DNA from: Pseudotamlana agarivorans
GTDB lineage: Bacteria; Bacteroidota; Bacteroidia; Flavobacteriales; Flavobacteriaceae
Length of the DNA: 64,000 nucleotides
Direction of reading: 5' to 3'
Assembly: GCF_001642835.1 (NCBI RefSeq)
Contig: NZ_LXEI01000009.1
Span: forward strand, 124,001 to 188,000
Each line of letters opens with the position of its first letter. The first letter of the stretch is position 1. Below the pieces are notes generated by a model. That model did not search any database. It was not told the origin of the DNA and saw only the letters and a list, made by a program, of their open reading frames with translations. The position numbers and the translations under genes were made by a program. Positions 1-64,000 of the stretch are shown one piece after another.

Positions 1-76
1 TATTGCACTTAAGCAATTGCATATAGCATAAAGCTTATAGCTTCTTGCTTATAACCCAAACTTTTGTTAAAAAAAG

Positions 77-90
77 AATGAACATTCATT
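77..90. promoter_or_regulatory. putative TetR operator
   Basis: A 14-bp inverted repeat, AATGAA-CA-TTCATT, lies immediately upstream of the -7 box of the tetR gene. TetR-family regulators commonly bind such short palindromes over their own promoter. Autorepression and control of the downstream reductase genes is inferred. Confidence 0.55.
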
Positions 91-96
91 TTTTAT

Positions 97-104
97 TATC
101 TTTG
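97..104 (+). promoter_or_regulatory. Bacteroidota -7 promoter box for the tetR operon
   Basis: TATCTTTG matches the Bacteroidota primary sigma -7 consensus TAnnTTTG and ends 17 nt before the tetR ATG. A TTTG at 63-66 is 30 nt away, too far for a standard -33 element. The operator-like palindrome at 77-90 lies in the spacer. Confidence 0.55.
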
Positions 105-121
105 TATTCAAATTTAGTAAG

Positions 122-706
122 ATGGCGAAACTTCAAAAAAGTATAGACAAGCGTAATGCCTTAATTAAAGCAACCATAGACTTGGTTAATAATGATGGAT
201 TTCACGCAGCTCCAATGAGTAAGATAGCCAAAATGGCTAATGTGTCCCCTGCTACCATTTATTTGTATTTTGAAAATAAACAGGATTTGGTTAACAAAAC
301 CTATATCGAAGTAAAAGCAGAATACACCAAATATGCCTTTGCTAATTATAATGAAGACGTTTGTGTCCAAAAAAGTTTTGAAATCATTTGGAAACGCATT
401 GCTGACTTCAAACTTAAAGAGTGTGAAAATGCCATGTTTTTAGCACAATGTGATAATACCCCGATTATTGATGAATCCTGCCGACAAGAAGGTATAAAAC
501 ATTTACAACCGCTTTTAGATTTATGGGCACGTGGTAAAAAAGAAGGGGTTATAAAACCTATTTCCGACTATCTGTTATACGCATATACTATAAATCCACT
601 ATCCTTTTTAATGATTAACCAAAAACGAGGTTCGTTTATCTTAGATGAAACCCTACTAGAAGAAGCGTATCAAGCGGCTTGGAGCAGTATAAAAGTTTGT
701 AAGTAA
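122..706 (+). CDS. TetR/AcrR family transcriptional regulator
   Basis: A 194-residue one-component regulator. The N-terminal TetR helix-turn-helix spans about residues 10-57, with the recognition segment VSPATIYLYFENK at 41-53. The remainder is a helical ligand-binding domain of normal family length. A palindromic operator and a TAnnTTTG promoter lie directly upstream, suggesting autoregulation. The next gene begins 1 nt after its stop, so it probably heads an operon of NAD(P)H-dependent reductases that it represses until an electrophile or aldehyde-like inducer is present. The inducer cannot be read from the sequence. Confidence 0.9.
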   Translation: MAKLQKSIDKRNALIKATIDLVNNDGFHAAPMSKIAKMANVSPATIYLYFENKQDLVNKTYIEVKAEYTKYAFANYNEDVCVQKSFEIIWKRIADFKLKECENAMFLAQCDNTPIIDESCRQEGIKHLQPLLDLWARGKKEGVIKPISDYLLYAYTINPLSFLMINQKRGSFILDETLLEEAYQAAWSSIKVCK

Positions 707-707
707 T

Positions 708-1376
708 ATGAAAAAAACAGCCATAATTTTAGGAGCAACAGGTTTAACAGGTTCTATTTTACTTGAGAAATTGATTGCAGATTCTAGATATGAACATATC
801 AAATTATTTTCGCGATCAAAAATCGAAAATCTACCAAACAAGGTCTCTCAGTTTATAGGTGATCTTTTAGAGTTCGAACAGTTTAAAAGTGATTTTAGGG
901 CTAACGAAGTATATTGCTGTATTGGAACAACCTCTAAAAAAACGCCAGATAAAACGCTATACAAGAAAATAGATTATGGTATTCCGGTGGCTGCTGCAAA
1001 GTTAGCTCAGGATAATAATATCGAAACGTTTTCCGTGGTTTCTGCATTAGGCGCTAACCCAAACAGTAAAGTGTTTTACAATAAAACCAAAGGTGAGATG
1101 GAGCGTGATGTTCAGAAACAAAACATTAAGAACACCTTTATTTTTAGACCTTCATTAATTGGTGGTGATCGTGATGAGCAACGCACACTTGAAAATATAG
1201 GCTTGGCCATCTTTAAAGTGATTCAGCCTTTATTTATTGGTAAACTGAAACAATATAAAATTACCGAACCCGAAGATATCGCTCAAGCTATGATAGACCT
1301 ATCGAATACTACAAATTATAACGAAGTGATTGTTACTTCAAACGACATAAAAAGCATTGCAAAAAATCATAAATAA
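708..1376 (+). CDS. NAD(P)-binding atypical SDR protein (HTATIP2/NmrA-like)
   Basis: A 222-residue Rossmann-fold protein. The dinucleotide motif GATGLTGS is at residues 9-16, and a YNKTKGEME segment near residue 125 resembles the YxxxK active-site pair of extended or atypical SDRs. Family members are small oxidoreductases or NADPH sensors, often of unknown substrate. It sits 1 nt behind tetR and 10 nt ahead of a nitroreductase gene, so co-transcription is very likely. A redox role in stress or detoxification is inferred from context only. Confidence 0.85.
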   Translation: MKKTAIILGATGLTGSILLEKLIADSRYEHIKLFSRSKIENLPNKVSQFIGDLLEFEQFKSDFRANEVYCCIGTTSKKTPDKTLYKKIDYGIPVAAAKLAQDNNIETFSVVSALGANPNSKVFYNKTKGEMERDVQKQNIKNTFIFRPSLIGGDRDEQRTLENIGLAIFKVIQPLFIGKLKQYKITEPEDIAQAMIDLSNTTNYNEVIVTSNDIKSIAKNHK

Positions 1377-1386
1377 AAAATTGAAT

Positions 1387-2019
1387 ATGGAATTATTAGA
1401 TAAATTAAATTGGAGATATGCTGCTAAAGCCATGAACGGTGAAACGGTTGCAGAAGAAAAAATAGAACGTATTTTAGAAGCTGCACGCCTTGCTCCTACC
1501 TCAAGCGGTTTGCAACCTTTTGAAATTATAGTCATAAAAAATCAAGATATCAAAGAACAGATTAAACCTGTAGCTTGGAATCAATCGGTGATTACCGACT
1601 GCTCTCACCTACTCGTTTTTGCTGCTTGGGATACCTATACTGCCGATCGCATTAACCACATGTTTGATTTAACAAACGATATTCGCGGATTTAAAAATGA
1701 AGGTTGGGAAAACTACCGTCAGATGTTATTAAATTCTTATCCGCAAAAAGAGGCCGAAGAAAATTTTAATCACGCTGCAAAACAAGCATACATCGCTTTT
1801 TCTCAAGCCGTAATTGCTGCTGCTTTTGAAGGCGTAGATGCCACACCTCTAGAAGGTTTTGATCCTACTGCCGTTGATGAGATTTTAGGTTTAAAAGAAA
1901 AAGGTTTACGCAGTGCAGTCATGCTTCCTTTAGGCTACAGACAAGAAGATAAAGACTGGTTAGTAAACCTTGTAAAGGTGAGAAAACCTATGAAAGAATT
2001 AGTAACTGTAATTGAATAA
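1387..2019 (+). CDS. NAD(P)H-dependent nitroreductase family oxidoreductase
   Basis: A 210-residue FMN-dependent nitroreductase-fold protein. The N-terminal RYAAKAMNG segment and the APTSSGLQPFEIIVI block fit the FMN phosphate and ribityl binding region of NfsB-like enzymes. Such enzymes reduce quinones, nitroaromatics and flavins using NAD(P)H. The ATG at 1387 was chosen because the longer in-frame start is a TTG inside the preceding gene. It is the third gene of the tetR-led reductase operon. Confidence 0.9.
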   Translation: MELLDKLNWRYAAKAMNGETVAEEKIERILEAARLAPTSSGLQPFEIIVIKNQDIKEQIKPVAWNQSVITDCSHLLVFAAWDTYTADRINHMFDLTNDIRGFKNEGWENYRQMLLNSYPQKEAEENFNHAAKQAYIAFSQAVIAAAFEGVDATPLEGFDPTAVDEILGLKEKGLRSAVMLPLGYRQEDKDWLVNLVKVRKPMKELVTVIE

Positions 2020-2029
2020 AAAAATAGCT

Positions 2030-3028
2030 ATGAAAAAGACCATTTTATTAAATAACAGACCCGAAGGGGAACCTACGGTTTCAAATTTTGAATTTGTTAC
2101 TGAAGACAACACACTTCAAATTTCTGAAGGTGAAATGCTTTTAGAAACGACTTACGTTTCAGTAGACCCTTATTTAAGAGGACGTATGAGTGATGCCAAA
2201 TCCTATGTGCCACCATTCCAATTAAATAAACCCATACAATCTGGTGTCATTGCCAAAGTGGTAGCTTCTAAAAACAAGAAATTCTTTGAAGGCGATTATG
2301 TTTCTGGCATGTTAGACTGGTCGACACAACAAATATCAAAAGGTGTAGACTTAAATAAGGTAGATCCCTCTAAAGCGCCCTTAAGCGCTTACTTAGGTGT
2401 TTTAGGAATGACCGGACTCACCGCTTTTTTAGGTTTACAAGAGATAGGAAAACCTAAAGCCGGAGAAACTATTGTCATTTCTGGTGCTGCAGGCGCTGTT
2501 GGAAGTGTGGTTGGACAAATTGCTAAAATTCTAGGCCTCCATGTTATAGGAATTGCTGGTACCGATGAAAAAATTGACATGTTAAAAAATGAATTTGGCT
2601 TTGATGCTGGTATCAATTATAACACCAGTGAAGATATAAATGCTGAGCTCAAAGAACTAGCTCCAAATGGTGTTGATATTTATTTTGACAATGTTGGTGG
2701 GCCAATATCGGATGCGGTACTTTTTAACATCAACCGTTTTGCTAGAATTATTATCTGTGGAGCTATTTCGGTTTACAATAAAACGGAATTACCAACAGGT
2801 TTAAGCGTACAGCCATTTTTGGTTAAAAACAGTGCTTTAATGCAAGGATTTATTGTATCTAATTATGCTGAAAAGTTTCCAGAAGCGATACAACAGTTAG
2901 CCACTTGGTTGAAAGAAGGTAAATTAACATATACCGAAACGATTGTTGAAGGTTTTGATAATATTCCAAAGGCTTTCATCGATTTATTTGAAGGAAAAAA
3001 TAAAGGAAAAATGATTGTTAAAATCTAA
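2030..3028 (+). CDS. NADP-dependent MDR oxidoreductase (CurA / prostaglandin-reductase like)
   Basis: A 332-residue zinc-independent medium-chain reductase of the leukotriene B4 dehydrogenase/CurA group. The SVDPYLRGRM signature lies near residue 49, and the nucleotide motif GAAGAVGSVVGQIAK is in the middle of the protein. These enzymes reduce the double bond of alpha,beta-unsaturated carbonyls with NADPH. The ATG at 2030 is preferred over a TTG at 2012 that overlaps the previous gene. Together with the neighbouring nitroreductase and YqhD-like genes it suggests a reactive carbonyl detoxification operon. Confidence 0.9.
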   Translation: MKKTILLNNRPEGEPTVSNFEFVTEDNTLQISEGEMLLETTYVSVDPYLRGRMSDAKSYVPPFQLNKPIQSGVIAKVVASKNKKFFEGDYVSGMLDWSTQQISKGVDLNKVDPSKAPLSAYLGVLGMTGLTAFLGLQEIGKPKAGETIVISGAAGAVGSVVGQIAKILGLHVIGIAGTDEKIDMLKNEFGFDAGINYNTSEDINAELKELAPNGVDIYFDNVGGPISDAVLFNINRFARIIICGAISVYNKTELPTGLSVQPFLVKNSALMQGFIVSNYAEKFPEAIQQLATWLKEGKLTYTETIVEGFDNIPKAFIDLFEGKNKGKMIVKI

Positions 3029-3047
3029 AAATATAATGTAAAAAAGT

Positions 3048-3120
3048 TGTCATATTGAGCCTGTTGAAATATTTTAACTATGTGATAATCAATGAAGGTT
3101 TCGACAAGCTCAACCTGACA
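3048..3120. repeat. imperfect inverted repeat (interspersed REP-like element)
   Basis: The left arm at 3048-3069 (TGTCATATTGAGCCTGTTGA and two more A) is nearly complementary to the right arm at 3099-3120 (TTTCGACAAGCTCAACCTGA, then CA), with a 29-nt spacer. It sits between the MDR reductase and YqhD-like genes. Elements with TCGACAAGCTCAACCTGACA arms are familiar as dispersed palindromes in Flavobacteriaceae genomes. It may form a large mRNA hairpin. Confidence 0.75.
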
Positions 3121-3172
3121 AGCTCATTTTTAAAACTTATTTACAACACACATAACCATAAAAATTAAGCAA

Positions 3173-4333
3173 ATGAACACTTTTGAATTTAAAAACCCGA
3201 CCAAAATTATTTTTGGAAAAGACACTATAAAAAATATAGAAAATGAAATTCCTAATGACGCCAAAGTTTTAATGCTTTATGGTGGTGGAAGTATTAAAAA
3301 GAACGGTATATACGATCAAGTAAAAGCGGCCTTATCATCATTTGATGTGGTTGAATTTGGTGGAATTCCTGCCAATCCGGAATATGCTGTTTTAATGCAA
3401 GCTTTAAAAGTGATTAAAGATGAAAACATCACTTATTTATTAGCTGTTGGTGGTGGTTCTGTGATTGATGGCACCAAATTTTTATCGTCTGCAGCATTAT
3501 TTGATGGCGATACCCCTTGGGATATTCTAACTGATAAAATAAGAACAGAAAAAGGCATGCCTTTCGGAACAGTTTTAACCCTACCTGCAACAGGTTCCGA
3601 GATGAATTCTGGTGCTGTGGTTACCAGAGAGGAAACTAAAGAAAAACTTGCTATGGGTGGTCCTGGTTTATTTCCTGAGTTCTCAGTTTTAGACCCTCAA
3701 GTGATTGCTTCTATTCCAAAACGTCAGTTAGCTAACGGAATTACCGATGCATTTTCTCATGTTTTAGAACAATATATGACCTACCCTATTGGCGCCTTAT
3801 TACAAGACAGATTTGCGGAAAGCATTTTACAAACTTTAATTGAAGTCGCTCCTAAAGTAATTAAAGATCCTACAGAATATACATCGGCAGCAAACTTTAT
3901 GTGGAGTTGTACGATGGCCTTAAACGGTTTAATTCAAAAAGGTGTGCCTACCGATTGGGCTGTTCACGCTATGGGGCACGAACTTACCGCTTTATATGGA
4001 ATTGATCACGCAAGAACATTAGCGATCATTTTCCCTAGTCATTATAAATTCAATTTTGAAGCGAAAAAAGAAAAGTTAGCGCAATACGCAGAGCGTGTAT
4101 GGAATGTGACAGAAGGAAATACCGATGATAAAGCTTATGCTGCTATTGAAAAAACAGAAGCTTTTTTCCAAAGTTTAGAGATTGACACCAAATTATCTGA
4201 TTATACTAAAGGTTATGAAGGTACTGCCGAAGAAATTTCAAAACGTTTTACCGACCGTGGTTGGTTAGGATTGGGTGAGCATCAAGATTTATCTCCAGAG
4301 AAGGTTGAAAAAATTGTAAAAATGGCTTATTAA
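3173..4333 (+). CDS. Iron-containing alcohol dehydrogenase, YqhD-like NADPH-dependent aldehyde reductase
   Basis: A 386-residue group III metal-dependent alcohol dehydrogenase. The NADP-binding GGGSVIDGTKF motif is at about 93-103, followed by ATGSEMNSGAVVTR. Predicted metal ligands are D192, H196, H265 and H279, matching the E. coli YqhD ligands with an offset of two. Enzymes of this family reduce toxic short-chain aldehydes using NADPH. It follows the reductase operon after a palindromic repeat and ends before a bidirectional terminator-like hairpin. Confidence 0.93.
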   Translation: MNTFEFKNPTKIIFGKDTIKNIENEIPNDAKVLMLYGGGSIKKNGIYDQVKAALSSFDVVEFGGIPANPEYAVLMQALKVIKDENITYLLAVGGGSVIDGTKFLSSAALFDGDTPWDILTDKIRTEKGMPFGTVLTLPATGSEMNSGAVVTREETKEKLAMGGPGLFPEFSVLDPQVIASIPKRQLANGITDAFSHVLEQYMTYPIGALLQDRFAESILQTLIEVAPKVIKDPTEYTSAANFMWSCTMALNGLIQKGVPTDWAVHAMGHELTALYGIDHARTLAIIFPSHYKFNFEAKKEKLAQYAERVWNVTEGNTDDKAYAAIEKTEAFFQSLEIDTKLSDYTKGYEGTAEEISKRFTDRGWLGLGEHQDLSPEKVEKIVKMAY

Positions 4334-4380
4334 TATGCCTAATAGGCTTAAAAAGGTTTAGATACTCAAATTTCAAAAGT

Positions 4381-4408
4381 AAGGTTGCCCAATTTCGGGC
4401 AACCTTTT
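4381..4408. terminator. hairpin terminator between convergent genes
   Basis: A perfect 10-bp stem, AAGGTTGCCC and GGGCAACCTT with loop AATTTC, is followed by TTTTG. It lies between the YqhD-like gene (plus strand) and the 3' end of the minus-strand gene at 4413. It can serve the plus-strand transcript and, less clearly, the opposite one. Confidence 0.75.
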
Positions 4409-4412
4409 GTAT

Positions 4413-5201
4413 TTACATGTGAGCTTCAAACCAAAAGTCAATACCAGCGGGTGCTTTCGATCGGTTTTCTCCACGATCTTGCTGATCGCCTTGAGGACGG
4501 CCACCACCGCCACGTCTACCTCCAGAACCACCTTCTGGACGATTACCTCTTCCGCCACCACGAGGCCCCATAGAACCATCTATATTGGTGCTCCCTTCAG
4601 CTTTTTTAGATCGATCTGGTTTCACTGTTTGTACGCCAATTAGTAATTTAGAAAGATCGTTTTTAGCCTTTTCTTTAATCTTATCCTTAGGAATTGTAAG
4701 GTTGTAGATTAGTAGATTTTCTTTTTCATTATAAGTATATGTAGCAGAAATACCCATGCTGTTTATAAGCACATTAAACGGCTGTTTGGAATCGTAAAAT
4801 TGGAATTCAGCTTCTTCAGGAAAATCTTCTGTCACAATACTATGTAACTCAGCCTTAACCTTGCTGATTTCCGCTTCCGATTGTGGTTCATCCTGTCGAT
4901 CGCCTTCAGGTTTCATCGGCATCCTAACCGGAGCTACAGGGTATGTTACCGCAACATTTTCTTTTTCTTTGCCTTTTAAATCAAAAAATACGGTAACACC
5001 ATGCCTAAGCATAGTCATCATGGTTTTATTATCTTGAGTACTAATTTGCACCATGATATTTCCTTGATTTTGTGAAACTTTATATCGCACTGCTTCATGA
5101 GAACCAACTATAGAATCGGAAGTTATCCCAATATCTTTTGAATAGGCTGTAACAGTAAACGAGTATAAACTTAGAAGCAACAAAATGCCAACTTTTCTCA
5201 T
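4413..5201 (-). CDS. Exported hypothetical protein with Gly/Arg-rich tail
   Basis: I do not recognise this 262-residue protein. It has a signal peptide (MRKVGILLLLSLYSFTVTAY), a middle region of mixed strand and helix, and a disordered Gly/Arg-rich stretch at about residues 205-250 (GPRGGGRGNRPEGG, GGRRGGGGRPQGDQQ). It finishes with the ordered-looking motif APAGIDFWFEAHM. An exported location is expected. It converges on the YqhD-like gene and lies 140 nt downstream of a LytTR response regulator. The low-complexity tail also opens long antisense frames, which I regard as shadows. Confidence 0.8.
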   Translation of the reverse strand: MRKVGILLLLSLYSFTVTAYSKDIGITSDSIVGSHEAVRYKVSQNQGNIMVQISTQDNKTMMTMLRHGVTVFFDLKGKEKENVAVTYPVAPVRMPMKPEGDRQDEPQSEAEISKVKAELHSIVTEDFPEEAEFQFYDSKQPFNVLINSMGISATYTYNEKENLLIYNLTIPKDKIKEKAKNDLSKLLIGVQTVKPDRSKKAEGSTNIDGSMGPRGGGRGNRPEGGSGGRRGGGGRPQGDQQDRGENRSKAPAGIDFWFEAHM

Positions 5202-5341
5202 AATTATGTTTTTTTAGAATTTGAGAAGATAAAAGTATAGTGATTCTTTTAACTTAAGAAAAAGAATAGATCAACCCTTCAAATCTATCTATGAATTCGG
5301 GTATTCTAAAGACGTAAAATATTGAAAAAAATAAAGTCGTA

Positions 5342-6079
5342 CTACAGTGAATTCTGATTAATGAATTCTAGGAATTTAGATTTATATTGTTCGGAAACAG
5401 TGATACGCTGGTTATTTATTAAAATCTGACTACGTTCTACAACTTCAATGTTTTTTAAAGACACTATAAAAGAGCGATGCACCCGCATAAAATCTGACTT
5501 TGGCAGTTCTTCTTCTAGAGATTTCAAACTCATTAAAGATAAAATAGCTTTGGGATTGCCTCTTAGCCAAATTTTGATGTAATCTTTTAACCCTTCAAAA
5601 TACAAGACATCGGATAATTTTATACGTAATTGTTTGTATTCCGATTTAACAAATAGAAATTCCTTTTCTTCAGGTAATACAGTTGAAGTCTTACTTGTAT
5701 GGCCTTTTAATAACTCATACCATCTTCTGGCTTTGTTCGCTGCAATTAGAAATTCGGCATAATCAAAAGGCTTTAATAGGTAATCTAAAGCATCTACTTT
5801 AAAACCTTCTATAGCATATTGGTCAAAAGCCGTTGTAAAGATAACACGTGTGTTTTTTGGTAACATTTTAGAAAATTCTAAACCTGTTAAATCAGGCATT
5901 TGAATATCTAAAAACAACAAATCTACAGTTTCGGTATTTAAGAAATCTAAAGCTTCAATCGCGCTACTACACTTTTTTTTAAGTTCTAGAAAAGGTGTTT
6001 TTTCAACATAACTTTCTACCAAATTTAAAGCCATTGGTTCGTCATCAACAATAACACAACTCAGTTTTATAGACGTCAT
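5342..6079 (-). CDS. LytTR family response regulator
   Basis: A 245-residue two-component regulator. The receiver domain (about 5-125) has acidic residues D12 and D13, the phospho-acceptor D58 in LLFLDIQMP, and the conserved lysine in the LLKPF motif. The C-terminal LytTR DNA-binding domain (about 145-243) contains FMRVHRSFIVSLKNI. It starts 5 nt after the sensor kinase gene and is certainly co-transcribed with it. Proteins of this type bind direct-repeat sites. The target is probably local (DoxX or the efflux operon) but this is not shown by the sequence. Confidence 0.95.
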   Translation of the reverse strand: MTSIKLSCVIVDDEPMALNLVESYVEKTPFLELKKKCSSAIEALDFLNTETVDLLFLDIQMPDLTGLEFSKMLPKNTRVIFTTAFDQYAIEGFKVDALDYLLKPFDYAEFLIAANKARRWYELLKGHTSKTSTVLPEEKEFLFVKSEYKQLRIKLSDVLYFEGLKDYIKIWLRGNPKAILSLMSLKSLEEELPKSDFMRVHRSFIVSLKNIEVVERSQILINNQRITVSEQYKSKFLEFINQNSL

Positions 6080-6084
6080 AAGAT

Positions 6085-7116
6085 TTAAGTTTCTATTTGT
6101 AAATCTACTAAAAATCGGCCATCAACGATATTTGTTTTAAAAACATGCTTGTTAGGGTATAGTAAATCTAGCCTCTTTTTTAAGTTTTGCAAGCCTATAC
6201 CAGAACCACTTTTATCGTCGGATTGTTTTGGGAAATTGGCATTACCAATATGAAAGAACACTTTTTTTCCTTCCGTAGTCATTACAATGTCAATGTCACT
6301 TTTTTTATGGGCTGACACTCCATGTTTAAAGGCATTTTCTATTAAAGAAATAAATAATAAAGGCGCAACTTTTAATGTTGAAATTTCTGAAGGAAACTTG
6401 GAAACTACCTGAGTTTTATCGGAAATACGTAGCTTCATAAGCTCTAAATACTTTTTCATAAAATCGATTTCTTTAGATAAAGGCACCTCTTCAATATTTG
6501 TTTCGTACAATAAATACCGCATCAATTTACTTAAACTATGGATGGTAGATTTTGCTTCTTCTGGAGAAATATCGACCAAAGAATAAATGTTGTTTAACGA
6601 ATTAAAAAAGAAATGCGGTTGTAACTGATAGCGTAAATGTTGCAATTCGGAATGTAATTTTACATTAGCAGCTTCTCTACGCTCGGCTTCGGTAGTTTGC
6701 CATCTTTTTGTTGTTTTTAAAGCAATAGAAAATAACAAAGGTGCCACATACGACAGCATTTGCATATAAATAAACATTTCGAAAGGGGGTTTATTATCAG
6801 CCTTTCGAAGATCTCTTTTAATTAGACCTTCAAAAAAGTGGGCTTCAATTTGTTCCTTCAGCACTAAAAACAAAGCAATAAGGACCATGTTTATAATTAT
6901 AAATTGAACCGTTTTTTTATGGAATAAAAATGTATCAATGAGTACCACATAATTCAAATAAAATAAAATGGCATAAAACACTAATGGAACCCAAAAGTGA
7001 GCGATTATGCGGTTTAAATCCTGTTCCTGTCCGTACGATAAAAAGTAAGGCATGCTAAACAAGGCTAGCCAAACTAGTACGTGAGAAAAGATAATAATGT
7101 ATTTATTCTTATGCAT
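6085..7116 (-). CDS. LytS-type sensor histidine kinase
   Basis: A 343-residue membrane kinase. Four hydrophobic segments fill the first half. They are followed by the His_kinase domain with the phospho-acceptor in QLQPHFFFNSLNNIYSL, then a HATPase domain with LIENAFKHGVS and GSGIGLQNLKKRLDLLY. The start MHKNKYIIIF at 7116 puts the first membrane helix at the N-terminus. An ATG at 7179 would overlap doxX by 32 nt. It is the partner of the LytTR regulator just downstream. Confidence 0.93.
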   Translation of the reverse strand: MHKNKYIIIFSHVLVWLALFSMPYFLSYGQEQDLNRIIAHFWVPLVFYAILFYLNYVVLIDTFLFHKKTVQFIIINMVLIALFLVLKEQIEAHFFEGLIKRDLRKADNKPPFEMFIYMQMLSYVAPLLFSIALKTTKRWQTTEAERREAANVKLHSELQHLRYQLQPHFFFNSLNNIYSLVDISPEEAKSTIHSLSKLMRYLLYETNIEEVPLSKEIDFMKKYLELMKLRISDKTQVVSKFPSEISTLKVAPLLFISLIENAFKHGVSAHKKSDIDIVMTTEGKKVFFHIGNANFPKQSDDKSGSGIGLQNLKKRLDLLYPNKHVFKTNIVDGRFLVDLQIET

Positions 7117-7147
7117 TGGATTTTGTTTTAATTCACTAAAGCACGCG

Positions 7148-7546
7148 CTAATCCCAGATATTCGTCTTTGAAACAGCATAACTTCCTGCGCCTGTAAAAT
7201 ACAAAACTAAAGCACCAAAAGCATACAATAAAATCATTTCAATAGCTAAACCTCCTGTTTTTGATAAGGCCAGTAAATGTTCTGAATGCGCCAAAAATAA
7301 GGCAAATAGCATCCCGAAAGCAAATACTAAAGCCGCTAAACGTGTTCTAAACCCCATAATTATTAGTAATGGCGCGATCAATTCTGTGATATACACGCCA
7401 TAGGCCATAAATTCAGGTAAACCAAAACCAGTGAGCATTTGTTTTATACCATCTAGATGACTTAGCTTGGCTAAACCGTGAAATAGCATTAAGCCACCAA
7501 TGGTAATTCTTAAAATTAATAGGCCGACGTTGATATTTTTTTTCAT
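7148..7546 (-). CDS. DoxX family membrane protein
   Basis: A 132-residue integral membrane protein with four predicted helices. The N-terminal ILRITIGGLMLFHGLAKLSH and the ITELIAPLLIIMGFRTRLAA block are typical of DoxX/DoxD-like proteins. The family is linked to redox or respiratory functions, with no uniform biochemical role. It is the first gene of a three-gene minus-strand group with the kinase and regulator, so it could be either a target or a functional partner of that system. Confidence 0.9.
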   Translation of the reverse strand: MKKNINVGLLILRITIGGLMLFHGLAKLSHLDGIKQMLTGFGLPEFMAYGVYITELIAPLLIIMGFRTRLAALVFAFGMLFALFLAHSEHLLALSKTGGLAIEMILLYAFGALVLYFTGAGSYAVSKTNIWD

Positions 7547-7655
7547 TGTTATAAGATTTAGTTATAAATTTTGAATCATACTTTTTCCTAACTGTTTTTG
7601 ACTTTTTATATAATGCTGAACAACCTGGTTTTATGAATTTACCATGTCATGAATG

Positions 7656-8876
7656 TTATTCGTAACGTAAAGCAGTTATTGGATCTAAGGCTGAGGCTTT
7701 TCTTGCTGGATACCAGCCAAAGAAAATCCCTGTAATCGCACAAACAGCAAAGGATATTACTATAGAATATAAAGCCACACTGGTAGGCCAATGCAAAAAG
7801 CTTTCAATAAAAACCGTAGCACCTAAGCCCAGGGCAACACCTAAAACCCCTCCTGTTACACTTATTAAAATAGCTTCAATAAGAAATTGCATCAATATAT
7901 CCGACCCTTTACCCCCAACAGCCATTCGTAGGCCAATTTCCTTTGTTCTCTCTTTTACAGACACGTACATGATGTTCATAATACCAATACCTCCAATCAA
8001 TAATGAAATACCTGCAACAGCCACTAACAGAACCGTTAACATATCACTGGTTGAACTAAAAGTAGAAATTAATTCTTCCATAGAACGTACAGTAAAATCA
8101 TCATCTTCGTTGTCTAATAATTTATGCTGTGTTCTTAATATTTCGGTTAATTGCGTTACAGCTTCGGGAGCATCATCTTCACTTATTGCTGAAGCCATAA
8201 TTTGATTTAAGTAATCGATAGCCAGAATACGTTTTTGTACGGTAGTAAATGGAGCAACAACGATGTCATCTTGATCTTGACCAAAGGTATTTTCGCCTTT
8301 TTCCTCTAAAACACCAATAACTTTAAAGGGAATATTATTAAAACGAATCATTTGACCCACTGGATTATCACCGTTAAGAAATATATTATCAACAACGGTT
8401 TGACCAATTAAAGCCACTTTTGCAGCCGATTTTACTTCGGCATCGGTAAACATACTTCCGCTTTGTAAACCAACCACTTTAATGTTTATAAAATCTGGAT
8501 ACACACCATAGATCGTACTTGGCCAGTTATTAGAACCATTAATAGCCTGCCCACCACTATTTACTACAGGTGTGATATAGCTTAACAATTCACTACTTTC
8601 TTTTATAACCTCATAATCTTCTAGAGTTAAAGTTTGAACATTTCCTCCGCTTCCTCTAGCAGGACCTCTATCATCGGCGCCAGGGCGAATGGTAACCATA
8701 TTAGACCCCATGCTGGAAATAGTGGCTCTAATACTTTCTTTAGAACCTTCACCAATGGCAAGCATGGCAATTACCGAAGCTACGCCAATAATAATACCCA
8801 ACATAGTTAATAGAGTTCTTACTTTATTAAGAATAATGGCTTTATAAGCAATTTTAAATAGATTTAATAGTCTCAT
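7656..8876 (-). CDS. ABC transporter permease, MacB type
   Basis: A 406-residue type VII ABC permease. One N-terminal helix (about 20-42, LLTMLGIIIGVASVIAMLAI) is followed by a large periplasmic MacB-like core domain, and three helices lie in the last 130 residues (FtsX domain). The ATPase is a separate protein encoded 2 nt upstream, unlike the fused E. coli MacB. With the adaptor and TolC genes it would form a tripartite mechanotransmission pump exporting macrolides, peptides or lipophilic compounds. The substrate is not evident. Confidence 0.95.
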   Translation of the reverse strand: MRLLNLFKIAYKAIILNKVRTLLTMLGIIIGVASVIAMLAIGEGSKESIRATISSMGSNMVTIRPGADDRGPARGSGGNVQTLTLEDYEVIKESSELLSYITPVVNSGGQAINGSNNWPSTIYGVYPDFINIKVVGLQSGSMFTDAEVKSAAKVALIGQTVVDNIFLNGDNPVGQMIRFNNIPFKVIGVLEEKGENTFGQDQDDIVVAPFTTVQKRILAIDYLNQIMASAISEDDAPEAVTQLTEILRTQHKLLDNEDDDFTVRSMEELISTFSSTSDMLTVLLVAVAGISLLIGGIGIMNIMYVSVKERTKEIGLRMAVGGKGSDILMQFLIEAILISVTGGVLGVALGLGATVFIESFLHWPTSVALYSIVISFAVCAITGIFFGWYPARKASALDPITALRYE

Positions 8877-8878
8877 AA

Positions 8879-9625
8879 TTAATGGTCTTCTTTAGGTAAT
8901 TTGGCTAATTCTGCTGCCGCCGATAAAATGGTATCATTATTTTCATCTTTAATAATATGACCATCTTTTAAAACAATAGTTCTACTGCTAAACATGGCGA
9001 TATCAGGTTCGTGGGTTACAAAAGTTATGGTTATACCTTGCGTTTTATTTAACTCTTGAAATAGGGACATAATTTCGTAAGAAGTTCTTGTATCCAAATT
9101 TCCAGTAGCTTCATCGGCCAAAATCATAACTGGATTATTTACTAACGCTCTTGCAATAGCCACACGTTGTTGTTGCCCTCCTGAAAGTTGAGATGGCGTA
9201 TGATGTAACCTTTCTCCTAATCCAACCATTTCTAGAGCTTTTACGGCGCGTTCACGACGTTCGGTATTAGAAACCTTGCTATTGTATAATAAGGGTAATT
9301 CTACGTTTTCTATTGCCGATGTTCGAGCCAATAAATTATAGGATTGAAAAATAAATCCGATTTTTTCGTTTCGAATTGTGGCCAATTCATTTTTAGAAAG
9401 TGCTTTTACTTTAACACGGTCTATTTCATAATCGCCAGATGTGGGTTGATCTAAGCATCCTAAAATATTAAGCATAGTGCTTTTTCCCGATCCACTGGAA
9501 CCCATTATAGTCACAAACTCCCCCTCTTTTATAGCAAACGAAATACCTTTTAACGCATGAACCGTTTCTGTTCCCATTGTAAACTCACGCTTTAAATCCT
9601 CAATTTTTATGATGTCTTTTTTCAT
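8879..9625 (-). CDS. ABC transporter ATP-binding protein, MacB/LolD family
   Basis: A 248-residue ATPase with Walker A GSSGSGKS (about 42-49), Q-loop [10 protein letters not shown], signature LSGGQQQR, Walker [11 protein letters not shown] and the switch histidine in FVTHEP. This is the LolD/MacB/FtsE type of cytoplasmic motor that drives type VII permeases. It lies between the adaptor gene (16 nt gap) and the permease gene (2 nt gap) in the same operon. Confidence 0.96.
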
Positions 9626-9641
9626 GATCGTTTACTTTATG

Positions 9642-10862
9642 TTATTTTTTTCCTGGTGGTTTAGGCATAAATGGGCTATCTCCAGAGCCTTGTCGTTCAG
9701 GCATTTTAGACCCAGAATCCGATTTTAAACTGTACACAAGCTTTTCACCAGCTTGAATGCCACTTAATATCTGAACATTCACGCCATCACTAGCGCCTAT
9801 TTTTATTGCTTTTGGTTTTAACAAGCCATTTTGACCTTCAACCCAAACAATCGTGCTTTCATCCGTTGTAGACCGAGGGCCATCAACATCCTTTGGAGAA
9901 GGGACATCTAATCCCAGTTGTTTATTAAACGCTTCTAATACAGGTGGTTCTGGATGAAAATTAACGGCTTTCGCTTCCGTTGTTAACACATCATTCAACT
10001 CTAATGTATAGATTGAAATAGTTGCCGTTAATCCTGGTTTAAGTTTTAAATCTGGGTTATCAGCTTTAATAACCACGGTATAAGTCACCACATTTGAGGT
10101 TATGGTTGGATCTAAACGAACTTGAGTTACAACCCCTTCAAAAATTTCACCTATATAAGCATCAACCGTAAAGGTGACACGCTGACCTTCTTTCACTTCA
10201 CCAATATCAGCTTCATCAACATCGGCTTCCACTTGCATTTCTTTTAAATCTTTAGCAATGGTAAATAAAGTAGGTGTACTTAAACTCGCAGCTACGGTCT
10301 GCCCCTCATCTATATCACGTGATAATACCACACCATCAATTGGCGAATAAATATTCGCGTACTCTAAGTTTGTTTTAGATTTTTGAAGATCGGATAAACG
10401 TTGAATAGCGGTACTTTTAGCAGTTTCATAGTTATAAACTGCATCATCATAATCCGATTTACTAATGACTTGTTTTGAATACAAGGTATTTTGTCTTTCA
10501 AAAATCGTTTTCATATAATTGCGTTGCGTGACAGCATTATCATATGCTGCTTGGGCTTGAGTGGTTTCAGCTTTTAAATTTGTTTTATCCAACTCGGCTA
10601 TAAGTTGCCCCTCTTTAACTACACTGTTATAATCCACGTATATTTTTTCCACCACACCAGAAACTTGGGTACCTACTTCTACTTGCGTAATAGGCTCTAT
10701 AGTTCCTGTTGCGGTAACCATAGTTGTAACATCCCCTTTTTTAACCACTATAGTGTTTGCGGTTATTAAATTAGTAGTCTCCTTACCTATAAAGCTATAG
10801 GCGCCCCCTGTAATTACTAGTATCGCAATACTGAATAGAATAATATTTTTTTTCGTTTTCAT
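9642..10862 (-). CDS. HlyD/MacA-type periplasmic adaptor protein
   Basis: A 406-residue membrane fusion protein. An N-terminal membrane anchor (residues 7-24) is followed by a lipoyl-like half (TGTIEPITQVEVGTQVSGVV), an alpha-helical hairpin rich in A, Q and T at about 95-165, the second lipoyl half (IYSPIDGVVLSRDIDEGQTV), beta-barrel and membrane-proximal domains, and a polar Pro/Lys-rich tail. It bridges the permease and the outer-membrane channel. It overlaps neither neighbour and is 5 nt from the tolC-like gene. Confidence 0.95.
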   Translation of the reverse strand: MKTKKNIILFSIAILVITGGAYSFIGKETTNLITANTIVVKKGDVTTMVTATGTIEPITQVEVGTQVSGVVEKIYVDYNSVVKEGQLIAELDKTNLKAETTQAQAAYDNAVTQRNYMKTIFERQNTLYSKQVISKSDYDDAVYNYETAKSTAIQRLSDLQKSKTNLEYANIYSPIDGVVLSRDIDEGQTVAASLSTPTLFTIAKDLKEMQVEADVDEADIGEVKEGQRVTFTVDAYIGEIFEGVVTQVRLDPTITSNVVTYTVVIKADNPDLKLKPGLTATISIYTLELNDVLTTEAKAVNFHPEPPVLEAFNKQLGLDVPSPKDVDGPRSTTDESTIVWVEGQNGLLKPKAIKIGASDGVNVQILSGIQAGEKLVYSLKSDSGSKMPERQGSGDSPFMPKPPGKK

Positions 10863-10867
10863 GTCGA

Positions 10868-12199
10868 TTATAATTTAATGTCGTTTCCTTGATAAAATTG
10901 AAGTAATTGGTGATATAAAATATTTAAGTATTTGGCCTGATTATAATTCTGTTGTGCAGTAGTATAAGTGTTTTGATTAATAATTAAATCTGTGGTACTT
11001 AAGTCACCTAATTCGTATTTAGTTTTAGCTAAATTATACGATTGTAAAGCTGATTCTTGTGAAGCCTCGGCTGCTAAAAGTTGTTTTTGGGCCGACAGTG
11101 CGTTTTGATAAGCAGTTTCTACTTTTTTAAATATTTCTTTCTCTGTAGATTGCTTCTGAATTTGAGCCCGTTCTATATTAATCTCAGCTGTTTTTACAGC
11201 ATTTTTTGTTTCGTTTCTATTAAAAATGGGAATCGATAAACTCAATCCTATTTTCTGATTAAAATTGATATTCAATTGATCAGCAAAATTCACATCGGCA
11301 ATACTTGTATACCCAGAACCTACGCTCCCTATTAATGATAACGTTGGCAAATAGGCGCCTTTAGCAATTTGTAGTTCCTTTTCATTTATAGCGATATCTA
11401 AATCGCTAGTATTCATTTCTGGAAGTATATTTAGCGCTTTATTATAAATAGCTATTTTATCCTCTTCAAGATTAATTAGATCTATATCGTCAGGAATTGA
11501 TTCAACTTCAATAGTATCTAGAGGTCCGAGTTCTAAAAGTTGTTTTAAAGTAATAAGGTATTGCTGATAATTGTTTTTCGCAGTAATAACATTATACTTA
11601 TTAGTTGCTGCTTGCGATTGAGCTTCGGTATAATCGTTTAGAGCTATAGTACCAGCATCCAAACGCGCTTTAGCTTGAACCACTTCGTTTTCTGAAGCTA
11701 CTAAATTATTTTCTGCAATAAGAATATCTTCTTTAGCGTATAGTATTTGAAGGTAGTTTTCTAAAATACTGACGATAATATTATTTTTAGCTTCTTCTAC
11801 TAAAAATTCATTTTGCTCAACAAATAATTTGTTTTGTTTAACCTGATTTGTAAGCTGGCTCCCTTGATACAGCGTCATGGAACTTGTAACTCCTATATTT
11901 GAAGAGTATATCTGATCTGTTACATAATCGCTCGTAATTGGGTCGATGGTATTTCCGTTAGAAAAATTTTGAGAAAGGCTACCAAATAGATTCGGCAATT
12001 TTTGAGATTTTGCACGATTGTAATCAACCTCCGAAATTTCCTTTCCTAAATCGGCATCTTTAACTGTAATATTATTTACTACGGCATAATTAATACAATC
12101 TTCTAACGACCATATTTGTGGTTTTGCTATAGTGTCATTAGTTTGAGCTGAAACTATAATCACAAAGAAAAAGCAAAATATTTGAGAAATTATTTTCAT
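10868..12199 (-). CDS. TolC family outer-membrane efflux channel
   Basis: A 443-residue outer membrane factor with a cleavable signal peptide (MKIISQIFCFFFVIIVSAQ). Two OEP repeats have long helical segments such as SENEVVQAKARLDAGTIAL and its echo QSYNLAKTKYELGDLSTTDL, the usual duplicated arrangement. The start at 12199 puts the signal peptide at the N-terminus. An in-frame ATG at 12220 adds seven residues. It is the first gene of the four-gene efflux operon. Confidence 0.93.
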   Translation of the reverse strand: MKIISQIFCFFFVIIVSAQTNDTIAKPQIWSLEDCINYAVVNNITVKDADLGKEISEVDYNRAKSQKLPNLFGSLSQNFSNGNTIDPITSDYVTDQIYSSNIGVTSSMTLYQGSQLTNQVKQNKLFVEQNEFLVEEAKNNIIVSILENYLQILYAKEDILIAENNLVASENEVVQAKARLDAGTIALNDYTEAQSQAATNKYNVITAKNNYQQYLITLKQLLELGPLDTIEVESIPDDIDLINLEEDKIAIYNKALNILPEMNTSDLDIAINEKELQIAKGAYLPTLSLIGSVGSGYTSIADVNFADQLNINFNQKIGLSLSIPIFNRNETKNAVKTAEINIERAQIQKQSTEKEIFKKVETAYQNALSAQKQLLAAEASQESALQSYNLAKTKYELGDLSTTDLIINQNTYTTAQQNYNQAKYLNILYHQLLQFYQGNDIKL

Positions 12200-12341
12200 T
12201 GTTTTGAATGTGTTTATCATTTAACACTTCAAAATTCAGATTATATCCTCTACATATAAAAGACAATATAAGTTTGCCACTTTTTTCTAGACGAATCCCC
12301 GTATTTTAACGATGAGATTTTTTGAGACCATGGACTAAATT

Positions 12342-12372
12342 AAAAAAGCTCTAGACAGACTAGAGCTTTTTT
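12342..12372 (-). terminator. rho-independent terminator
   Basis: The stem is AGCTCTAG/CTAGAGCT with loop ACAGA, flanked by A and T runs on both sides. It lies 20 nt downstream of the stop of the J-domain/KTSC gene and upstream of the efflux operon, separating the two transcription units. Confidence 0.8.
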
Positions 12373-12392
12373 AAAGTTTTATAAAAGGTTAA

Positions 12393-12842
12393 TTAAGCTG
12401 TTTCAAGCTCACGTTTTGCCATTCTATATTGATACTTAGGATAAATAGAGCGTTTAGCAAATCGATTTAGTTTATTACTATTAATCATTTTAATATAAAC
12501 CTGTTTTGTAACCCCAAAATACTCATAGGTGGTACCATCCGTAAAAGTGATTTCTAGCAACAAACCTTTGTGATGGTAATCGGCAATACCAGAATTTGTA
12601 ATGGTTTCTGTATAGGCTTCTAAATTCGCTGCTAAGGTTTCTGGCGCAATACTTACTAGAAAATGGTAGCCATCAATAATTTTACGGCTATTAATTTCAG
12701 CTTCTTCTTTTAAAGCATCACCATCTTGAAACTTATCAGGATGCCATGCTTTAACCAAATCCCGGTAACTTTTCTTTAAAGCCTTTAACTCGATTTCGTT
12801 TTCAACTCCAAAGAGTTTTTTATATTCATTTATGCGCTTCAT
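12393..12842 (-). CDS. J-domain protein with C-terminal KTSC domain
   Basis: A 149-residue two-domain protein. The N-terminal J-like domain (about 3-65) keeps the HPD tripeptide in VKAWHPDKF, so it should stimulate an Hsp70. The C-terminal KTSC-like domain (about 90-145) contains LLLEITFTDGTTYEYFGV and a basic tail (SIYPKYQYRMAKREL). KTSC domains are linked to nucleic-acid proteins such as lysyl-tRNA synthetase fusions. The ATG at 12842 is preferred because the longer frame starts at a TTG inside the -7 box. A helicase gene lies 79 nt upstream on the same strand. Confidence 0.85.
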   Translation of the reverse strand: MKRINEYKKLFGVENEIELKALKKSYRDLVKAWHPDKFQDGDALKEEAEINSRKIIDGYHFLVSIAPETLAANLEAYTETITNSGIADYHHKGLLLEITFTDGTTYEYFGVTKQVYIKMINSNKLNRFAKRSIYPKYQYRMAKRELETA

Positions 12843-12863
12843 ATCATCTTTATTTTGAAGCAG

Positions 12864-12897
12864 CAAAAGTAGGTGTAAAAATCACATGAAATACAAA
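12864..12897 (-). promoter_or_regulatory. promoter of the J-domain/KTSC gene
   Basis: On the minus strand TTTG (12894-12897), a 22-nt spacer and TACTTTTG (12864-12871) match the Bacteroidota TTTG/TAnnTTTG promoter. The implied leader to the ATG at 12842 is only about 17 nt. Confidence 0.6.
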
Positions 12898-12921
12898 AAG
12901 CAACAATTAAAAAATCACTGA

Positions 12922-14235
12922 TTATAAGACGGTTACACGAACCTTCTTGTTTTTTAATCTGGTGTTGTTTAGTTTTTGAACTAAAGTATTAGCTAGAGCT
13001 AACGGAACTCCTACAAAAGCACAGTCTACTTTAAGTTCAATAACACCCAGCTGGTCTTTATTTATACCGCCTTGTTTAAAAAATAATCCTGCTATATCAC
13101 CTTTTGAAATTTTATCTTTTCGGCCACCAGAAATAAACAAGGTTTCCCAATATTGTTCAATTTTAGGGGCTTTCTTTGAAATATTGATACCCTTAACATC
13201 TTTGATAAATTCTGGTAATATTTCGTTCTCCCACTTTAAAATATAGGCCGTTCCTTTAGCGTTAACACGCGCTGTTCTTCCGTTTCTGTGAATAAACTCT
13301 TCTTCGTGACGTGGTAATTCATAATGAATGATATGATTCATTTCTGGAATATCAATCCCTCGAGCCGCCAAATCTGTAGCCACTAAAACCTGACAACTTC
13401 CGTTTCTAAACTTTATTAGCGCCCTTTCTCTGTCTTTTTGCTCCATCCCACCAGAAAAGCAAGCATGACTAATTTTGTTGCGTTTTAAAAAAGCACTCAC
13501 TTCGCTAATGCTATCTCTTAAATTACAAAATATAATGCCAGGTTTGTCGCCAATATGCGCTACCAATTCTAACAAAGTCCCTAACTTATTAGCCTTTGGA
13601 GAAACCACGGTTTTTATGGCTAATTGCGATGTTTTTTTGGTGTTTAAGTAATTGACTGTAATAGGCTTGTCCAACCTTACAAAACCAGGGATTTTAACAC
13701 CTTGCGTTGCTGAGGTTAAAATACGTTTGTTAATACTTGGTAATTGCCCAATAATGGCCTTCATTTCTTCTTCAAAACCATCTTCTAGTGATTTATCAAA
13801 TTCATCTAGAATAAGCGTTTTAATGCTTGTTTTTTCAAAACGATTGGCATCAAAATGATCTAATAATCTTCCCGGCGTTCCGATTAAAATGGCAGGATTA
13901 TGCTTTATTTCAATTTTATCTTTGGAAATAGGTCTGCCTCCATAAACGGCATTCACTTTAAAACCAGATCCCATCGAGCGTACCACTTGTTCAATTTGAA
14001 TCGCTAATTCTCTTGATGGCACGATAACCAACGCCTGAATTTCTTGCGATTCAGGATCCAAAACTTCTAATAAGGGTAGTAAAAACGCTAGTGTTTTCCC
14101 CGTTCCAGTCGGTGACAATAAAACAGTATTTGTATTCGATTCGATAACCGAAAAAGCCTCTTCTTGCATCGGATTTAAAGCTTGAATATTTAATTTATTT
14201 AAAATATCCTGTTGATTTTTTATGTCGTTAGCCAT
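12922..14235 (-). CDS. DEAD-box RNA helicase, DbpA-like
   Basis: A 437-residue ATP-dependent RNA helicase. It has motif I SPTGTGKT (41-48), Ia PSRELA, Ib GTPGR, motif II DEFD (144-147) in place of DEAD, motif III SAT, motif V ARGIDI and motif VI HRNGRTAR. The last 75 residues (DIAGLFFKQGGINKDQLGVI onward) resemble the DbpA RNA-binding domain, which targets 23S rRNA helix 92 in E. coli. Its start overlaps the stop of the next helicase gene by 1 nt, so the two are translationally coupled. A role in large-subunit assembly is inferred. Confidence 0.92.
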   Translation of the reverse strand: MANDIKNQQDILNKLNIQALNPMQEEAFSVIESNTNTVLLSPTGTGKTLAFLLPLLEVLDPESQEIQALVIVPSRELAIQIEQVVRSMGSGFKVNAVYGGRPISKDKIEIKHNPAILIGTPGRLLDHFDANRFEKTSIKTLILDEFDKSLEDGFEEEMKAIIGQLPSINKRILTSATQGVKIPGFVRLDKPITVNYLNTKKTSQLAIKTVVSPKANKLGTLLELVAHIGDKPGIIFCNLRDSISEVSAFLKRNKISHACFSGGMEQKDRERALIKFRNGSCQVLVATDLAARGIDIPEMNHIIHYELPRHEEEFIHRNGRTARVNAKGTAYILKWENEILPEFIKDVKGINISKKAPKIEQYWETLFISGGRKDKISKGDIAGLFFKQGGINKDQLGVIELKVDCAFVGVPLALANTLVQKLNNTRLKNKKVRVTVL

Positions 14236-15581
14236 TATTGCTTTTTCTTTTTATGCTTTTTAGCGCCTTCAGGATTTGGAATTACCGTGGCGTTTTGAGC
14301 TAAATAATTTGCTAATATTTTATCAACTAGTTCTTCTTTGGTTAAATGATGAAATATGGTTTTTATCTTAGCTTTTAAATCTTCTGAAACCTCACGATTA
14401 GGTTTAGTTTTAAATATTTTTTTAGCCCATAACAACGTATTATTTTCTTCTATACTTTGAGCATCGGCTTTTTTAAAGGTCTTAAAAGTAATGCCTAATT
14501 CATCTTCAAAATCGGCGATATCAATAACTTCTTCTTCCTGTAAAATGGTTAAAGAAAGCCCTTTTGCTCCTGCTCTAGCCGTTCTTCCACTTCTATGTAC
14601 ATAGGCATCATAAGTATCTGGTAAATGATAATTTACAACGTAAGACAGGTTTTTAACATCAATACCACGAGCAGCTAAATCGGTAGCAACCAAAATATCG
14701 ATATGTTCATCTCTAAATTGCCCCATAATACGATCACGAATACCTTGAGACAAACTACCATGTAACGCTCCTGATGAAAATTTATTAATCGCTAAATTTT
14801 TAGCCAATTTATTAACAGCAGCCTTGGTTTTACAAAAAATAATACCACGTTCTCCTTCTCTAGAGTTTAAAAAATGCATTAAAACCTCTAATTTTTCAAT
14901 AGGCTCTACAACAACATATTGATGATCGATAGCTTGATGACCAACCGTTTCCATATCGGCTTCAATATGTACTACATGTTTAGACATGTAATTTTGAACC
15001 ATTTGTTTTATGTAACCAGGCATGGTTGCTGTAAATAATAAGGTTCTTCTGGTTTTAGGAAGCTCATCTATAATGGCATCCACCTCTTCCTTTAAAGCAC
15101 TTACCATTTCATCAGCTTCATCTAAAACAAAATAATTTATGCTTTTCAGATTAATGGCTTCACGTTTAACTAAATCTACCAAACGACCAGGTGTAGCAAT
15201 TATAATTTGAGGCTGATTGGTTAAAGCTTCAATCTGTGGCTTTATGGGTGTTCCTCCGCATAAAGAGACGATTTTAATTTCTGCGCTATTTGAAGCTAAA
15301 GATTGTAAATTGTTATAAATCTGCTGTCCTAGTTCTCTTGTAGGTGCAAGGATTAAGGTTTGAATATCTTTATTTTCTACATCTACCAATTGTAATAAAG
15401 GCAAGCCAAAAGCGGCTGTTTTTCCTGTACCTGTTTTTGCTAAAACAACCAGATCATCTTTCTGATTTAAAACTACCGGAATCGCTTTTTTCTGAACATC
15501 TGTTGGTTCAGAAATTTGTAAATCGATTAAACTTTGTTGGAGTTGTTCGTTAATTCCTAAATCTGAAAACTGTTTTAACAT
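14235..15581 (-). CDS. DEAD-box RNA helicase
   Basis: A 448-residue RNA helicase with a Q-motif region (SEPTDVQKKAIP), motif I AKTGTGKT (48-55), Ia PTRELG, motif II DEAD (154-157), a TAT motif III, motif V ARGIDV and motif VI HRSGRTARAG. The C-terminal extension ends in a very basic tail (GAKKHKKKKQ), typical of rRNA- or mRNA-binding cold-adapted helicases. The start at 15581 is used because the longer frame begins at a GTG upstream of the -7 box. It is the first gene of a two-helicase operon. Confidence 0.93.
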   Translation of the reverse strand: MLKQFSDLGINEQLQQSLIDLQISEPTDVQKKAIPVVLNQKDDLVVLAKTGTGKTAAFGLPLLQLVDVENKDIQTLILAPTRELGQQIYNNLQSLASNSAEIKIVSLCGGTPIKPQIEALTNQPQIIIATPGRLVDLVKREAINLKSINYFVLDEADEMVSALKEEVDAIIDELPKTRRTLLFTATMPGYIKQMVQNYMSKHVVHIEADMETVGHQAIDHQYVVVEPIEKLEVLMHFLNSREGERGIIFCKTKAAVNKLAKNLAINKFSSGALHGSLSQGIRDRIMGQFRDEHIDILVATDLAARGIDVKNLSYVVNYHLPDTYDAYVHRSGRTARAGAKGLSLTILQEEEVIDIADFEDELGITFKTFKKADAQSIEENNTLLWAKKIFKTKPNREVSEDLKAKIKTIFHHLTKEELVDKILANYLAQNATVIPNPEGAKKHKKKKQ

Positions 15582-15596
15582 GGCTATTTTTTTGAG

Positions 15597-15604
15597 CAAA
15601 GATA
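15597..15604 (-). promoter_or_regulatory. -7 promoter box for the helicase pair
   Basis: TATCTTTG on the minus strand matches TAnnTTTG exactly and lies 15 nt before the ATG at 15581. A clear -33 TTTG is not seen. Confidence 0.5.
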
Positions 15605-15772
15605 GCGACACTTTTGCTCTGGGGATTACTATTTACTTCGTAATTCCTTTATAAGATGAAATTGTTATGATATTTAGGCCAAACACAAACTATTAGAAGT
15701 TCACTAAGGTACTTTGAAAGTCAATTTAAAGTGTCAAAAGAAGTTCTGAAACTGAAAACAACTTTTAGTATT

Positions 15773-16771
15773 TTAATTTCCTTTGATACGAACCCATAAA
15801 TCCGCCATTAGATTCTTAGCATCTCTACCATCTTTTGGAGTTTCTACAAAAATAACTTCTCCGTTTTCCAAAACTTGAATTTCATATTGAAAAACAAACT
15901 GATTGTTATCGGGTTTAATCCCCATGGTTCCAAAACGGAGGTCGTTAAAATATAGTTTGTCATTCTTCTTTGTAATAGTATACCAACCTTTCGAGATATG
16001 AATCATACGTTTTACTTTGTCGTTATTTCTCAAATCTCCCAAGTATTCATGATGTTTAGGGTATCTATGGAATGTTATGGGCTTTGTATCAAAAAAAGAA
16101 TAATACCCTACCAAATAAGCATCTTTGGTATCAATATTTGCAGTCCATAAAATGGTATTTAACGGTGTAGGTCGTGTATCAATTTGAGTATATAATATGT
16201 TTTGAGTTGTTAGATCTTTCTCAAATTTAGTATAAGCCCATCCTTTTAACGGGACTGTGATAACTAAATAAGCACTACTCACCATAAGTCCGTAATTATT
16301 ATAGAGACGCCTTTTTCGTGATACTCTTTTCTGAAACATCGTTAGAATTAAAAAAATAATAAATGGCAATGTGTAGAGAGGATCTATAACAAAAATCGAC
16401 TTAAAAGCAAGAGGGTAATCTATAGGCCAAAACAGCTGTGTTCCCCATGTCGTAAAAGCATCTAGAAGCGGATGGGTTATAAAACACCAGAAAAAGAGCC
16501 AGGACCAGCCCTTAAAATCTTTATATTTTTCATACTTGGAGACGATCCAACCAAAAATAGGTCCGAAAATAACCGAAAAAAAGATGGAATGTGTAAATCC
16601 GCGATGAATTTCTAAAGCTGAAACCGTATCAGTAAAATGTGATGCTAATACATCTAAATCTGGAATGGTGCCTGCAATAGCACCATATAGCATAGCTTTA
16701 TTGCCTATTTTTTTACCTAATACAGCTTCACCAACGGCGGCACCTAAAACGATTTGGGTAAGAGAATCCAT
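15773..16771 (-). CDS. Membrane-bound metal-dependent hydrolase (YdjM/PF04307 family)
   Basis: A 332-residue membrane protein. The N-terminus MDSLTQIVLGAAVGEAVLG and the motifs IPDLDVL, HRGFTHS and HPLLDAFTTWG are the conserved acidic and histidine residues of the LexA-binding, inner-membrane-associated hydrolase family. Several hydrophobic helices occupy the first 200 residues, and the C-terminal 130 residues form a soluble domain. The substrate is unknown. The gene is apparently monocistronic, with no obvious partner nearby. Confidence 0.88.
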   Translation of the reverse strand: MDSLTQIVLGAAVGEAVLGKKIGNKAMLYGAIAGTIPDLDVLASHFTDTVSALEIHRGFTHSIFFSVIFGPIFGWIVSKYEKYKDFKGWSWLFFWCFITHPLLDAFTTWGTQLFWPIDYPLAFKSIFVIDPLYTLPFIIFLILTMFQKRVSRKRRLYNNYGLMVSSAYLVITVPLKGWAYTKFEKDLTTQNILYTQIDTRPTPLNTILWTANIDTKDAYLVGYYSFFDTKPITFHRYPKHHEYLGDLRNNDKVKRMIHISKGWYTITKKNDKLYFNDLRFGTMGIKPDNNQFVFQYEIQVLENGEVIFVETPKDGRDAKNLMADLWVRIKGN

Positions 16772-16841
16772 TTATATCCTTGTATCTTTTTGAAATGGAA
16801 AAGTAACTATTTAAATTTTATAGTTAGTCGTATTTTTGATT

Positions 16842-17393
16842 CTAATCGGATTCCGTTTTATTTTGAATAGAACCTGAATAACGTATAGGTGTTCTTGTGT
16901 TACCAGTTAAAATCATTTCAGATTTTAAATTTGGAAATAGGGTGATATTAACTCGAAAGTTTTCCGAGTTACTTTTTGCTTCAAATGAAATATCATAACT
17001 AGAATCCTTCTTTTGCGTGACTTTATAATTTTTCATAAGCCCTTTAAAAGCAATGGCGCTATCATCACCACCATAACTTCCTCCCATTTGTCGCTCTCCA
17101 AAATAAGGCAAATATGAGGTGATACTATCTCCTGAAATCGTCAAAAAATTGCTGTTTCCTATTAAATTCACAGATCCGCCCTGATTCCCAGGAGGTAATA
17201 ATCGAGCCGCTTGTTGCATGGCCATTGTAGTGGTTGGAAAAGCCCAATCTGAAACAATTTTAAAATCTTTATTGTTAACTGTAGTAGCTAATCGGTCTAA
17301 TTCTGCTTGAGTCGCATTCGTTTTTCCAGAACCACAAGCCATAAGTAATACTACAAAAGTGGCCAATATGTATTTAATGATATTATTTTTCAT
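16842..17393 (-). CDS. DUF4251-type lipoprotein
   Basis: A 183-residue exported protein with a lipoprotein signal (ATFVVLLMAC, acylated Cys at residue 20). The mature part resembles the DUF4251 family common in Bacteroidota: FKIVSDWAFPTT early, SYLPYFGERQMGG in the centre and a repeated beta-strand pattern. The function is unknown. It stands alone, divergent from the DUF1853 gene whose start lies 116 nt away. Confidence 0.82.
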   Translation of the reverse strand: MKNNIIKYILATFVVLLMACGSGKTNATQAELDRLATTVNNKDFKIVSDWAFPTTTMAMQQAARLLPPGNQGGSVNLIGNSNFLTISGDSITSYLPYFGERQMGGSYGGDDSAIAFKGLMKNYKVTQKKDSSYDISFEAKSNSENFRVNITLFPNLKSEMILTGNTRTPIRYSGSIQNKTESD

Positions 17394-17509
17394 CTTGAAA
17401 TATTTAAAAGGTTATAACGAGGAAATTAAAGATGATAACCGTCGGTTATACGATGTTAATTTACATATAAATGAAGGTATTTCAAATGTAAATCCTAATT
17501 TTAGCACTT

Positions 17510-18328
17510 ATGAGTTTCAAGAAAAACCAATTACAGCTACAATATCAGGGCTTTGTAAACACTCCTTTACTATGGAAAAAGTCAGATGTCATGGGATTAC
17601 AGCAGTTATTACTTCCAGAACAAGATGTATCACAATTTACGACGCATGAACAACCAAATCTACGTTTAGGAAAACGTGTTGAGCAGTTTGTATTCTTTCA
17701 ATTATCAAGCTATAACGACATCAATATACTTTTAAAAAACACTCAAATTCAAAACAATAAGCAAACTATTGGTGAAATAGATTGTATTTTACAGCTAGAC
17801 CAAACCCTTATTCATCTTGAAATTGTCTATAAATTTTACTTGTATGATCCGAACCATGGCCAAACAGAAATCGAGCATTGGATTGGTCCCAACAGAAAGG
17901 ATACGTTATTAAAAAAAATAACAAAACTTAAAGACAAACAACTTCCTTTACTTTATAATGAACATACACAAAAAGTATTAAAACCACTGCAACTACAATC
18001 CGAAAGCATAAAACAGCAGGTGTATTTTAAAGCTCAATTATTCCTCCCTTTTGAAGATATTGATGCCCCATTTGATATCCTTAATTCAGCATGTATTAGT
18101 GGATTCTATATCCATTATACTAGAATCACTGAATTACAACACTGTAAGTTTTTTATGCCCGACAAAATTGATTGGCTACAAGAAACCCAAAATCAAGTCG
18201 ATTGGTGTTCTTATTCAGTCTTTTGTGATAGCATAGAACCCGTTATCCAACAAAAAACGGCACCACTTTGTTGGATTAAATTTCCAAAAGGTCGCATTCA
18301 AAAATGTTTTGTGGTCTGGTGGTCATAA
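17510..18328 (+). CDS. DUF1853 family protein
   Basis: A 272-residue soluble protein recognised as DUF1853 by its PLLWKKSDV opening, the LGKRVEQFVFFQLS block, IGEIDCILQLDQTLIHLEIV and the ending CWIKFPKGRIQKCFVVWW. The pattern of E and D residues in EIDCIL and HLEIVYKF resembles a PD-(D/E)XK nuclease-like core (an acidic residue, then ExK-like spacing), but this is only an impression. No signal peptide is present. The gene is monocistronic, with 372 nt of non-coding sequence following. Confidence 0.8.
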   Translation: MSFKKNQLQLQYQGFVNTPLLWKKSDVMGLQQLLLPEQDVSQFTTHEQPNLRLGKRVEQFVFFQLSSYNDINILLKNTQIQNNKQTIGEIDCILQLDQTLIHLEIVYKFYLYDPNHGQTEIEHWIGPNRKDTLLKKITKLKDKQLPLLYNEHTQKVLKPLQLQSESIKQQVYFKAQLFLPFEDIDAPFDILNSACISGFYIHYTRITELQHCKFFMPDKIDWLQETQNQVDWCSYSVFCDSIEPVIQQKTAPLCWIKFPKGRIQKCFVVWWS

Positions 18329-18700
18329 TCTAAAGCTTAAATGATTTAATCATCATCAAGCCTACTGGAAGTTGTTCTAATGCCCATACTAGAACACTAG
18401 GTTAGATGACACACATTTGCGTTTATTTTATTGCCATGTGTGAATATCATAATAATCCCATCAAAAAACTATCATTTTCACATAAAAACAGAGCTATTAT
18501 ATATACATTTTCAGAAGGTTTTTAAGCTTTTATTACTAATTTTATAATTAACTAATATTTTTATCATTTTGAAATAGTAAAAAGTACTTCCTTTCATTTT
18601 AAAGGGGGTATATTAGATTTTCCAAAATGTTTATTTTTTAAATTTTAGTTGGTGTTAAGTTAAACTCTAGCAGTAAAATCTGCTATTTACACGGTAATTT
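18329..18700. other. intergenic region before the transglutaminase cluster
   Basis: These 372 bases carry no credible gene. They are very AT-rich towards the 3' side and should contain the promoter of the three-gene plus-strand unit. I find no exact TAnnTTTG box and no strong hairpin. Confidence 0.6.
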
Positions 18701-21700
18701 ATGGCGTTAAAAATCGTAATCTCCCACAAAACAAAGTATAAGTACGATAGAAAAGTTTCTTTATCCCCACACATATTCCGACTGCGGCCAGCGCCACACT
18801 CAAGAACACCAATTGAGTCTTACTCCATAAAAATTAAACCAGAAGAACAGTTTTTTAATTGGCAGCAAGACCCTTTTGGAAATTATGTAGCGCGATTAGT
18901 GTTTCCTGAAAAAACAGACGAACTTTCTATTGATGTCGAGATTATTGCCGATTTAAAGACCATTAATCCTTTCGATTTCTTTATTGAAGAATCTGCCGAA
19001 GAGTATCCTTTTGAATATACTGATACTATTAAAAAAGAGCTTCTTCCTTATTTAGAAATTACCGATGATGGCGATTTACTAAAAGATTTTATAAAAACAA
19101 TCGATTATACACCGCGAAAAACCATCTATTTTTTAATTGATATTAATAGGAAGATATACGAATATTTAAGCTATAACATTCGTATGGAGCCTGGTGTGCA
19201 ATCTTGTGAGGAAACTCTAGAACGCAAAAATGGCTCTTGTCGTGATTTCGCTTGGCTTTTTGTACAAACTTTACGCCACCTCGGTTTTGGTGCTCGCTTT
19301 GTTTCTGGGTACTTAGTTCAGTTAAAATCTGATGAAAAGTCACTAGACGGCCCTTCAGGTCCTGAAGAAGATTTTACCGATTTACACGCCTGGGCTGAAG
19401 TGTATTTACCTGGAGCAGGATGGATTGGTTTTGATGCCACTTCTGGACTGCTTGCTAGCGAAGGTCATATACCGCTGGCATGTACACCTTCCTTTGAAAG
19501 TGCTGCCCCAGTGTCGGGAGCTACCGATGTTTGTGAAACCGAATTCTTTTTTGAAAACTCGGTAACCCGTATTTTCGAATCGCCAAGAGTTACAAAACCT
19601 TACACGGAAGCCCAATGGAAAGACATTTATAAACTTGGAAATAAGGTTGAAAAACAACTTCAAAAAGGAGATGTTCGTTTAACTATGGGTGGCGAACCTA
19701 CGTTCATTTCTATTGATGATTTAGATGCTCCTGAGTGGAATACGACGGCCGACGGACCACTAAAACGAAAATTAGCCAAAGATTTATCTATAAAATTACA
19801 TGAAGCCTTTGGAAAAGGTGGTGTGCTTCACCATGCCCAAGGAAAATGGTATCCTGGTGAACCTTTACCACGTTGGCAAATTGAAATTTGTTGGCGTAAA
19901 GATGGTCGACCAATTTGGTATAATAAAAACCTGTTAGCTACTTACACAGATAATATTACAATTCCAGCTGATACCGATAAAAAATTCTTAGAAACCCTTA
20001 CCAAATATTTAAGGGTTACAAACGAACATATTCTACCTACTTACGAAGACCCTTTCTATTACTTATGGGAACAAGGTAATTTACCAACCGATTATAATCC
20101 AGCCGATGATGAAGATAACGAGCTGGCAAAGAAAAAACTAAACGCCATTTTTGAAAAAGGGACATCAACCCCGGTTGGTTACCTACTGCCCTTAAATAAA
20201 ACTGAAAACAAGTGGTTTACAAGTGCTTGGACCTTTAGGCGTCAACATCTGTTTTTAACACCAGGCGACTCCCCTATTGGGTTAAGATTACCTTTGGCCT
20301 CCTTGGAAGCTAAACCTGAACATGAAATTTTCCCAATTTACGAACCCGAACTGTTTGGTATTAAAGGCAGACTCCCAAGTTTTAAAAATATTGTAAAAGC
20401 GCGTTATAAGGATTATTGCGATTTTGGAATTGATTACAATCAACCAAACTATTTCGTACGCACCGCGCTGTGTTCCGAAATTAGGGATGGAAAACTATAT
20501 TTATTCCTTCCACCTTTAGAGTCTGCCGAAGTTTTTCTAGATTTAATAGCATCTATTGAAATGACTGCTAAAGAGCTTAATGTTCCAGTGATTTTAGAAG
20601 GATACGAGCCTCCAAAAGATAATAGGTTAGAATCTCTAAAAATCACACCAGACCCTGCAGTAATTGAAGTGAATGTGCATCCTGTGAAAAACTGGGAAGA
20701 ATTATGTAACAACACATTTACATTATATAATCTTGCAAAAGAATCACGTTTGGGTACCGAAAAATTCATGCTCGACGGGAAACACACGGGTACAGGTGGC
20801 GGAAACCATGTGACTTTAGGTGGAACTAGTCCACAAGACAGTCCCCTACTTCGTAAACCTAGCTTGTTAAGAAGTTTACTAACCTTCTGGCAACATCACC
20901 CCGGATTAACATATTTATTTTCTGGAGCCTTCGTTGGACCAACCAGTCAGGCACCACGAATTGATGAGGCCCGCATGGACAATTTATACGAATTAGAAAT
21001 TGCATTTTCTCAAATTCCCGAAGATGAGGAGGTCCCTTTTTGGCTTACCGATCGCTTATTCCGTCATTTATTAACCGATCTTACAGGAAACACACATCGC
21101 GCCGAATTTTGTATTGATAAATTATATTCGCCAGACTCGTCTTCTGGACGATTAGGTATTTTAGAACTTCGTGGATTTGATATGCCACCACATCCACAAA
21201 TGAGTTTAACCCAGATGTTGTTGGTACGCACACTAGTAGCTTGGTTCTGGAAAAAACCTTATGAACACAATTTAGTACGTTGGGGTACCGAATTACATGA
21301 CAAATTCTTAATTGAACACTACGTTCGTGAAGATATTAAAGATGTGGTTGAACAATTAAACAGAGCTGGCTATGCTTTTAAAGAGGAATGGTTTAATCCA
21401 TTTTTTGAGTTTAGATTTCCACTTCATGGTATGGTAGAAATTAATAATATTCACTTAGAATTAAGAGCTGGAATTGAACCTTGGAATGTATTAGGTGAAG
21501 AGATGACCGGAGGCGGTACAGCGCGTTACGTAGACTCTTCTTTAGAACGACTTCAAGTTAAAGTTTCTAATTTCATAGATGAAAGATTTGTATTAACTTG
21601 CAACGGTGTAAAAGTTCAATTAAAAAGCACTAGAGTTAAAGGCGAATATGTAGCCGGAGTTAAGTATAAAGCTTGGGATCCGTACTCTGCATTGCACCCT

Positions 21701-22033
21701 ACAATTCCTGTGGATACACCTTTAGTTTTTGATGTTGTTGATACTTGGAATAGACGCTCTATTGGTGGTTGCACCTATTTTGTGTCGCACCCAGGCGGAC
21801 GTTCATATGAGAAGTACCCTGTGAATAGTTTTGAAGCAGAATCTCGTAGAATAAATCGTTTTTGGGAGTTTGGCCATACGCAAGGTGAAATTGATCCGGT
21901 TGAAAACATCAATCCAGATAAGGAAAATCCTAATAGAAGTGTTGAAGAAAAAGGAAGCTCTAAACGTTTTAAATATAAAGAATTACCTGTTAATTTTGAA
22001 TTCCCTTACACCCTGGATTTAAGAAAAAAATAA
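18701..22033 (+). CDS. Transglutaminase-like protein fused to DUF2126 putative amidoligase
   Basis: A 1110-residue fusion. Residues 1-90 form the bacterial transglutaminase N-terminal beta domain. The transglutaminase core follows with a complete triad: C180 in NGSCRDFAW, H229 in DLHAWAEVYLPG and D245 in GFDATSG. From about residue 315 to 1100 lies DUF2126, opening with LTMGGEPTFISIDD. It has been proposed as a glutamine-synthetase-like amidoligase. No signal peptide is present, so it is cytoplasmic. It is the first of three same-strand genes, with ATP-grasp/alpha-E 62 nt downstream. The substrate is unknown. The transglutaminase domain is probably a peptidase or amidase rather than a crosslinker. 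Confidence 0.93.
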   Translation: MALKIVISHKTKYKYDRKVSLSPHIFRLRPAPHSRTPIESYSIKIKPEEQFFNWQQDPFGNYVARLVFPEKTDELSIDVEIIADLKTINPFDFFIEESAEEYPFEYTDTIKKELLPYLEITDDGDLLKDFIKTIDYTPRKTIYFLIDINRKIYEYLSYNIRMEPGVQSCEETLERKNGSCRDFAWLFVQTLRHLGFGARFVSGYLVQLKSDEKSLDGPSGPEEDFTDLHAWAEVYLPGAGWIGFDATSGLLASEGHIPLACTPSFESAAPVSGATDVCETEFFFENSVTRIFESPRVTKPYTEAQWKDIYKLGNKVEKQLQKGDVRLTMGGEPTFISIDDLDAPEWNTTADGPLKRKLAKDLSIKLHEAFGKGGVLHHAQGKWYPGEPLPRWQIEICWRKDGRPIWYNKNLLATYTDNITIPADTDKKFLETLTKYLRVTNEHILPTYEDPFYYLWEQGNLPTDYNPADDEDNELAKKKLNAIFEKGTSTPVGYLLPLNKTENKWFTSAWTFRRQHLFLTPGDSPIGLRLPLASLEAKPEHEIFPIYEPELFGIKGRLPSFKNIVKARYKDYCDFGIDYNQPNYFVRTALCSEIRDGKLYLFLPPLESAEVFLDLIASIEMTAKELNVPVILEGYEPPKDNRLESLKITPDPAVIEVNVHPVKNWEELCNNTFTLYNLAKESRLGTEKFMLDGKHTGTGGGNHVTLGGTSPQDSPLLRKPSLLRSLLTFWQHHPGLTYLFSGAFVGPTSQAPRIDEARMDNLYELEIAFSQIPEDEEVPFWLTDRLFRHLLTDLTGNTHRAEFCIDKLYSPDSSSGRLGILELRGFDMPPHPQMSLTQMLLVRTLVAWFWKKPYEHNLVRWGTELHDKFLIEHYVREDIKDVVEQLNRAGYAFKEEWFNPFFEFRFPLHGMVEINNIHLELRAGIEPWNVLGEEMTGGGTARYVDSSLERLQVKVSNFIDERFVLTCNGVKVQLKSTRVKGEYVAGVKYKAWDPYSALHPTIPVDTPLVFDVVDTWNRRSIGGCTYFVSHPGGRSYEKYPVNSFEAESRRINRFWEFGHTQGEIDPVENINPDKENPNRSVEEKGSSKRFKYKELPVNFEFPYTLDLRKK

Positions 22034-22095
22034 AGAGAAATTTATCGGCTTCTTATGAAGTAGAAAGTCTCTTAAAGCATAAGGATTCCTAATTA

Positions 22096-24657
22096 ATGGA
22101 GACGAAAGAAAATAGCATATTTGAAAATTACTTTAAGGATTTTAGTAAATATGACGAGTTACTAACTTCAGAACTAACAATCAAACCCGATTGGAAAATT
22201 CTGTTGGATAATTTATTGAAAATTGGGAGTAAAGAACTGGCCGCTAAGCAATCGGAAATCGATTGGCTTTTAGCCGAAAATGGCGTTACTTATAATGTTT
22301 ACAACGATCCGAATGGTTTAAACAGACCATGGAATTTAAATATTATCCCCTTCATCATTCAACAGAAAGAATGGGAATTGGTTGAAAAAGGTATTAAGCA
22401 ACGTTCTGAACTGCTAAACCTAATTCTTAAAGATATTTATGGTGAACGTAAATTACTTAAAAACGGAATCATTCCTCCTGAAGTAATTTATGCACACCGC
22501 GGATTTTTACGTGCTTGCGACCAAATTGATTACAAAACAGCAAAAACCTTATTAATTCATGCTGTTGATTTAGCTCGCGGTCCCGACGGACGCATGTGGG
22601 TGGTAAACGACCGCACCCAAGCACCTTCAGGCATGGGTTATGCTTTAGAGAATCGCTTCTCTAAAAGCAAAGTGATTCCTGAGATTTTTGATAATATTCA
22701 TGTTACTCAACCTTCAGAGTTTTTTAAAGATTTTAATCAACTGCTTTTAAAGTCAGCACCAGGAAATAAAGAAAATCCTAATGTGGTTATTTTAACCCCT
22801 GGCCCTCATAATGAAACCTATTTTGAACACGCTTACCTATCAACCTTTTTGGGTTATCCTCTAGTTAAAGGAAACGATTTGGTGGTTCGAAATGGTAAGG
22901 TATGGATGAAATCACTTAAAGGCCTAAAACAAGTTGATGTTATTTTACGTCGTGTTGATGATGCCTTTATGGATCCTTTAGAACTACGTGAAGATTCGTA
23001 TTTAGGGGTTGCTGGACTTTTGGAAGTGGTTCGACTTCAAAATGTAGCCATTGTAAACCCGATTGGAAGTGGCGTACTTGAAAACCCTGGACTTATTCCT
23101 TTTTTGGAAAATATTTGCAAATATTTTTTAAAAGAAGAGCTTATTTTACCGCAAATTGCTTCTTGGTGGTGCGGTCAAGAAAAAGAACGTAACCATGTTT
23201 TTGAAAATCTCACGTCATTTGTTGTTAAAAAAATAGATCGCTCTCAGCGTGAAAACATCATATTCTGTGAGTTTTTAAGTAAAAAAGAACTCAAACAATT
23301 AAAGAAAAATATACTTGCTAATCCAAACCAGTATGTAGCCCAAGAGAAAATATATTTCTCTACAGCACCAAATTTTATTAATGAAAAGCTTGAACCTCGT
23401 AAGGTGTTATGTCGTACATTTTCGATTGCTAAAGATGATCAATATAGTGTGATGCCTGGTGGTTTAGTACGAGTGGCTGCCGAACGCGAGAAACTTTTTG
23501 TTTCAAATCAGCGTGGAGGAACCAGCAAAGATTTTTGGGTTATTGGTGATCAAAACCAAGCACACTTAGCCCTCTACTCTTGGAATAAAAGCTTACCGAA
23601 TAACATCGCCAGCATAAATGATGTCCCTAGTAATACTGCCGAAAATTTATTTTGGTCTGGACGTTACGTGGCAAGAACTTTACTCACAGCACGATACATT
23701 CGTATGGTATTAAACCGAATGACCAATGTGCAGTACAACAATAAATACCTACCTGATCCCGAGTGTTTAAATATTTTATATCATTCCATTACAACAATAA
23801 CTTCTACATTTCCTGGATTTTACGATGAAGAGAACGCTGAAGCACTTCTTAAAGATCCTTTAAAAGAAATTGTTTCGGTTATCATTGACGAAAAACGTAT
23901 TGGAAGTTTTGCTCAAAGTTTACAAAGTTTTAATGGGTCGTATTTCACGCTTCGAAATTTATGGTCAAAAGACATGTGGCGCGTTTTTGACAGTATTGAT
24001 AAAATTTGGAAAAATTTCAAATCTGAAGAAAATTATAGCATCTATGGCTTAACGCGTTTTTTTGATAAAATTATTACTAGAATTATTGCTTTCATGGCGC
24101 TTACAGAAGAAAGTATTATGGTAAAACAGGGGCTTCTACTCTATTTTATTGGTTTGCAATTAGAAGAAGCTTCTATGACCATAGAAAAATTTAGAGCACT
24201 TATCGTGGTAAATCATGACGAAGACTTAGAATACGAAATTCTAGAATCATTATTGTCAAGTCATGAGAGTTTAAACATATACCGCTACAGTTATAAATCC
24301 TATTTGAGTTTAGAAAACGTCGTTAGACTGCTACTTTTAGATCAAGAATACACACGTTCTTTAACCTATCAAATAACTCGATTACAAAAGGACATTAGCA
24401 AATTACCTAATAACAACCCCAATGGTGAGCCTACAGAATGCTTAAAAAATATTGAAAAAGCACTTAGTTTAGTGCAAAATATTGATATTGATAGTATTCT
24501 TGAAGTCGATAGTGAAACAAAAATACGCTTGAAATTAGATCAGTTATTTTCAAAATTAAGTGATTTGTTTCATGTGACTTCTATGTCTATTTCAGACACC
24601 TATTTCAATCATTCGCTACAACAAAAACAGTTAGTAAAACGTAACATTACAAATTAA
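22096..24657 (+). CDS. Circularly permuted ATP-grasp protein fused to alpha-E domain
   Basis: An 853-residue fusion. The first 500 residues form a circularly permuted type 2 ATP-grasp ligase, with DLARGPDGRMWVVNDRTQAP, VVILTPGPHNETYFEH and the DVILRRVDDAFMDPLELR block. The last 330 residues are an alpha-E domain, starting at NTAENLFWSGRYVARTLLTA. ATP-grasp enzymes of this type are predicted to form amide bonds through acyl phosphates. Alpha-E is an all-helical partner of unknown function. Its stop abuts the next start (TAAATG), so translation is coupled to the small transglutaminase gene. Confidence 0.93.
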   Translation: METKENSIFENYFKDFSKYDELLTSELTIKPDWKILLDNLLKIGSKELAAKQSEIDWLLAENGVTYNVYNDPNGLNRPWNLNIIPFIIQQKEWELVEKGIKQRSELLNLILKDIYGERKLLKNGIIPPEVIYAHRGFLRACDQIDYKTAKTLLIHAVDLARGPDGRMWVVNDRTQAPSGMGYALENRFSKSKVIPEIFDNIHVTQPSEFFKDFNQLLLKSAPGNKENPNVVILTPGPHNETYFEHAYLSTFLGYPLVKGNDLVVRNGKVWMKSLKGLKQVDVILRRVDDAFMDPLELREDSYLGVAGLLEVVRLQNVAIVNPIGSGVLENPGLIPFLENICKYFLKEELILPQIASWWCGQEKERNHVFENLTSFVVKKIDRSQRENIIFCEFLSKKELKQLKKNILANPNQYVAQEKIYFSTAPNFINEKLEPRKVLCRTFSIAKDDQYSVMPGGLVRVAAEREKLFVSNQRGGTSKDFWVIGDQNQAHLALYSWNKSLPNNIASINDVPSNTAENLFWSGRYVARTLLTARYIRMVLNRMTNVQYNNKYLPDPECLNILYHSITTITSTFPGFYDEENAEALLKDPLKEIVSVIIDEKRIGSFAQSLQSFNGSYFTLRNLWSKDMWRVFDSIDKIWKNFKSEENYSIYGLTRFFDKIITRIIAFMALTEESIMVKQGLLLYFIGLQLEEASMTIEKFRALIVVNHDEDLEYEILESLLSSHESLNIYRYSYKSYLSLENVVRLLLLDQEYTRSLTYQITRLQKDISKLPNNNPNGEPTECLKNIEKALSLVQNIDIDSILEVDSETKIRLKLDQLFSKLSDLFHVTSMSISDTYFNHSLQQKQLVKRNITN

Positions 24658-25575
24658 ATGGTAGTTTTCGATCTCTGGCATAAAACCAAATACAAGTACG
24701 AGCAAGGCGCTTCTTTTTGTCATAATCTAGTGACTTTAAAACCTAAAAATTTTCCGGGTCAAGAATTACTAGATTATCGTTTAGAAATTAGTCCTACGCC
24801 TAGTGAAGTTTCTGAAAGAGTTGATTTTTTCGGAAATACCATTGCAACCTTTTCTATTCAGGAAAATCACGAAGAACTTACGGTTATTGCTCGAAGTAAA
24901 ATTGCTAGGGATTATAAATCTCAAATTTCAAATGAAAACATTGAAGCTAGAAATAAGGTAACCATAGAAGAAGCTTTAGTTTTATTAAAAGGCATTGAGC
25001 CCGATATTATCAATGCGCGACAGTATGTATTATTTTCTCCTTTGATCACTAAAATGTCGCCGAAAATAAAAAAGTACGCCGAAGTTTCTTTTAAACCAGG
25101 TCGCTCACTTTATGAGGCAGCTCATGAACTCATGCAACGTATTTTCATTGATTTTGATTTTGTTTCAGGTTTCACAAATATTGCTACACCGCTAGACGAG
25201 GTTATGAACGCCAAAAAAGGGGTTTGTCAAGATTTTGCTCAAGTGGCTATTGCCTGTGTACGTTCTATGGGATTACCTGCAAGGTATGTGAGTGGTTATA
25301 TTGAAACTGTTCCGCCGGAAGGCAAAGAAAAATTAATAGGAACCGACGCTTCCCATGCTTGGTTTTCTGTTTTTATTCCTCAATTTGGTTGGGTAGATTT
25401 CGATCCTACAAACAATCAGGTGCCAAAAGACCAGCATATTGTGGTAGCACATGGCCGCGATTACTACGATGTTCCGCCACTTAAAGGTGTCATTTATTCC
25501 ACAGGAAAAAATGATATGGAAGTATCTGTTGATTTACGTCCAGCAAAAGAAAATACCATACAGAAGAAAGTCTGA
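24658..25575 (+). CDS. Transglutaminase-like protein (cytoplasmic cysteine peptidase family)
   Basis: A 305-residue protein with the bacterial transglutaminase N-terminal domain (1-85) and a catalytic core. The triad is C190 in KGVCQDFAQ, H233 in ASHAWFSV and D249 in DFDPTNN. It lacks a signal peptide. It directly follows the ATP-grasp/alpha-E fusion gene and ends 18 nt before the stop of the opposing alpha-E gene. In related clusters of other bacteria this protein travels with separate ATP-grasp and alpha-E genes, as on the opposite strand here. Confidence 0.94.
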   Translation: MVVFDLWHKTKYKYEQGASFCHNLVTLKPKNFPGQELLDYRLEISPTPSEVSERVDFFGNTIATFSIQENHEELTVIARSKIARDYKSQISNENIEARNKVTIEEALVLLKGIEPDIINARQYVLFSPLITKMSPKIKKYAEVSFKPGRSLYEAAHELMQRIFIDFDFVSGFTNIATPLDEVMNAKKGVCQDFAQVAIACVRSMGLPARYVSGYIETVPPEGKEKLIGTDASHAWFSVFIPQFGWVDFDPTNNQVPKDQHIVVAHGRDYYDVPPLKGVIYSTGKNDMEVSVDLRPAKENTIQKKV

Positions 25576-25593
25576 AGAAAAACAAATTACTCC

Positions 25594-26571
25594 TTAAGCC
25601 TTGGCTTTAGCATCCAGCGTATGTGAAATATCGAAATAATCTTCCTCTAACTTCACTGCTATAGTAGCCAGTTTGTCAATCAATTCGGCAATAAATTCTT
25701 CTAAATTATTATCAATTTCTTCAATTAATTTATACTCAAATTGTGAGGTCATTTTTCCTATTAAAAAAGCTGCTGAATTAACCGGTTTTTCATGTTGCTT
25801 AGAAATCATACAAATGTATTTATTCATTTGATTTAAGCAGTTTTTAATGGAGCGCGGACATTTAGAATTTAAAATTAGAAATTCTAAGGTATTCGTTCTT
25901 TCGGGTGTTTTTTTATAGCTTCTACGCATCATATCATAAGCTAAAACACATTTCAATAAGGTAGACCACTGGTAGTTACCATCTACCAAGTCGCCATAAA
26001 TCTTTTTAACTGTACTGGCATCACTTACTTTAGAGTTGATGATACGAGCCACTTGTAAACCACGTTCGATATTAATACCTAACATAATGATGGCATAAGC
26101 TTCATCATGTAACAGTGTACTTTGTATTTTGCTTTTAATTTCTGAAGCTGCATTACTTACAATGGTTGTGAAATCGTATAATTGACTTTTAACTAATTTC
26201 TCAACAGGGTATCCTTTTATAACATGCTTGAAACGGTTAACGGTTTCAAATAATTCATTTGAAATAAGATCTCTTGCACTTCTGGCGTTTTCATGAGCGT
26301 TAATAAAACCATTCACAATAGAATATGGAGATTCTATATTCAAGCCAACATTATATAACACTTCTTCTTCTTCCAGAATAATATCCGAATCGATAATTTC
26401 GTTAGCCGCCATGTACATTATGGAGCGCAAAACAAATTGTCTAGATTGTGATAATTCGTCAGGAGCATCCAGTGATGAAAAATAGTTGACTCTTAAAAAA
26501 CGTGCTACATGTTCAGATCGTTCAATATATCTCCCCATCCAAAACAAATTATTTGCTACTCTTGCTAACAT
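25594..26571 (-). CDS. Stand-alone alpha-E domain protein
   Basis: A 325-residue, mainly helical protein consisting of one alpha-E domain. The hallmark opening MLARVANNLFWMGRYIERSE matches the start of the alpha-E part of the 853-residue fusion. It has no known enzyme activity and is proposed to assist the ATP-grasp partner. It begins 7 nt after the ATP-grasp gene on the same strand and converges on the transglutaminase gene with an 18-nt gap. Confidence 0.93.
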   Translation of the reverse strand: MLARVANNLFWMGRYIERSEHVARFLRVNYFSSLDAPDELSQSRQFVLRSIMYMAANEIIDSDIILEEEEVLYNVGLNIESPYSIVNGFINAHENARSARDLISNELFETVNRFKHVIKGYPVEKLVKSQLYDFTTIVSNAASEIKSKIQSTLLHDEAYAIIMLGINIERGLQVARIINSKVSDASTVKKIYGDLVDGNYQWSTLLKCVLAYDMMRRSYKKTPERTNTLEFLILNSKCPRSIKNCLNQMNKYICMISKQHEKPVNSAAFLIGKMTSQFEYKLIEEIDNNLEEFIAELIDKLATIAVKLEEDYFDISHTLDAKAKA

Positions 26572-26578
26572 AAATATT

Positions 26579-28045
26579 CTATTTTTTTAATACCCAAGTG
26601 TCTTTTGATCCTCCTCCTTGTGATGAGTTTACAACCAAGTTTCCTTTTTTTAATGCGACTCTTGTTAATCCGCCTTTCAATACAAAATCAACATCTTTTC
26701 CTAATAAGGTAAAGGTTCTTAAATCGACGTGTCTAGATTCAAAAGACTGACTGTCATCAATATAAGTAGGATGTGTAGACAATGACATGATAGGTTGTGC
26801 AATGTATTTTCTTGGATCCTTTTTTATGTTTTCTTTTACCTTTTCAATCTCTTCTTTTGATAACTTATTACCTATTGAAATACCGTATCCTCCTGATTCA
26901 TCTACAGGTTTTACCACCAACTTATCAATATTTTCCAGCACATAGCTCAATTCGTTTTTTCGACTGCAATGGTAAGTATGCACATTATTTAAAATAGGAT
27001 CTTCATCAAGGTAGTATTTAATGATCTCAGGCATATAAGTATAAATGGCTTTATCGTCTGCAACACCTGTTCCTGGTGCATTAACTAGAGCTACATTCCC
27101 TTTTAAATACACCGAAAATAATCCAGGAACTCCTAGTAAAGAATCAGCTTTAAAAACTAAAGGGTCTATATACAAATCGTCTACTCTTCTGTAAATAACA
27201 TCGACTTTCTCGATACCATAAATGGTTTTCATGTAAACAAAGTCGTTTTCAACAAACAAATCGCGTCCTTCAACTAAAAGAATTCCCATTTGCTTGGCTA
27301 AAAAACAGTGTTCGTAATAGGCAGAATTATACACACCTGGTGTTAAGATTACGCAGACAGGATTATCTACTCCTGTTGGTTTTACCGACTGCATGGTTTC
27401 TAAAAGTTTAGAACCATAATTTACAACCGTATGTGTTTTATACTGATTAAATACACCAAAAAGCGCATGTTTTACCGCGCCACGATTTCCTATAACATAA
27501 CTCACTCCCGAAGGACAACGAATATTATCTTCTAACACATAATATTGCCCATCGGAATGTTTGATTAAATCTGTTCCAGAAATATGATTGTAGATACCTT
27601 CCGGCGGATCAAAATTAATCATCTCTGGTAAAAAGTTAACAGAGGAATCTATTAAAGACTTTGGTACAATATTCTGTTTTATAATTTTTTGATCGTGATA
27701 AACATCCCAAAGGAAAAGATTCAAAGCTTTGCTGCGTTGCAACACCCCTGATTCTATAGTTTCCCATTCATCATGATCGATAATACGAGGAAACAAATCA
27801 AAAGGGAATATTTTTTCATTCACCTCATTTTCACCGTACACTTGAAATGTAATACCTGAATTAAAAAAAGAATCCTTCGCCTGAATATTTAAACGATTAA
27901 ATTCTGAAACGGAGTAAGCCCCAAAAAGTTCAAATAACGTTTTATAAATGACTCTAACATCATCTCTTTTAGAAAATAATTCATCATAAAACCTAGAATC
28001 AAACTCGTATGATGAAAATAATGGAAGGTTAACTGGGTCTTTCAA
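26579..28045 (-). CDS. Circularly permuted type 2 ATP-grasp protein
   Basis: A 488-residue stand-alone ATP-grasp ligase. It has the same block order as the 853-residue fusion: FQVYGENEVNEKIFPFDLFP, YYVLEDNIRCPSGVSYVIGN, CVILTPGVYNSAYYEHCFL and VDVIYRRVDDLYIDPL, then a Gly-rich ATP loop region PVDESGGYGISIGNKLSKEE. The start is a TTG at 28045. A stop codon lies 12 codons further upstream and no ATG occurs near the N-terminus, so TTG is the best candidate. It is co-transcribed with the alpha-E gene. Amide bond formation on an unknown substrate is predicted for the family. Confidence 0.92.
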   Translation of the reverse strand: MKDPVNLPLFSSYEFDSRFYDELFSKRDDVRVIYKTLFELFGAYSVSEFNRLNIQAKDSFFNSGITFQVYGENEVNEKIFPFDLFPRIIDHDEWETIESGVLQRSKALNLFLWDVYHDQKIIKQNIVPKSLIDSSVNFLPEMINFDPPEGIYNHISGTDLIKHSDGQYYVLEDNIRCPSGVSYVIGNRGAVKHALFGVFNQYKTHTVVNYGSKLLETMQSVKPTGVDNPVCVILTPGVYNSAYYEHCFLAKQMGILLVEGRDLFVENDFVYMKTIYGIEKVDVIYRRVDDLYIDPLVFKADSLLGVPGLFSVYLKGNVALVNAPGTGVADDKAIYTYMPEIIKYYLDEDPILNNVHTYHCSRKNELSYVLENIDKLVVKPVDESGGYGISIGNKLSKEEIEKVKENIKKDPRKYIAQPIMSLSTHPTYIDDSQSFESRHVDLRTFTLLGKDVDFVLKGGLTRVALKKGNLVVNSSQGGGSKDTWVLKK

Positions 28046-28425
28046 ATCTTTTAATTTAGTGATTACGCCTTGAGTTATTCATTAAATTTAATAAATATTT
28101 AAGGACAAATTACTAAATATTAAAAGGACTTTTTTTTCGCGTTTATAGCACATGTATTATTAGCAAAAAATCACGCTATTTGTTAACAGATTTAAAATTT
28201 AAATCCTTACAAACGCTTCTTAAATGGTAATAATATTAGATTTATTGTGGAATTGATAATTTTAAAAAGCTAGAATAATTTTAAAAAAGATAGATTAAGA
28301 GCCTTATCTCATTAAAAATGAATCATTTAATAAGTAATAAAACTTAAAACTAGAACAAATGAATCATTATGGCATTATCAAATTGTGAAATTTGAGTAAT
28401 TTTTATAAAGAGTGAGCACGCACCA
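28046..28425. other. intergenic region upstream of the ATP-grasp gene
   Basis: This is a 380-base gene-free, AT-rich stretch. It should hold the promoter of the minus-strand ATP-grasp/alpha-E unit and the end of the glycosyltransferase transcript. The only structure I find is a duplicated 12-mer at 28316 and 28357. No TAnnTTTG box is evident close to the TTG start. Confidence 0.6.
28316..28368. repeat. two copies of a palindromic 12-mer AAATGAATCATT
   Basis: AAATGAATCATT occurs at 28316-28327 and again at 28357-28368, 41 bp apart centre to centre (about four helical turns). Each copy contains the palindrome AATGA-A-TCATT. It could be a pair of regulator sites, but AT-rich chance similarity is possible. 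Confidence 0.4.
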
Positions 28426-29481
28426 CTAACTATCTTTTCTTAAAATATTGTCGATAGCTGTGATCCAATCTTCGATATTAGTCTTATCCGTATGAAGCGC
28501 TACACTCCCATTTCCATAAGGTTTATAAATGTCTACTTTAGTTACCGAAAAGAAACCGATTGTAGGTGTTAAAGAAGCGCTAGCTAAGTGCATGACACCA
28601 TTATCTGCGGCGATAAAAATACTCGTATTTCGAAAAATACTCGCCATTTCACGAATGTCATCACTATAAAAATTGGGAGCTTTAAAATTAATCCGTGAAA
28701 TATTTTCTATAGGGAGCATTTCAATGATATTAAACTCTGGGTATTCCTTTTGTAATCTTGCGTAAAAGGTTTCCCACCAAGTTTCAGAATAGCATTTGTT
28801 CCCAGTGGCGTTCGTATAAATACAAATGGTTTTCTTTTCATTTTTAGTGATACCATACAAAACTTTTTTTCCGTTAGAAATTTCAGCGTCATTCAGTTTA
28901 ATATCTAATAAAGGCATTTTTTGATGCTCACATTCAATACCTAATACCTCTAAATAATGCCTCAGATTATAAACCGGATATTTTGAAATGTGCTTATAAT
29001 CTTCATACTTACTAATGATACTTTCATCTACATCACCAAAAATTTTAAATTTTGCATTGGCTAATTCAGTCAGTAACCTTCCAGAAGATGAATTTTTATC
29101 GGCATTTATTACTAAATCATAGGTTCTACTTTTAATAGAAATCCAACATTTAATATATTTAAAAAGATTGCTCCACGGTTTTTTGGGAAGTTTAATAATT
29201 TCTGAAACTTCTTTATAATTTTCAAATACAGGATGTGCCACACCGCCTTTAACAAACAAATCTACTTGACACCCAGGAAACGTACGAATAACTTCTTGAA
29301 CCAATGGTGTTAAAAGTAATTGATTACCTAATCTATGGTTAGGACGTATAATTAAAACTTTCTTGATGTCTTTAATATGAAGATCTCCTTTTCGAGGCTC
29401 TACATATGAAGCGCCTACACGTTTTGTGAGCGCATGCATTATCTTTCTTCTGTAATTGTTTATTTTTATTTTAAAAGACAT
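28426..29481 (-). CDS. Glycosyltransferase family 9 (heptosyltransferase-like)
   Basis: A 351-residue GT-B fold protein. The N-terminal VLIIRPNHRLGNQLLLTPLV is the classic family 9 acceptor-side motif. The C-terminal half has FIAADNGVMHLASASLTPTI, the ADP-sugar binding loop. Members transfer heptose or similar sugars to lipopolysaccharide core or other envelope glycans. An ATG 14 codons downstream (MHALTKR) could also be used. It is apparently monocistronic, upstream of the ATP-grasp unit with a 380-nt gap. Confidence 0.9.
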   Translation of the reverse strand: MSFKIKINNYRRKIMHALTKRVGASYVEPRKGDLHIKDIKKVLIIRPNHRLGNQLLLTPLVQEVIRTFPGCQVDLFVKGGVAHPVFENYKEVSEIIKLPKKPWSNLFKYIKCWISIKSRTYDLVINADKNSSSGRLLTELANAKFKIFGDVDESIISKYEDYKHISKYPVYNLRHYLEVLGIECEHQKMPLLDIKLNDAEISNGKKVLYGITKNEKKTICIYTNATGNKCYSETWWETFYARLQKEYPEFNIIEMLPIENISRINFKAPNFYSDDIREMASIFRNTSIFIAADNGVMHLASASLTPTIGFFSVTKVDIYKPYGNGSVALHTDKTNIEDWITAIDNILRKDS

Positions 29482-29516
29482 GACTTTTAATCTTAATTTT
29501 TAACTACTAAATGAAA

Positions 29517-29524
29517 CAAAAATA
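29517..29524 (-). promoter_or_regulatory. -7 promoter box for the glycosyltransferase gene
   Basis: TATTTTTG on the minus strand fits TAnnTTTG and lies 35 nt before the ATG. A possible TTTG at 29549-29552 is 24 nt away, slightly long, and lies within the end of the upstream transporter gene. Confidence 0.45.
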
Positions 29525-29530
29525 AGTAAA

Positions 29531-30370
29531 CTACTTTTTACCTTTATACAAAGCGTTTAAAGCTAACGCAGCAATAATCATTGTAATACCTAAAAGACTC
29601 CATAAGGTATAAACCTCTCCGAAAATAAAAGCACCAAACATCACTGTAAAAATGACTTCTAAATATTTTAATGGCGCAACCTGATTTGTAGCAGCTATTT
29701 GAAATGCTTTAGTCATATATACTTGGCCGAAATAACCAAAAACACCTAAGGCAAATAGCATAAGCCATTCAACACCTACGGGATTTGTCCAATTAAACAA
29801 GGCCATGGTTCCACCAATTATAGTTGAAATAACCATAAAATAGTTTACCACCACCACCGGGTGGTCTGCTTTTCCAATTTTACTTATAACCACATAAACT
29901 AAACCACTAAAAAGAGCAGAAACAAAAATGAGTAACAAACCATAAGGATCTAATGAAGAATCAAATCCTTTTAATATCACCACACCAACAAACGCCACAA
30001 GGAAAAAGAACCATTGAATAGGCTTAACCTTTTCTTTAAGTAATAAAACAGCAAAAACTGCAGCAAAAATAGGCGCCATATAACGCAATGAAACGGCTGT
30101 ACCTATTGGCAGGTATTTTGTTGACATAAAAAATAAAGCCATGGATGTTACCCCAACAAGTCCTCTTAAAACTAACAGTTTTCTTTTATTTCCGAGGATT
30201 GAAATTTTATTTTTCAATAGGAATCCAAAAGTAAAAAACAAGGAACTCAATGATCTAAAAAACACAATTTGAAACGCATCATAATGTGTCAAATATTTAA
30301 CTATGGCATTCATACATGTAAAAGCTAAGGTGCTTATTATCATGAATTTTATAGCGTTTCTAACGTCCAT
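29531..30370 (-). CDS. DMT superfamily transporter (EamA family)
   Basis: A 279-residue inner-membrane protein with about ten hydrophobic helices arranged as two EamA repeats (for example FKIGKAD-containing loop at the centre, then the second five helices). Members export metabolites or act as permeases of unknown substrate. Its start overlaps the end of a second EamA gene by 11 nt, so the two are translationally coupled and may act as a pair, although each is long enough to work alone. Confidence 0.9.
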   Translation of the reverse strand: MDVRNAIKFMIISTLAFTCMNAIVKYLTHYDAFQIVFFRSLSSLFFTFGFLLKNKISILGNKRKLLVLRGLVGVTSMALFFMSTKYLPIGTAVSLRYMAPIFAAVFAVLLLKEKVKPIQWFFFLVAFVGVVILKGFDSSLDPYGLLLIFVSALFSGLVYVVISKIGKADHPVVVVNYFMVISTIIGGTMALFNWTNPVGVEWLMLFALGVFGYFGQVYMTKAFQIAATNQVAPLKYLEVIFTVMFGAFIFGEVYTLWSLLGITMIIAALALNALYKGKK

Positions 30371-31274
30371 GTGCTCTTAATTTAAATTTTCGATTAGAAT
30401 TTATGAAATATACCCCCGTAAGTAATACGATAGCTGCACATATAGATTGCAGTGAAATTTGTTCATTTAAAACCCACCATCCTAGAATCAAAGCAATGAT
30501 AGGATTAACGTAAGTTGAAGTTGCTACTTTTTCAGGGGAGACTGTTTTTAAAAGATAGTTGAATGCTGTAAAAGCAATAAGGCTTCCAAATAAAATTAGG
30601 CCTAACATCGACCATTGTACTTCATTTTGCCAAGTATTTGGCCAAGACCAAGATTCGTTTAAAATAAGACTAATTAGTCCTAGGAACGTACCACCACATA
30701 ACATTTGGTATCCTGTATTTACAAAATGATTACTTGGTAAATCGGCCTTTCCAACAAAAATACTGGCATAAGCCCAACTAACCATACAGGCAAAAATGGT
30801 TATCATGCCTAAAATTTGTCCGTCTTGATTCAAAATTTCTTTTTGTCCTACTAATAAAAAGATACCTATAAAACCTAATAAGACTCCAAAGAAAGACATG
30901 AGAGATATACGCTTACCTTGAAGCATACGCAAGAGTAAGAGCACGACTAAGGGCTGGGCAGATATTTCTAAAGCAGCAAAACCACTATCGACATATTTTA
31001 AGGCCCAAACAACAACACCATTACCGAAAGTTAAAAACAAAAAACCAGCTATAGCTGTGTTTTTAAGCTGTTTGGGAGTAATTTTCAGACTTATTTTAGA
31101 AACTTTAGCTATAAGAAAAATTAAGCCACTCGCTGTTAAAAAACGTAAGGAGGCTAAAAAAAAAGGTGGTAAATTGCTTACAGCTATTTTATTAAGTAAA
31201 TAAGTGGAACCCCAAATCACATAGATGGCAAAAAAGGATAAAATGATAAGAATCGTTTTACGCGATATACTCAT
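30360..31274 (-). CDS. DMT superfamily transporter (EamA family)
   Basis: A 304-residue membrane protein with ten predicted helices. The opening FFAIYVIWGSTYLLNKIAV carries the YVIWGSTY motif typical of EamA drug/metabolite transporters. The second repeat contains SPEKVATSTYVNPIIALILG. Related proteins export amino acids or metabolites, but the substrate cannot be told here. It precedes another EamA gene with an 11-nt overlap and follows the cold-shock gene by 45 nt. Confidence 0.92.
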   Translation of the reverse strand: MSISRKTILIILSFFAIYVIWGSTYLLNKIAVSNLPPFFLASLRFLTASGLIFLIAKVSKISLKITPKQLKNTAIAGFLFLTFGNGVVVWALKYVDSGFAALEISAQPLVVLLLLRMLQGKRISLMSFFGVLLGFIGIFLLVGQKEILNQDGQILGMITIFACMVSWAYASIFVGKADLPSNHFVNTGYQMLCGGTFLGLISLILNESWSWPNTWQNEVQWSMLGLILFGSLIAFTAFNYLLKTVSPEKVATSTYVNPIIALILGWWVLNEQISLQSICAAIVLLTGVYFINSNRKFKLRAHGR

Positions 31275-31319
31275 ATATCTGCTTAGGGGTTTGTAGCTTA
31301 CACTACAGGATAAAAATTT

Positions 31320-31772
31320 TTAAATCTTTTTTACTTGAACGGCGTTCATACCTTTTTGACCACGTTCTAGTTCGTAAGTCACTTTATCATTTTCTTCAAT
31401 AGGTTCTAAAGTTCCGCTTATATGAACAAAATATTTTTCCTGGTTTACACTATCAATAATAAAACCGAATCCTTTAGAATGATCAAAGAAAGACACTTTA
31501 CCTTCTTTAGCTACTGGCTCCTCTTCTATGCGATCTTCTTTTTTAGGAATTCCTAATTCAATTGATTCTGCTTCAATCTTTTCACGCATCGCAGGATCTG
31601 GAGGTGTGTCAGTTAAGTTCCCGTTAAAATCAACGTAAGCAAACTGAATCCCTTGTGGGTTTTCTTTAGCTTCCGCTCTTCGAGCTTCTTTCTTTTTTTG
31701 CTTTTCCTCACGCTTTTTTAAACGTTTCTTCTCTTTTTCAATTTTGTTAAAGGTAACTTGCGATTTTGCCAT
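31320..31772 (-). CDS. Cold-shock domain protein with basic N-terminal extension
   Basis: A 150-residue protein. Residues 1-40 are extremely Lys/Glu/Arg-rich (EKKRLKKREEKQKKKEARR) and probably helical. Residues 88-150 form a cold-shock domain with both RNP motifs, KGFGFI and YFVHI. It should bind single-stranded RNA or DNA in the cytoplasm and may act as an RNA chaperone. A consensus promoter lies upstream. The extended architecture is common in Bacteroidota and unlike the 70-residue CspA. Confidence 0.9.
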   Translation of the reverse strand: MAKSQVTFNKIEKEKKRLKKREEKQKKKEARRAEAKENPQGIQFAYVDFNGNLTDTPPDPAMREKIEAESIELGIPKKEDRIEEEPVAKEGKVSFFDHSKGFGFIIDSVNQEKYFVHISGTLEPIEENDKVTYELERGQKGMNAVQVKKI

Positions 31773-31814
31773 AGTTTATCTATTCGGACAGAATTTAATG
31801 AATTAATAATACTG

Positions 31815-31846
31815 CAAAGATAAACCTTATTTTAAGTAAGCTACAA
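31815..31846 (-). promoter_or_regulatory. promoter of the cold-shock gene
   Basis: On the minus strand TTG (31844-31846), a 21-nt spacer and TATCTTTG (31815-31822) match the Bacteroidota promoter pattern. The leader to the ATG at 31772 is about 38 nt, a short 5' region with no evident cold-box structure. Confidence 0.6.
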
Positions 31847-31873
31847 TTATTAATGTTATTATTATGGAATGAC

Positions 31874-33427
31874 TTAATCTTCTGGTGGAAAACCGTGAAT
31901 TTCTTCAAAAACTTCATCAAAATTAGAGCGTAAATAAGAATTTAGCTTTTTTCGATAATCCCCTTTTAACCAATCTACAAAGTTATAGGTGCTTTTACTT
32001 ATACATTTTGTGTAACGCTGAATTCTAAAATCGATATCATCACCCAACATTTTAGCTAAACCAATGGCATCGTAAACATCTTCACTGTTCTCAATACAAA
32101 TTTTAGCATGCTGTTCAATAGATCGTTCTAAAACCACTTTTGATGACTCTCCATTTCTAATAGAATCCACATACGTTTTTTGTATATCGAAGTAAACGTC
32201 TTTAGATTTACCAAACTCTGCACGAAGTTCTTCTGGCATTTCATATCTAAAATTACTCTCAAGATCTTCATCACTTAAAATAGAATCTAAGTAATAGGTT
32301 GGCGATTTAAAGATACGTTGCCAGTCTAAATCTTCTCCCCAAGGTCCAAATCTGTGGAAGTTATTCCCTAAATCGATTACAGAAAACGTTCTCTTATTTT
32401 TCAAAATACGTGATCCACGACCAATCATCTGGTAGTAAAGGGTTAAGGATTTAGTCGCTCTGTTTAAGATGATACTATCAACCGTAGGCTCATCAAAACC
32501 AGTAGTTAATATACTAACCGAAGTTAAAATGGCGTCTGGCGTATTTTTAAACCATTTTAATATCATGGCACGCTCCTTTTTACTATTGGTATTGTCTAAA
32601 TGTGCAATAGGATATCCCGCTCTTCTAAAGGTGTCATAAACGTGTAAAGACGTGTTAATACCATTATTAAAAATTAAGGTTTTCTTACCCTTAGAACGTT
32701 CTTCGTAAGCTTGTAACAACTTGGATAGCATATCATTATCTGTATACAAGTCTTCCGATGATTTAACTGTGTAATCACCATTCGCTCCAACCACTAACGA
32801 GGTTAAACCTACATTATAGGTAAACATTTCAGCACGTGCTAAAAAGCCGTTTTCAATTAAAGATTCTATACTTTCACCTACAATAAGTTCATCATAATTA
32901 TCGGTCATTGGCAATTCAATGCTAGAACTTAAAGGTGTTGCGGTAACCCCTAAAATAAACGATTGACTGAAAAATTTAAATAATTTTGTAAACGAATTGT
33001 AGTGTGCCTCATCAATAATCACCAATCCGATATCCGAAATATCAAGTTTATCGTCATTTAAACGGTTGTTTAAAGTCTCAACCATAGCAACAAAGCAACT
33101 GTAATCGGCTTGATCACTTAAATCAGCCTTACTATCTACCACTTTATTATGCACACCAAACTCAGTTAACACTTTAGAAGTTTGACGACACAACTCAATA
33201 CGATGCGTCATAACTAATACCTTTTTCTTATGGTGCTTTAAATATTGTCTAACAATTTCAGAAAAAATCACTGTTTTCCCTCCACCAGTAGGTAGCTGAT
33301 ACAGTAAATGGTAATCATCTGGAGACTCTTCGAAGGCTTTAAATATTTTATCTATAGCGCCTTTTTGATAGCTATATAGATCTTTTCCTTCTTTTCTTTC
33401 TTCTAATTCCGCTTTTGTTGCCGACAT
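31874..33427 (-). CDS. DEAD/DEAH-box (SSL2-like) superfamily 2 helicase
   Basis: A 517-residue helicase. After an N-terminal SYQKGAIDKIF (Q-like motif) come Walker A LPTGGGKT (45-52), motif II DEAH (139-142), motif III TAT, and motif VI GRGSR within YYQMIGRGSRI. A 130-residue C-terminal part is unique to this subgroup. The family handles DNA or RNA duplexes, with repair or stress roles inferred. The start at 33427 was chosen because a -7 box lies just upstream. An in-frame ATG at 33481 lies beyond that box. Confidence 0.9.
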   Translation of the reverse strand: MSATKAELEERKEGKDLYSYQKGAIDKIFKAFEESPDDYHLLYQLPTGGGKTVIFSEIVRQYLKHHKKKVLVMTHRIELCRQTSKVLTEFGVHNKVVDSKADLSDQADYSCFVAMVETLNNRLNDDKLDISDIGLVIIDEAHYNSFTKLFKFFSQSFILGVTATPLSSSIELPMTDNYDELIVGESIESLIENGFLARAEMFTYNVGLTSLVVGANGDYTVKSSEDLYTDNDMLSKLLQAYEERSKGKKTLIFNNGINTSLHVYDTFRRAGYPIAHLDNTNSKKERAMILKWFKNTPDAILTSVSILTTGFDEPTVDSIILNRATKSLTLYYQMIGRGSRILKNKRTFSVIDLGNNFHRFGPWGEDLDWQRIFKSPTYYLDSILSDEDLESNFRYEMPEELRAEFGKSKDVYFDIQKTYVDSIRNGESSKVVLERSIEQHAKICIENSEDVYDAIGLAKMLGDDIDFRIQRYTKCISKSTYNFVDWLKGDYRKKLNSYLRSNFDEVFEEIHGFPPED

Positions 33428-33447
33428 GCTAAAAATTTTATGACGTG

Positions 33448-33455
33448 CAAAAATA
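33448..33455 (-). promoter_or_regulatory. -7 promoter box for the superfamily 2 helicase
   Basis: TATTTTTG on the minus strand fits TAnnTTTG, 20 nt ahead of the ATG at 33427. It argues against the longer start at 33481. Confidence 0.45.
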
Positions 33456-33712
33456 ACATCTTTAAAGGGTTTATCATACATGAATTGCCTTAAAATTATG
33501 TTGTGTTTTTTCAGAATTCACTAAGCAAAAGAGTATTAAGGAATTAATTGCATCTTATAAACTGAAAATAATGAGATAAAAAGTGATATCTTTAGTTTAA
33601 AATCTTGAAATTATTCTTTTTTAATAGAAAAAATGTAACAAAAAACACCTTATCCCTTCTAATCATCATAATTAATTAACTCCATATAGATTTTTTAACT
33701 TTACACATTCAA

Positions 33713-35998
33713 ATGAAAAAAACAATTTTAAAACTCAGTAGTTCCTTATTCTTATTTTTAAGTATGATTACACAAACAAACGCACAAGACATCACTGGAG
33801 CGTGGGCTGGAAACATAAAACTCCAAAAAACCGAAGTTCCAATCCTATTCAATATTAAAAATGAAGGCGACGGATTAACATGTACTATGGACAGCCCTAC
33901 TCAAGGCGTTGCCGATTTTCCTATGGATAAAATTGATTTCACTGATAATGTTTTAACCATTGAATTAAAACAAGTGGGATTAAAATATGTAGGGAACTAC
34001 AAAAAGAACACTTTTGAAGGAACATTAACTCAAACAGGCACCGAAGATCACCCTTTAACACTAACTAAAACTGTTAAAACCTTACCTGGTAACACGGATT
34101 TACCATCCTCTGAAGCCGAATTAAGCAAGCTCATGCAGAAAGGCAAGGGCGATTTTAAATATTCAGTTGAAGATTATTTTGCAAAACCTAAAGCCAGTGC
34201 CTTTTCCTTTTCTCCGAATGGCGCTTACCTAGCGTATAAAGAAAAAGATGAAAATGCTAAAAACCACGTTTATGTTAAAAGTCTTGAAACCGATAAGGTA
34301 ACCCAGGTTATCAAAGAAGAAGATGAATTAATTCGTGCTTTTGGCTGGGCCAATAACAACCGACTGGTTTATATCATGGATAAAGGTGGTAATGAAAACT
34401 ACCATTTATTTGCTGTAAACCTAGATGGAAGCAATCAAGCCGAACTAACCCCTTTTGATGGTGTAAAAGTGAATATTCTCAATAGTTTGAAAGAGGATAA
34501 AGAACATATGATTATTTCTATGAATCAAAATAATCCTCAAATTTTTGAACCTTATAAAATAAATATTACAACTGGAGAATTAGTTCAGCTTTACAAAAAT
34601 GATGATGCGGCTAACCCTATTGACGGATATGAATTTGATAAAGATGGCAAACTTCGTGGGTTCTCAAGGCTACGTGATGGTGTTAATATGGATTTTTATT
34701 ACACCATCGATGGTAAGAACTATGAAATCAAAAAGAAATTAAACTGGAAACAAACTTTTAGCATCATTTCTTTTAACTATGCATCCGATAACCCGCATGA
34801 TGCCTACGTAGTTTCAAACTTAGATACCGATAAAACCGAAATCTACTTATATGATTTAAAAGAAGATAAGGTTGTAAAAAAATTGTATTCTAATAAAGAA
34901 TTTGATGTGTCTAGCTTAAGATTATCAAGAAAAAGAAACTACGAATTAGATTATTTCGCTTATGAAGGAGAAAAACAAGAAATCGTTCCGGTAAGTGATT
35001 ATTATAAAAAACTACACAAAAAAATTACTGCGAAGTTTCCTAATTACAACTACTCTATTGCTGGTGTTACAGATGAAGAAGACAAGTATTTAATTTTCCT
35101 GCAGAGTGATAAATTATATGGGATGTATTATGCTTACGATCCTATTAAAGATGAATTCAAGTTACTTTATAATTTAATGCCAAATCTTAAAGAAGAAGAT
35201 ATGGCTGAAATGCGCCCAATTTCTTTTAAAAGTAGAGATGGTAAGCACATACATGGGTATATCACCTTACCCAAAGCTGCTATCGATGGTAAAAAAGTTC
35301 CAGTAATTGTAAATCCTCACGGCGGACCACAGGGTATTCGTGATTCATGGGGTTTTAACCCTGAAGCACAACTTTTTGCTAGTCGTGGTTACGCTACATT
35401 ACAAGTTAATTTCAGAATTTCCGGGGGTTACGGTAAATCCTTTTTAGAATCTGGCTTCAAACAAATAGGAAGAAAAGCTATGGACGATGTTGAAGATGGC
35501 TTGCATTATGTTGTGAAAAAAGGCTGGGTTGATAAAAACAATGTAGCCATTTATGGTGGTAGCCACGGTGGATATGCCGTTCTAAGAGGACTAACTAAAA
35601 CACCAGATTTATATGCTTGTGGCGTAGATTATGTTGGTGTTTCAAACTTATTTACCTTTATGAAAACCATTCCGCCATACTGGAAACCTTATATTAAAAT
35701 CATGAAAGAAGTTTGGTATGATGAAGATGTAGCTTCCGAAAAAGTGATTATGGAAGAAGTGTCTCCAGCATACCACATTGATAAAATTAAAAAGCCTCTA
35801 TTTGTGGTACAAGGTGCTAACGATCCACGAGTGAATATCGATGAATCTGATCAAATTGTAAAAGCTCTAAGAGAAAAAGGTGTTGATGTTCCTTATATGG
35901 TTAAATATGATGAAGGTCACGGATTTCATAAAGAAGAAAACCGATTAGACTTATATAAAGCTATGATGGGGTTTTATGCTGAACATTTAAACAATTAA
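33713..35998 (+). CDS. S9 family serine peptidase (prolyl oligopeptidase-like)
   Basis: A 761-residue secreted peptidase. A signal peptide (about 1-25, SSLFLFLSMITQTNAQ) and a short N-terminal domain of about 115 residues are followed by a beta-propeller region and a C-terminal alpha/beta-hydrolase. The catalytic triad is S617 in GGSHGGYA, D704 in ANDPRV and H736 in DEGHGF. Periplasmic S9 enzymes cleave short peptides, often after proline or small residues. It is monocistronic, ending at a strong hairpin terminator. Confidence 0.94.
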   Translation: MKKTILKLSSSLFLFLSMITQTNAQDITGAWAGNIKLQKTEVPILFNIKNEGDGLTCTMDSPTQGVADFPMDKIDFTDNVLTIELKQVGLKYVGNYKKNTFEGTLTQTGTEDHPLTLTKTVKTLPGNTDLPSSEAELSKLMQKGKGDFKYSVEDYFAKPKASAFSFSPNGAYLAYKEKDENAKNHVYVKSLETDKVTQVIKEEDELIRAFGWANNNRLVYIMDKGGNENYHLFAVNLDGSNQAELTPFDGVKVNILNSLKEDKEHMIISMNQNNPQIFEPYKINITTGELVQLYKNDDAANPIDGYEFDKDGKLRGFSRLRDGVNMDFYYTIDGKNYEIKKKLNWKQTFSIISFNYASDNPHDAYVVSNLDTDKTEIYLYDLKEDKVVKKLYSNKEFDVSSLRLSRKRNYELDYFAYEGEKQEIVPVSDYYKKLHKKITAKFPNYNYSIAGVTDEEDKYLIFLQSDKLYGMYYAYDPIKDEFKLLYNLMPNLKEEDMAEMRPISFKSRDGKHIHGYITLPKAAIDGKKVPVIVNPHGGPQGIRDSWGFNPEAQLFASRGYATLQVNFRISGGYGKSFLESGFKQIGRKAMDDVEDGLHYVVKKGWVDKNNVAIYGGSHGGYAVLRGLTKTPDLYACGVDYVGVSNLFTFMKTIPPYWKPYIKIMKEVWYDEDVASEKVIMEEVSPAYHIDKIKKPLFVVQGANDPRVNIDESDQIVKALREKGVDVPYMVKYDEGHGFHKEENRLDLYKAMMGFYAEHLNN

Positions 35999-36027
35999 AC
36001 AGAAGTATTACATTCCTTTAAAAGCAT

Positions 36028-36066
36028 AAAAAAAGCCAGAACATTCAAAATGTTCTGGCTTTTTTA
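36028..36066. terminator. bidirectional terminator between the S9 peptidase gene and leuB
   Basis: A 12-bp perfect stem, AGCCAGAACATT/AATGTTCTGGCT with loop CAA, is bracketed by A-run and T-run. It lies between converging transcripts, so it can end both the peptidase and the leu operon. Confidence 0.92.
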
Positions 36067-36081
36067 TATTAATTAATAAGC

Positions 36082-37140
36082 TTAGATATTAGCAGCTAAC
36101 CAATCTCCAACTTCTTTAGTTCCATAAGCTTTTCCGCCATCGGCTAAATCTTCAGTAACAATACCTTCAGCAAGTGCTTTGTTAACAGCATCTCTAATTG
36201 CTTTTCCTTCTTCAGGTAAGTTAAAAGCCGTTTCGAACATCATTGCAGCTGATAAAATAGTAGCCATTGGATTAGCAATATTTAATCCTGTAGCTTGAGG
36301 ATAAGATCCGTGAATTGGCTCGAACAATGCAATATCAGCACCCATAGACGCAGAGGGCATTAATCCCATAGATCCAGAAATCACAGAAGCTTCATCAGTT
36401 AAAATATCTCCGAAAAGGTTTTCAGTAATTAATACGTCGTAACTATTTGGCCATTGTACCAAACGCATAGCAACAGCATCAACAAACTCGTAGCTTACTT
36501 CTACTTCAGGATAATCTTTTTCCATAGCCTGAACGGTTTCTCTCCATAAACGAGACGTTTCTAAAACGTTAGCTTTATCAACACAACAAAGTTTTTTAGA
36601 ACGTGTCATAGCTAATTCAAAACCTTTTTTAGCTAAACGTTGTACTTCAGCTCTTGTATAAACACAATTATCATAAGCCGTTTCACCTTCATCTCTTCTA
36701 CCCTTTTCTCCAAAGTAAATACCACCAGTTAATTCTCTTAAGAAAACTAAATCGGTTCCTTCAATACGTTCTTGTTTTAAAGGTGATTTATCTAATAATG
36801 ATGGAAAAGTAAATGTAGGACGCACATTAGCAAACAACCCTAATTTTTTACGCATTTTAAGTAAGCCTTGCTCTGGTCTTACTGGTGCTGAAGGATCATT
36901 ATCATACTTTGGGTGGCCAATCGCTCCGAATAAAACAGCATCAGAAGATGCACAAATTTCATGAGTTTCATCTGGATAAGGCTCTCCAACTGCATCAATA
37001 GCAGCAGCACCTGTTAAAGCAGGTTTCCAAGTAATTTCATGTCCGAATTTTTTAGCAACAGCATCACTTACCTTTACGGCTTGATCTATAACTTCTGGTC
37101 CTATGCCGTCTCCAGCTAAAAGGGCTATATTAAATTTCAT
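36082..37140 (-). CDS. leuB: 3-isopropylmalate dehydrogenase
   Basis: A 352-residue enzyme oxidising 3-isopropylmalate to 4-methyl-2-oxopentanoate with NAD, the third step of leucine synthesis. Diagnostic features are [14 protein letters not shown] at the N-terminus, the substrate region [16 protein letters not shown], the metal site segment [19 protein letters not shown], and [14 protein letters not shown] near the NAD site. It is the last gene of the leuC-leuD-synthase-leuB operon. The same enzyme can act on methylmalate in the citramalate route to isoleucine. Confidence 0.96.
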
Positions 37141-37202
37141 TTTTTAATTATTTTAGTCTTTATATTTTTATATGGTAACAAAATTGAATTTCAATTATTA
37201 AA

Positions 37203-38726
37203 TTAATTAATAATGATATTCAACATCTTTTCGGTTGCTATTATCGCTGAAACCGTTTGATCTGAATCTAAACCTCTGGTTTTAAACTCCTTTTCGGTGT
37301 TTTTCCAAGTAATGATGGTTTCACATAAGGCATCCGAACGACTTCCTGGTGGAATTCTCACAGCATAATCGATTAAATCCGGTAAAACCATTAAGCGCTC
37401 GTTTTTGAATATACTTTTAATAGCATTCATAAAAGCATCAAATTGTCCGTCGCCCTGTGCATTCTCTTCAAAAGTTTCACCTTCTATAGTAATGGAAACT
37501 GATGTTGTAGGCTTCAGCCCTTTTGAATGGGTTAACACATAAGTATTAACCTTTACTTTTTCCTCATATGTTCTATCTAAAACATCGGAAATAATGTATG
37601 GTAAATCCTCCTTGGTAACCACTTGCTTTTTGTCACCCAACTCAATAATACGTTGGGTCACCTTTTTTAAATCTTCATCGTTAAGCTGAAGTCCGAGTTC
37701 CTGTAAATTCTTTTGAATATTAGCTTTACCAGATGATTTCCCTAATGCATACTTACGAGTTCTGCCGAAACGTTCTGGCATTAAATCGCTAAAATAGAGA
37801 TTGTTTTTACTATCACCATCGGCATGAATGCCAGCAGTTTGCGTAAAAACATTCGCTCCAATTATAGGCTTATTAGAAGGAATAACTAATCCTGAAAAGT
37901 TTTCTACCAATTTACTAACCGTGTATAACATCTTCTCATTAACACCAATTTTAAGGTGCGGCATAAAATCGTTAATTACAGCAATGGTACTGGACATCGG
38001 GGCATTTCCAGCACGTTCACCCATACCATTTACGGTAAGATGCAATCCATCGGCGCCAGCATTTAAACCAGCCATAACATTGGCTACTCCTAAATCATAA
38101 TCATTATGAGCATGGAAATCAAAATGCATTTTAGGATATGCTTCTTTTATTTCTTTAATGAAATTAAACGATTCTTCGGGCGTTAATATACCTAAAGTAT
38201 CAGGAAGCATAATTCGTGTTACAGCTTGTGAGGATAAAAAGTCTAAAAACTCATAAACATAAGCTTTTGAATTTCGCATACCATTACTCCAATCTTCTAA
38301 ATATACATTAGTAATGATACCGTGCTTTTGAGCAAGCTCAATATTTTCTTTTATTTCCTCAAAGTGTTGATTTGGAGTTTTTTTAAGTTGGTGAGTTAAA
38401 TGATTTAATGAACCTTTAGTAAGTAGGTTCTGCACCTTAGCACCAGCCTCAAGCATCCAGTTTATAGAAACACCTTTATCAACAAACGTTAAAACTTCTA
38501 CCGCTGACAAATGATTATTTTCTGCTGCCCATTTCGTGACATCTTTTACCGCTTGAAGCTCGCCTTCAGAAACACGTGCCGAAGCAATTTCAATACGATC
38601 CACTTTTAATTCTTCAAGTAAAAGCTTTGCGATTGTCAACTTCTCAGAAGCAGAAAACGACACACTCGAGGTTTGTTCACCATCGCGTAATGTCGTATCC
38701 ATTATTTCTATTTTTCTAAAACTCAT
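37203..38726 (-). CDS. Citramalate synthase-like enzyme (LeuA/CimA family)
   Basis: A 507-residue enzyme of the DRE-TIM metallolyase family. The catalytic barrel has MDTTLRDGEQTSSVSF and the metal-binding HAHNDYDLGVAN, and a C-terminal LeuA-dimer regulatory domain starts near residue 390. The segments DRIEIASARVSEGE, NVYLEDWSNGMRNS and QTAGIHADGD strongly recall Leptospira CimA from memory. Unlike E. coli-type LeuA, this would condense pyruvate, not 2-oxoisovalerate, with acetyl-CoA. An isopropylmalate synthase role cannot be excluded. It starts 3 nt after leuD. Confidence 0.85.
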   Translation of the reverse strand: MSFRKIEIMDTTLRDGEQTSSVSFSASEKLTIAKLLLEELKVDRIEIASARVSEGELQAVKDVTKWAAENNHLSAVEVLTFVDKGVSINWMLEAGAKVQNLLTKGSLNHLTHQLKKTPNQHFEEIKENIELAQKHGIITNVYLEDWSNGMRNSKAYVYEFLDFLSSQAVTRIMLPDTLGILTPEESFNFIKEIKEAYPKMHFDFHAHNDYDLGVANVMAGLNAGADGLHLTVNGMGERAGNAPMSSTIAVINDFMPHLKIGVNEKMLYTVSKLVENFSGLVIPSNKPIIGANVFTQTAGIHADGDSKNNLYFSDLMPERFGRTRKYALGKSSGKANIQKNLQELGLQLNDEDLKKVTQRIIELGDKKQVVTKEDLPYIISDVLDRTYEEKVKVNTYVLTHSKGLKPTTSVSITIEGETFEENAQGDGQFDAFMNAIKSIFKNERLMVLPDLIDYAVRIPPGSRSDALCETIITWKNTEKEFKTRGLDSDQTVSAIIATEKMLNIIIN

Positions 38727-38729
38727 GCT

Positions 38730-39326
38730 TTAGAAAGGGCGTGTTTCAGTAAAACTTTCGATTTCACTTTTCATGCTCTGTAAGTAATCAATATCATCAA
38801 AACCATTTAACATGTTACCTTTTTTGTAACCATTAATATCAAATGATTCTTGTGTACCAGATGATGGTAATGTAATTGTTTGAGCCTCTAAATCGATTAC
38901 TAGTTCCGTTTTAGGATCTTCGTAAACCGCTTCAAAAATTTCATTCAAAAATTCTGGAGAAATTTGAACTGGTAATACACCAATGTTCAAACAGTTATTT
39001 TTAAAGATATCTGCGAAGAAACTAGATACTACGCAACGAAATCCGTAATCATAAACCGCCCATGCAGCGTGCTCTCTTGAAGACCCAGAACCAAAGTTCT
39101 TTCCTCCTAAAAGGATTTTACCACTGTAAATAGGGTTGTTTAAAACGAAATCTTCTTTTGGTGTATCATCACCATTGTATCTCCAGTCACGGAATAAGTT
39201 ATCACCAAAACCATCACGAGTTGTAGCTTTTAAAAAACGTGCTGGTATAATTTGATCAGTATCTACGTTCTCGATTGGTAATGGAACTGCAGTACTGGTT
39301 AATTTTGTAAATTTATCGTAAGCCAT
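38730..39326 (-). CDS. leuD: 3-isopropylmalate dehydratase small subunit
   Basis: A 198-residue swivel-domain subunit that partners LeuC to isomerise 2- to 3-isopropylmalate. The motifs NVDTDQIIPARFLK and LGGKNFGSGSSREHA are diagnostic. The latter carries the residues that contact the substrate. It is the second gene of the operon, 3 nt ahead of the synthase gene. The pair also serves the citramalate to methylmalate step in bacteria using that route. Confidence 0.97.
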   Translation of the reverse strand: MAYDKFTKLTSTAVPLPIENVDTDQIIPARFLKATTRDGFGDNLFRDWRYNGDDTPKEDFVLNNPIYSGKILLGGKNFGSGSSREHAAWAVYDYGFRCVVSSFFADIFKNNCLNIGVLPVQISPEFLNEIFEAVYEDPKTELVIDLEAQTITLPSSGTQESFDINGYKKGNMLNGFDDIDYLQSMKSEIESFTETRPF

Positions 39327-39411
39327 TTTTTCAAGTTAAAAGTGAAAAGTTAAAAGAGAAAGGTTTTGAATCCTTTACATTATTTTTCAACCTTTCATTG
39401 TTAATTATTAA
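39327..39411. repeat. repeat-rich leuC-leuD junction
   Basis: The 85-base junction contains short direct repeats (AAGTTAAAAG and variants) and imperfect complementary segments: AAGGTTTTGAA near 39360 and TTCAACCTTTC near 39395. It resembles the decorated junctions of the his operon. Confidence 0.45.
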
Positions 39412-40806
39412 TTATAAAAGTTCTCTAGGATCGGTTACAACGCCAGTTACAGCAGCTGCAGCAGCCACTAAAGGACTAGCTAATAAGGTTCTTGATCCAG
39501 GACCTTGACGACCTTCAAAGTTTCTGTTTGATGTACTTACCGCATATTTCCCTGCAGGTACTTTATCATCATTCATCGCTAAACAAGCCGAACAACCTGG
39601 TTCTCTAAGCACAAATCCAGCTTCTTCAAAAATATCTAACAAACCTTCTTCTTTTATTTTGGCTTCAACAATGTGTGAACCTGGTACTAACCAAGCTGTT
39701 ACATTATCGGCCTTTTTTCTTCCTTTTACAATCGATGCAAAAGCACGGAAATCTTCGATACGTCCATTAGTACAAGAACCAATAAATACGTAATCAATTT
39801 TCTTTCCGATCATTTGCTCATCTTCAGCATAACCCATGTAAGCTAAAGACTTATCGTAAGTTGCTTTACCTCCTTCAACAGATTCAGCAGATGGAATGTT
39901 TTTAGAAATACCCATACCCATACCTGGATTCGTTCCGTAGGTAATCATAGGCTCAATATCGCTTGCATCAAAAGTGTATTCTTTATCAAACACAACACCA
40001 TCGTCAGTTTTTAAAGTTTCCCAATACGCCATGGCTTTATCCCAATCAGCTCCTTTAGGAGTCATTGGACGCCCTTTTATATATTCGAAAGTTTTTTCAT
40101 CTGGAGCAATCATACCACCACGGGCACCCATTTCGATAGATAAGTTACAAACCGTCATACGACCTTCCATACTCATATTTTCGAAAACATCACCAGCGTA
40201 CTCAACAAAATATCCAGTAGCACCAGAGGTTGTTAATTGAGAAATAATATAAAGACCAACATCTTTAGGTGTTACCCCTTTGCTTAAAGGTCCGTTGATG
40301 TTGATACGCATTTTTTTAGGCTTAGGCTGCATAATACATTGTGTAGTAAGCACCATTTCTACCTCTGAAGTACCAATACCAAAAGCAATGGCTCCAAAAG
40401 CACCATGAGTTGACGTATGTGAATCTCCACAAACAATAGTTGCTCCTGGAAGTGTAATACCATTTTCTGGCCCTACAACGTGAACAATACCATTATTTTG
40501 GTGTCCAAGCCCCCAGTGACTAATGCCATATTCATTAGCGTTATTTTCTAATGTTTTTAATTGATTAGCAGATAACGGGTCTTCAACAGGTAAATGCTGG
40601 TTAATTGTAGGTGTATTATGATCGGCAACTGCAAAAGTACGCTTTGGATATAATACGGTTAAACCTCTACTCTTTAAACCAACAAAGGCCACAGGACTAG
40701 TTACTTCATGAATTAAATGACGATCGATATACAACACATCTGGACCATCTTCAATTTTTCTTACAACATGGGAATCCCACACTTTGTCAAACAATGATTT
40801 ACTCAT
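39412..40806 (-). CDS. leuC: 3-isopropylmalate dehydratase large subunit
   Basis: A 464-residue aconitase-family subunit holding the [4Fe-4S] cluster. The cluster cysteines lie in [11 protein letters not shown] and [10 protein letters not shown]. The substrate and cluster environment shows [19 protein letters not shown]. It is the first gene of the operon, preceded by a leader region with a Leu/Ile-rich mini-ORF. It forms a heterodimer with LeuD. Confidence 0.97.
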
Positions 40807-40833
40807 AATTTTTTTATTATAATGTATTAAAAC

Positions 40834-40858
40834 GCCTTCAAATCGAATTGATCAAGGC
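40834..40858 (-). terminator. weak hairpin, possible attenuator terminator, ahead of leuC
   Basis: On the minus strand GCCTT pairs with AAGGC, with an ATC/GAT inner pairing, followed by GTTTTAAT. It lies 28 nt before the leuC ATG. The U-tract is short, so termination is uncertain. Confidence 0.3.
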
Positions 40859-40937
40859 ATACCTAGCTTTTTAAGGAATACAAATTTATGTTTTATTACA
40901 ATTATTAAAAACTTAATACCTCTTTGTTATTAAATTT

Positions 40938-40964
40938 TTATAAAATTAACAGTGGATAAGACAT
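40938..40964 (-). CDS. candidate leu operon leader peptide
   Basis: This is an 8-codon ORF, MSYPLLIL, about 130 nt ahead of leuC on the same strand. Three Leu codons and one Ile codon are clustered near its end (CTG TTA ATT TTA). This is what a ribosome-mediated attenuator would use, and Ile fits an operon that may also supply isoleucine. The ORF is short, AT-rich sequence favours Leu and Ile codons by chance, and no clean antiterminator was found. Confidence 0.35.
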   Translation of the reverse strand: MSYPLLIL

Positions 40965-40991
40965 AAACTGCTTTTTTTTCAACAGATTATT

Positions 40992-41020
40992 AAAATTGAT
41001 TGCAATTTTCAATCAATTTT
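40992..41020. terminator. inverted repeat at the end of the thioesterase gene
   Basis: Perfect 11-bp arms AAAATTGATTG and CAATCAATTTT with a 7-nt loop overlap the stop codon of the acyl-CoA thioesterase gene. The position fits a transcription terminator for that gene, but a uridine run is lacking. Confidence 0.5.
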
Positions 41021-41405
41021 ATTGTAACCTATCTTTAACGTATTCCACCTTTGTTTTACCGTGTGGTAAAGGCTTACCGTCGGGTCCAATATTAACCATC
41101 ACTATATTTGAAATCGTAATAATGGTTTCCCTAGTCATCTTATTTCTAACTTCACAACTTAAGGTTAACGAGGCTTTACCAAACTTCACAGGACTAATAC
41201 CAATTTCAATAATATCGCCTTGTTTTGCAGAAGCTCTAAAATCAATTTCACTAATGTATTTAGTTACTACTTTAGGGTTTTCTAATTGAATGATTGTGTA
41301 AAGCGCTGCTTCTTCATCAATCCAATCGAGTAAACGGCCTCCAAATAAGGTTCCATTGGCATTTAAATCTTCTGGTTTAATCCATTTTCTTGTGTGAAAA
41401 TTCAT
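41019..41405 (-). CDS. Acyl-CoA thioesterase (hotdog fold)
   Basis: A 128-residue hotdog-fold protein of the YciA/BACH type. Residues NANGTLFGGRLLDWIDEEAA form the central helix with the catalytic Asp region, followed by strand-rich DFRASAKQGDIIEIG. Such enzymes hydrolyse acyl-CoA thioesters, usually as hexamers in the cytoplasm. It is a single gene upstream of the leu operon on the same strand, separated by a hairpin. Confidence 0.9.
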   Translation of the reverse strand: MNFHTRKWIKPEDLNANGTLFGGRLLDWIDEEAALYTIIQLENPKVVTKYISEIDFRASAKQGDIIEIGISPVKFGKASLTLSCEVRNKMTRETIITISNIVMVNIGPDGKPLPHGKTKVEYVKDRLQ

Positions 41406-41638
41406 ATTATATAATTAAGTATTAAAATTTATTCTTCGTTTTATTCTAAAAATCAATGGTTTATTTTTCTTAAAAACAAAGTCTGACATCACCACGCATA
41501 GCAAGTGAATTCACAGCTTTCCATAAAATTTTTAAAGGTAAGAAATTCTCGAATGTTAATAAACCCGTTAATAATTATAAAGTTAATTTAATATCAAGCG
41601 CTTATTTAATATCTATTTTTAAGTAAAATCTCCAAAAA

Positions 41639-42055
41639 ATGAGCACTAGACAATCAAATCTGACCAACATTCGACCTGAGATTTTAGGCGAGACCATTAA
41701 CGAAAACATGAGTACAGATGAGCGGTTTCAAAATTTAGTTCTGAGACCCATTATAAAACTACAAAATGACTTACTCGTAGAGGTTTTCAAAAATTACATC
41801 AGAAAGCACAAATCTGTTTTTCATGAATTTACTTTAGAAAAGCGCATGGCTTATATAGAAAATGCCATACAAAGAGACATGAAGCTTAGAAATTCAATGA
41901 AAGGTATGATTATCGGACAATTTACTGTTGAAGAATACCTCGTTTATATTGAGAATTCTTCGGCATTAAATAAACGCATGATGAATTTTGTAAAAGAACG
42001 GTTATTAAGTCAGATTCAATTATTTGACAACCCTGAATACCTTAAAGCCGTTTAA
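41639..42055 (+). CDS. Conserved flavobacterial protein of unknown function
   Basis: A 138-residue soluble protein rich in helix-forming residues. It has the recognisable blocks FQNLVLRPIIKLQNDLLVEV and MKGMIIGQFTVEEYLVYIEN. I recall similar short proteins throughout Flavobacteriia, often labelled glyoxalase in databases, but I see no VOC-fold metal motif here. Its stop overlaps the convergent DUF2461 stop by 4 nt. Confidence 0.8.
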   Translation: MSTRQSNLTNIRPEILGETINENMSTDERFQNLVLRPIIKLQNDLLVEVFKNYIRKHKSVFHEFTLEKRMAYIENAIQRDMKLRNSMKGMIIGQFTVEEYLVYIENSSALNKRMMNFVKERLLSQIQLFDNPEYLKAV

Positions 42056-42732
42056 TCTATTACAGAAACACCATTTAAGTCGGTGGTTAAAACATCACTC
42101 ATATATTCAAAATATGGGCGGATTGTTTTAAACGCATGGCTTATATTTTCTAAAAACTGAGCATCCAAAACCTCTTTATCGCAATACTTTTTAACGAATA
42201 AAAATTGCTTTTTCTTAATTAAATCGATGGCTTTATGCGTTTTGCTAAAGCCTTTTGGTGCTGTTTTAACTTCATCACCAACAAGTTCACCCCAAACAGC
42301 TTTAAATGATTTTTCTTCTATGATGTCTCGAATTTCAGAGTCATCCATTTCAAATTCTTTTCTAATTCTTAATAGATCTTCTTTTGCAGGGTCCCAAAAT
42401 CCTGTAGCAATAAAACTTTCGTTATTAGGTTGGATATGCAAATAATAACCACCCCTTAAACGAGGTTTGGCTCTGTGAAATGAACCACCAAAATGTGTTT
42501 TGTAAGGTAATTTATTTTTAGAAAATCGTACATCACGATAAATTCTAAATATTTTTAGTTTATCAATTTCATCATGAGTATTCAGTTGATTTAAAACAGC
42601 ATTATAAAACTCTTTTACTTCACCTTCTATGGCTTTAAACTCCTTTTTATGATCATTAAACCAATCACGGTTGTTATTTTTTTCTAATTTTTTGAAGAAG
42701 TCAAAAACGGAAGGTTGTATTACTAAACTCAT
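42052..42732 (-). CDS. DUF2461 domain-containing protein
   Basis: A 226-residue protein matching the DUF2461 (TIGR02453) family. It has FFKKLEKNNNRDWFNDHKKE at the N-terminus, RIYRDVRFSKNKLPYKTHFG centrally and PNNESFIATGFWDPAKEDL after that. The biochemical role is unknown and no signal peptide is seen. It converges on the 41639-42055 gene with a 4-nt overlap. Confidence 0.9.
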   Translation of the reverse strand: MSLVIQPSVFDFFKKLEKNNNRDWFNDHKKEFKAIEGEVKEFYNAVLNQLNTHDEIDKLKIFRIYRDVRFSKNKLPYKTHFGGSFHRAKPRLRGGYYLHIQPNNESFIATGFWDPAKEDLLRIRKEFEMDDSEIRDIIEEKSFKAVWGELVGDEVKTAPKGFSKTHKAIDLIKKKQFLFVKKYCDKEVLDAQFLENISHAFKTIRPYFEYMSDVLTTDLNGVSVID

Positions 42733-42765
42733 AGAATTTTTAATTTTTAAATCTTTTAAAAATAC

Positions 42766-42793
42766 AAAAAGTCTCGAGTTGCTCGAGACTTTT
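42766..42793 (-). terminator. rho-independent terminator after the small lipoprotein gene
   Basis: A perfect stem, GTCTCGAG/CTCGAGAC with a 3-nt loop, is flanked by A and T runs. It lies downstream of the 42855-43046 gene on the minus strand and upstream of DUF2461. Confidence 0.85.
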
Positions 42794-42854
42794 CTAGTTT
42801 ATTATACATAAAATCACCATGAATTTTTACATGGTATTTATTTGCATATTATTA

Positions 42855-43046
42855 TTAATGTTCTACTTCATCTACAACATCATCCACGGCATCTTCAACA
42901 TCATCTGCGGCATCTTCAAGCGCTTCGCCTGTATCCTCTACAGCTTCTTCAATTTTTTCGCCGGGTGTTTCTTTCTTTTCTCTACAGCTCGTAAATACGG
43001 TTGATACCGTAAATAATAAAGCTAATACTAATATTATTTTCTTCAT
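42855..43046 (-). CDS. Small acidic lipoprotein
   Basis: A 63-residue precursor with a lipoprotein signal (LLFTVSTVFTSC, Cys at residue 21). The mature part is very acidic with a repeating pattern of A, V, D and E (EEAVEDTGEALEDAADDVED, then AVDDVVDEVEH), predicted to form an amphipathic helix like LEA- or YtxH-like stress proteins. The function is unknown. The next gene upstream is a DUF1328 protein, and a strong terminator lies downstream. Confidence 0.85.
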   Translation of the reverse strand: MKKIILVLALLFTVSTVFTSCREKKETPGEKIEEAVEDTGEALEDAADDVEDAVDDVVDEVEH

Positions 43047-43306
43047 AATTTTGAATGTTTATAGTTAATTATTGATTTTAATTTAAAGTTATTCTGCTGC
43101 TAGATTTAAGTCAACCCATTTCACAACAGATCTTTGAAACCATAAATGATTTCAAGACAAAATATACTTTAATACTTTTTATAAATTAATTTGAACAAGG
43201 TGTTTTAAAAGTTAAAATAATAGTCATTCTGTCCTTAACACAAAATCTCACAGTATGAGAGTCTGAAATAAATTTAGACTGACGTATAATCGACTTTTAA
43301 GACCTC

Positions 43307-43468
43307 TTATTTTTTCATCACACCTCTTAACAAAGAGAAGATAAATAGAATGATAAAAATATAGAAGCAAATTTTAGCAATTCCTGCAGAAGCTCCTGCT
43401 ATTCCTCCAAAGCCTAAAACTCCAGCGATTAACGCAATGATAATAAAAGTGATGGTCCAACGTAACAT
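43307..43468 (-). CDS. DUF1328 family small membrane protein
   Basis: A 53-residue protein with the hallmark start [20 protein letters not shown] and a small-residue stretch [12 protein letters not shown], followed by a second hydrophobic segment and the basic end RGVMKK. It is predicted to have two membrane helices. DUF1328 proteins are often induced by envelope or osmotic stress, but no activity is known. The gene was found by direct reading on the minus strand. Confidence 0.9.
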
Positions 43469-43836
43469 AATTTTTGATTTTGATTATAGTTAAAGCTTAC
43501 ACTTGTAGTAAACTTACTCTAATTATTAGAGGTTTTGTAAATGACTAATTAAAAGCATTATACATTAATTTGTATAACCCCTTTTTTTCTACAAAATAAA
43601 GTTAGTAAAATAATCCTTACACTGAAGAACTAATTTTAGCTCATAAAAACAATTTTTAACTCATTTAGCTTAATAAAAGACACAAAATCACATAACACAC
43701 TAATATACAGCAATATAGGTGGTTTACAGAAATCATCCAGAACAAATAGCATAACACTATAAACTGGTAATTTAAGCTCAAAATTCATCAAAAATGATCA
43801 ATGACTATTTGTAAAATTGATTTTTCGAAGTAAAAA
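43469..43836. other. intergenic region between DUF1328 and the TruA-like gene
   Basis: This is a 368-base AT-rich gap. It would hold the promoter of the DUF1328 gene. Apart from a 38-codon minus-strand frame with no family resemblance, I see nothing convincing in it. Confidence 0.55.
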
Positions 43837-44613
43837 TTAAATGAAATCAATTTTATTCAGAATTAAGCCTGAAGCCGGGGCTATATATTCCATTTTTACA
43901 GTACTATCAGGTAATAAACTTACTCGAATATCTTCAAGGCTAAGTTTGCCTTTTCCTAAATCGATAAGTGTTCCCATCATTAATCGAATTTGATTTCGCA
44001 TGAACCCTTTACCCCTAACACGTAAAATGTAAGATTGTTTCGGAAAATAATTGGCGGTATAGATTGTGTTTTCAACCAATTCACAAGTTAGAATTTCTCT
44101 TGTGTAAATACCATTATCGGTTGGTTTGTAGCAATAAGAACGCACATAGTGTTCACCTTCAAAAAGTTTCGCTCCTTCTTTCATCAATTCGATATCCAAA
44201 TCATCTAAAATGGTCGTCATGATTGGTGCACAAAAAGGATGGCACTTTTCTCCGTAGGTGAATAAATATAAATACTCTTTAATTTTAGAGTTGTTAATGA
44301 TATTGAACTTAGCATCAACTTCTCGAATACTTAAAGCTCTAATATCTTGAGGTAAGTTATAATTAAATAATTCAAGAAAAGCCTCCTGATCTTCAATAGG
44401 TTCTTGTAAAAACAATTCAAAAGCTGCACATTCGGCCGAAACCATGGCATCAGTACGCCCAGAACTTAAACTCTTAAAAGGTTTGCCTTCCAGGATATAA
44501 TTTAGGGTTCTATCCACCATAAGGTGTAAGGTTTTCACATCTGGTTGTTTTTGCCATCCGTGAAAACGATATCCTAAATATTGTATATTAAAAACGTAGA
44601 AAAACTTTTTCAA
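43837..44613 (-). CDS. TruA-like tRNA pseudouridine synthase (divergent paralogue)
   Basis: A 258-residue pseudouridine synthase of the TruA family. The catalytic Asp is D55 in SSGRTDAMVSAEC, where canonical TruA has GRTDAGVHA. The second half keeps FMRNQIRLMMGTLIDLGKG. The changed residues after the catalytic Asp suggest a paralogue with a different RNA target. The start is a TTG (44613) with no nearby ATG. It lies 9 nt after hisIE and seems to be the last gene of the his operon. Confidence 0.85.
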   Translation of the reverse strand: MKKFFYVFNIQYLGYRFHGWQKQPDVKTLHLMVDRTLNYILEGKPFKSLSSGRTDAMVSAECAAFELFLQEPIEDQEAFLELFNYNLPQDIRALSIREVDAKFNIINNSKIKEYLYLFTYGEKCHPFCAPIMTTILDDLDIELMKEGAKLFEGEHYVRSYCYKPTDNGIYTREILTCELVENTIYTANYFPKQSYILRVRGKGFMRNQIRLMMGTLIDLGKGKLSLEDIRVSLLPDSTVKMEYIAPASGLILNKIDFI

Positions 44614-44622
44614 ACCTCGGAA

Positions 44623-45216
44623 TTACTTATGTCTTCCTTTTAATTCAGCTTCAATATCTTTAAGGGTAAATCCTTTGGCTTGAAGTAACATGAGGTAGTG
44701 AAATAGCAAATCGGCAGACTCATATAAAAACAATTCATCATTGTTGTCCATCGCTTCAATAACGGTTTCAACAGCCTCCTCTCCTACTTTTTGAGCGACT
44801 TTATTAATTCCTTTATCGAACAAACTGGCTACATAAGATTTTTTAGTATCCTTATTAGCAACACGCTCGGCAATCACATCTTCTAAGGTAGAAAAGAAAC
44901 CATAAGACGATTTATTTTCCTCAGCCCAACAAGTATCTGTCCCTTTATGGCAAGTTGGACCAACTGGATTTACTTGGATTAAAAGCGAATCGTTATCACA
45001 ATCATTTTTTATACTCACAAGGTTTAGGAAGTTTCCACTTTCCTCACCTTTCGTCCATAAACGTTGTTTACTTCTACTAAAAAAAGTAACCTTATTCGTT
45101 TCAATGGTTTTTTGGTATGATTCTTCGTTCATATACCCTAGCATCAACACTTTAGCTGTTGTAACATCTTGAATAATCGCTGGAACGAGTCCGTTTGAGT
45201 CGTATTTAATAGTCAT
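44623..45216 (-). CDS. hisI: Bifunctional phosphoribosyl-AMP cyclohydrolase/phosphoribosyl-ATP pyrophosphatase
   Basis: A 197-residue HisIE fusion that performs steps two and three of histidine synthesis. The HisI half (1-105) has TFFSRSKQRLWTKGEESGN and the metal-binding CDNDSLLIQV and GPTCHKGTDTCW. The HisE half (from about 110) has the KVGEEAVETVIEA helix. Its junction with hisF carries two small hairpins. Often called hisI or hisIE. Confidence 0.96.
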   Translation of the reverse strand: MTIKYDSNGLVPAIIQDVTTAKVLMLGYMNEESYQKTIETNKVTFFSRSKQRLWTKGEESGNFLNLVSIKNDCDNDSLLIQVNPVGPTCHKGTDTCWAEENKSSYGFFSTLEDVIAERVANKDTKKSYVASLFDKGINKVAQKVGEEAVETVIEAMDNNDELFLYESADLLFHYLMLLQAKGFTLKDIEAELKGRHK

Positions 45217-45235
45217 GATAATTTCTTTATGTGAT

Positions 45236-45270
45236 ACTGAAACAAATTCAGTATGACGACCTAAAGTCGT
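45236..45270. repeat. paired small hairpins at the hisF-hisIE junction
   Basis: ACTGAA/TTCAGT (45236-45241, 45247-45252) and ACGAC/GTCGT (45256-45260, 45266-45270) form two adjacent inverted repeats. The second overlaps the hisF stop codon. Confidence 0.6.
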
Positions 45271-46016
45271 ACTTCTATATTATTTTTTTTCAATTCTTCT
45301 TTTAACTGCGGAATGGGTATTTCGCCAAAATGAAACACACTAGCGGCTAAAGCTGCATCCGATTTTCCATCTTTAAAAGTATCTATAAAATGCTGAACAT
45401 TTCCCGCTCCGCCAGATGCAATTATTGGAATATTTAAAGTCTCCGATAATTTAGCTAAAGCTTCATTAGCAAATCCGTTTTTGGTACCATCATGATTCAT
45501 TGAGGTGAATAAAATTTCACCAGCACCACGTTGCTCCACTTCCTTAGCCCATTCGAACAAATCGATTTCTGTTGGAATGCTTCCTCCTGCTAAATGCACT
45601 TTCCACTGCCCTTCTACTTGCTTGGCATCAATGGCAACTACCACACACTGACTTCCAAATTTGTTAGATAATTCATTAACTAATTCCGGTCTTTTAACCG
45701 CCGATGAATTTATAGAAACTTTATCGGCACCACATTGTAAAAGTGCATCGACATGTTCAACTGATGATATACCTCCACCTACGGTAAACGGAATATTAAC
45801 TTGCTCTGCAACACGTAAGACCATATCTAAAGTGGTTCCTCTTCCTTCTAAAGTAGCAGCAATATCTAAAAAAACTAACTCATCAGCCCCTTGTTCGGCA
45901 TATTGTTTAGCTAAAACAACAGGATCTCCAGCATCGCGCAAATCTACAAAATTCACACCTTTTACGGTACGTCCGTTTTTAATATCTAAACAAGGAACAA
46001 TTCTTTTTGTTAACAT
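45261..46016 (-). CDS. hisF: Imidazole glycerol phosphate synthase subunit HisF
   Basis: A 251-residue (beta/alpha)8 cyclase. The catalytic aspartates lie in [11 protein letters not shown] (D11) and VVAIDAKQV (D130). Phosphate-binding loops IPFTVGGGI and IIASGGAG are present. With HisH it converts PRFAR and ammonia to IGP and AICAR. It lies between hisA and hisIE in the operon. Confidence 0.97.
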
Positions 46017-46034
46017 TTAATATCTTTTTTTGAG

Positions 46035-46091
46035 TTTCCATCGAAGTGGAAATCTTTATATAATTAATTAGATTTCCGCTTTCGCGGAAAT
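46035..46091. repeat. two inverted repeats between hisF and hisA
   Basis: TTTCCA/TGGAAA (46035-46040, 46047-46052) and ATTTCCGC-TTTC-GCGGAAAT (46072-46091) lie in the 90-nt junction. The second is the same family as two copies between hisD and hisG. Confidence 0.75.
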
Positions 46092-46106
46092 AGAAAAAAC
46101 AATACT

Positions 46107-46841
46107 TTAAACGTATTTTTCTAATTGATGTAAGCTAATGCGGTTTTCATAAATGGCTTTTCCAACAATAACCCCTTCACAGCCTAGGTCTTTTAATTTT
46201 GGTAATTCACCAATTTCTGAAATTCCACCAGAAGCAATTAATTTAATAGACTGCCCGCTACTTTGGCTAGAACATTCAGCCAAGATTTGTTTATACAATT
46301 CAAACGACGGACCTTCAAGCATGCCATCCTTAGAGATATCGGTGCAAATCACATACTTAATACCTTTATTTTGATACCCCTTAATAAACGGAATAAGCTC
46401 CTCTTCACTATCTTCTTGCCAACCACTAATCGCTACTTTTCCAGCGTTGCTGTCTGCTCCTAAAATAATTTTTTCACTACCGTATTTTTCTATCCACCCC
46501 TCAAAAATTTCAGGATCTTTTACAGCAATACTACCTCCGGTTATTTGTCTGGCTCCTGAATTAAAAGCAATATGCAAATCTTCATCGGATTTTAATCCGC
46601 CACCAAAATCAATTTTTAATTTGGTTTTAGCTGCTATTTGCTCCAACACCTTATAATTAACAATATGCTTGGCTTTTGCACCATCTAAATCTACAAGGTG
46701 TAAATTTTCAATGCCCGAAGCTTCAAACATTTTGGCAACTTCCAAAGGGTTTTCATTATACACTTTTTTGGTGTCGTAATCACCTTTTGTAAGACGCACA
46801 CATTTTCCGTCTATGATATCTATGGCTGGTATGATTCTCAT
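46107..46841 (-). CDS. hisA: 1-(5-phosphoribosyl)-5-[(5-phosphoribosylamino)methylideneamino] imidazole-4-carboxamide isomerase
   Basis: A 244-residue half-barrel duplicate enzyme (ProFAR isomerase). [17 protein letters not shown] contains the first catalytic Asp (D8), and [11 protein letters not shown] carries the second acidic site. [10 protein letters not shown] and [11 protein letters not shown] are the phosphate loops. It lies between hisF and hisH. The 21-nt gap to hisH is made of repeats. Confidence 0.96.
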
Positions 46842-46885
46842 GGTTTGGTTATTGGTTACTAGTTATTGGTTTTTGGCTATTGGTT
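46842..46885. repeat. short direct repeats at the hisA-hisH junction
   Basis: On the minus strand the heptamer ACCAATA (and a variant) recurs several times between the HisH C-terminus and the hisA ATG. It supplies the last HisH residues (EPIAKNQ) and is of the tandem type common in flavobacterial intergenic DNA. Confidence 0.5.
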
Positions 46886-47537
46886 CAGTCTCTAACTTTA
46901 GAAAATTCTCTAAAATTTTAGCGCCTGCAGTACTACTCTTCTCTGGATGAAATTGAACTCCATAAAAATTATTATGTTGTAAAGCTGAAGCATAGTTGAT
47001 ACCGTAATCGGTTTTTGCAATCGTTTCATTACAATGCTCGGCGTAATAACTATGCACAAGATACATGTATTCGTTTTCTTTAATGCCCTTAAATAAATCG
47101 GATTTCAAATCTTTTATCACATTCCAACCCATTTGAGGCACTTTAACGTCGCTAGAAAAACGTTTTACACGCGTTTGAAAAATGCCTAAACCTTGCGCGT
47201 TCCCTTCTTCGGTAGATAAACACATGAGTTGCATGCCTAAGCAAATCCCTAAAACAGGTTGTTTTAAGGTTGGAATTAAAGTATCTAAACCACTCTCTTT
47301 AAGCATTTTCATGGCGGAACTTGCCTCGCCAACGCCTGGGAAAATAATTTTATCGGCTGCTAAAATCTCATCTGGATTGTTAGACAAAATAGCATCAACA
47401 CCCAAACGTTTAAAAGCAAATTGTATGCTTTTAATATTTCCTGCTCCGTAATTTATGATGACAACCGAAGCCCTAGAAGCCCCTTCTAGCTTCCCCGAGG
47501 GGGAAGAACTCTCACTCATGTCTTTAAACTCGCTCAT
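46863..47537 (-). CDS. hisH: Imidazole glycerol phosphate synthase glutaminase subunit HisH
   Basis: A 224-residue class I glutamine amidotransferase. It has the nucleophile Cys in LGICLGMQLM, the His-Glu pair in GVQFHPEKS and the start-of-fold motif VVIINYGAGNIKSIQ. The usual family N-terminus begins at that last motif, but here about 25 residues precede it. They are encoded by a repeat (47474-47506), so this is a repeat-derived extension. Either ATG (47537 or 47519) would keep most of it. It supplies ammonia to HisF. Confidence 0.93.
   Translation of the reverse strand: MSEFKDMSESSSPSGKLEGASRASVVIINYGAGNIKSIQFAFKRLGVDAILSNNPDEILAADKIIFPGVGEASSAMKMLKESGLDTLIPTLKQPVLGICLGMQLMCLSTEEGNAQGLGIFQTRVKRFSSDVKVPQMGWNVIKDLKSDLFKGIKENEYMYLVHSYYAEHCNETIAKTDYGINYASALQHNNFYGVQFHPEKSSTAGAKILENFLKLETEPIAKNQ
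47474..47506. repeat. palindromic repeat inside the 5' end of hisH
   Basis: Two adjacent palindromes occur here: TAGAAG-CCC-CTTCTA (47474-47488) and CTTCCCC with GGGGAAG (47490-47506). The type resembles the GGGGAAG-rich elements of Flavobacteriaceae intergenic DNA. It lies in frame and is translated as SPSGKLEGASR. Confidence 0.75.
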
Positions 47538-47585
47538 TGTTAATTAGCTATCTTATGAATTTTCTTTTTTTTAGAAACTTTTTAA

Positions 47586-47610
47586 TTCCCCCTTTTTGGG
47601 GTTAGGGGGC
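47586..47610. repeat. CCCCC/GGGG palindromic repeat at the hisB-hisH junction
   Basis: TTCCCCCTTTTTGGGG is followed by TTAGGGGGC, directly abutting the hisB stop. It is of the same general class as the hisH N-terminal repeat 80 bp away. Confidence 0.65.
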
Positions 47611-48747
47611 CTATAATACGCCTTTTGTACTCGGTAAAAACATTTTGTTTGCATCACGTTTTACCGCCATTTTCATGGCTTTAGCAAAAGCTTTAAAAAT
47701 ACCTTCAATTTTATGATGTTCGTTTACACCTTCTGCTTTAATGTTTAAATTACATTTCGCACCGTCTGTAAACGATTTAAATAGGTGATAAAACATTTCA
47801 GTAGGCATATCCCCTATTTTTTCACGTTTAAATTCAGCATCCCATTCTAGCCAATTTCTACCTCCAAAATCAACTGCTACCTGGGCTAAACAATCGTCCA
47901 TTGGTAAACAAAATCCGTATCGTTCAATGCCTAATTTATTACCTAAAGCTTTGTTGAATAATTCTCCAAAGGCAATCATAGTATCTTCAATGGTATGGTG
48001 CTCATCTACTTCTAAATCGCCATTCACTTTAATGGTTAAATCCATAGCACCATGACGTCCAATTTGATCTAACATATGATCGAAAAAAGATAACCCTGTA
48101 CTGATATCATTTTTTCCAGAGCCGTCAAGGTTTAATTTGATGTAAATCTGTGTTTCATTGGTGTTTCTTGTAATCTCAGCAACACGATCTTGCAACTTTA
48201 AAAATTCGTAAATCGCTTTCCAATCGGTACTAGTAAGCGCAATACAATCGTTAATTTCCTTTTGAGAAGCTTCAATTTCATCGGCACCTAACTCCGGATT
48301 TTCAGAAAGGTAAATCCCTTTAGCACCAAGGTTTTTAGCCAATTCCATATCAGTAATACGATCTCCTAATACAAAAGAATTTTCTAAATCATATTCTTCA
48401 GAAAAATATTTAGTCAGCAGTCCTGTTTTCGGTTTGCGTGTTTCTGCATTTTCATGCGGAAAGGTTTTATCTATATGAATATCAGTGAATACAACACCTT
48501 CTTTTTCAAAAGCTGAAATCACTTTATTTTGAGCCGGCCAAAAGGTGTCTTCTGGAAAAGAATCGGTTCCTAAACCATCCTGATTCGTTACCATCACCAA
48601 TTCGTAATCCAATTCATTAGCAATTTTAGCCATGTATTGAAATACTTTCGGATAAAATTCTAATTTTTCTAAACTATCAAGTTGGTAATCTACTGGTGGC
48701 TCCAAAACAAGCGTACCATCGCGGTCTATAAATAATACTTTCTTCAT
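47611..48747 (-). CDS. hisB: Bifunctional histidinol-phosphatase/imidazoleglycerol-phosphate dehydratase
   Basis: A 378-residue fusion. The N-terminal HAD phosphatase (1-165) has [15 protein letters not shown] with nucleophile D8 and acid D10, and the [12 protein letters not shown] motif. The C-terminal IGP dehydratase (about 190-378) has manganese-site clusters DEHHTIEDT and NEHHKIEG. It catalyses steps six and eight of the pathway. Its start overlaps the stop of hisC by 1 nt. The fusion form is shared with Gammaproteobacteria. Confidence 0.97.
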
Positions 48748-49781
48748 TATATAGATTTTAAAGTCTCTATTAATATTTTATTTTCTTCAGGTGTCCCAAC
48801 GGTAAACCTCAATGTGTTTTCACAACCAGGCTGTGTCGTTCTGTTTCTAATAACAATCCCTTTTTCTATAAGTTGGTTATAACGTTTTGTAGCATCATCA
48901 ACTTTCGCTAAAACAAAATTCGCATCAGAAGGATAGATTTCAGAAACATAATCTACAGTTTTCAACGAAGCTACCAATAAATCGCGTTCTTCTAAAATCA
49001 CAGAAACTTGCTTATCGATTAATGCCCTATTTTGAAGTTGCTCAATGGCCTTTAGTTGCGTTAATTCGTTAACATTGTAAGGTGGTTTAATACGATTTAA
49101 AACGGAAATAATTTCTTCGGAAGCAAAACAAAGTCCTAAACGAATCCCTGCCATACCATAAGCTTTTGAAAGCGTTTGAGTGACAATTAAATTTGGGAAT
49201 TCTGATAACCTGATAGCCCAACTTTCTTCATTTGAAAAATCGATGTAAGCTTCATCAATAACCACAATGCCCTTAAAGTTTTTAAGCAATTTTGAAATCG
49301 CTTCGGAAGCAAAACTATTTCCCGTAGGATTGTTAGGCGAACAGATAAATAGTAATTTACTATGTGCATCTGCTGCATTTAAAATAGCATCTACTTTAGG
49401 CTGAAATTCGGCATCTAATTGCACCTCTTTTATAGCAACCGCATTGATATTTGCTAACACACTGTACATACCATAAGTTGGTGGTAAAGTGATGATATTA
49501 TCCTGATTAGGCTCACAAAACGCTCTAAAAATTAAATCTAAAACTTCGTCACTACCATTACCTAAAAGCATGTTTTTAGTAGGCACATTTTTGATCTCCG
49601 ACAATAACGATTTTACCGAGCGTTGTTGCGGATCAGGATAACGATTTACGCCGTTTTCATACGGATTTTCGTTAGCATCTAAAAACACCATGGCATCACT
49701 ATTGCCTTGAAATTCATCCCTTGCAGACGAATACGGTTTAAGCGCCTTAATGGTTGGTCTTATTAAATCTTGAATATTCAT
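48747..49781 (-). CDS. hisC: Histidinol-phosphate aminotransferase
   Basis: A 344-residue fold-type I PLP enzyme. The PLP lysine is in [14 protein letters not shown]. The segments [19 protein letters not shown] and [10 protein letters not shown] are typical of HisC. It transaminates imidazole acetol phosphate with glutamate. It is translationally coupled to hisB (1-nt overlap) and separated from hisD by a 33-bp palindrome. Confidence 0.97.
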
Positions 49782-49791
49782 TTTCTGTCTC

Positions 49792-49824
49792 AGACCTTTC
49801 AGGTTTTTAAAACCTGAAAGGTCT
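49792..49824. repeat. perfect 16-bp palindrome between hisD and hisC
   Basis: The left arm AGACCTTTCAGGTTTT and right arm AAAACCTGAAAGGTCT are separated by a single T. It fills most of the 51-nt junction. Without a 3' U-run it is not a classical terminator and is better seen as a dispersed palindrome. Confidence 0.85.
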
Positions 49825-49832
49825 ATATTGTT

Positions 49833-51119
49833 TTATTTTTTTAAATCTTTTAACCTAATTGAAACCGCGTTTTTATGCGCTTGTAAACCTTCAGCTTCTG
49901 CCATAAGTTCTATGGTTTCTCCAATATTTAAAAGGCCTTGTTTCGATATTTTCTGAAAGGTCATACTCTTCATAAAACTATCTAAATTCACGCCCGAATA
50001 CGCTTTTGAAAATCCGTTTGTTGGTAAGGTATGATTGGTTCCAGAAGCGTAATCACCAGCACTTTCTGGTGTATAGTTCCCTATAAAAACAGAACCTGCA
50101 TTACTAATTCCATTTACATACAAATCTTCATTTTTTGAACAGATAATGAAGTGTTCCGGACCATATTCATCGATTAATTCTAAAGCTAAGTTGTCGTTTT
50201 CAACAAAAATTAATTTAGAATTGGCTATAGATTTTTCTGCAATCGCTTTACGCGGAAGTATGGCTAGCTGTGTTTCAACTTCTTTCGAAACTTCTTGAAT
50301 TAATTTTTGAGAAGTTGACACCAGAATCACCTGACTATCGGTACCGTGTTCTGCCTGACTTAACAAATCTGAAGCCACGTATGAAGCATCTGCAGAATCA
50401 TCAGCAACTACTAGTAATTCACTTGGTCCTGCAGGCATATCGATGGCTACACCGTATTTAGTTGCAATTTGTTTTGCAACAGTAACAAACTGATTTCCTG
50501 GTCCGAATATTTTATAAACCTGAGGAATAGATTCCGTACCAAAAGTCATCCCCGCAATAGCTTGAATACCCCCAACTTTTATAATTTTAGTCACACCACA
50601 TAATTGAGCAGCGAATAAAATTTCTGGCGCTAATTTCCCTTCTTTATTTGGTGGTGAGCAAAGTACGATTTCTTTACACCCTGCAATTTGAGCTGGAACA
50701 GCAAGCATTAAAACCGTTGAAAACAAAGGAGCTGTACCTCCAGGAATATACAAACCTACCTTTTGAATAGGACGTTTTTCCTGCCAACATTGTACGCCAT
50801 TTGTAGTTTCTATTTCAACTTTCGCTGTTTTTTGAATGCCATGAAAGCGTTCAATATTAGACTTTGCCAGTTTAATAGCCTCTTGAAGCTTTTTTGGAAC
50901 ACGGGCAATGGCTTCTTCAATTTCATTTGAAGTCACCTCATTACTTTCCAAATCTACCCCATCAAACTTTAAAGTATATTTTTTAATGGCAGCTTCTTTG
51001 TCTTCAGCAACTTCTTTAAAAATCGCATTAACAGTGTCTTCTATATCGTTCAACGTTTGAGTTGGTCGTTTTAGAATTTCGGACCAGTCTTCACGATTTG
51101 GGTTATTTATGATTTGCAT
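49833..51119 (-). CDS. hisD: Histidinol dehydrogenase
   Basis: A 428-residue zinc- and NAD-dependent enzyme catalysing the last two oxidations to histidine. Characteristic blocks include IPGGTAPLFSTVLMLAVPAQ, the zinc-region DLLSQAEHGTDSQ and YGPEHFIICS, and the C-terminal ASGTNHTLPTNGFSKAYSG. It is of normal length. It follows hisG, with two hairpin repeats between. Confidence 0.97.
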   Translation of the reverse strand: MQIINNPNREDWSEILKRPTQTLNDIEDTVNAIFKEVAEDKEAAIKKYTLKFDGVDLESNEVTSNEIEEAIARVPKKLQEAIKLAKSNIERFHGIQKTAKVEIETTNGVQCWQEKRPIQKVGLYIPGGTAPLFSTVLMLAVPAQIAGCKEIVLCSPPNKEGKLAPEILFAAQLCGVTKIIKVGGIQAIAGMTFGTESIPQVYKIFGPGNQFVTVAKQIATKYGVAIDMPAGPSELLVVADDSADASYVASDLLSQAEHGTDSQVILVSTSQKLIQEVSKEVETQLAILPRKAIAEKSIANSKLIFVENDNLALELIDEYGPEHFIICSKNEDLYVNGISNAGSVFIGNYTPESAGDYASGTNHTLPTNGFSKAYSGVNLDSFMKSMTFQKISKQGLLNIGETIELMAEAEGLQAHKNAVSIRLKDLKK

Positions 51120-51138
51120 TCTGAACTTCTTTTCTTTT

Positions 51139-51206
51139 ATTTCCGCGAAGGCGGAAATCTCATGAATTAAACCTTTCTTTTAAAAGCTTTCCGCCTCCGC
51201 GGAAAG
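51139..51206. repeat. two TTTCCGC/GCGGAAA hairpins between hisG and hisD
   Basis: ATTTCCGC-GAAG-GCGGAAAT (51139-51158) and CTTTCCGC-CTCC-GCGGAAAG (51187-51206) are the same element as at 46072-46091. They fill the 99-nt junction and could fold in mRNA. Confidence 0.85.
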
Positions 51207-51218
51207 GAAAAAAGTGTC

Positions 51219-52076
51219 TTATAAAACCATTTTTTCAATAGGACAAACTAAAATACCTTGCGCACCTTTAGCTTTTAGGTCGTCGATAACATTCCAAAAT
51301 TCATTTTTGCTAATCACAGAGTGAATCGAACTCCATCCTTCTTCCGCTAAAGGTAAAACGGTTGGACTTTTCATACCTGGAAGTACATTAATAATGTCTT
51401 GAACTTTATCGTTTGGTGCGTTTAGTAACACATATTTAGAATCCCTTCCTTTTAAAACCGATTTGATTCTAAATTGGATGGTATCTAAAATTTCTTGTTT
51501 TTCCGCTGTTAATTTTGGAGAAACCGCTAAAACAGCTTCCGAAGTTAAAATCGTTTCTACTTCTTTTAAATTGTTTTTAAACAAGGTACTTCCACTAGAA
51601 ACAATATCACAAATAGCATCAGCAAGCCCAATATTTGGAGCGATTTCTACCGAACCATTAATGATGTGTAGGTTTGCACTAACACCGTTTTCCTTTAAAT
51701 ACATTTCTACGGTATTCGGATACGATGTTGCAATACGCTGACCTTCTAAATCTTTAATTGAATTGTAATCTGTAGTTTTTGGTACAGCAATACAAACACG
51801 ACAGGTTGAAAAACCAAGCTTTTCTACAACATTAATTCCGGCGCCTTTTTCAATTAAAACGTTTTCACCGATAATAGCCGCATCAACAACGCCATCTTTT
51901 AAATACTGAGGAATATCGCCATTTCTCAGATAGAAAACTTCAACTGGAAAATTCCTAGCCGATGCTTTTAATTGGTCAATACCATTGTCGATAGAGATCC
52001 CGATATCTTTTAAAATTCTCATCGAGTCTTCATTTAATCGACCCGATTTTTGTACTGCAATTCTTAATTTACTCAT
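51219..52076 (-). CDS. hisG: ATP phosphoribosyltransferase (long form)
   Basis: A 285-residue HisG of the long type. The two periplasmic-binding-like lobes (KLRIAVQKSGRL, LADAICDIVSSGSTLFKNNL) are followed by an ACT-like regulatory domain (from about residue 210), which senses histidine. It needs no HisZ. It is the first enzyme of the pathway and the first full gene of the operon. The start at 52076 is an ATG. The longest frame begins at a TTG nine codons upstream, near the attenuator. Confidence 0.96.
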   Translation of the reverse strand: MSKLRIAVQKSGRLNEDSMRILKDIGISIDNGIDQLKASARNFPVEVFYLRNGDIPQYLKDGVVDAAIIGENVLIEKGAGINVVEKLGFSTCRVCIAVPKTTDYNSIKDLEGQRIATSYPNTVEMYLKENGVSANLHIINGSVEIAPNIGLADAICDIVSSGSTLFKNNLKEVETILTSEAVLAVSPKLTAEKQEILDTIQFRIKSVLKGRDSKYVLLNAPNDKVQDIINVLPGMKSPTVLPLAEEGWSSIHSVISKNEFWNVIDDLKAKGAQGILVCPIEKMVL

Positions 52077-52120
52077 TTTAATGGTTTTATGAGTTTGAAA
52101 CAATTTAGTTGATTTTTGAA

Positions 52121-52155
52121 AAATAAAAACCCGCTTGATTGTCTCAAACGGGTTT
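52121..52155 (-). terminator. his operon attenuator terminator
   Basis: On the minus strand the 12-nt arm AAACCCGTTTGA (52155-52144), loop GACAA and the arm TCAAGCGGGTTT form 12 pairs with one G-U wobble, followed by TTATTTTTC. It lies 45 nt ahead of hisG and after a His-rich leader ORF. The 5' arm can instead pair with CTCAAGCG inside the leader ORF (52193-52200), giving an antiterminator. Confidence 0.85.
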
Positions 52156-52186
52156 AATTTATATGTTGATTTTATTCAATACAAAT

Positions 52187-52240
52187 TCATTTCGCTTGAG
52201 TGCAAATCTGAAAATGATGATGAATATGAATAAAAGTCAT
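52187..52240 (-). CDS. hisL: his operon leader peptide
   Basis: A 17-residue ORF, MTFIHIHHHFQICTQAK, starting at an ATG preceded by AGGAG. Residues 5, 7, 8 and 9 are His (CAT codons). The ORF ends 31 nt before the terminator. Ribosome stalling at the His codons when charged tRNA-His is scarce would free CTCAAGCG (codons 14-16) to block terminator formation. The gene is too short for usual ORF finders. The function is read from arrangement, not proven. Confidence 0.85.
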   Translation of the reverse strand: MTFIHIHHHFQICTQAK

Positions 52241-52259
52241 GTCTTATATTTTTCTCCTA

Positions 52260-52292
52260 CAAATATCTATAATAAAAATGATATATTCCAAA
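52260..52292 (-). promoter_or_regulatory. putative promoter of the his operon
   Basis: On the minus strand TTTG (52289-52292), a 21-nt spacer and GATATTTG (one mismatch from TAnnTTTG, 52260-52267) lie just before the leader ORF. The decamer CAAATATCTA is repeated at both elements on the plus strand. Confidence 0.5.
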
Positions 52293-52397
52293 TATCTAGG
52301 GGCTTTCTTAATAATTTCAATAATCCGTATTTTTTAAACTTTAAAAATCATTATTTTCTAAAGGAACAATTAAAATACTGAATTATTTAATTTCAAT

Positions 52398-53213
52398 TTA
52401 CTGATTTCCTAATATAATAGGCATGCCACTGTCGCCAGAACCAATTACCACAACCTTACTATTTGGAGATTCTGCTAATTTTATAGTAGCTTCAATGCCT
52501 TTATCTTGTAAAATTTTATCGGTTAATGAAGCACTTAAAATTCTATTCGCATCAGCTTTACCTTGAGCCTCAATAATTACTTTTTCTGCTTCTTTAGCAG
52601 CTGTAACCAATCTGAACTCATATTCTAAAGACTCCTGCTCCTGCCCTAATTTACGCTCAATAGCATCTTTAATAGCTGTTGGAAGTGTTACATCACGAAC
52701 AAGCACTTCAACTAAATTAATATATTGATCACTTACAATTTTTTTACTTTCATCGAATATTTCTTGTTGAATGGCGTCTCTTTTAGAAGAATAAATTTGC
52801 TCTGGAGTATAGCGTCCAACAACCGATCTCGTAGCTGAGCGCATCGCTGGCTTTAATACACGATCTAAATAATTAGCACCCTTTTCTTGATGTAATTTCC
52901 CCAAATCTTTAATATCTGGCATGTACCAAGCCGTTGCTTCAAGCTGAATATCTAATCCATTTGAAGATAACACTTTCATACGCTCTGTTAATTCTTGTTG
53001 ACGTACCTCGTAAACAAACACCTTATTCCATGGCGCCACGATATGAAAACCTTCACCAAGTGCTGCTTCATCTGTAACAACACCTCCTCCAAACGTTTTA
53101 TATAATACACCTGCTTCACCAGAACCTATGGTCACAGCCGATTTTGTTATTATAACAACCAGTACAACGACTGCAATGATAAAGGGTAAAGCTATTTTAG
53201 GTAATTTTTCCAT
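52398..53213 (-). CDS. SPFH/band 7 domain protein (prohibitin/HflC-like)
   Basis: A 271-residue membrane-anchored scaffold. One N-terminal helix (IALPFIIAVVVLVVIITK) is followed by the band 7 domain (about 28-190, GEAGVLYKTFGGGVVTDEAA) and a coiled-coil tail with AKEAEKVIIEAQGKADAN. Proteins of this group form large rings in the inner membrane and regulate proteases such as FtsH. It lies 12 nt after a VWA membrane protein gene. Confidence 0.93.
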   Translation of the reverse strand: MEKLPKIALPFIIAVVVLVVIITKSAVTIGSGEAGVLYKTFGGGVVTDEAALGEGFHIVAPWNKVFVYEVRQQELTERMKVLSSNGLDIQLEATAWYMPDIKDLGKLHQEKGANYLDRVLKPAMRSATRSVVGRYTPEQIYSSKRDAIQQEIFDESKKIVSDQYINLVEVLVRDVTLPTAIKDAIERKLGQEQESLEYEFRLVTAAKEAEKVIIEAQGKADANRILSASLTDKILQDKGIEATIKLAESPNSKVVVIGSGDSGMPIILGNQ

Positions 53214-53225
53214 TTTATATATTTA

Positions 53226-55259
53226 TTAAATTAATCCGTTATATTTTCTTAAAAACCATTCCACACTTAGACTTAAAGCAATAATGCCTAGAAGGTATTT
53301 CCAATCGATCAAAGGTATGGTATTTTTACTACTTTTTTGAACAGACACATAGCGTTTGTCCTCTAATAATTCTTTAATTATGCCATTAGCATTATTAATA
53401 AAATAACTTGTTCCCGAGCTGTTTCTAGCCAATTGTTCTAATTTTTCAGCATTTGCATTCAAGAATTGTTGTTCTACATGATATTCTAAAATCTGAAAAG
53501 ATCCTGTTTTAGTGATCTTGTCGTTCTTGGTGGATAACGAGAATTCATATTCAGCAGGTTCCAATCCACTCAAATCCACTTCGTAATGGTTATTTTTTAA
53601 AATTAATGGGAATGTCTTTTCGGCTTTAGAACCTTTGTTTTTCACTGTAATGTGCAGAACTTCGCGAGTATCAAAAACATAATTTTTATCAAATACTTCT
53701 GCTTTTATAATAACATGGCTATTTCCATTATAAAAAGATTGAAAATCGATATTTAAACGACTCTTTTTCTTATTCGATGCCAAGTATTGAACAAATTTAC
53801 CAATGAAATTATCAAACTCATGAAACGACTGATTTTCTAAAAAACTATGTGCTCGCCATTGCCATATATTTTCACCTAACAAAACACCTTGGCGTCTACC
53901 TTCTGCTTCAAAAGTGAATAACAAAGGATCGTTAGTGGTAACATTTTGAACCGATTTATTTAAAACCACATCAATTGGCTGACTAATTTGCACCCCTCCA
54001 TAATTTGAAAGTAAGGGCGGGAAGGATTCAAAGCCCATATCATCAATATAAAAAGGACTGTAATTAGTATTTAAAACCCCTTGATAATCTTCTTTCTGGT
54101 TGGTGATATCAACACGATACCCTAAATTACTATTATTGATAAAATGAAGATCTGTTTTTGTTCCAACAACAGTAAAATAATTCTTTTTAAGCGTTTTTAA
54201 GTTCTCCAAAACAGGTTTGAACTTGCTATTTGGCTGATACAATATTATTAATTGAAAATCATTTACCTTACTAACAAACTCCTTAACCCCTACTATAGAC
54301 ACCGAACGTTGTTCATTATTTTCTATGCTCTTTTTTAAGGCACCTAAATCAGGATGAGGAAAATCACTAACAATAGCCACATTGGTTTTCTCATTAATGA
54401 CTTCAACAGCAAAATTTTGAATATTGTTTATGATGTTTTTTTCGTTTTCTATAGGCTTAATTTCAGCCCTATAAGCGCTTACCCCAATTTTATTGGCAGG
54501 TAAAGTGAAATGAATGATTTTAGAATTATCTTGTTTTGAGAAATTAAGCGGTTTTGAATACACCTTTTGATTCCCTTGATAAACTACAAAGGTTGAGGCT
54601 ACACGTTCAGAACCATTATAAACTAAAATAGTTTCAATTGGAAATTCATTTTTTAAGTAAGCATAACGATTTACGTTTAATTGCTGAATTTTTAAATCGG
54701 TATAACTTATCGTATCTCCTAATATTATAGGGTAAATAGATTGTTTATAACTGTTTGTTACAAACTGATAATCGCTTCCATAGGTTTGATTTCCATCGGT
54801 AAGCAATACAGTAGGCGCATTACTGTTTTTGTAAATTTGAGACAAGGCTTTAAAAGCATCATGCACATTAGTTTGTTTATCTGTAAAATCAATGGAATCG
54901 CCTTCTCTTAATTGATTACCAAAAGTGAAAATGTTTACATTAAATTTTTCTTGAAGCTCCGTATTGTTTTTAAGTCTCTTAACAAATTCTAAAGTTTTGT
55001 CCTCTTGCTTTAAATGTTTAATCGAGCTAGAATTATCTACAGCAATAACCAAACTGGGTTTTTCAATGCTTAGTTCTATTTGTTCGAAACTCGGATTAAT
55101 AATCAATAACAATACAGAAAATAAAGTAACAAACCTTAAAAACGAAAAAAACAAGTCTAGCTTAGACCTGTTTTTTCCTTTTTTAAAATACTGAAATAGC
55201 GCTAAAAGTAGCGCTATAATTCCAGCAAATATGATGTAAATAATTGTTTCTAAATTCAT
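53226..55259 (-). CDS. VWA-like membrane protein
   Basis: A 677-residue membrane protein. Two N-terminal hydrophobic helices are followed by a von Willebrand A-type domain with a MIDAS-like VIAVDNSSSIKH, then predicted beta-rich domains and a single C-terminal helix ending at WFLRKYNGLI. Similar Bacteroidota proteins lie near Bat operons, but no MoxR-like ATPase is present here. It is first in a two-gene unit with a band 7 protein. The role is not known. Confidence 0.88.
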   Translation of the reverse strand: MNLETIIYIIFAGIIALLLALFQYFKKGKNRSKLDLFFSFLRFVTLFSVLLLIINPSFEQIELSIEKPSLVIAVDNSSSIKHLKQEDKTLEFVKRLKNNTELQEKFNVNIFTFGNQLREGDSIDFTDKQTNVHDAFKALSQIYKNSNAPTVLLTDGNQTYGSDYQFVTNSYKQSIYPIILGDTISYTDLKIQQLNVNRYAYLKNEFPIETILVYNGSERVASTFVVYQGNQKVYSKPLNFSKQDNSKIIHFTLPANKIGVSAYRAEIKPIENEKNIINNIQNFAVEVINEKTNVAIVSDFPHPDLGALKKSIENNEQRSVSIVGVKEFVSKVNDFQLIILYQPNSKFKPVLENLKTLKKNYFTVVGTKTDLHFINNSNLGYRVDITNQKEDYQGVLNTNYSPFYIDDMGFESFPPLLSNYGGVQISQPIDVVLNKSVQNVTTNDPLLFTFEAEGRRQGVLLGENIWQWRAHSFLENQSFHEFDNFIGKFVQYLASNKKKSRLNIDFQSFYNGNSHVIIKAEVFDKNYVFDTREVLHITVKNKGSKAEKTFPLILKNNHYEVDLSGLEPAEYEFSLSTKNDKITKTGSFQILEYHVEQQFLNANAEKLEQLARNSSGTSYFINNANGIIKELLEDKRYVSVQKSSKNTIPLIDWKYLLGIIALSLSVEWFLRKYNGLI

Positions 55260-55271
55260 TAAAAAACTTAA

Positions 55272-55309
55272 AGTTATCGTGATGCGATTCCCTCTTGAGA
55301 GAGCATGAC
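55272..55309. repeat. dispersed palindromic element upstream of the VWA gene
   Basis: The core CTCTTGAGAG is flanked by TGCGATTCCC and AGCATGACA. Similar TGTCATGC-type sequences are typical of flavobacterial repeat elements. It lies between the fabG 3' end and the VWA gene start. Confidence 0.5.
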
Positions 55310-55320
55310 AAAAGACTTTT

Positions 55321-56067
55321 TTATGTTAGCATACCACCATCAACATTAAGTGTTTGTCCAGTGATATAAGCACTCATATCACTTCCTAAAAACACACAAA
55401 CATTTGCGATATCCTCTGGTGTTCCTCCTCGTTTTAATGGAATTCCAGCTCTCCAACCTTCTACAACGGCGTCATCTAATTTAGCAGTCATTTCAGTTTC
55501 AATAAATCCAGGAGCAACAACGTTCGATCTAATATTTCTAGACCCTAATTCTAAAGCAACTGATTTTGAAAATCCGATAATACCAGCTTTAGAAGCTGCA
55601 TAATTGGTTTGACCAGCATTACCTTTAACACCAACTACAGAACTCATGTTGATAATTGAACCTTTACGTTGCTTTAACATGGTACGTTGTACAGCTTTCG
55701 TCATATTGAAAACCGATTTTAAATTTACTTCAATAACCGTATCAAAATCTTCTTCCGAAATACGCATTAATAAATTGTCTTTTGTAATACCGGCATTGTT
55801 AACCAAAATATCAATAGCACCAAATTCTTTAACAACTTCAGCAGCTAAAGTTTGAGCTTCTTCAAAACTAGCTGCATTACTTTTATACCCTTTTGCTTTA
55901 ACACCTAAAGCAATCAATTCTTTTTCCAAAGCATTAGCAGCATCAACCGATGAGCTGTATGTAAATGCCACATTGGCTCCTTGTTGAGCAAAAACTTGTG
56001 CGATTCCTTTTCCTATTCCGCGACTAGCACCAGTTACTATGGCTGTTTTTCCTTCTAATAATTTCAT
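55321..56067 (-). CDS. fabG: 3-oxoacyl-[acyl-carrier-protein] reductase
   Basis: A 248-residue classical SDR. The cofactor motif TGASRGIGKG lies near residue 13, and NNAG, NMSSVVG (catalytic Ser) and YAASKAG (Tyr/Lys) follow. The length and FabG-type C-terminus (YITGQTLNVDGGMLT) fit fatty-acid elongation with NADPH. A consensus promoter lies 80-120 nt upstream. It is separated from sucD by a terminator. Confidence 0.96.
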   Translation of the reverse strand: MKLLEGKTAIVTGASRGIGKGIAQVFAQQGANVAFTYSSSVDAANALEKELIALGVKAKGYKSNAASFEEAQTLAAEVVKEFGAIDILVNNAGITKDNLLMRISEEDFDTVIEVNLKSVFNMTKAVQRTMLKQRKGSIINMSSVVGVKGNAGQTNYAASKAGIIGFSKSVALELGSRNIRSNVVAPGFIETEMTAKLDDAVVEGWRAGIPLKRGGTPEDIANVCVFLGSDMSAYITGQTLNVDGGMLT

Positions 56068-56156
56068 TATATAATTTTTTAAAAATGCTGTATCTAACTG
56101 ACTAATTTGGAATTATACACAGCAAAGCGCTTATTTAATAATTTCAGTATTAACTT

Positions 56157-56185
56157 CAAATATAGCAAATACAAATGGCTTCAAA
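56157..56185 (-). promoter_or_regulatory. promoter of fabG
   Basis: On the minus strand TTTG (56182-56185), a 17-nt spacer and TATATTTG (56157-56164) match the Bacteroidota consensus closely. The predicted leader is about 80 nt. Confidence 0.75.
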
Positions 56186-56190
56186 CAAAA

Positions 56191-56218
56191 AAAACCTCAC
56201 AAAGATTTGTAAGGTTTT
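56191..56218 (-). terminator. sucD terminator
   Basis: A stem with AAAACCT/AGGTTTT outer arms and an ACAAA/TTTGT inner pairing is followed on the minus strand by a run of T. It lies 20 nt after the sucD stop and immediately upstream of the fabG promoter. Confidence 0.88.
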
Positions 56219-56237
56219 AATGTTTGTTAAGTATATA

Positions 56238-57110
56238 TTATGCTAATACTTCAGCAATTTTCTTACCAATTTCAGCAGGAGAATCTACTACGTGGATACC
56301 ACAATCTCTCATAATAGCTTTTTTAGCTTGAGCCGTGTCATCACTTCCACCTACGATAGCACCAGCGTGCCCCATAGTACGTCCTGCAGGAGCTGTTTCA
56401 CCAGCAATAAATCCTACAACAGGTTTTTTACTTCCACTAGCTTTGTACCAGTTTGCAGCATCAGCTTCTAATTGACCTCCAATTTCACCTATCATAACAA
56501 CAGCTTCAGTTTCAGGATCGTTAATTAATAACTCTACAGCTTCTTTAGTCGTTGTTCCAATAATTGGATCTCCACCAATTCCAATGGCAGTAGTAATTCC
56601 TAAACCTTGTTTTCCAACTTGGTCTGCCGCTTCATAAGTTAACGTTCCAGATTTAGAAACAATACCTACTTTTCCTTGCTTGAAAACGAAACCTGGCATA
56701 ATACCAACTTTAGCTTCACCTGGAGTAATAACCCCTGGACAGTTAGGACCAATTAAACGACAATCTTTTCCTTTTATGTAACTTGAAGCAGTAATCATAT
56801 CTGCAACAGGAATACCTTCTGTAATAGTAATTATCACTTTAATTCCAGCATCGGCAGCTTCCATAATAGCATCGGCAGCAAATGCTGGCGGTACGAAAAT
56901 AATAGTTGTGTCTGCTCCTACTTGTTCAACTGCTTCTAATACAGTATTGAAAACAGGTCTATCTAAATGTTTTTGCCCTCCTTTTCCTGGAGTAACACCA
57001 CCAACAACGTTGGTTCCGTATTCAATCATCTGGCTTGCGTGGAAAGTTCCCTCGCTCCCAGTAAATCCTTGAACAATAATTTTTGAATCTTTATTTACTA
57101 AAACACTCAT
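56238..57110 (-). CDS. sucD: Succinyl-CoA synthetase alpha subunit
   Basis: A 290-residue ADP-forming succinyl-CoA ligase subunit. It has the CoA-binding [38 protein letters not shown], and the phospho-histidine segment [13 protein letters not shown]. The enzyme produces ATP in the TCA cycle with the beta subunit SucC, which is not in this window. It has its own promoter and terminator although it lies behind the lpx cluster. Confidence 0.97.
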
Positions 57111-57143
57111 AAGTGATAATTAAATGTTAATATATTTAAAAAA

Positions 57144-57151
57144 CAAATGTA
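57144..57151 (-). promoter_or_regulatory. -7 promoter box for sucD
   Basis: TACATTTG on the minus strand matches TAnnTTTG, 33 nt before the sucD ATG. A -33 element is not obvious. Confidence 0.5.
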
Positions 57152-57179
57152 ATTTTTTGAATTAACTTATTATAAGAAA

Positions 57180-58121
57180 TTACAGTTTTTTTAGTTTGAG
57201 AATATCTAATATTTTTGGTATTTGTCGAATAGCCGCCAATTCCTTAAGCTTAACCCGTACTTCCTCAGCAGGATAGCCAAAATAAACCTTCCCTCCTGCT
57301 AATGATTTACTTATTCCAGATTGTGCCTGAACAACAGCCTTTTCACCTATCGTTATTCCGCTTGTACAACCTACTTGTCCCCAAATGGTAACTTCATCTT
57401 CAATAACAACACAACCAGCTATACCAACCTGAGAAGCTATTAGACATTTTTTTCCTAAAACAGTATCGTGCCCAATTTGAATTTGATTATCCAATTTAGA
57501 ACCTTCACCAATAATAGTATCTCCGGACACACCGCGGTCTATGGTACAAGCCGCACCGATATCGACATGATCTTTTATAACCACACGACCTCCAGATTTC
57601 AGCCTGTCAAAGCCCTCTGGGCGTTTCTTGTAATAAAAAGCATTAGCCCCTAAAACCGTTCCTGAATGAATGGTTACATGGTCGCCAATTACAGCATCAT
57701 CATAGATACTCACATTAGAGTGAATAACACAATGTTCTCCAATTACCACATTATTTCCAATAAAACAATTCGGCTGAATGATACTGCTTTCTGCAATTTT
57801 TGCTGAAGACGCTATACTTGTTTCCGAAGCCTGAAACGGCTTAAAATGGTCTGTTAGTTTATTGAAATCTCTAAAAGGATCATCACTAATAAGCAAAGCT
57901 TTACCCTCTGGACAGTCTACTTTTTTATTGATTAAAACAATAGTTGCTGCCGACTCAAGAGCTTTGTTGTAATACTTTGGATGATCGACAAACACAATGT
58001 CGCCGGGTTCTACGACATGAATTTCATTCATACCAAGAACCTCAAAATTAGGATCGCCAACATATTCACATTGAATGAGGTTGGCGATGTCTTTAAGTGA
58101 AAATGTAGAAGGGAATTTCAA
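57180..58121 (-). CDS. LpxD-like UDP-3-O-acylglucosamine N-acyltransferase paralogue
   Basis: A 313-residue left-handed beta-helix acyltransferase with hexapeptide repeats from about residue 100 (VVIGEHCVIHSNVSIYDDAV) and an N-terminal LpxD-like domain (FSLKDIANLIQCEYVGDPNF). It is shorter than the 341-residue LpxD encoded nearby. The start is a TTG, 6 nt after the efp stop. It may be a second LpxD or have a different acyl or sugar substrate. Confidence 0.88.
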   Translation of the reverse strand: MKFPSTFSLKDIANLIQCEYVGDPNFEVLGMNEIHVVEPGDIVFVDHPKYYNKALESAATIVLINKKVDCPEGKALLISDDPFRDFNKLTDHFKPFQASETSIASSAKIAESSIIQPNCFIGNNVVIGEHCVIHSNVSIYDDAVIGDHVTIHSGTVLGANAFYYKKRPEGFDRLKSGGRVVIKDHVDIGAACTIDRGVSGDTIIGEGSKLDNQIQIGHDTVLGKKCLIASQVGIAGCVVIEDEVTIWGQVGCTSGITIGEKAVVQAQSGISKSLAGGKVYFGYPAEEVRVKLKELAAIRQIPKILDILKLKKL

Positions 58122-58127
58122 CGGGTC

Positions 58128-58694
58128 TTATTCTTTAACACGTTCCTTATAACTTCCTTTCTCTGTTTCTACTTTAATCTTATCTCCTTCATTAATAAAA
58201 AGAGGCACATTAACTGTAGCACCAGTTTCAACAGTTGCAGGTTTGGTTGCATTTGTTGCTGTATTTCCTTTAACACCAGGCTCGGTAGCAGTAACTTCTA
58301 AAATCACACTAGCAGGCATTTCTACAGAAAGCGGTGCATTATCTTCAGAATTAATAATAACGGTTACAACTTCACCTTCCTTCATTAATCCTGGGTTATC
58401 TAAGGCAGCTTCTACAAGTTGAATTTGACTATAATCCTCAGTATTCATGAAATGATAGTACTCACCATCATTATATAAAAACTGAAATTTATGAGTTTCT
58501 ACACGAACATCATCTAATTTATGACCAGCAGAAAATGTATTGTCAATAACTTTTCCGTTTGTTACGCTTTTTAATTTTGTTCTCACAAACGCAGGACCTT
58601 TTCCTGGTTTAACGTGTAAGAATTCTACAATTTTATAAATATCGTGATTATATCTTATGCATAATCCATTTCTAATATCCGATGTTGTTGCCAT
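58128..58694 (-). CDS. efp: Translation elongation factor P
   Basis: A 188-residue EF-P with three beta-barrel domains. The tip loop HVKPGKGPAFVRTK carries the conserved Lys (modification site type) and surrounding residues. The C-terminus ending GDKIKVETEKGSYKERV is typical. It relieves ribosome stalling at polyproline. Its place between lpxA and lpxD2 is conserved in flavobacteria to my knowledge. Confidence 0.97.
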   Translation of the reverse strand: MATTSDIRNGLCIRYNHDIYKIVEFLHVKPGKGPAFVRTKLKSVTNGKVIDNTFSAGHKLDDVRVETHKFQFLYNDGEYYHFMNTEDYSQIQLVEAALDNPGLMKEGEVVTVIINSEDNAPLSVEMPASVILEVTATEPGVKGNTATNATKPATVETGATVNVPLFINEGDKIKVETEKGSYKERVKE

Positions 58695-58698
58695 GTAT

Positions 58699-59484
58699 TT
58701 AATTTGATTTAAAATATCCTTTCATGATTCCGCGATGTGAGTTTTTAATGAATTGTAATATTTCATCGCGTTCTGGAGTTGCCTCCATTTCTGCTTCGAT
58801 AATTTCAGCAGCTTGAGTATTGTTATAATTTTTCTGATAGAGAATTCTATAGATATCCTGAACTTCTCTAATTTTTTCTGTTGAAAAACCTCTACGTCTT
58901 AGTCCAACCGAGTTAATACCTACATAAGATAAAGGTTCACGTGCAGCCTTTACAAATGGCGGAACATCTTTTCTAACTAAAGATCCTCCTGTTACAAAAG
59001 CGTGATTACCAATAGACACAAACTGATGTACTGCCGTCATGCCAGCTAAAACAACATAATCTCCAACTGTAATATGCCCTGCAAGGGTACTATTATTAGA
59101 AAAAATACAATTACTTCCAACAATACAGTCGTGAGCAATATGACAGTAGGCCATAATTAAACAATTATCACCGACAACAGTTTTCATACGATCTGTTGTT
59201 CCTCTATTGATGGTAACACACTCCCTAATGGTTACATTATTACCGATTTCAACGGTAGTATCTTCATCATTATATTTAAGATCTTGTGGTACTGCTGAAA
59301 TCACAGCTCCAGGAAAGATGTTACAGTTTTTACCGATTCGAGCACCTTCCATAATAATAACATTACTTCCAATCCAAGTGCCTTCACCAATAACAACATT
59401 ATTATGAATGGTTGCGAAGGGTTCTATTACAACGTTTTTTGCAATTTTTGCACCAGGGTGCACATATGCTAACGGTTGATTCAT
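58699..59484 (-). CDS. lpxA: Acyl-[ACP]-UDP-N-acetylglucosamine O-acyltransferase
   Basis: A 261-residue first enzyme of lipid A synthesis. Hexapeptide repeats form a left-handed beta helix (VVIGEGTWIGSNVIIMEGA). The catalytic His region is in CHIAHDCIVGSNC, and GLRRRGFSTEKIREVQDIYR starts the C-terminal helical part. It is 2 nt after lpxC-fabZ and 4 nt before efp. Confidence 0.96.
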   Translation of the reverse strand: MNQPLAYVHPGAKIAKNVVIEPFATIHNNVVIGEGTWIGSNVIIMEGARIGKNCNIFPGAVISAVPQDLKYNDEDTTVEIGNNVTIRECVTINRGTTDRMKTVVGDNCLIMAYCHIAHDCIVGSNCIFSNNSTLAGHITVGDYVVLAGMTAVHQFVSIGNHAFVTGGSLVRKDVPPFVKAAREPLSYVGINSVGLRRRGFSTEKIREVQDIYRILYQKNYNNTQAAEIIEAEMEATPERDEILQFIKNSHRGIMKGYFKSN

Positions 59485-59486
59485 AT

Positions 59487-60893
59487 CTATTTAACTTTTG
59501 AGATTTGAGCCATTAATTCGGCTTCCGCACAAAGCTTACCATTAGCATAAGCATAACCTTGCATATGGCATATTCCGCGACGAATTGGTGTAATTAACGA
59601 ACATTTAAAAATTAAAGTGTCACCCGGAACTACCTTTTGCTTAAATTTAACATTATCCATCTTCATGAAAAAGGTTAAATAATTCTCAGGATCTGGAACT
59701 GTATTTAATACTAATATCCCTCCTGTTTGAGCCATAGCTTCACAAATTAAAACCCCCGGCATTACAGGCGCACCTGGAAAATGGCCTTTAAAGAACTCCT
59801 CATTCATTGTAACATTTTTCATTGCTGTTACATAATTATCTGTGAGTTCGTAAACTTTATCAATTAATAAGAAAGGTTGCCTGTGTGGTAACATGGCCAT
59901 AATTTGATTGATATCCATTAATGGAGGTGCATTCAAATCTATTTTTGGCACATTATTTCTACGCTCATTTTTAATGATTTTAGCTAATTTCTTGGCAAAC
60001 TGCGTATTTATAAAATGCCCTGGTTTATTAGCTATTACCTTACCCTTAATACGAGTTCTAACTAGGGCTAAATCTCCTAAAACATCTAGCAATTTATGTC
60101 TAGCTGCTTCATTTGGGTGATGTAATGTTAGATTATCTAAAATACCATTTGGTTTAACCGAAATACTGTCTTTTTTAAAAGCAGCTTTAAGTTTTTCCAT
60201 GGTTTCTGGAGATATCGCTTTATCGACATAAACGATAGCATTATTTAAATCACCACCTTTAATTAAACCATTTTCTAACAGCATTTCAATTTCATGTAAG
60301 AAACTGAATGTGCGTGAATTAGAAATATTTTCCTTAAAATCTGATATTGTATTTAAGGTCGCATTTTGGGTTCCTAAAACTTTAGTTCCAAAATCAACCA
60401 TTGTAGTTACTTGATATTCTGAAGCAGGCATGATTAAAATTTCACTTCCGCTATCTTCATCAACGTAAGAAACAATATCTGTAATCTCAAATTCTTCTCT
60501 GAACGCTTCAAGTTCTACAACGCCCGCTTTTTCAATAGCTTCAACAAAAAACTTAGAAGACCCATCCATGATTGGTGGCTCTGAAGCATCTAATTCAATC
60601 ACAACATTATCGACATCTAAGCCTACTAATGCAGCAAGAACATGCTCTGAAGTTTGAATAACAACACCGTTTTTTTCCAAACAAGTGCCACGTTGAGTAT
60701 TTGTTACATAATTTGCATCAGCCTCTATAACAGGCTCACCTTCTAAATCGATACGTTTAAACACAAATCCTGTGTTTTCTACAGCTGGTTTGAAAGTTAA
60801 GGTTACGTTTTTACCTGTATGTAACCCAACACCATTTAAAGAAACACTATCTTTAATTGTTTTTTGTTTGAATTCAGTATTAACTATTCCCAT
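59487..60893 (-). CDS. lpxC: Bifunctional UDP-3-O-acyl-GlcNAc deacetylase/(3R)-hydroxyacyl-ACP dehydratase
   Basis: A 468-residue LpxC-FabZ fusion. LpxC (about 1-310) has zinc ligands in the HALAALV-like region at the N-terminal half and in [18 protein letters not shown]. FabZ (about 320-468) has the hotdog motifs [14 protein letters not shown] and [13 protein letters not shown] with the catalytic His. It couples lipid A deacetylation with acyl-chain supply. The fusion is a known Bacteroidota and Chlamydiota trait. Its start overlaps lpxD by 14 nt. Confidence 0.96.
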
Positions 60894-61905
60894 TTATTTT
60901 TTCTAAATCGTTTATGTTTTTTACAATATTTGGCAAGTTTTTAAAATGAACATATGCCTTATTATAGTCACTTAATTTAATGGCAGGAGAGCCTTGTAAC
61001 ACTTCGTTATCTTTAACATTTCTTGCTATTCCCGATTGTGCTTGAATTCTAACATTGTCTCCAATGGTGATATGTCCTGCAAGTCCAACTTGCCCACCAA
61101 TTTGACAATGCTTTCCTATTTTAGTAGAGCCAGCAACGCCAGTTTGAGCAGCAACAACCGTGTTTTCTCCTATTTCAACATTATGTGCTATTTGAATTTG
61201 ATTATCCAATTTCACACCTTTTCTAATTATTGTAGATCCTAATGTCGCTCTATCTATAGTTGTAGCAGCTCCAATATCTACAAAATCTTCAATAATCACA
61301 TTCCCAATTTGAGGGATCTTACTATAACCTCCATCTTCATTTGGTGCAAAACCAAAACCGTCTGCTCCAATTATGGCTCCTGAGTTAATAACACAATGAC
61401 TCCCTATAATGGTGTCAGAATAAATTTTAGCTCCGGCAAAAACAATGGTGTTATCTCCTATAACAACATTTTCACCCACAAATGCATTGGGATAAATTTT
61501 TACATTTTCCCCAATAACAACATTATCAGCTATATATGAAAAGGCACCAACATATAAGTTTTCTCCATATGTGGCTGATTCCGAAATAAACGAAGGGCTT
61601 TCAATCCCTGATTTATTCAGTTTTGCAGAATTATAAAATTCTAAAATTTTAGAAAAGGCCAAATAGGCATCTTCTACTTTTATCATTGTGGTTTCGACCT
61701 CATGTTCTGGAACAAAAGACTTATTCACTATAGTGATTGAGGCCTTAGTTGTATATATATGATGCTTATATTTAGGGTTCGCTAAAAACGTTAACGCGCC
61801 TTCAAACCCCTCTTCTATCTTTGAAAGTTTAGAAACTTCAATGTCAGGATTCCCATCAACATCACCTTCAAGTATTCCCGCTATTTGCTGTGCTGTAAAT
61901 TTCAC
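60880..61905 (-). CDS. lpxD: UDP-3-O-(3-hydroxymyristoyl)glucosamine N-acyltransferase
   Basis: A 341-residue LpxD. It has an N-terminal uridine-binding domain ([20 protein letters not shown]), hexapeptide repeats ([20 protein letters not shown]) and the catalytic His region [13 protein letters not shown] with [12 protein letters not shown]. The GTG at 61905 gives the family-typical start. The longer frame begins at a TTG that is part of the -7 box. It is the first gene of the lpx operon. Confidence 0.94.
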
Positions 61906-61938
61906 ACTATAAAACTTTGATGTTTTTTTTGATTCTTG

Positions 61939-61946
61939 CAAAAATA
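61939..61946 (-). promoter_or_regulatory. -7 promoter box for the lpx operon
   Basis: TATTTTTG on the minus strand matches TAnnTTTG and lies 33 nt upstream of the GTG start of lpxD, in the gap after the HD gene. No good -33 TTTG is visible. Confidence 0.5.
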
Positions 61947-61958
61947 GAAAAAAATGTG

Positions 61959-63179
61959 TTAAACTTTATCCTTTGGATAACAGATATAATATTTAGTTAC
62001 TGGTTTTGATAAAGCTTTTAAGTTTAATTGGTCGGAAGCCTTAACAATATCTTGAATTTTTCCTGATTTATGCAAAATATTAATCTGCTTATCTTTTATT
62101 TGATAAGCTTGGTTTGAAATCTGCCCCGTAAACACAAAGTAATGTGCCTCTTCTTTAGAAATATCATAGGTTTCCATTAAACTATTCAAGCGTTTTTCAA
62201 GACTTTTATCCTTAATGTTTTTATTTCTAATTTTTATTTTAAGCAAATCTCTGTTTATAATCATTTTACACAATTCACTTAAAACGAAATCATCATGAGA
62301 CTGCCACTCTTTCATGGCTGAAATGATATCAAAATCATCCAATTGAGCAAAAACGTCAAGAGTTTGTTCATCAAAATTATCCGTAGTGATTTTATTATTT
62401 AAAAAGTACATTAATGCCTTACTAGCCTTTAAATCAACACCTAAATCATGTAATTCATTAGCTCTTTTTAAAACACGAATTAATAATTGTTCGGCCACCA
62501 ACCCTGTTTTATGCAGATAAACTTGCCAGTACATTAAACGCCTAGCAATTATAAATTTTTCAACGCTATAAATACCTTTTTCCTCAATAACTAATTCATC
62601 TTCAACAACATTTAGCATCGTGATTAAACGTTCGCTATTTATATTTCCTTCAGCAACACCTGTGTAAAAACTATCTCGCTTTAGATAATCGGCACGATCC
62701 ATATCTAGTTGACTAGATATTAATTGATATAAAAACTTTCGAGGGTATTCTCCTTTAAAAATTTGAATAGCAAGCGTTAAACTTCCGTTAAATTCGGTAT
62801 TTAAACGCTCCATGAAAAGCAGCGAAATTTCCTCATGAGAAACATTATTAACAATGGAATGTTCCATAGCATGAGAGAATGGTCCATGACCAATATCATG
62901 CAATAAAATAGCCACATAGAGTCCGTTTTCCTCCTCTTCAGAGATAGTAACCCCTTTAAAACGAAGCACGTTAACCGCCTGCTGCATCAAATGCACGCAA
63001 CCAATAGCATGATGAAATCTTGTGTGGTGCGCTCCTGGGTATACCAAATACGACATACCCATTTGAGTAATCCTGCGCAATCTTTGGAAATATTTATGTT
63101 GAATTAAATCGAAAATTAGCGAATTAGGAATCGTAATAAATCCGTAAATTGGGTCGTTTAATATCTTAAGTTTATTCAA
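61959..63179 (-). CDS. HD domain phosphohydrolase
   Basis: A 406-residue HD-superfamily protein related to dGTPase-like or SAMHD1-like enzymes. It has [18 protein letters not shown], the HD motif [15 protein letters not shown] and [12 protein letters not shown]. These are metal-binding residues for phosphate hydrolysis, with nucleotide substrates possible. The start is a TTG (no ATG nearby) 27 nt behind a consensus -7 box. It lies upstream of lpxD on the same strand and divergent from porX. Confidence 0.92.
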
Positions 63180-63206
63180 ACTTTAACTTTTACAATTAAA
63201 TATTTA

Positions 63207-63214
63207 CAAATATA
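63207..63214 (-). promoter_or_regulatory. -7 promoter box for the HD gene
   Basis: TATATTTG on the minus strand matches TAnnTTTG exactly, 27 nt before the TTG start and only 6 nt from the divergent porX ATG, so the two genes share a compact control region. Confidence 0.6.
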
Positions 63215-63219
63215 GCTAT

Positions 63220-64000
63220 ATGAATACAATAAAAATACTTTGGGTTGATGACGAAATTGATTTATTAAAACCTCATATTTTATTTTTAGAAAAGAAAAAC
63301 TACAAAGTAACTAAATGTAAAAGTGGCTCTGAAGCTATAGATATTTTAGATGAAGAAAATTTTGATATCGTTTTTTTAGATGAAAACATGCCTGGACTTA
63401 CAGGTTTAGAAACATTAAACGAAATTAAAACCAAACAAGACACCTTGCCTGTAGTAATGATTACCAAAAGTGAAGAAGAGTATATAATGGAGGAAGCTAT
63501 TGGTAATAAAATTGCCGATTATCTTATAAAACCAGTAAACCCCAATCAAATTCTTCTTAGTTTAAAAAAGAACTTAGACCATTCTAGACTAGTTTCTGAA
63601 AGAACAACCTCTAACTATCAGCAAGAATTCAGGAAAATATCGATGGATTTGGCTATGGTAAATAGTTATGAAGAATGGTGTAACTTATATCAGAAATTAA
63701 TTTATTGGGAGATTCAGTTGGAAGAAATTGAAGATATAGGCATGTTTGAAATTCTTGAATCTCAAAAAAATGAAGCTAATTCCTTATTTGGTAAATTTAT
63801 AGAAAAAAATTACGAAGACTGGTTTACACCTAATACAGATGCGCCAACCATGTCTCACACTTTATTTAAGGACAAAATTGTTCCTGAACTTAGCAAAGCG
63901 CAACCTACCGTTTTAGTTGTTATTGATAATTTGAGATACGACCAATGGAAAGTTTTCGAACCTATAATTAACAACTATTACAAAAAAGAAAAAGAAGAGG
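63220..64000 (+). CDS. porX: PorX-type response regulator with PglZ domain (partial)
   Basis: The frame starts at ATG 63220 and stays open to the window end (260 codons seen). The receiver domain is complete: D10, D11, phospho-acceptor D54 in IVFLDENMPG and the Lys in LIKPVNP. A helical linker follows (residues 125-225), then the start of a PglZ/alkaline-phosphatase-like domain at TVLVVIDNLRYDQW, with metal-binding Asp in VIDN. PorX regulates the type IX secretion system in Porphyromonas and flavobacteria and has phosphodiesterase activity. The 3' part is missing here. Confidence 0.9.
   Translation, partial: MNTIKILWVDDEIDLLKPHILFLEKKNYKVTKCKSGSEAIDILDEENFDIVFLDENMPGLTGLETLNEIKTKQDTLPVVMITKSEEEYIMEEAIGNKIADYLIKPVNPNQILLSLKKNLDHSRLVSERTTSNYQQEFRKISMDLAMVNSYEEWCNLYQKLIYWEIQLEEIEDIGMFEILESQKNEANSLFGKFIEKNYEDWFTPNTDAPTMSHTLFKDKIVPELSKAQPTVLVVIDNLRYDQWKVFEPIINNYYKKEKEE

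Follow-up and report, generated by a model that had tools for sequence, protein, structure and literature searches.

The region ahead of hisG in Pseudotamlana agarivorans very probably controls transcription of the his operon as a ribosome-mediated attenuator, in which a His-rich leader ORF would govern the choice between an antiterminator and a terminator. Within the window, the whole 64,000-nt stretch of DNA analysed, hisG (51219 to 52076) lies on the minus strand and heads the gene series hisG-hisD-hisC-hisB-hisH-hisA-hisF, with 7 of 7 his genes from hisG to hisF matching NCBIfam models above cut-off. Among the best 80 of 551 confirmed stretches, the closest named relatives of HisG belong to Tamlana species (Flavobacteriaceae), with 92–97% identity. 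Reading along the minus strand, a promoter-like GATATTTG is followed by the leader ORF, a 31-nt spacer, the terminator, a U-rich tail and 43 nt that lead to the hisG ATG.

Promoter-like element, leader ORF and competing RNA segments

The promoter-like element pair (52260 to 52292, minus strand) consists of TTTG at 52292–52289 and GATATTTG at 52267–52260, the 3′ end of the latter located 19 nt upstream of the leader ATG. Together these elements are presumably of the Bacteroidota TAnnTTTG promoter type, and transcription would be expected to begin near 52255, shortly upstream of the leader ORF. Matches to TAnnTTTG at 5 or more of 6 positions within 50 nt 5′ of the leader ATG are present in 80/80 sequences (the window and 79 relatives), a count that alone would say little in AT-rich DNA; the spacing, 17–19 nt from the leader ATG in 54/80, would be the better evidence of a promoter. 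Placed ahead of the ORF, the element speaks indirectly against a transcription start downstream of 52187, which the preliminary description had named as contrary to its reading. In a Maribacter-like clade (L046, L054, L058, L069, L071, L072, L075 and L081), the promoter-like element is TACTTTTAC, TACATTTAC or TACATTTG and by eye its 3′ end stands merely 6–7 nt before the leader ATG; the promoter scan chose alternative placements 13–14 nt away in some of these loci. The leader ORF of this clade may be leaderless.

The leader ORF, MTFIHIHHHFQICTQAK followed by a stop codon (52240–52187, minus strand), consists of 17 codons with His at codons 5, 7, 8 and 9, each written CAT, as had been reported in a preliminary description of this DNA. 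Its account of a 12-bp terminator with a U-rich tail also holds, the hairpin reading AAACCCGTTTGA-GACAA-TCAAGCGGGTTT at 52155–52127. In the numbering used here, segment 2 is the antiterminator 5′ strand CTCAAGCG (52200–52193, codons 14–16), segment 3 is the terminator 5′ arm AAACCCGTTTGA (52155–52144), which is common to pairings 2:3, 3:4 and 3:5, and segment 4 is the terminator 3′ arm TCAAGCGGGTTT (52138–52127), followed by the tail TTATTTTT (52126–52120), all on the minus strand. As first described, CTCAAGCG pairs with CGTTTGAG (52150–52143) through seven Watson-Crick pairs and one G-U pair, and the terminator 3′ arm contains a near copy, TCAAGCGGG, so that segment 2 and the 3′ arm compete for segment 3.

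Hairpin 1:2, the promoter-like GATATTTG, segment 5 and the class-wide spread presented below are all additional to that description. Hairpin 1:2 lies within the ORF (52206–52191, minus strand), where TTTGC at 52206–52202 pairs with GCGAA at 52195–52191 around the loop ACTCAA; its form is XUUGC-loop-GCGAX′, and segment 2 sits in its loop and 3′ strand. Between the leader stop codon and the terminator, the stretch TGTATTG...CAACATAT (52183–52161, minus strand) consists of near-invariant columns across the family in a 58-row alignment, in which its pairing finds no consistent support past UUG/CAA; it is possible that this stretch forms a weak (pause) hairpin. The 148-nt stretch 52262–52115 folds at −35.3 kcal/mol, compared with −19.5 ± 3.2 kcal/mol for 200 shuffles (z −4.9).

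Under the proposed mechanism, a scarcity of charged His-tRNA would cause the ribosome to halt at the CAT run with its leading edge just short of segment 2, and the free segment 2 would pair with segment 3; with 2:3 formed, the terminator 3:4 could not form before RNA polymerase clears the U-tract, and the his genes would be transcribed. When His-tRNA is plentiful, the ribosome would reach the stop codon and cover segment 2, segment 3 would pair with segment 4, and transcription would end near 52120. With no ribosome on the leader, hairpin 1:2 would compete against 2:3 and may also pause the polymerase.

The spacing of the leader is consistent with exposure of segment 2 by a stall at His and its coverage at the stop codon. 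Counted between first bases, the last His codon of the run lies 15, 16 or 17 nt upstream of segment 2 in 73/77 leaders, a distance that holds although the leaders vary from 2 to 6 His, and 3 nt separate the end of segment 2 from the stop codon in 73/77. Given the size of the ribosome footprint, segment 2 starts approximately where a His-stalled ribosome would be expected to have its leading edge. In a sample of the class, the His-to-segment-2 distance is 10–28 nt at the 25 loci where the 2:3 duplex is significant. When 80 leaders were folded with the bases under the ribosome blocked, the mean probability of 2:3 before segment 4 exists was 0.96 for a ribosome stalled at His, 0.00 for a ribosome at the stop codon and 0.55 without a ribosome. 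In equilibrium folding with segment 4 out, 3:4 beats 2:3 in every state (0.97–0.98), and the switch must therefore be kinetic.

Conservation, covariation and spread

Of 551 stretches confirmed in the HisG scan of named genomes, the best 80 were retained and are therefore the nearest relatives; 79 of these had upstream DNA, L031 being omitted because its contig starts at hisG. The preliminary description had called for a comparison with related genera, and neither the His run nor the stem pairing is lost in the window or its 79 relatives: leaders containing HH, with 2–6 His overall, are found in the window and 79/79 Flavobacteriaceae relatives having upstream DNA, and the terminator is present in 80/80. 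The 58-row alignment took 58 of the 80 sequences; the other 22, with a best 3:5 duplex of 4–8 bp in 16 and 9–13 bp in 6, showed either insertions ahead of hisG or a segment 5 that was absent, short or displaced. A second alignment took 50/80 sequences.

Covariation supports the antiterminator, which is predicted to be exclusive with the terminator. In the 58 rows, 94.1% of 2:3 cells are paired, compared with at most 50% when slid, and the first pair (UA 20, AU 12, GC 4, other 22) is the sole 2:3 pair changed on both sides. The ungapped 2:3 duplex inside the ORF measures 7–9 bp in 77/80 and 6 bp in 3/80; two of the three 6-bp cases (L036 and L074) have a stop in place of the Gln codon, and the pairing sequence can be seen by eye to continue beyond it.

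For hairpin 1:2, 94.5% of cells are paired in the 58 rows, compared with at most 49% when slid, with a change on both sides at only one of the five pairs. This closing pair X-X′, formed by second codon bases, is TA in 38, CG in 31, AT in 7 and TG in 2 of the 78/78 sequences that could be placed (2/80, L074 and L078, were unplaced). Because the closing pair has three Watson-Crick types at second codon positions, two leader residues change in step, one located four before the last Ala and one located one after it (residues 12 and 17 in the window), giving I with K or N in 38, T with S or R in 28, N with I in 6 and other combinations in 4. These compensatory changes at amino-acid-changing codon positions support hairpin 1:2 as a likely RNA structure, and the residues at the leader end vary so that the RNA pairs stay, which argues for a role of the RNA and against one of the peptide. 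The attenuation logic put forward in the preliminary description thus gains support from compensatory changes in 1:2 and 2:3, from ribosome-fitting spacing and from the predicted folding of the ribosome states.

A covariance model of the element reaches 127.6 bits at this locus, and nothing else in the 3.83-Mb genome exceeds 31.8 bits, such that the sole strong copy in the genome of P. agarivorans stands at hisG. The model matches 42/60 relatives at E ≤ 0.01, including G161 and G176 (37 and 35 bits), which have no hisG match, making near-threshold matches unsafe, and it misses relatives that have hisG and a leader of different sequence (e.g., G163 and G168). In the same genome, of the regions upstream of ilvD, hisS and four of five aspartokinase matches, a leader-like ORF was found at one aspartokinase only. 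This Thr-rich ORF, MTIFGTTTNITTLWGC (L152; contig C50, upstream of the match at 88804–90174, minus strand), precedes an open frame of 815 aa that matches aspartokinase, and by eye no clear intrinsic terminator accompanies it; the ORF looks like a threonine leader.

Leaders of this type extend well beyond the family. An even sample of the class comprised 158 genomes, 69 of which have a hisG match including P. agarivorans itself, and the 68 other upstream regions were scanned for an ATG ORF of 7–45 codons with at least 3 His including HH, ending 50–220 nt before the match. Such a leader is present in 58/68 regions, compared with 1/68 on the antisense strand and a mean of 1.15 in shuffles (maximum 4 in 20), and the same run test for other amino acids gives at most 12/68. 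A further 3 regions have a GTG-start candidate alone (that of G055 being doubtful), and no leader was found in 7/68. The ATG leaders occur in 26/32 families of the sample and differ widely in sequence (e.g., MKRTVLHHHHHHYNGQ and MKKHLHIHHHAVPQG); that leaders of very different sequence share this layout suggests that the logic outlives the letters.

A terminator was detected after 50/61 class-level leaders, and a competing duplex near the leader stop in 25/50 at p ≤ 0.05 (2.5 expected) and in 11/50 at p ≤ 0.01, counts given as computed by a script that picked an incorrect or overly long ORF at a few loci (e.g., G064, G009, G073 and G107). The other 25/50 terminators have no significant ungapped competitor, and the scan found no terminator after 11/61 leaders, so some relatives may work otherwise; in G048 and G083, negative in the scan, an imperfect hairpin that it rejected is visible by eye. 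In G038, G076, G106 and G135 (f39) and in G089 and G118 (f16), the His-run leader precedes hisG with no terminator detected in between, and G089 and G118 have a common GGTGACG...TTTCACC downstream of the leader. Loci of this kind may use another readout, such as translation or Rho.

A search of the order covered 118 genomes, 74 of them with a match, and 66 upstream regions were scanned, omitting the fragment matches G171 and G246 and the already covered G000, G020, G062, G095, G125 and G151. Outside one genus (f76/g133), a leader and terminator are present in 46/47, the exception being G185. In genus g145 (G214, G224, G234 and G244), leaders like MHHHHHFHVQAGR have His already at codon 2, and a stall would therefore come directly after initiation.

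The genus f76/g133, whose genomes fit Blattabacterium in size (600 kb) and in order, has no His-run leader in 19/19 genomes with hisG (L165–L167, L169, L171, L172, L174–L176, L178, L182–L187 and L224–L226). Within 330 nt 5′ of hisG, 19/19 have a promoter-like TATATTTG as well as a GCTTAC..GTAAGC hairpin with T after it, and 13/19 have ATGCATTAA (Met-His-stop) within 160 nt. The leader region of this genus may be either a decayed or a minimal sensor, and with promoter and terminator kept and the sensor lost, these genomes would constitute a natural loss experiment.

Two other explanations can be considered. The nearest gene upstream of the leader on the same strand, SPFH-like by eye yet without an NCBIfam match, has its stop at 52398, approximately 240 nt away, and 71/79 relatives have a homologue no more than 3 kb upstream, placements that would suit a hairpin serving as the ordinary terminator of that gene beside a chance His ORF. 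However, the 8 relatives without this homologue nonetheless have the leader and terminator, and both the recurrence of ATG His-run leaders across class families and the covariation inside the ORF speak against chance, making this explanation extremely improbable. Since any stall ahead of segment 2 would presumably antiterminate, the element could also be a general attenuator sensing translation speed or antibiotics, or the His-rich peptide might act itself (e.g., in metal binding). This is scarcely more credible, as no other residue comes close to His in enrichment in the class upstream regions, the only strong copy in the genome stands at hisG, and the residues near the leader end change so as to preserve RNA pairs.

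A fifth segment ahead of hisG

Segment 5, ATTGTTTCAAAC (52104–52093, minus strand), ends 16 nt before the hisG ATG and is complementary to GTTTGAGACAAT (52149–52138), which covers the loop together with a portion of segment 3 and one extra base. Its distance to the hisG ATG has a median of 16 nt (quartiles 16 and 17.25), and its sequence follows that of its partner by clade: GATTGTTTC is found for GAGACAATC, GATTTACTC for GAGTAAATC and ATTTGTTC for GAGCAAAT. Within one genus, TGTACTC or TGTGCTC is found for GAGTACA or GAGCACA, and outside the family GTCTGAG is faced by CTCAGAC, CTCAGGC or CTCGGAC. In the 58 rows, 97.2% of 3:5 cells are paired, with four doubly changed pairs, a percentage biased upward since these rows were chosen partly for having segment 5.

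An unselected test of 3:5 covered 135 upstream regions, of which 122 have a terminator core; a core-only anchor was found in 87 and not in 35. Loop positions 2, 3 and 4, which were unused for anchoring, pair in 79, 79 and 77 of 87, compared with shuffle means of 40.3, 45.5 and 62.5 (maxima 54, 60 and 73 in 2000), and loop positions 1 and 5 (84 and 66 of 87) show no excess over shuffles (82.1 and 63.7). Over the 80 family members, the mean 3:5 duplex energy is −13.1 kcal/mol, compared with −4.7 kcal/mol when shuffled and −8.9 kcal/mol against downstream stretches swapped in from loci with another loop; the own duplex beats the swap mean in 67/80 and every swap in merely 7/80. With 100 shuffles each, the 3:5 duplex reaches p ≤ 0.01 in 66/80 family members, and in the order in 31/46, including 16/16 of f2 and 9/16 of f1. 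Segment 5 recurs in several Flavobacteriales families, and in other relatives it is weak or absent (e.g., L009, L014, L018, L019, L021, L035 and L037).

Segment 5 is made after the terminator and should therefore not decide termination; its position before the hisG ATG points instead to translation or stability. Our best guess is that segment 5 captures segment 3 in readthrough RNA, tuning hisG translation or mRNA stability. It could do so in cis, taking segment 3 from segment 2 after readthrough, either by itself or in a pseudoknot that involves the lower terminator stem (AAACCC/GGGTTT), a reading that we hold tentatively and at well under an even chance. Its location and the median duplex energies (2:3 −10.4, 3:5 −14.0 and 3:4 −16.4 kcal/mol) agree with this. 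However, the capture of segment 3 from segment 4 failed in nested folding, where 3:5 averages just 0.03–0.05 because 3:4 wins (a pseudoknot falls outside this folding), the predicted accessibility of the hisG start is nearly constant between states, and segment 5 is absent from a minority of relatives.

Alternatively, segment 5 might be a target in trans, in which case the terminated leader RNA of approximately 135 nt would use its terminator loop and 5′ arm to pair with readthrough transcripts in the hisG 5′ UTR and would repress hisG translation. The attenuator RNA of Sinorhizobium trpL provides a precedent for action in trans. The leader peptide is the subject of PMC7298713. In favour of this model, the complementarity includes the exposed loop of the terminator, and its covariation follows the clades; however, covariation does not distinguish cis from trans, and segment 3 of the terminated RNA is locked in hairpin 3:4, and we regard the model as unlikely.

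Across both the cis and trans forms, the his attenuator of the Flavobacteriales may quite possibly, if at somewhat less than an even chance, be a three-way switch, in which the terminator 5′ arm has segments 2, 4 and 5 as partners and attenuation is tied to a post-transcriptional decision on hisG (translation or stability) through a cis pseudoknot or a trans leader RNA.

Relation to known systems and meaning for the Bacteroidota

The his operon attenuator of enteric bacteria (hisL; Rfam family His_leader, RF00514) likewise has a run of His codons in a short ORF before hisG and exclusive antiterminator and terminator hairpins. The element described here differs in that segment 2 occupies the last ORF codons, hairpin 1:2 lies wholly within the ORF and an extra segment 5 stands before hisG; we know of no counterpart of a fifth segment in classic attenuators. 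At the gathering score, Rfam has no match in the window, including His_leader RF00514 and T-box, and up to E 10 the leader has 16 weak matches, all below the gathering score and including neither RF00514 nor T-box.

The Bacteroid-trp RNA (RF01692) belongs to the same phylum and is present in the same genome, where its sole reported match (C5:62489–62612, 61.4 bits) precedes a trpE-like gene whose best NCBIfam model, TIGR00564, scores 426 bits, below the cut-off of 517.7; RF01692 has no match at the his locus. A trp leader, MNTFLNNTWWWCFRN (L150 1521–1568, with WWW), and a terminator stand ahead of the trpE-like gene. That system would respond to tryptophan rather than histidine, and by eye it has no segment 5, there being approximately 10 nt from the U-tract to the assumed start codon. 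A table in PMC2864571 has a Bacteroidetes row for Bacteroid-trp. With a Bacteroid-trp match and a WWW leader in the same genome, Bacteroid-trp is a precedent for amino-acid leader peptides in Bacteroidota.

In bacilli, a leader of hisZ/hisS* likewise combines a His-codon ORF with a terminator, and differs from the his operon leader described here in serving synthetase paralogues in Firmicutes (Naville and Gautheret 2010, PMC2965389); that study describes leader peptides as known in Proteobacteria and Actinobacteria and adds the bacilli, and the term 'bacteroid' is absent from its main text. Amino-acid control of his genes in Gram-positive bacteria can involve the T-box riboswitch (PMC9413887), whereas sensing here would be by the ribosome. 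An article on his genes of the Bacteroidota superphylum mentions attenuation once, in its introduction to regulation (PMC8305728), and short ORFs reminiscent of leader peptides appear in an account of Bacteroides (PMC7366714). Among the papers listed from an incomplete, largely open-access literature, an earlier his attenuator of Bacteroidota was not found. A survey of attenuators by Lopatovskaya et al. (2010), cited in PMC4833913, might include Bacteroidetes cases. To judge from the sequences compared, the element is a known logic carried by a widespread Bacteroidota family, with segment 5 as one further part.

Ribosome-mediated attenuation requires a ribosome close behind RNA polymerase, and Bacteroidota ribosomes initiate largely without Shine-Dalgarno pairing. 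That a covariation-supported his attenuator occurs at most of the hisG loci sampled in the class suggests a coupling of transcription and translation in these bacteria, and the attenuator would be a ready reporter for testing such coupling. If the three-way switch exists, it would link transcription attenuation to a second decision, on hisG translation or stability.
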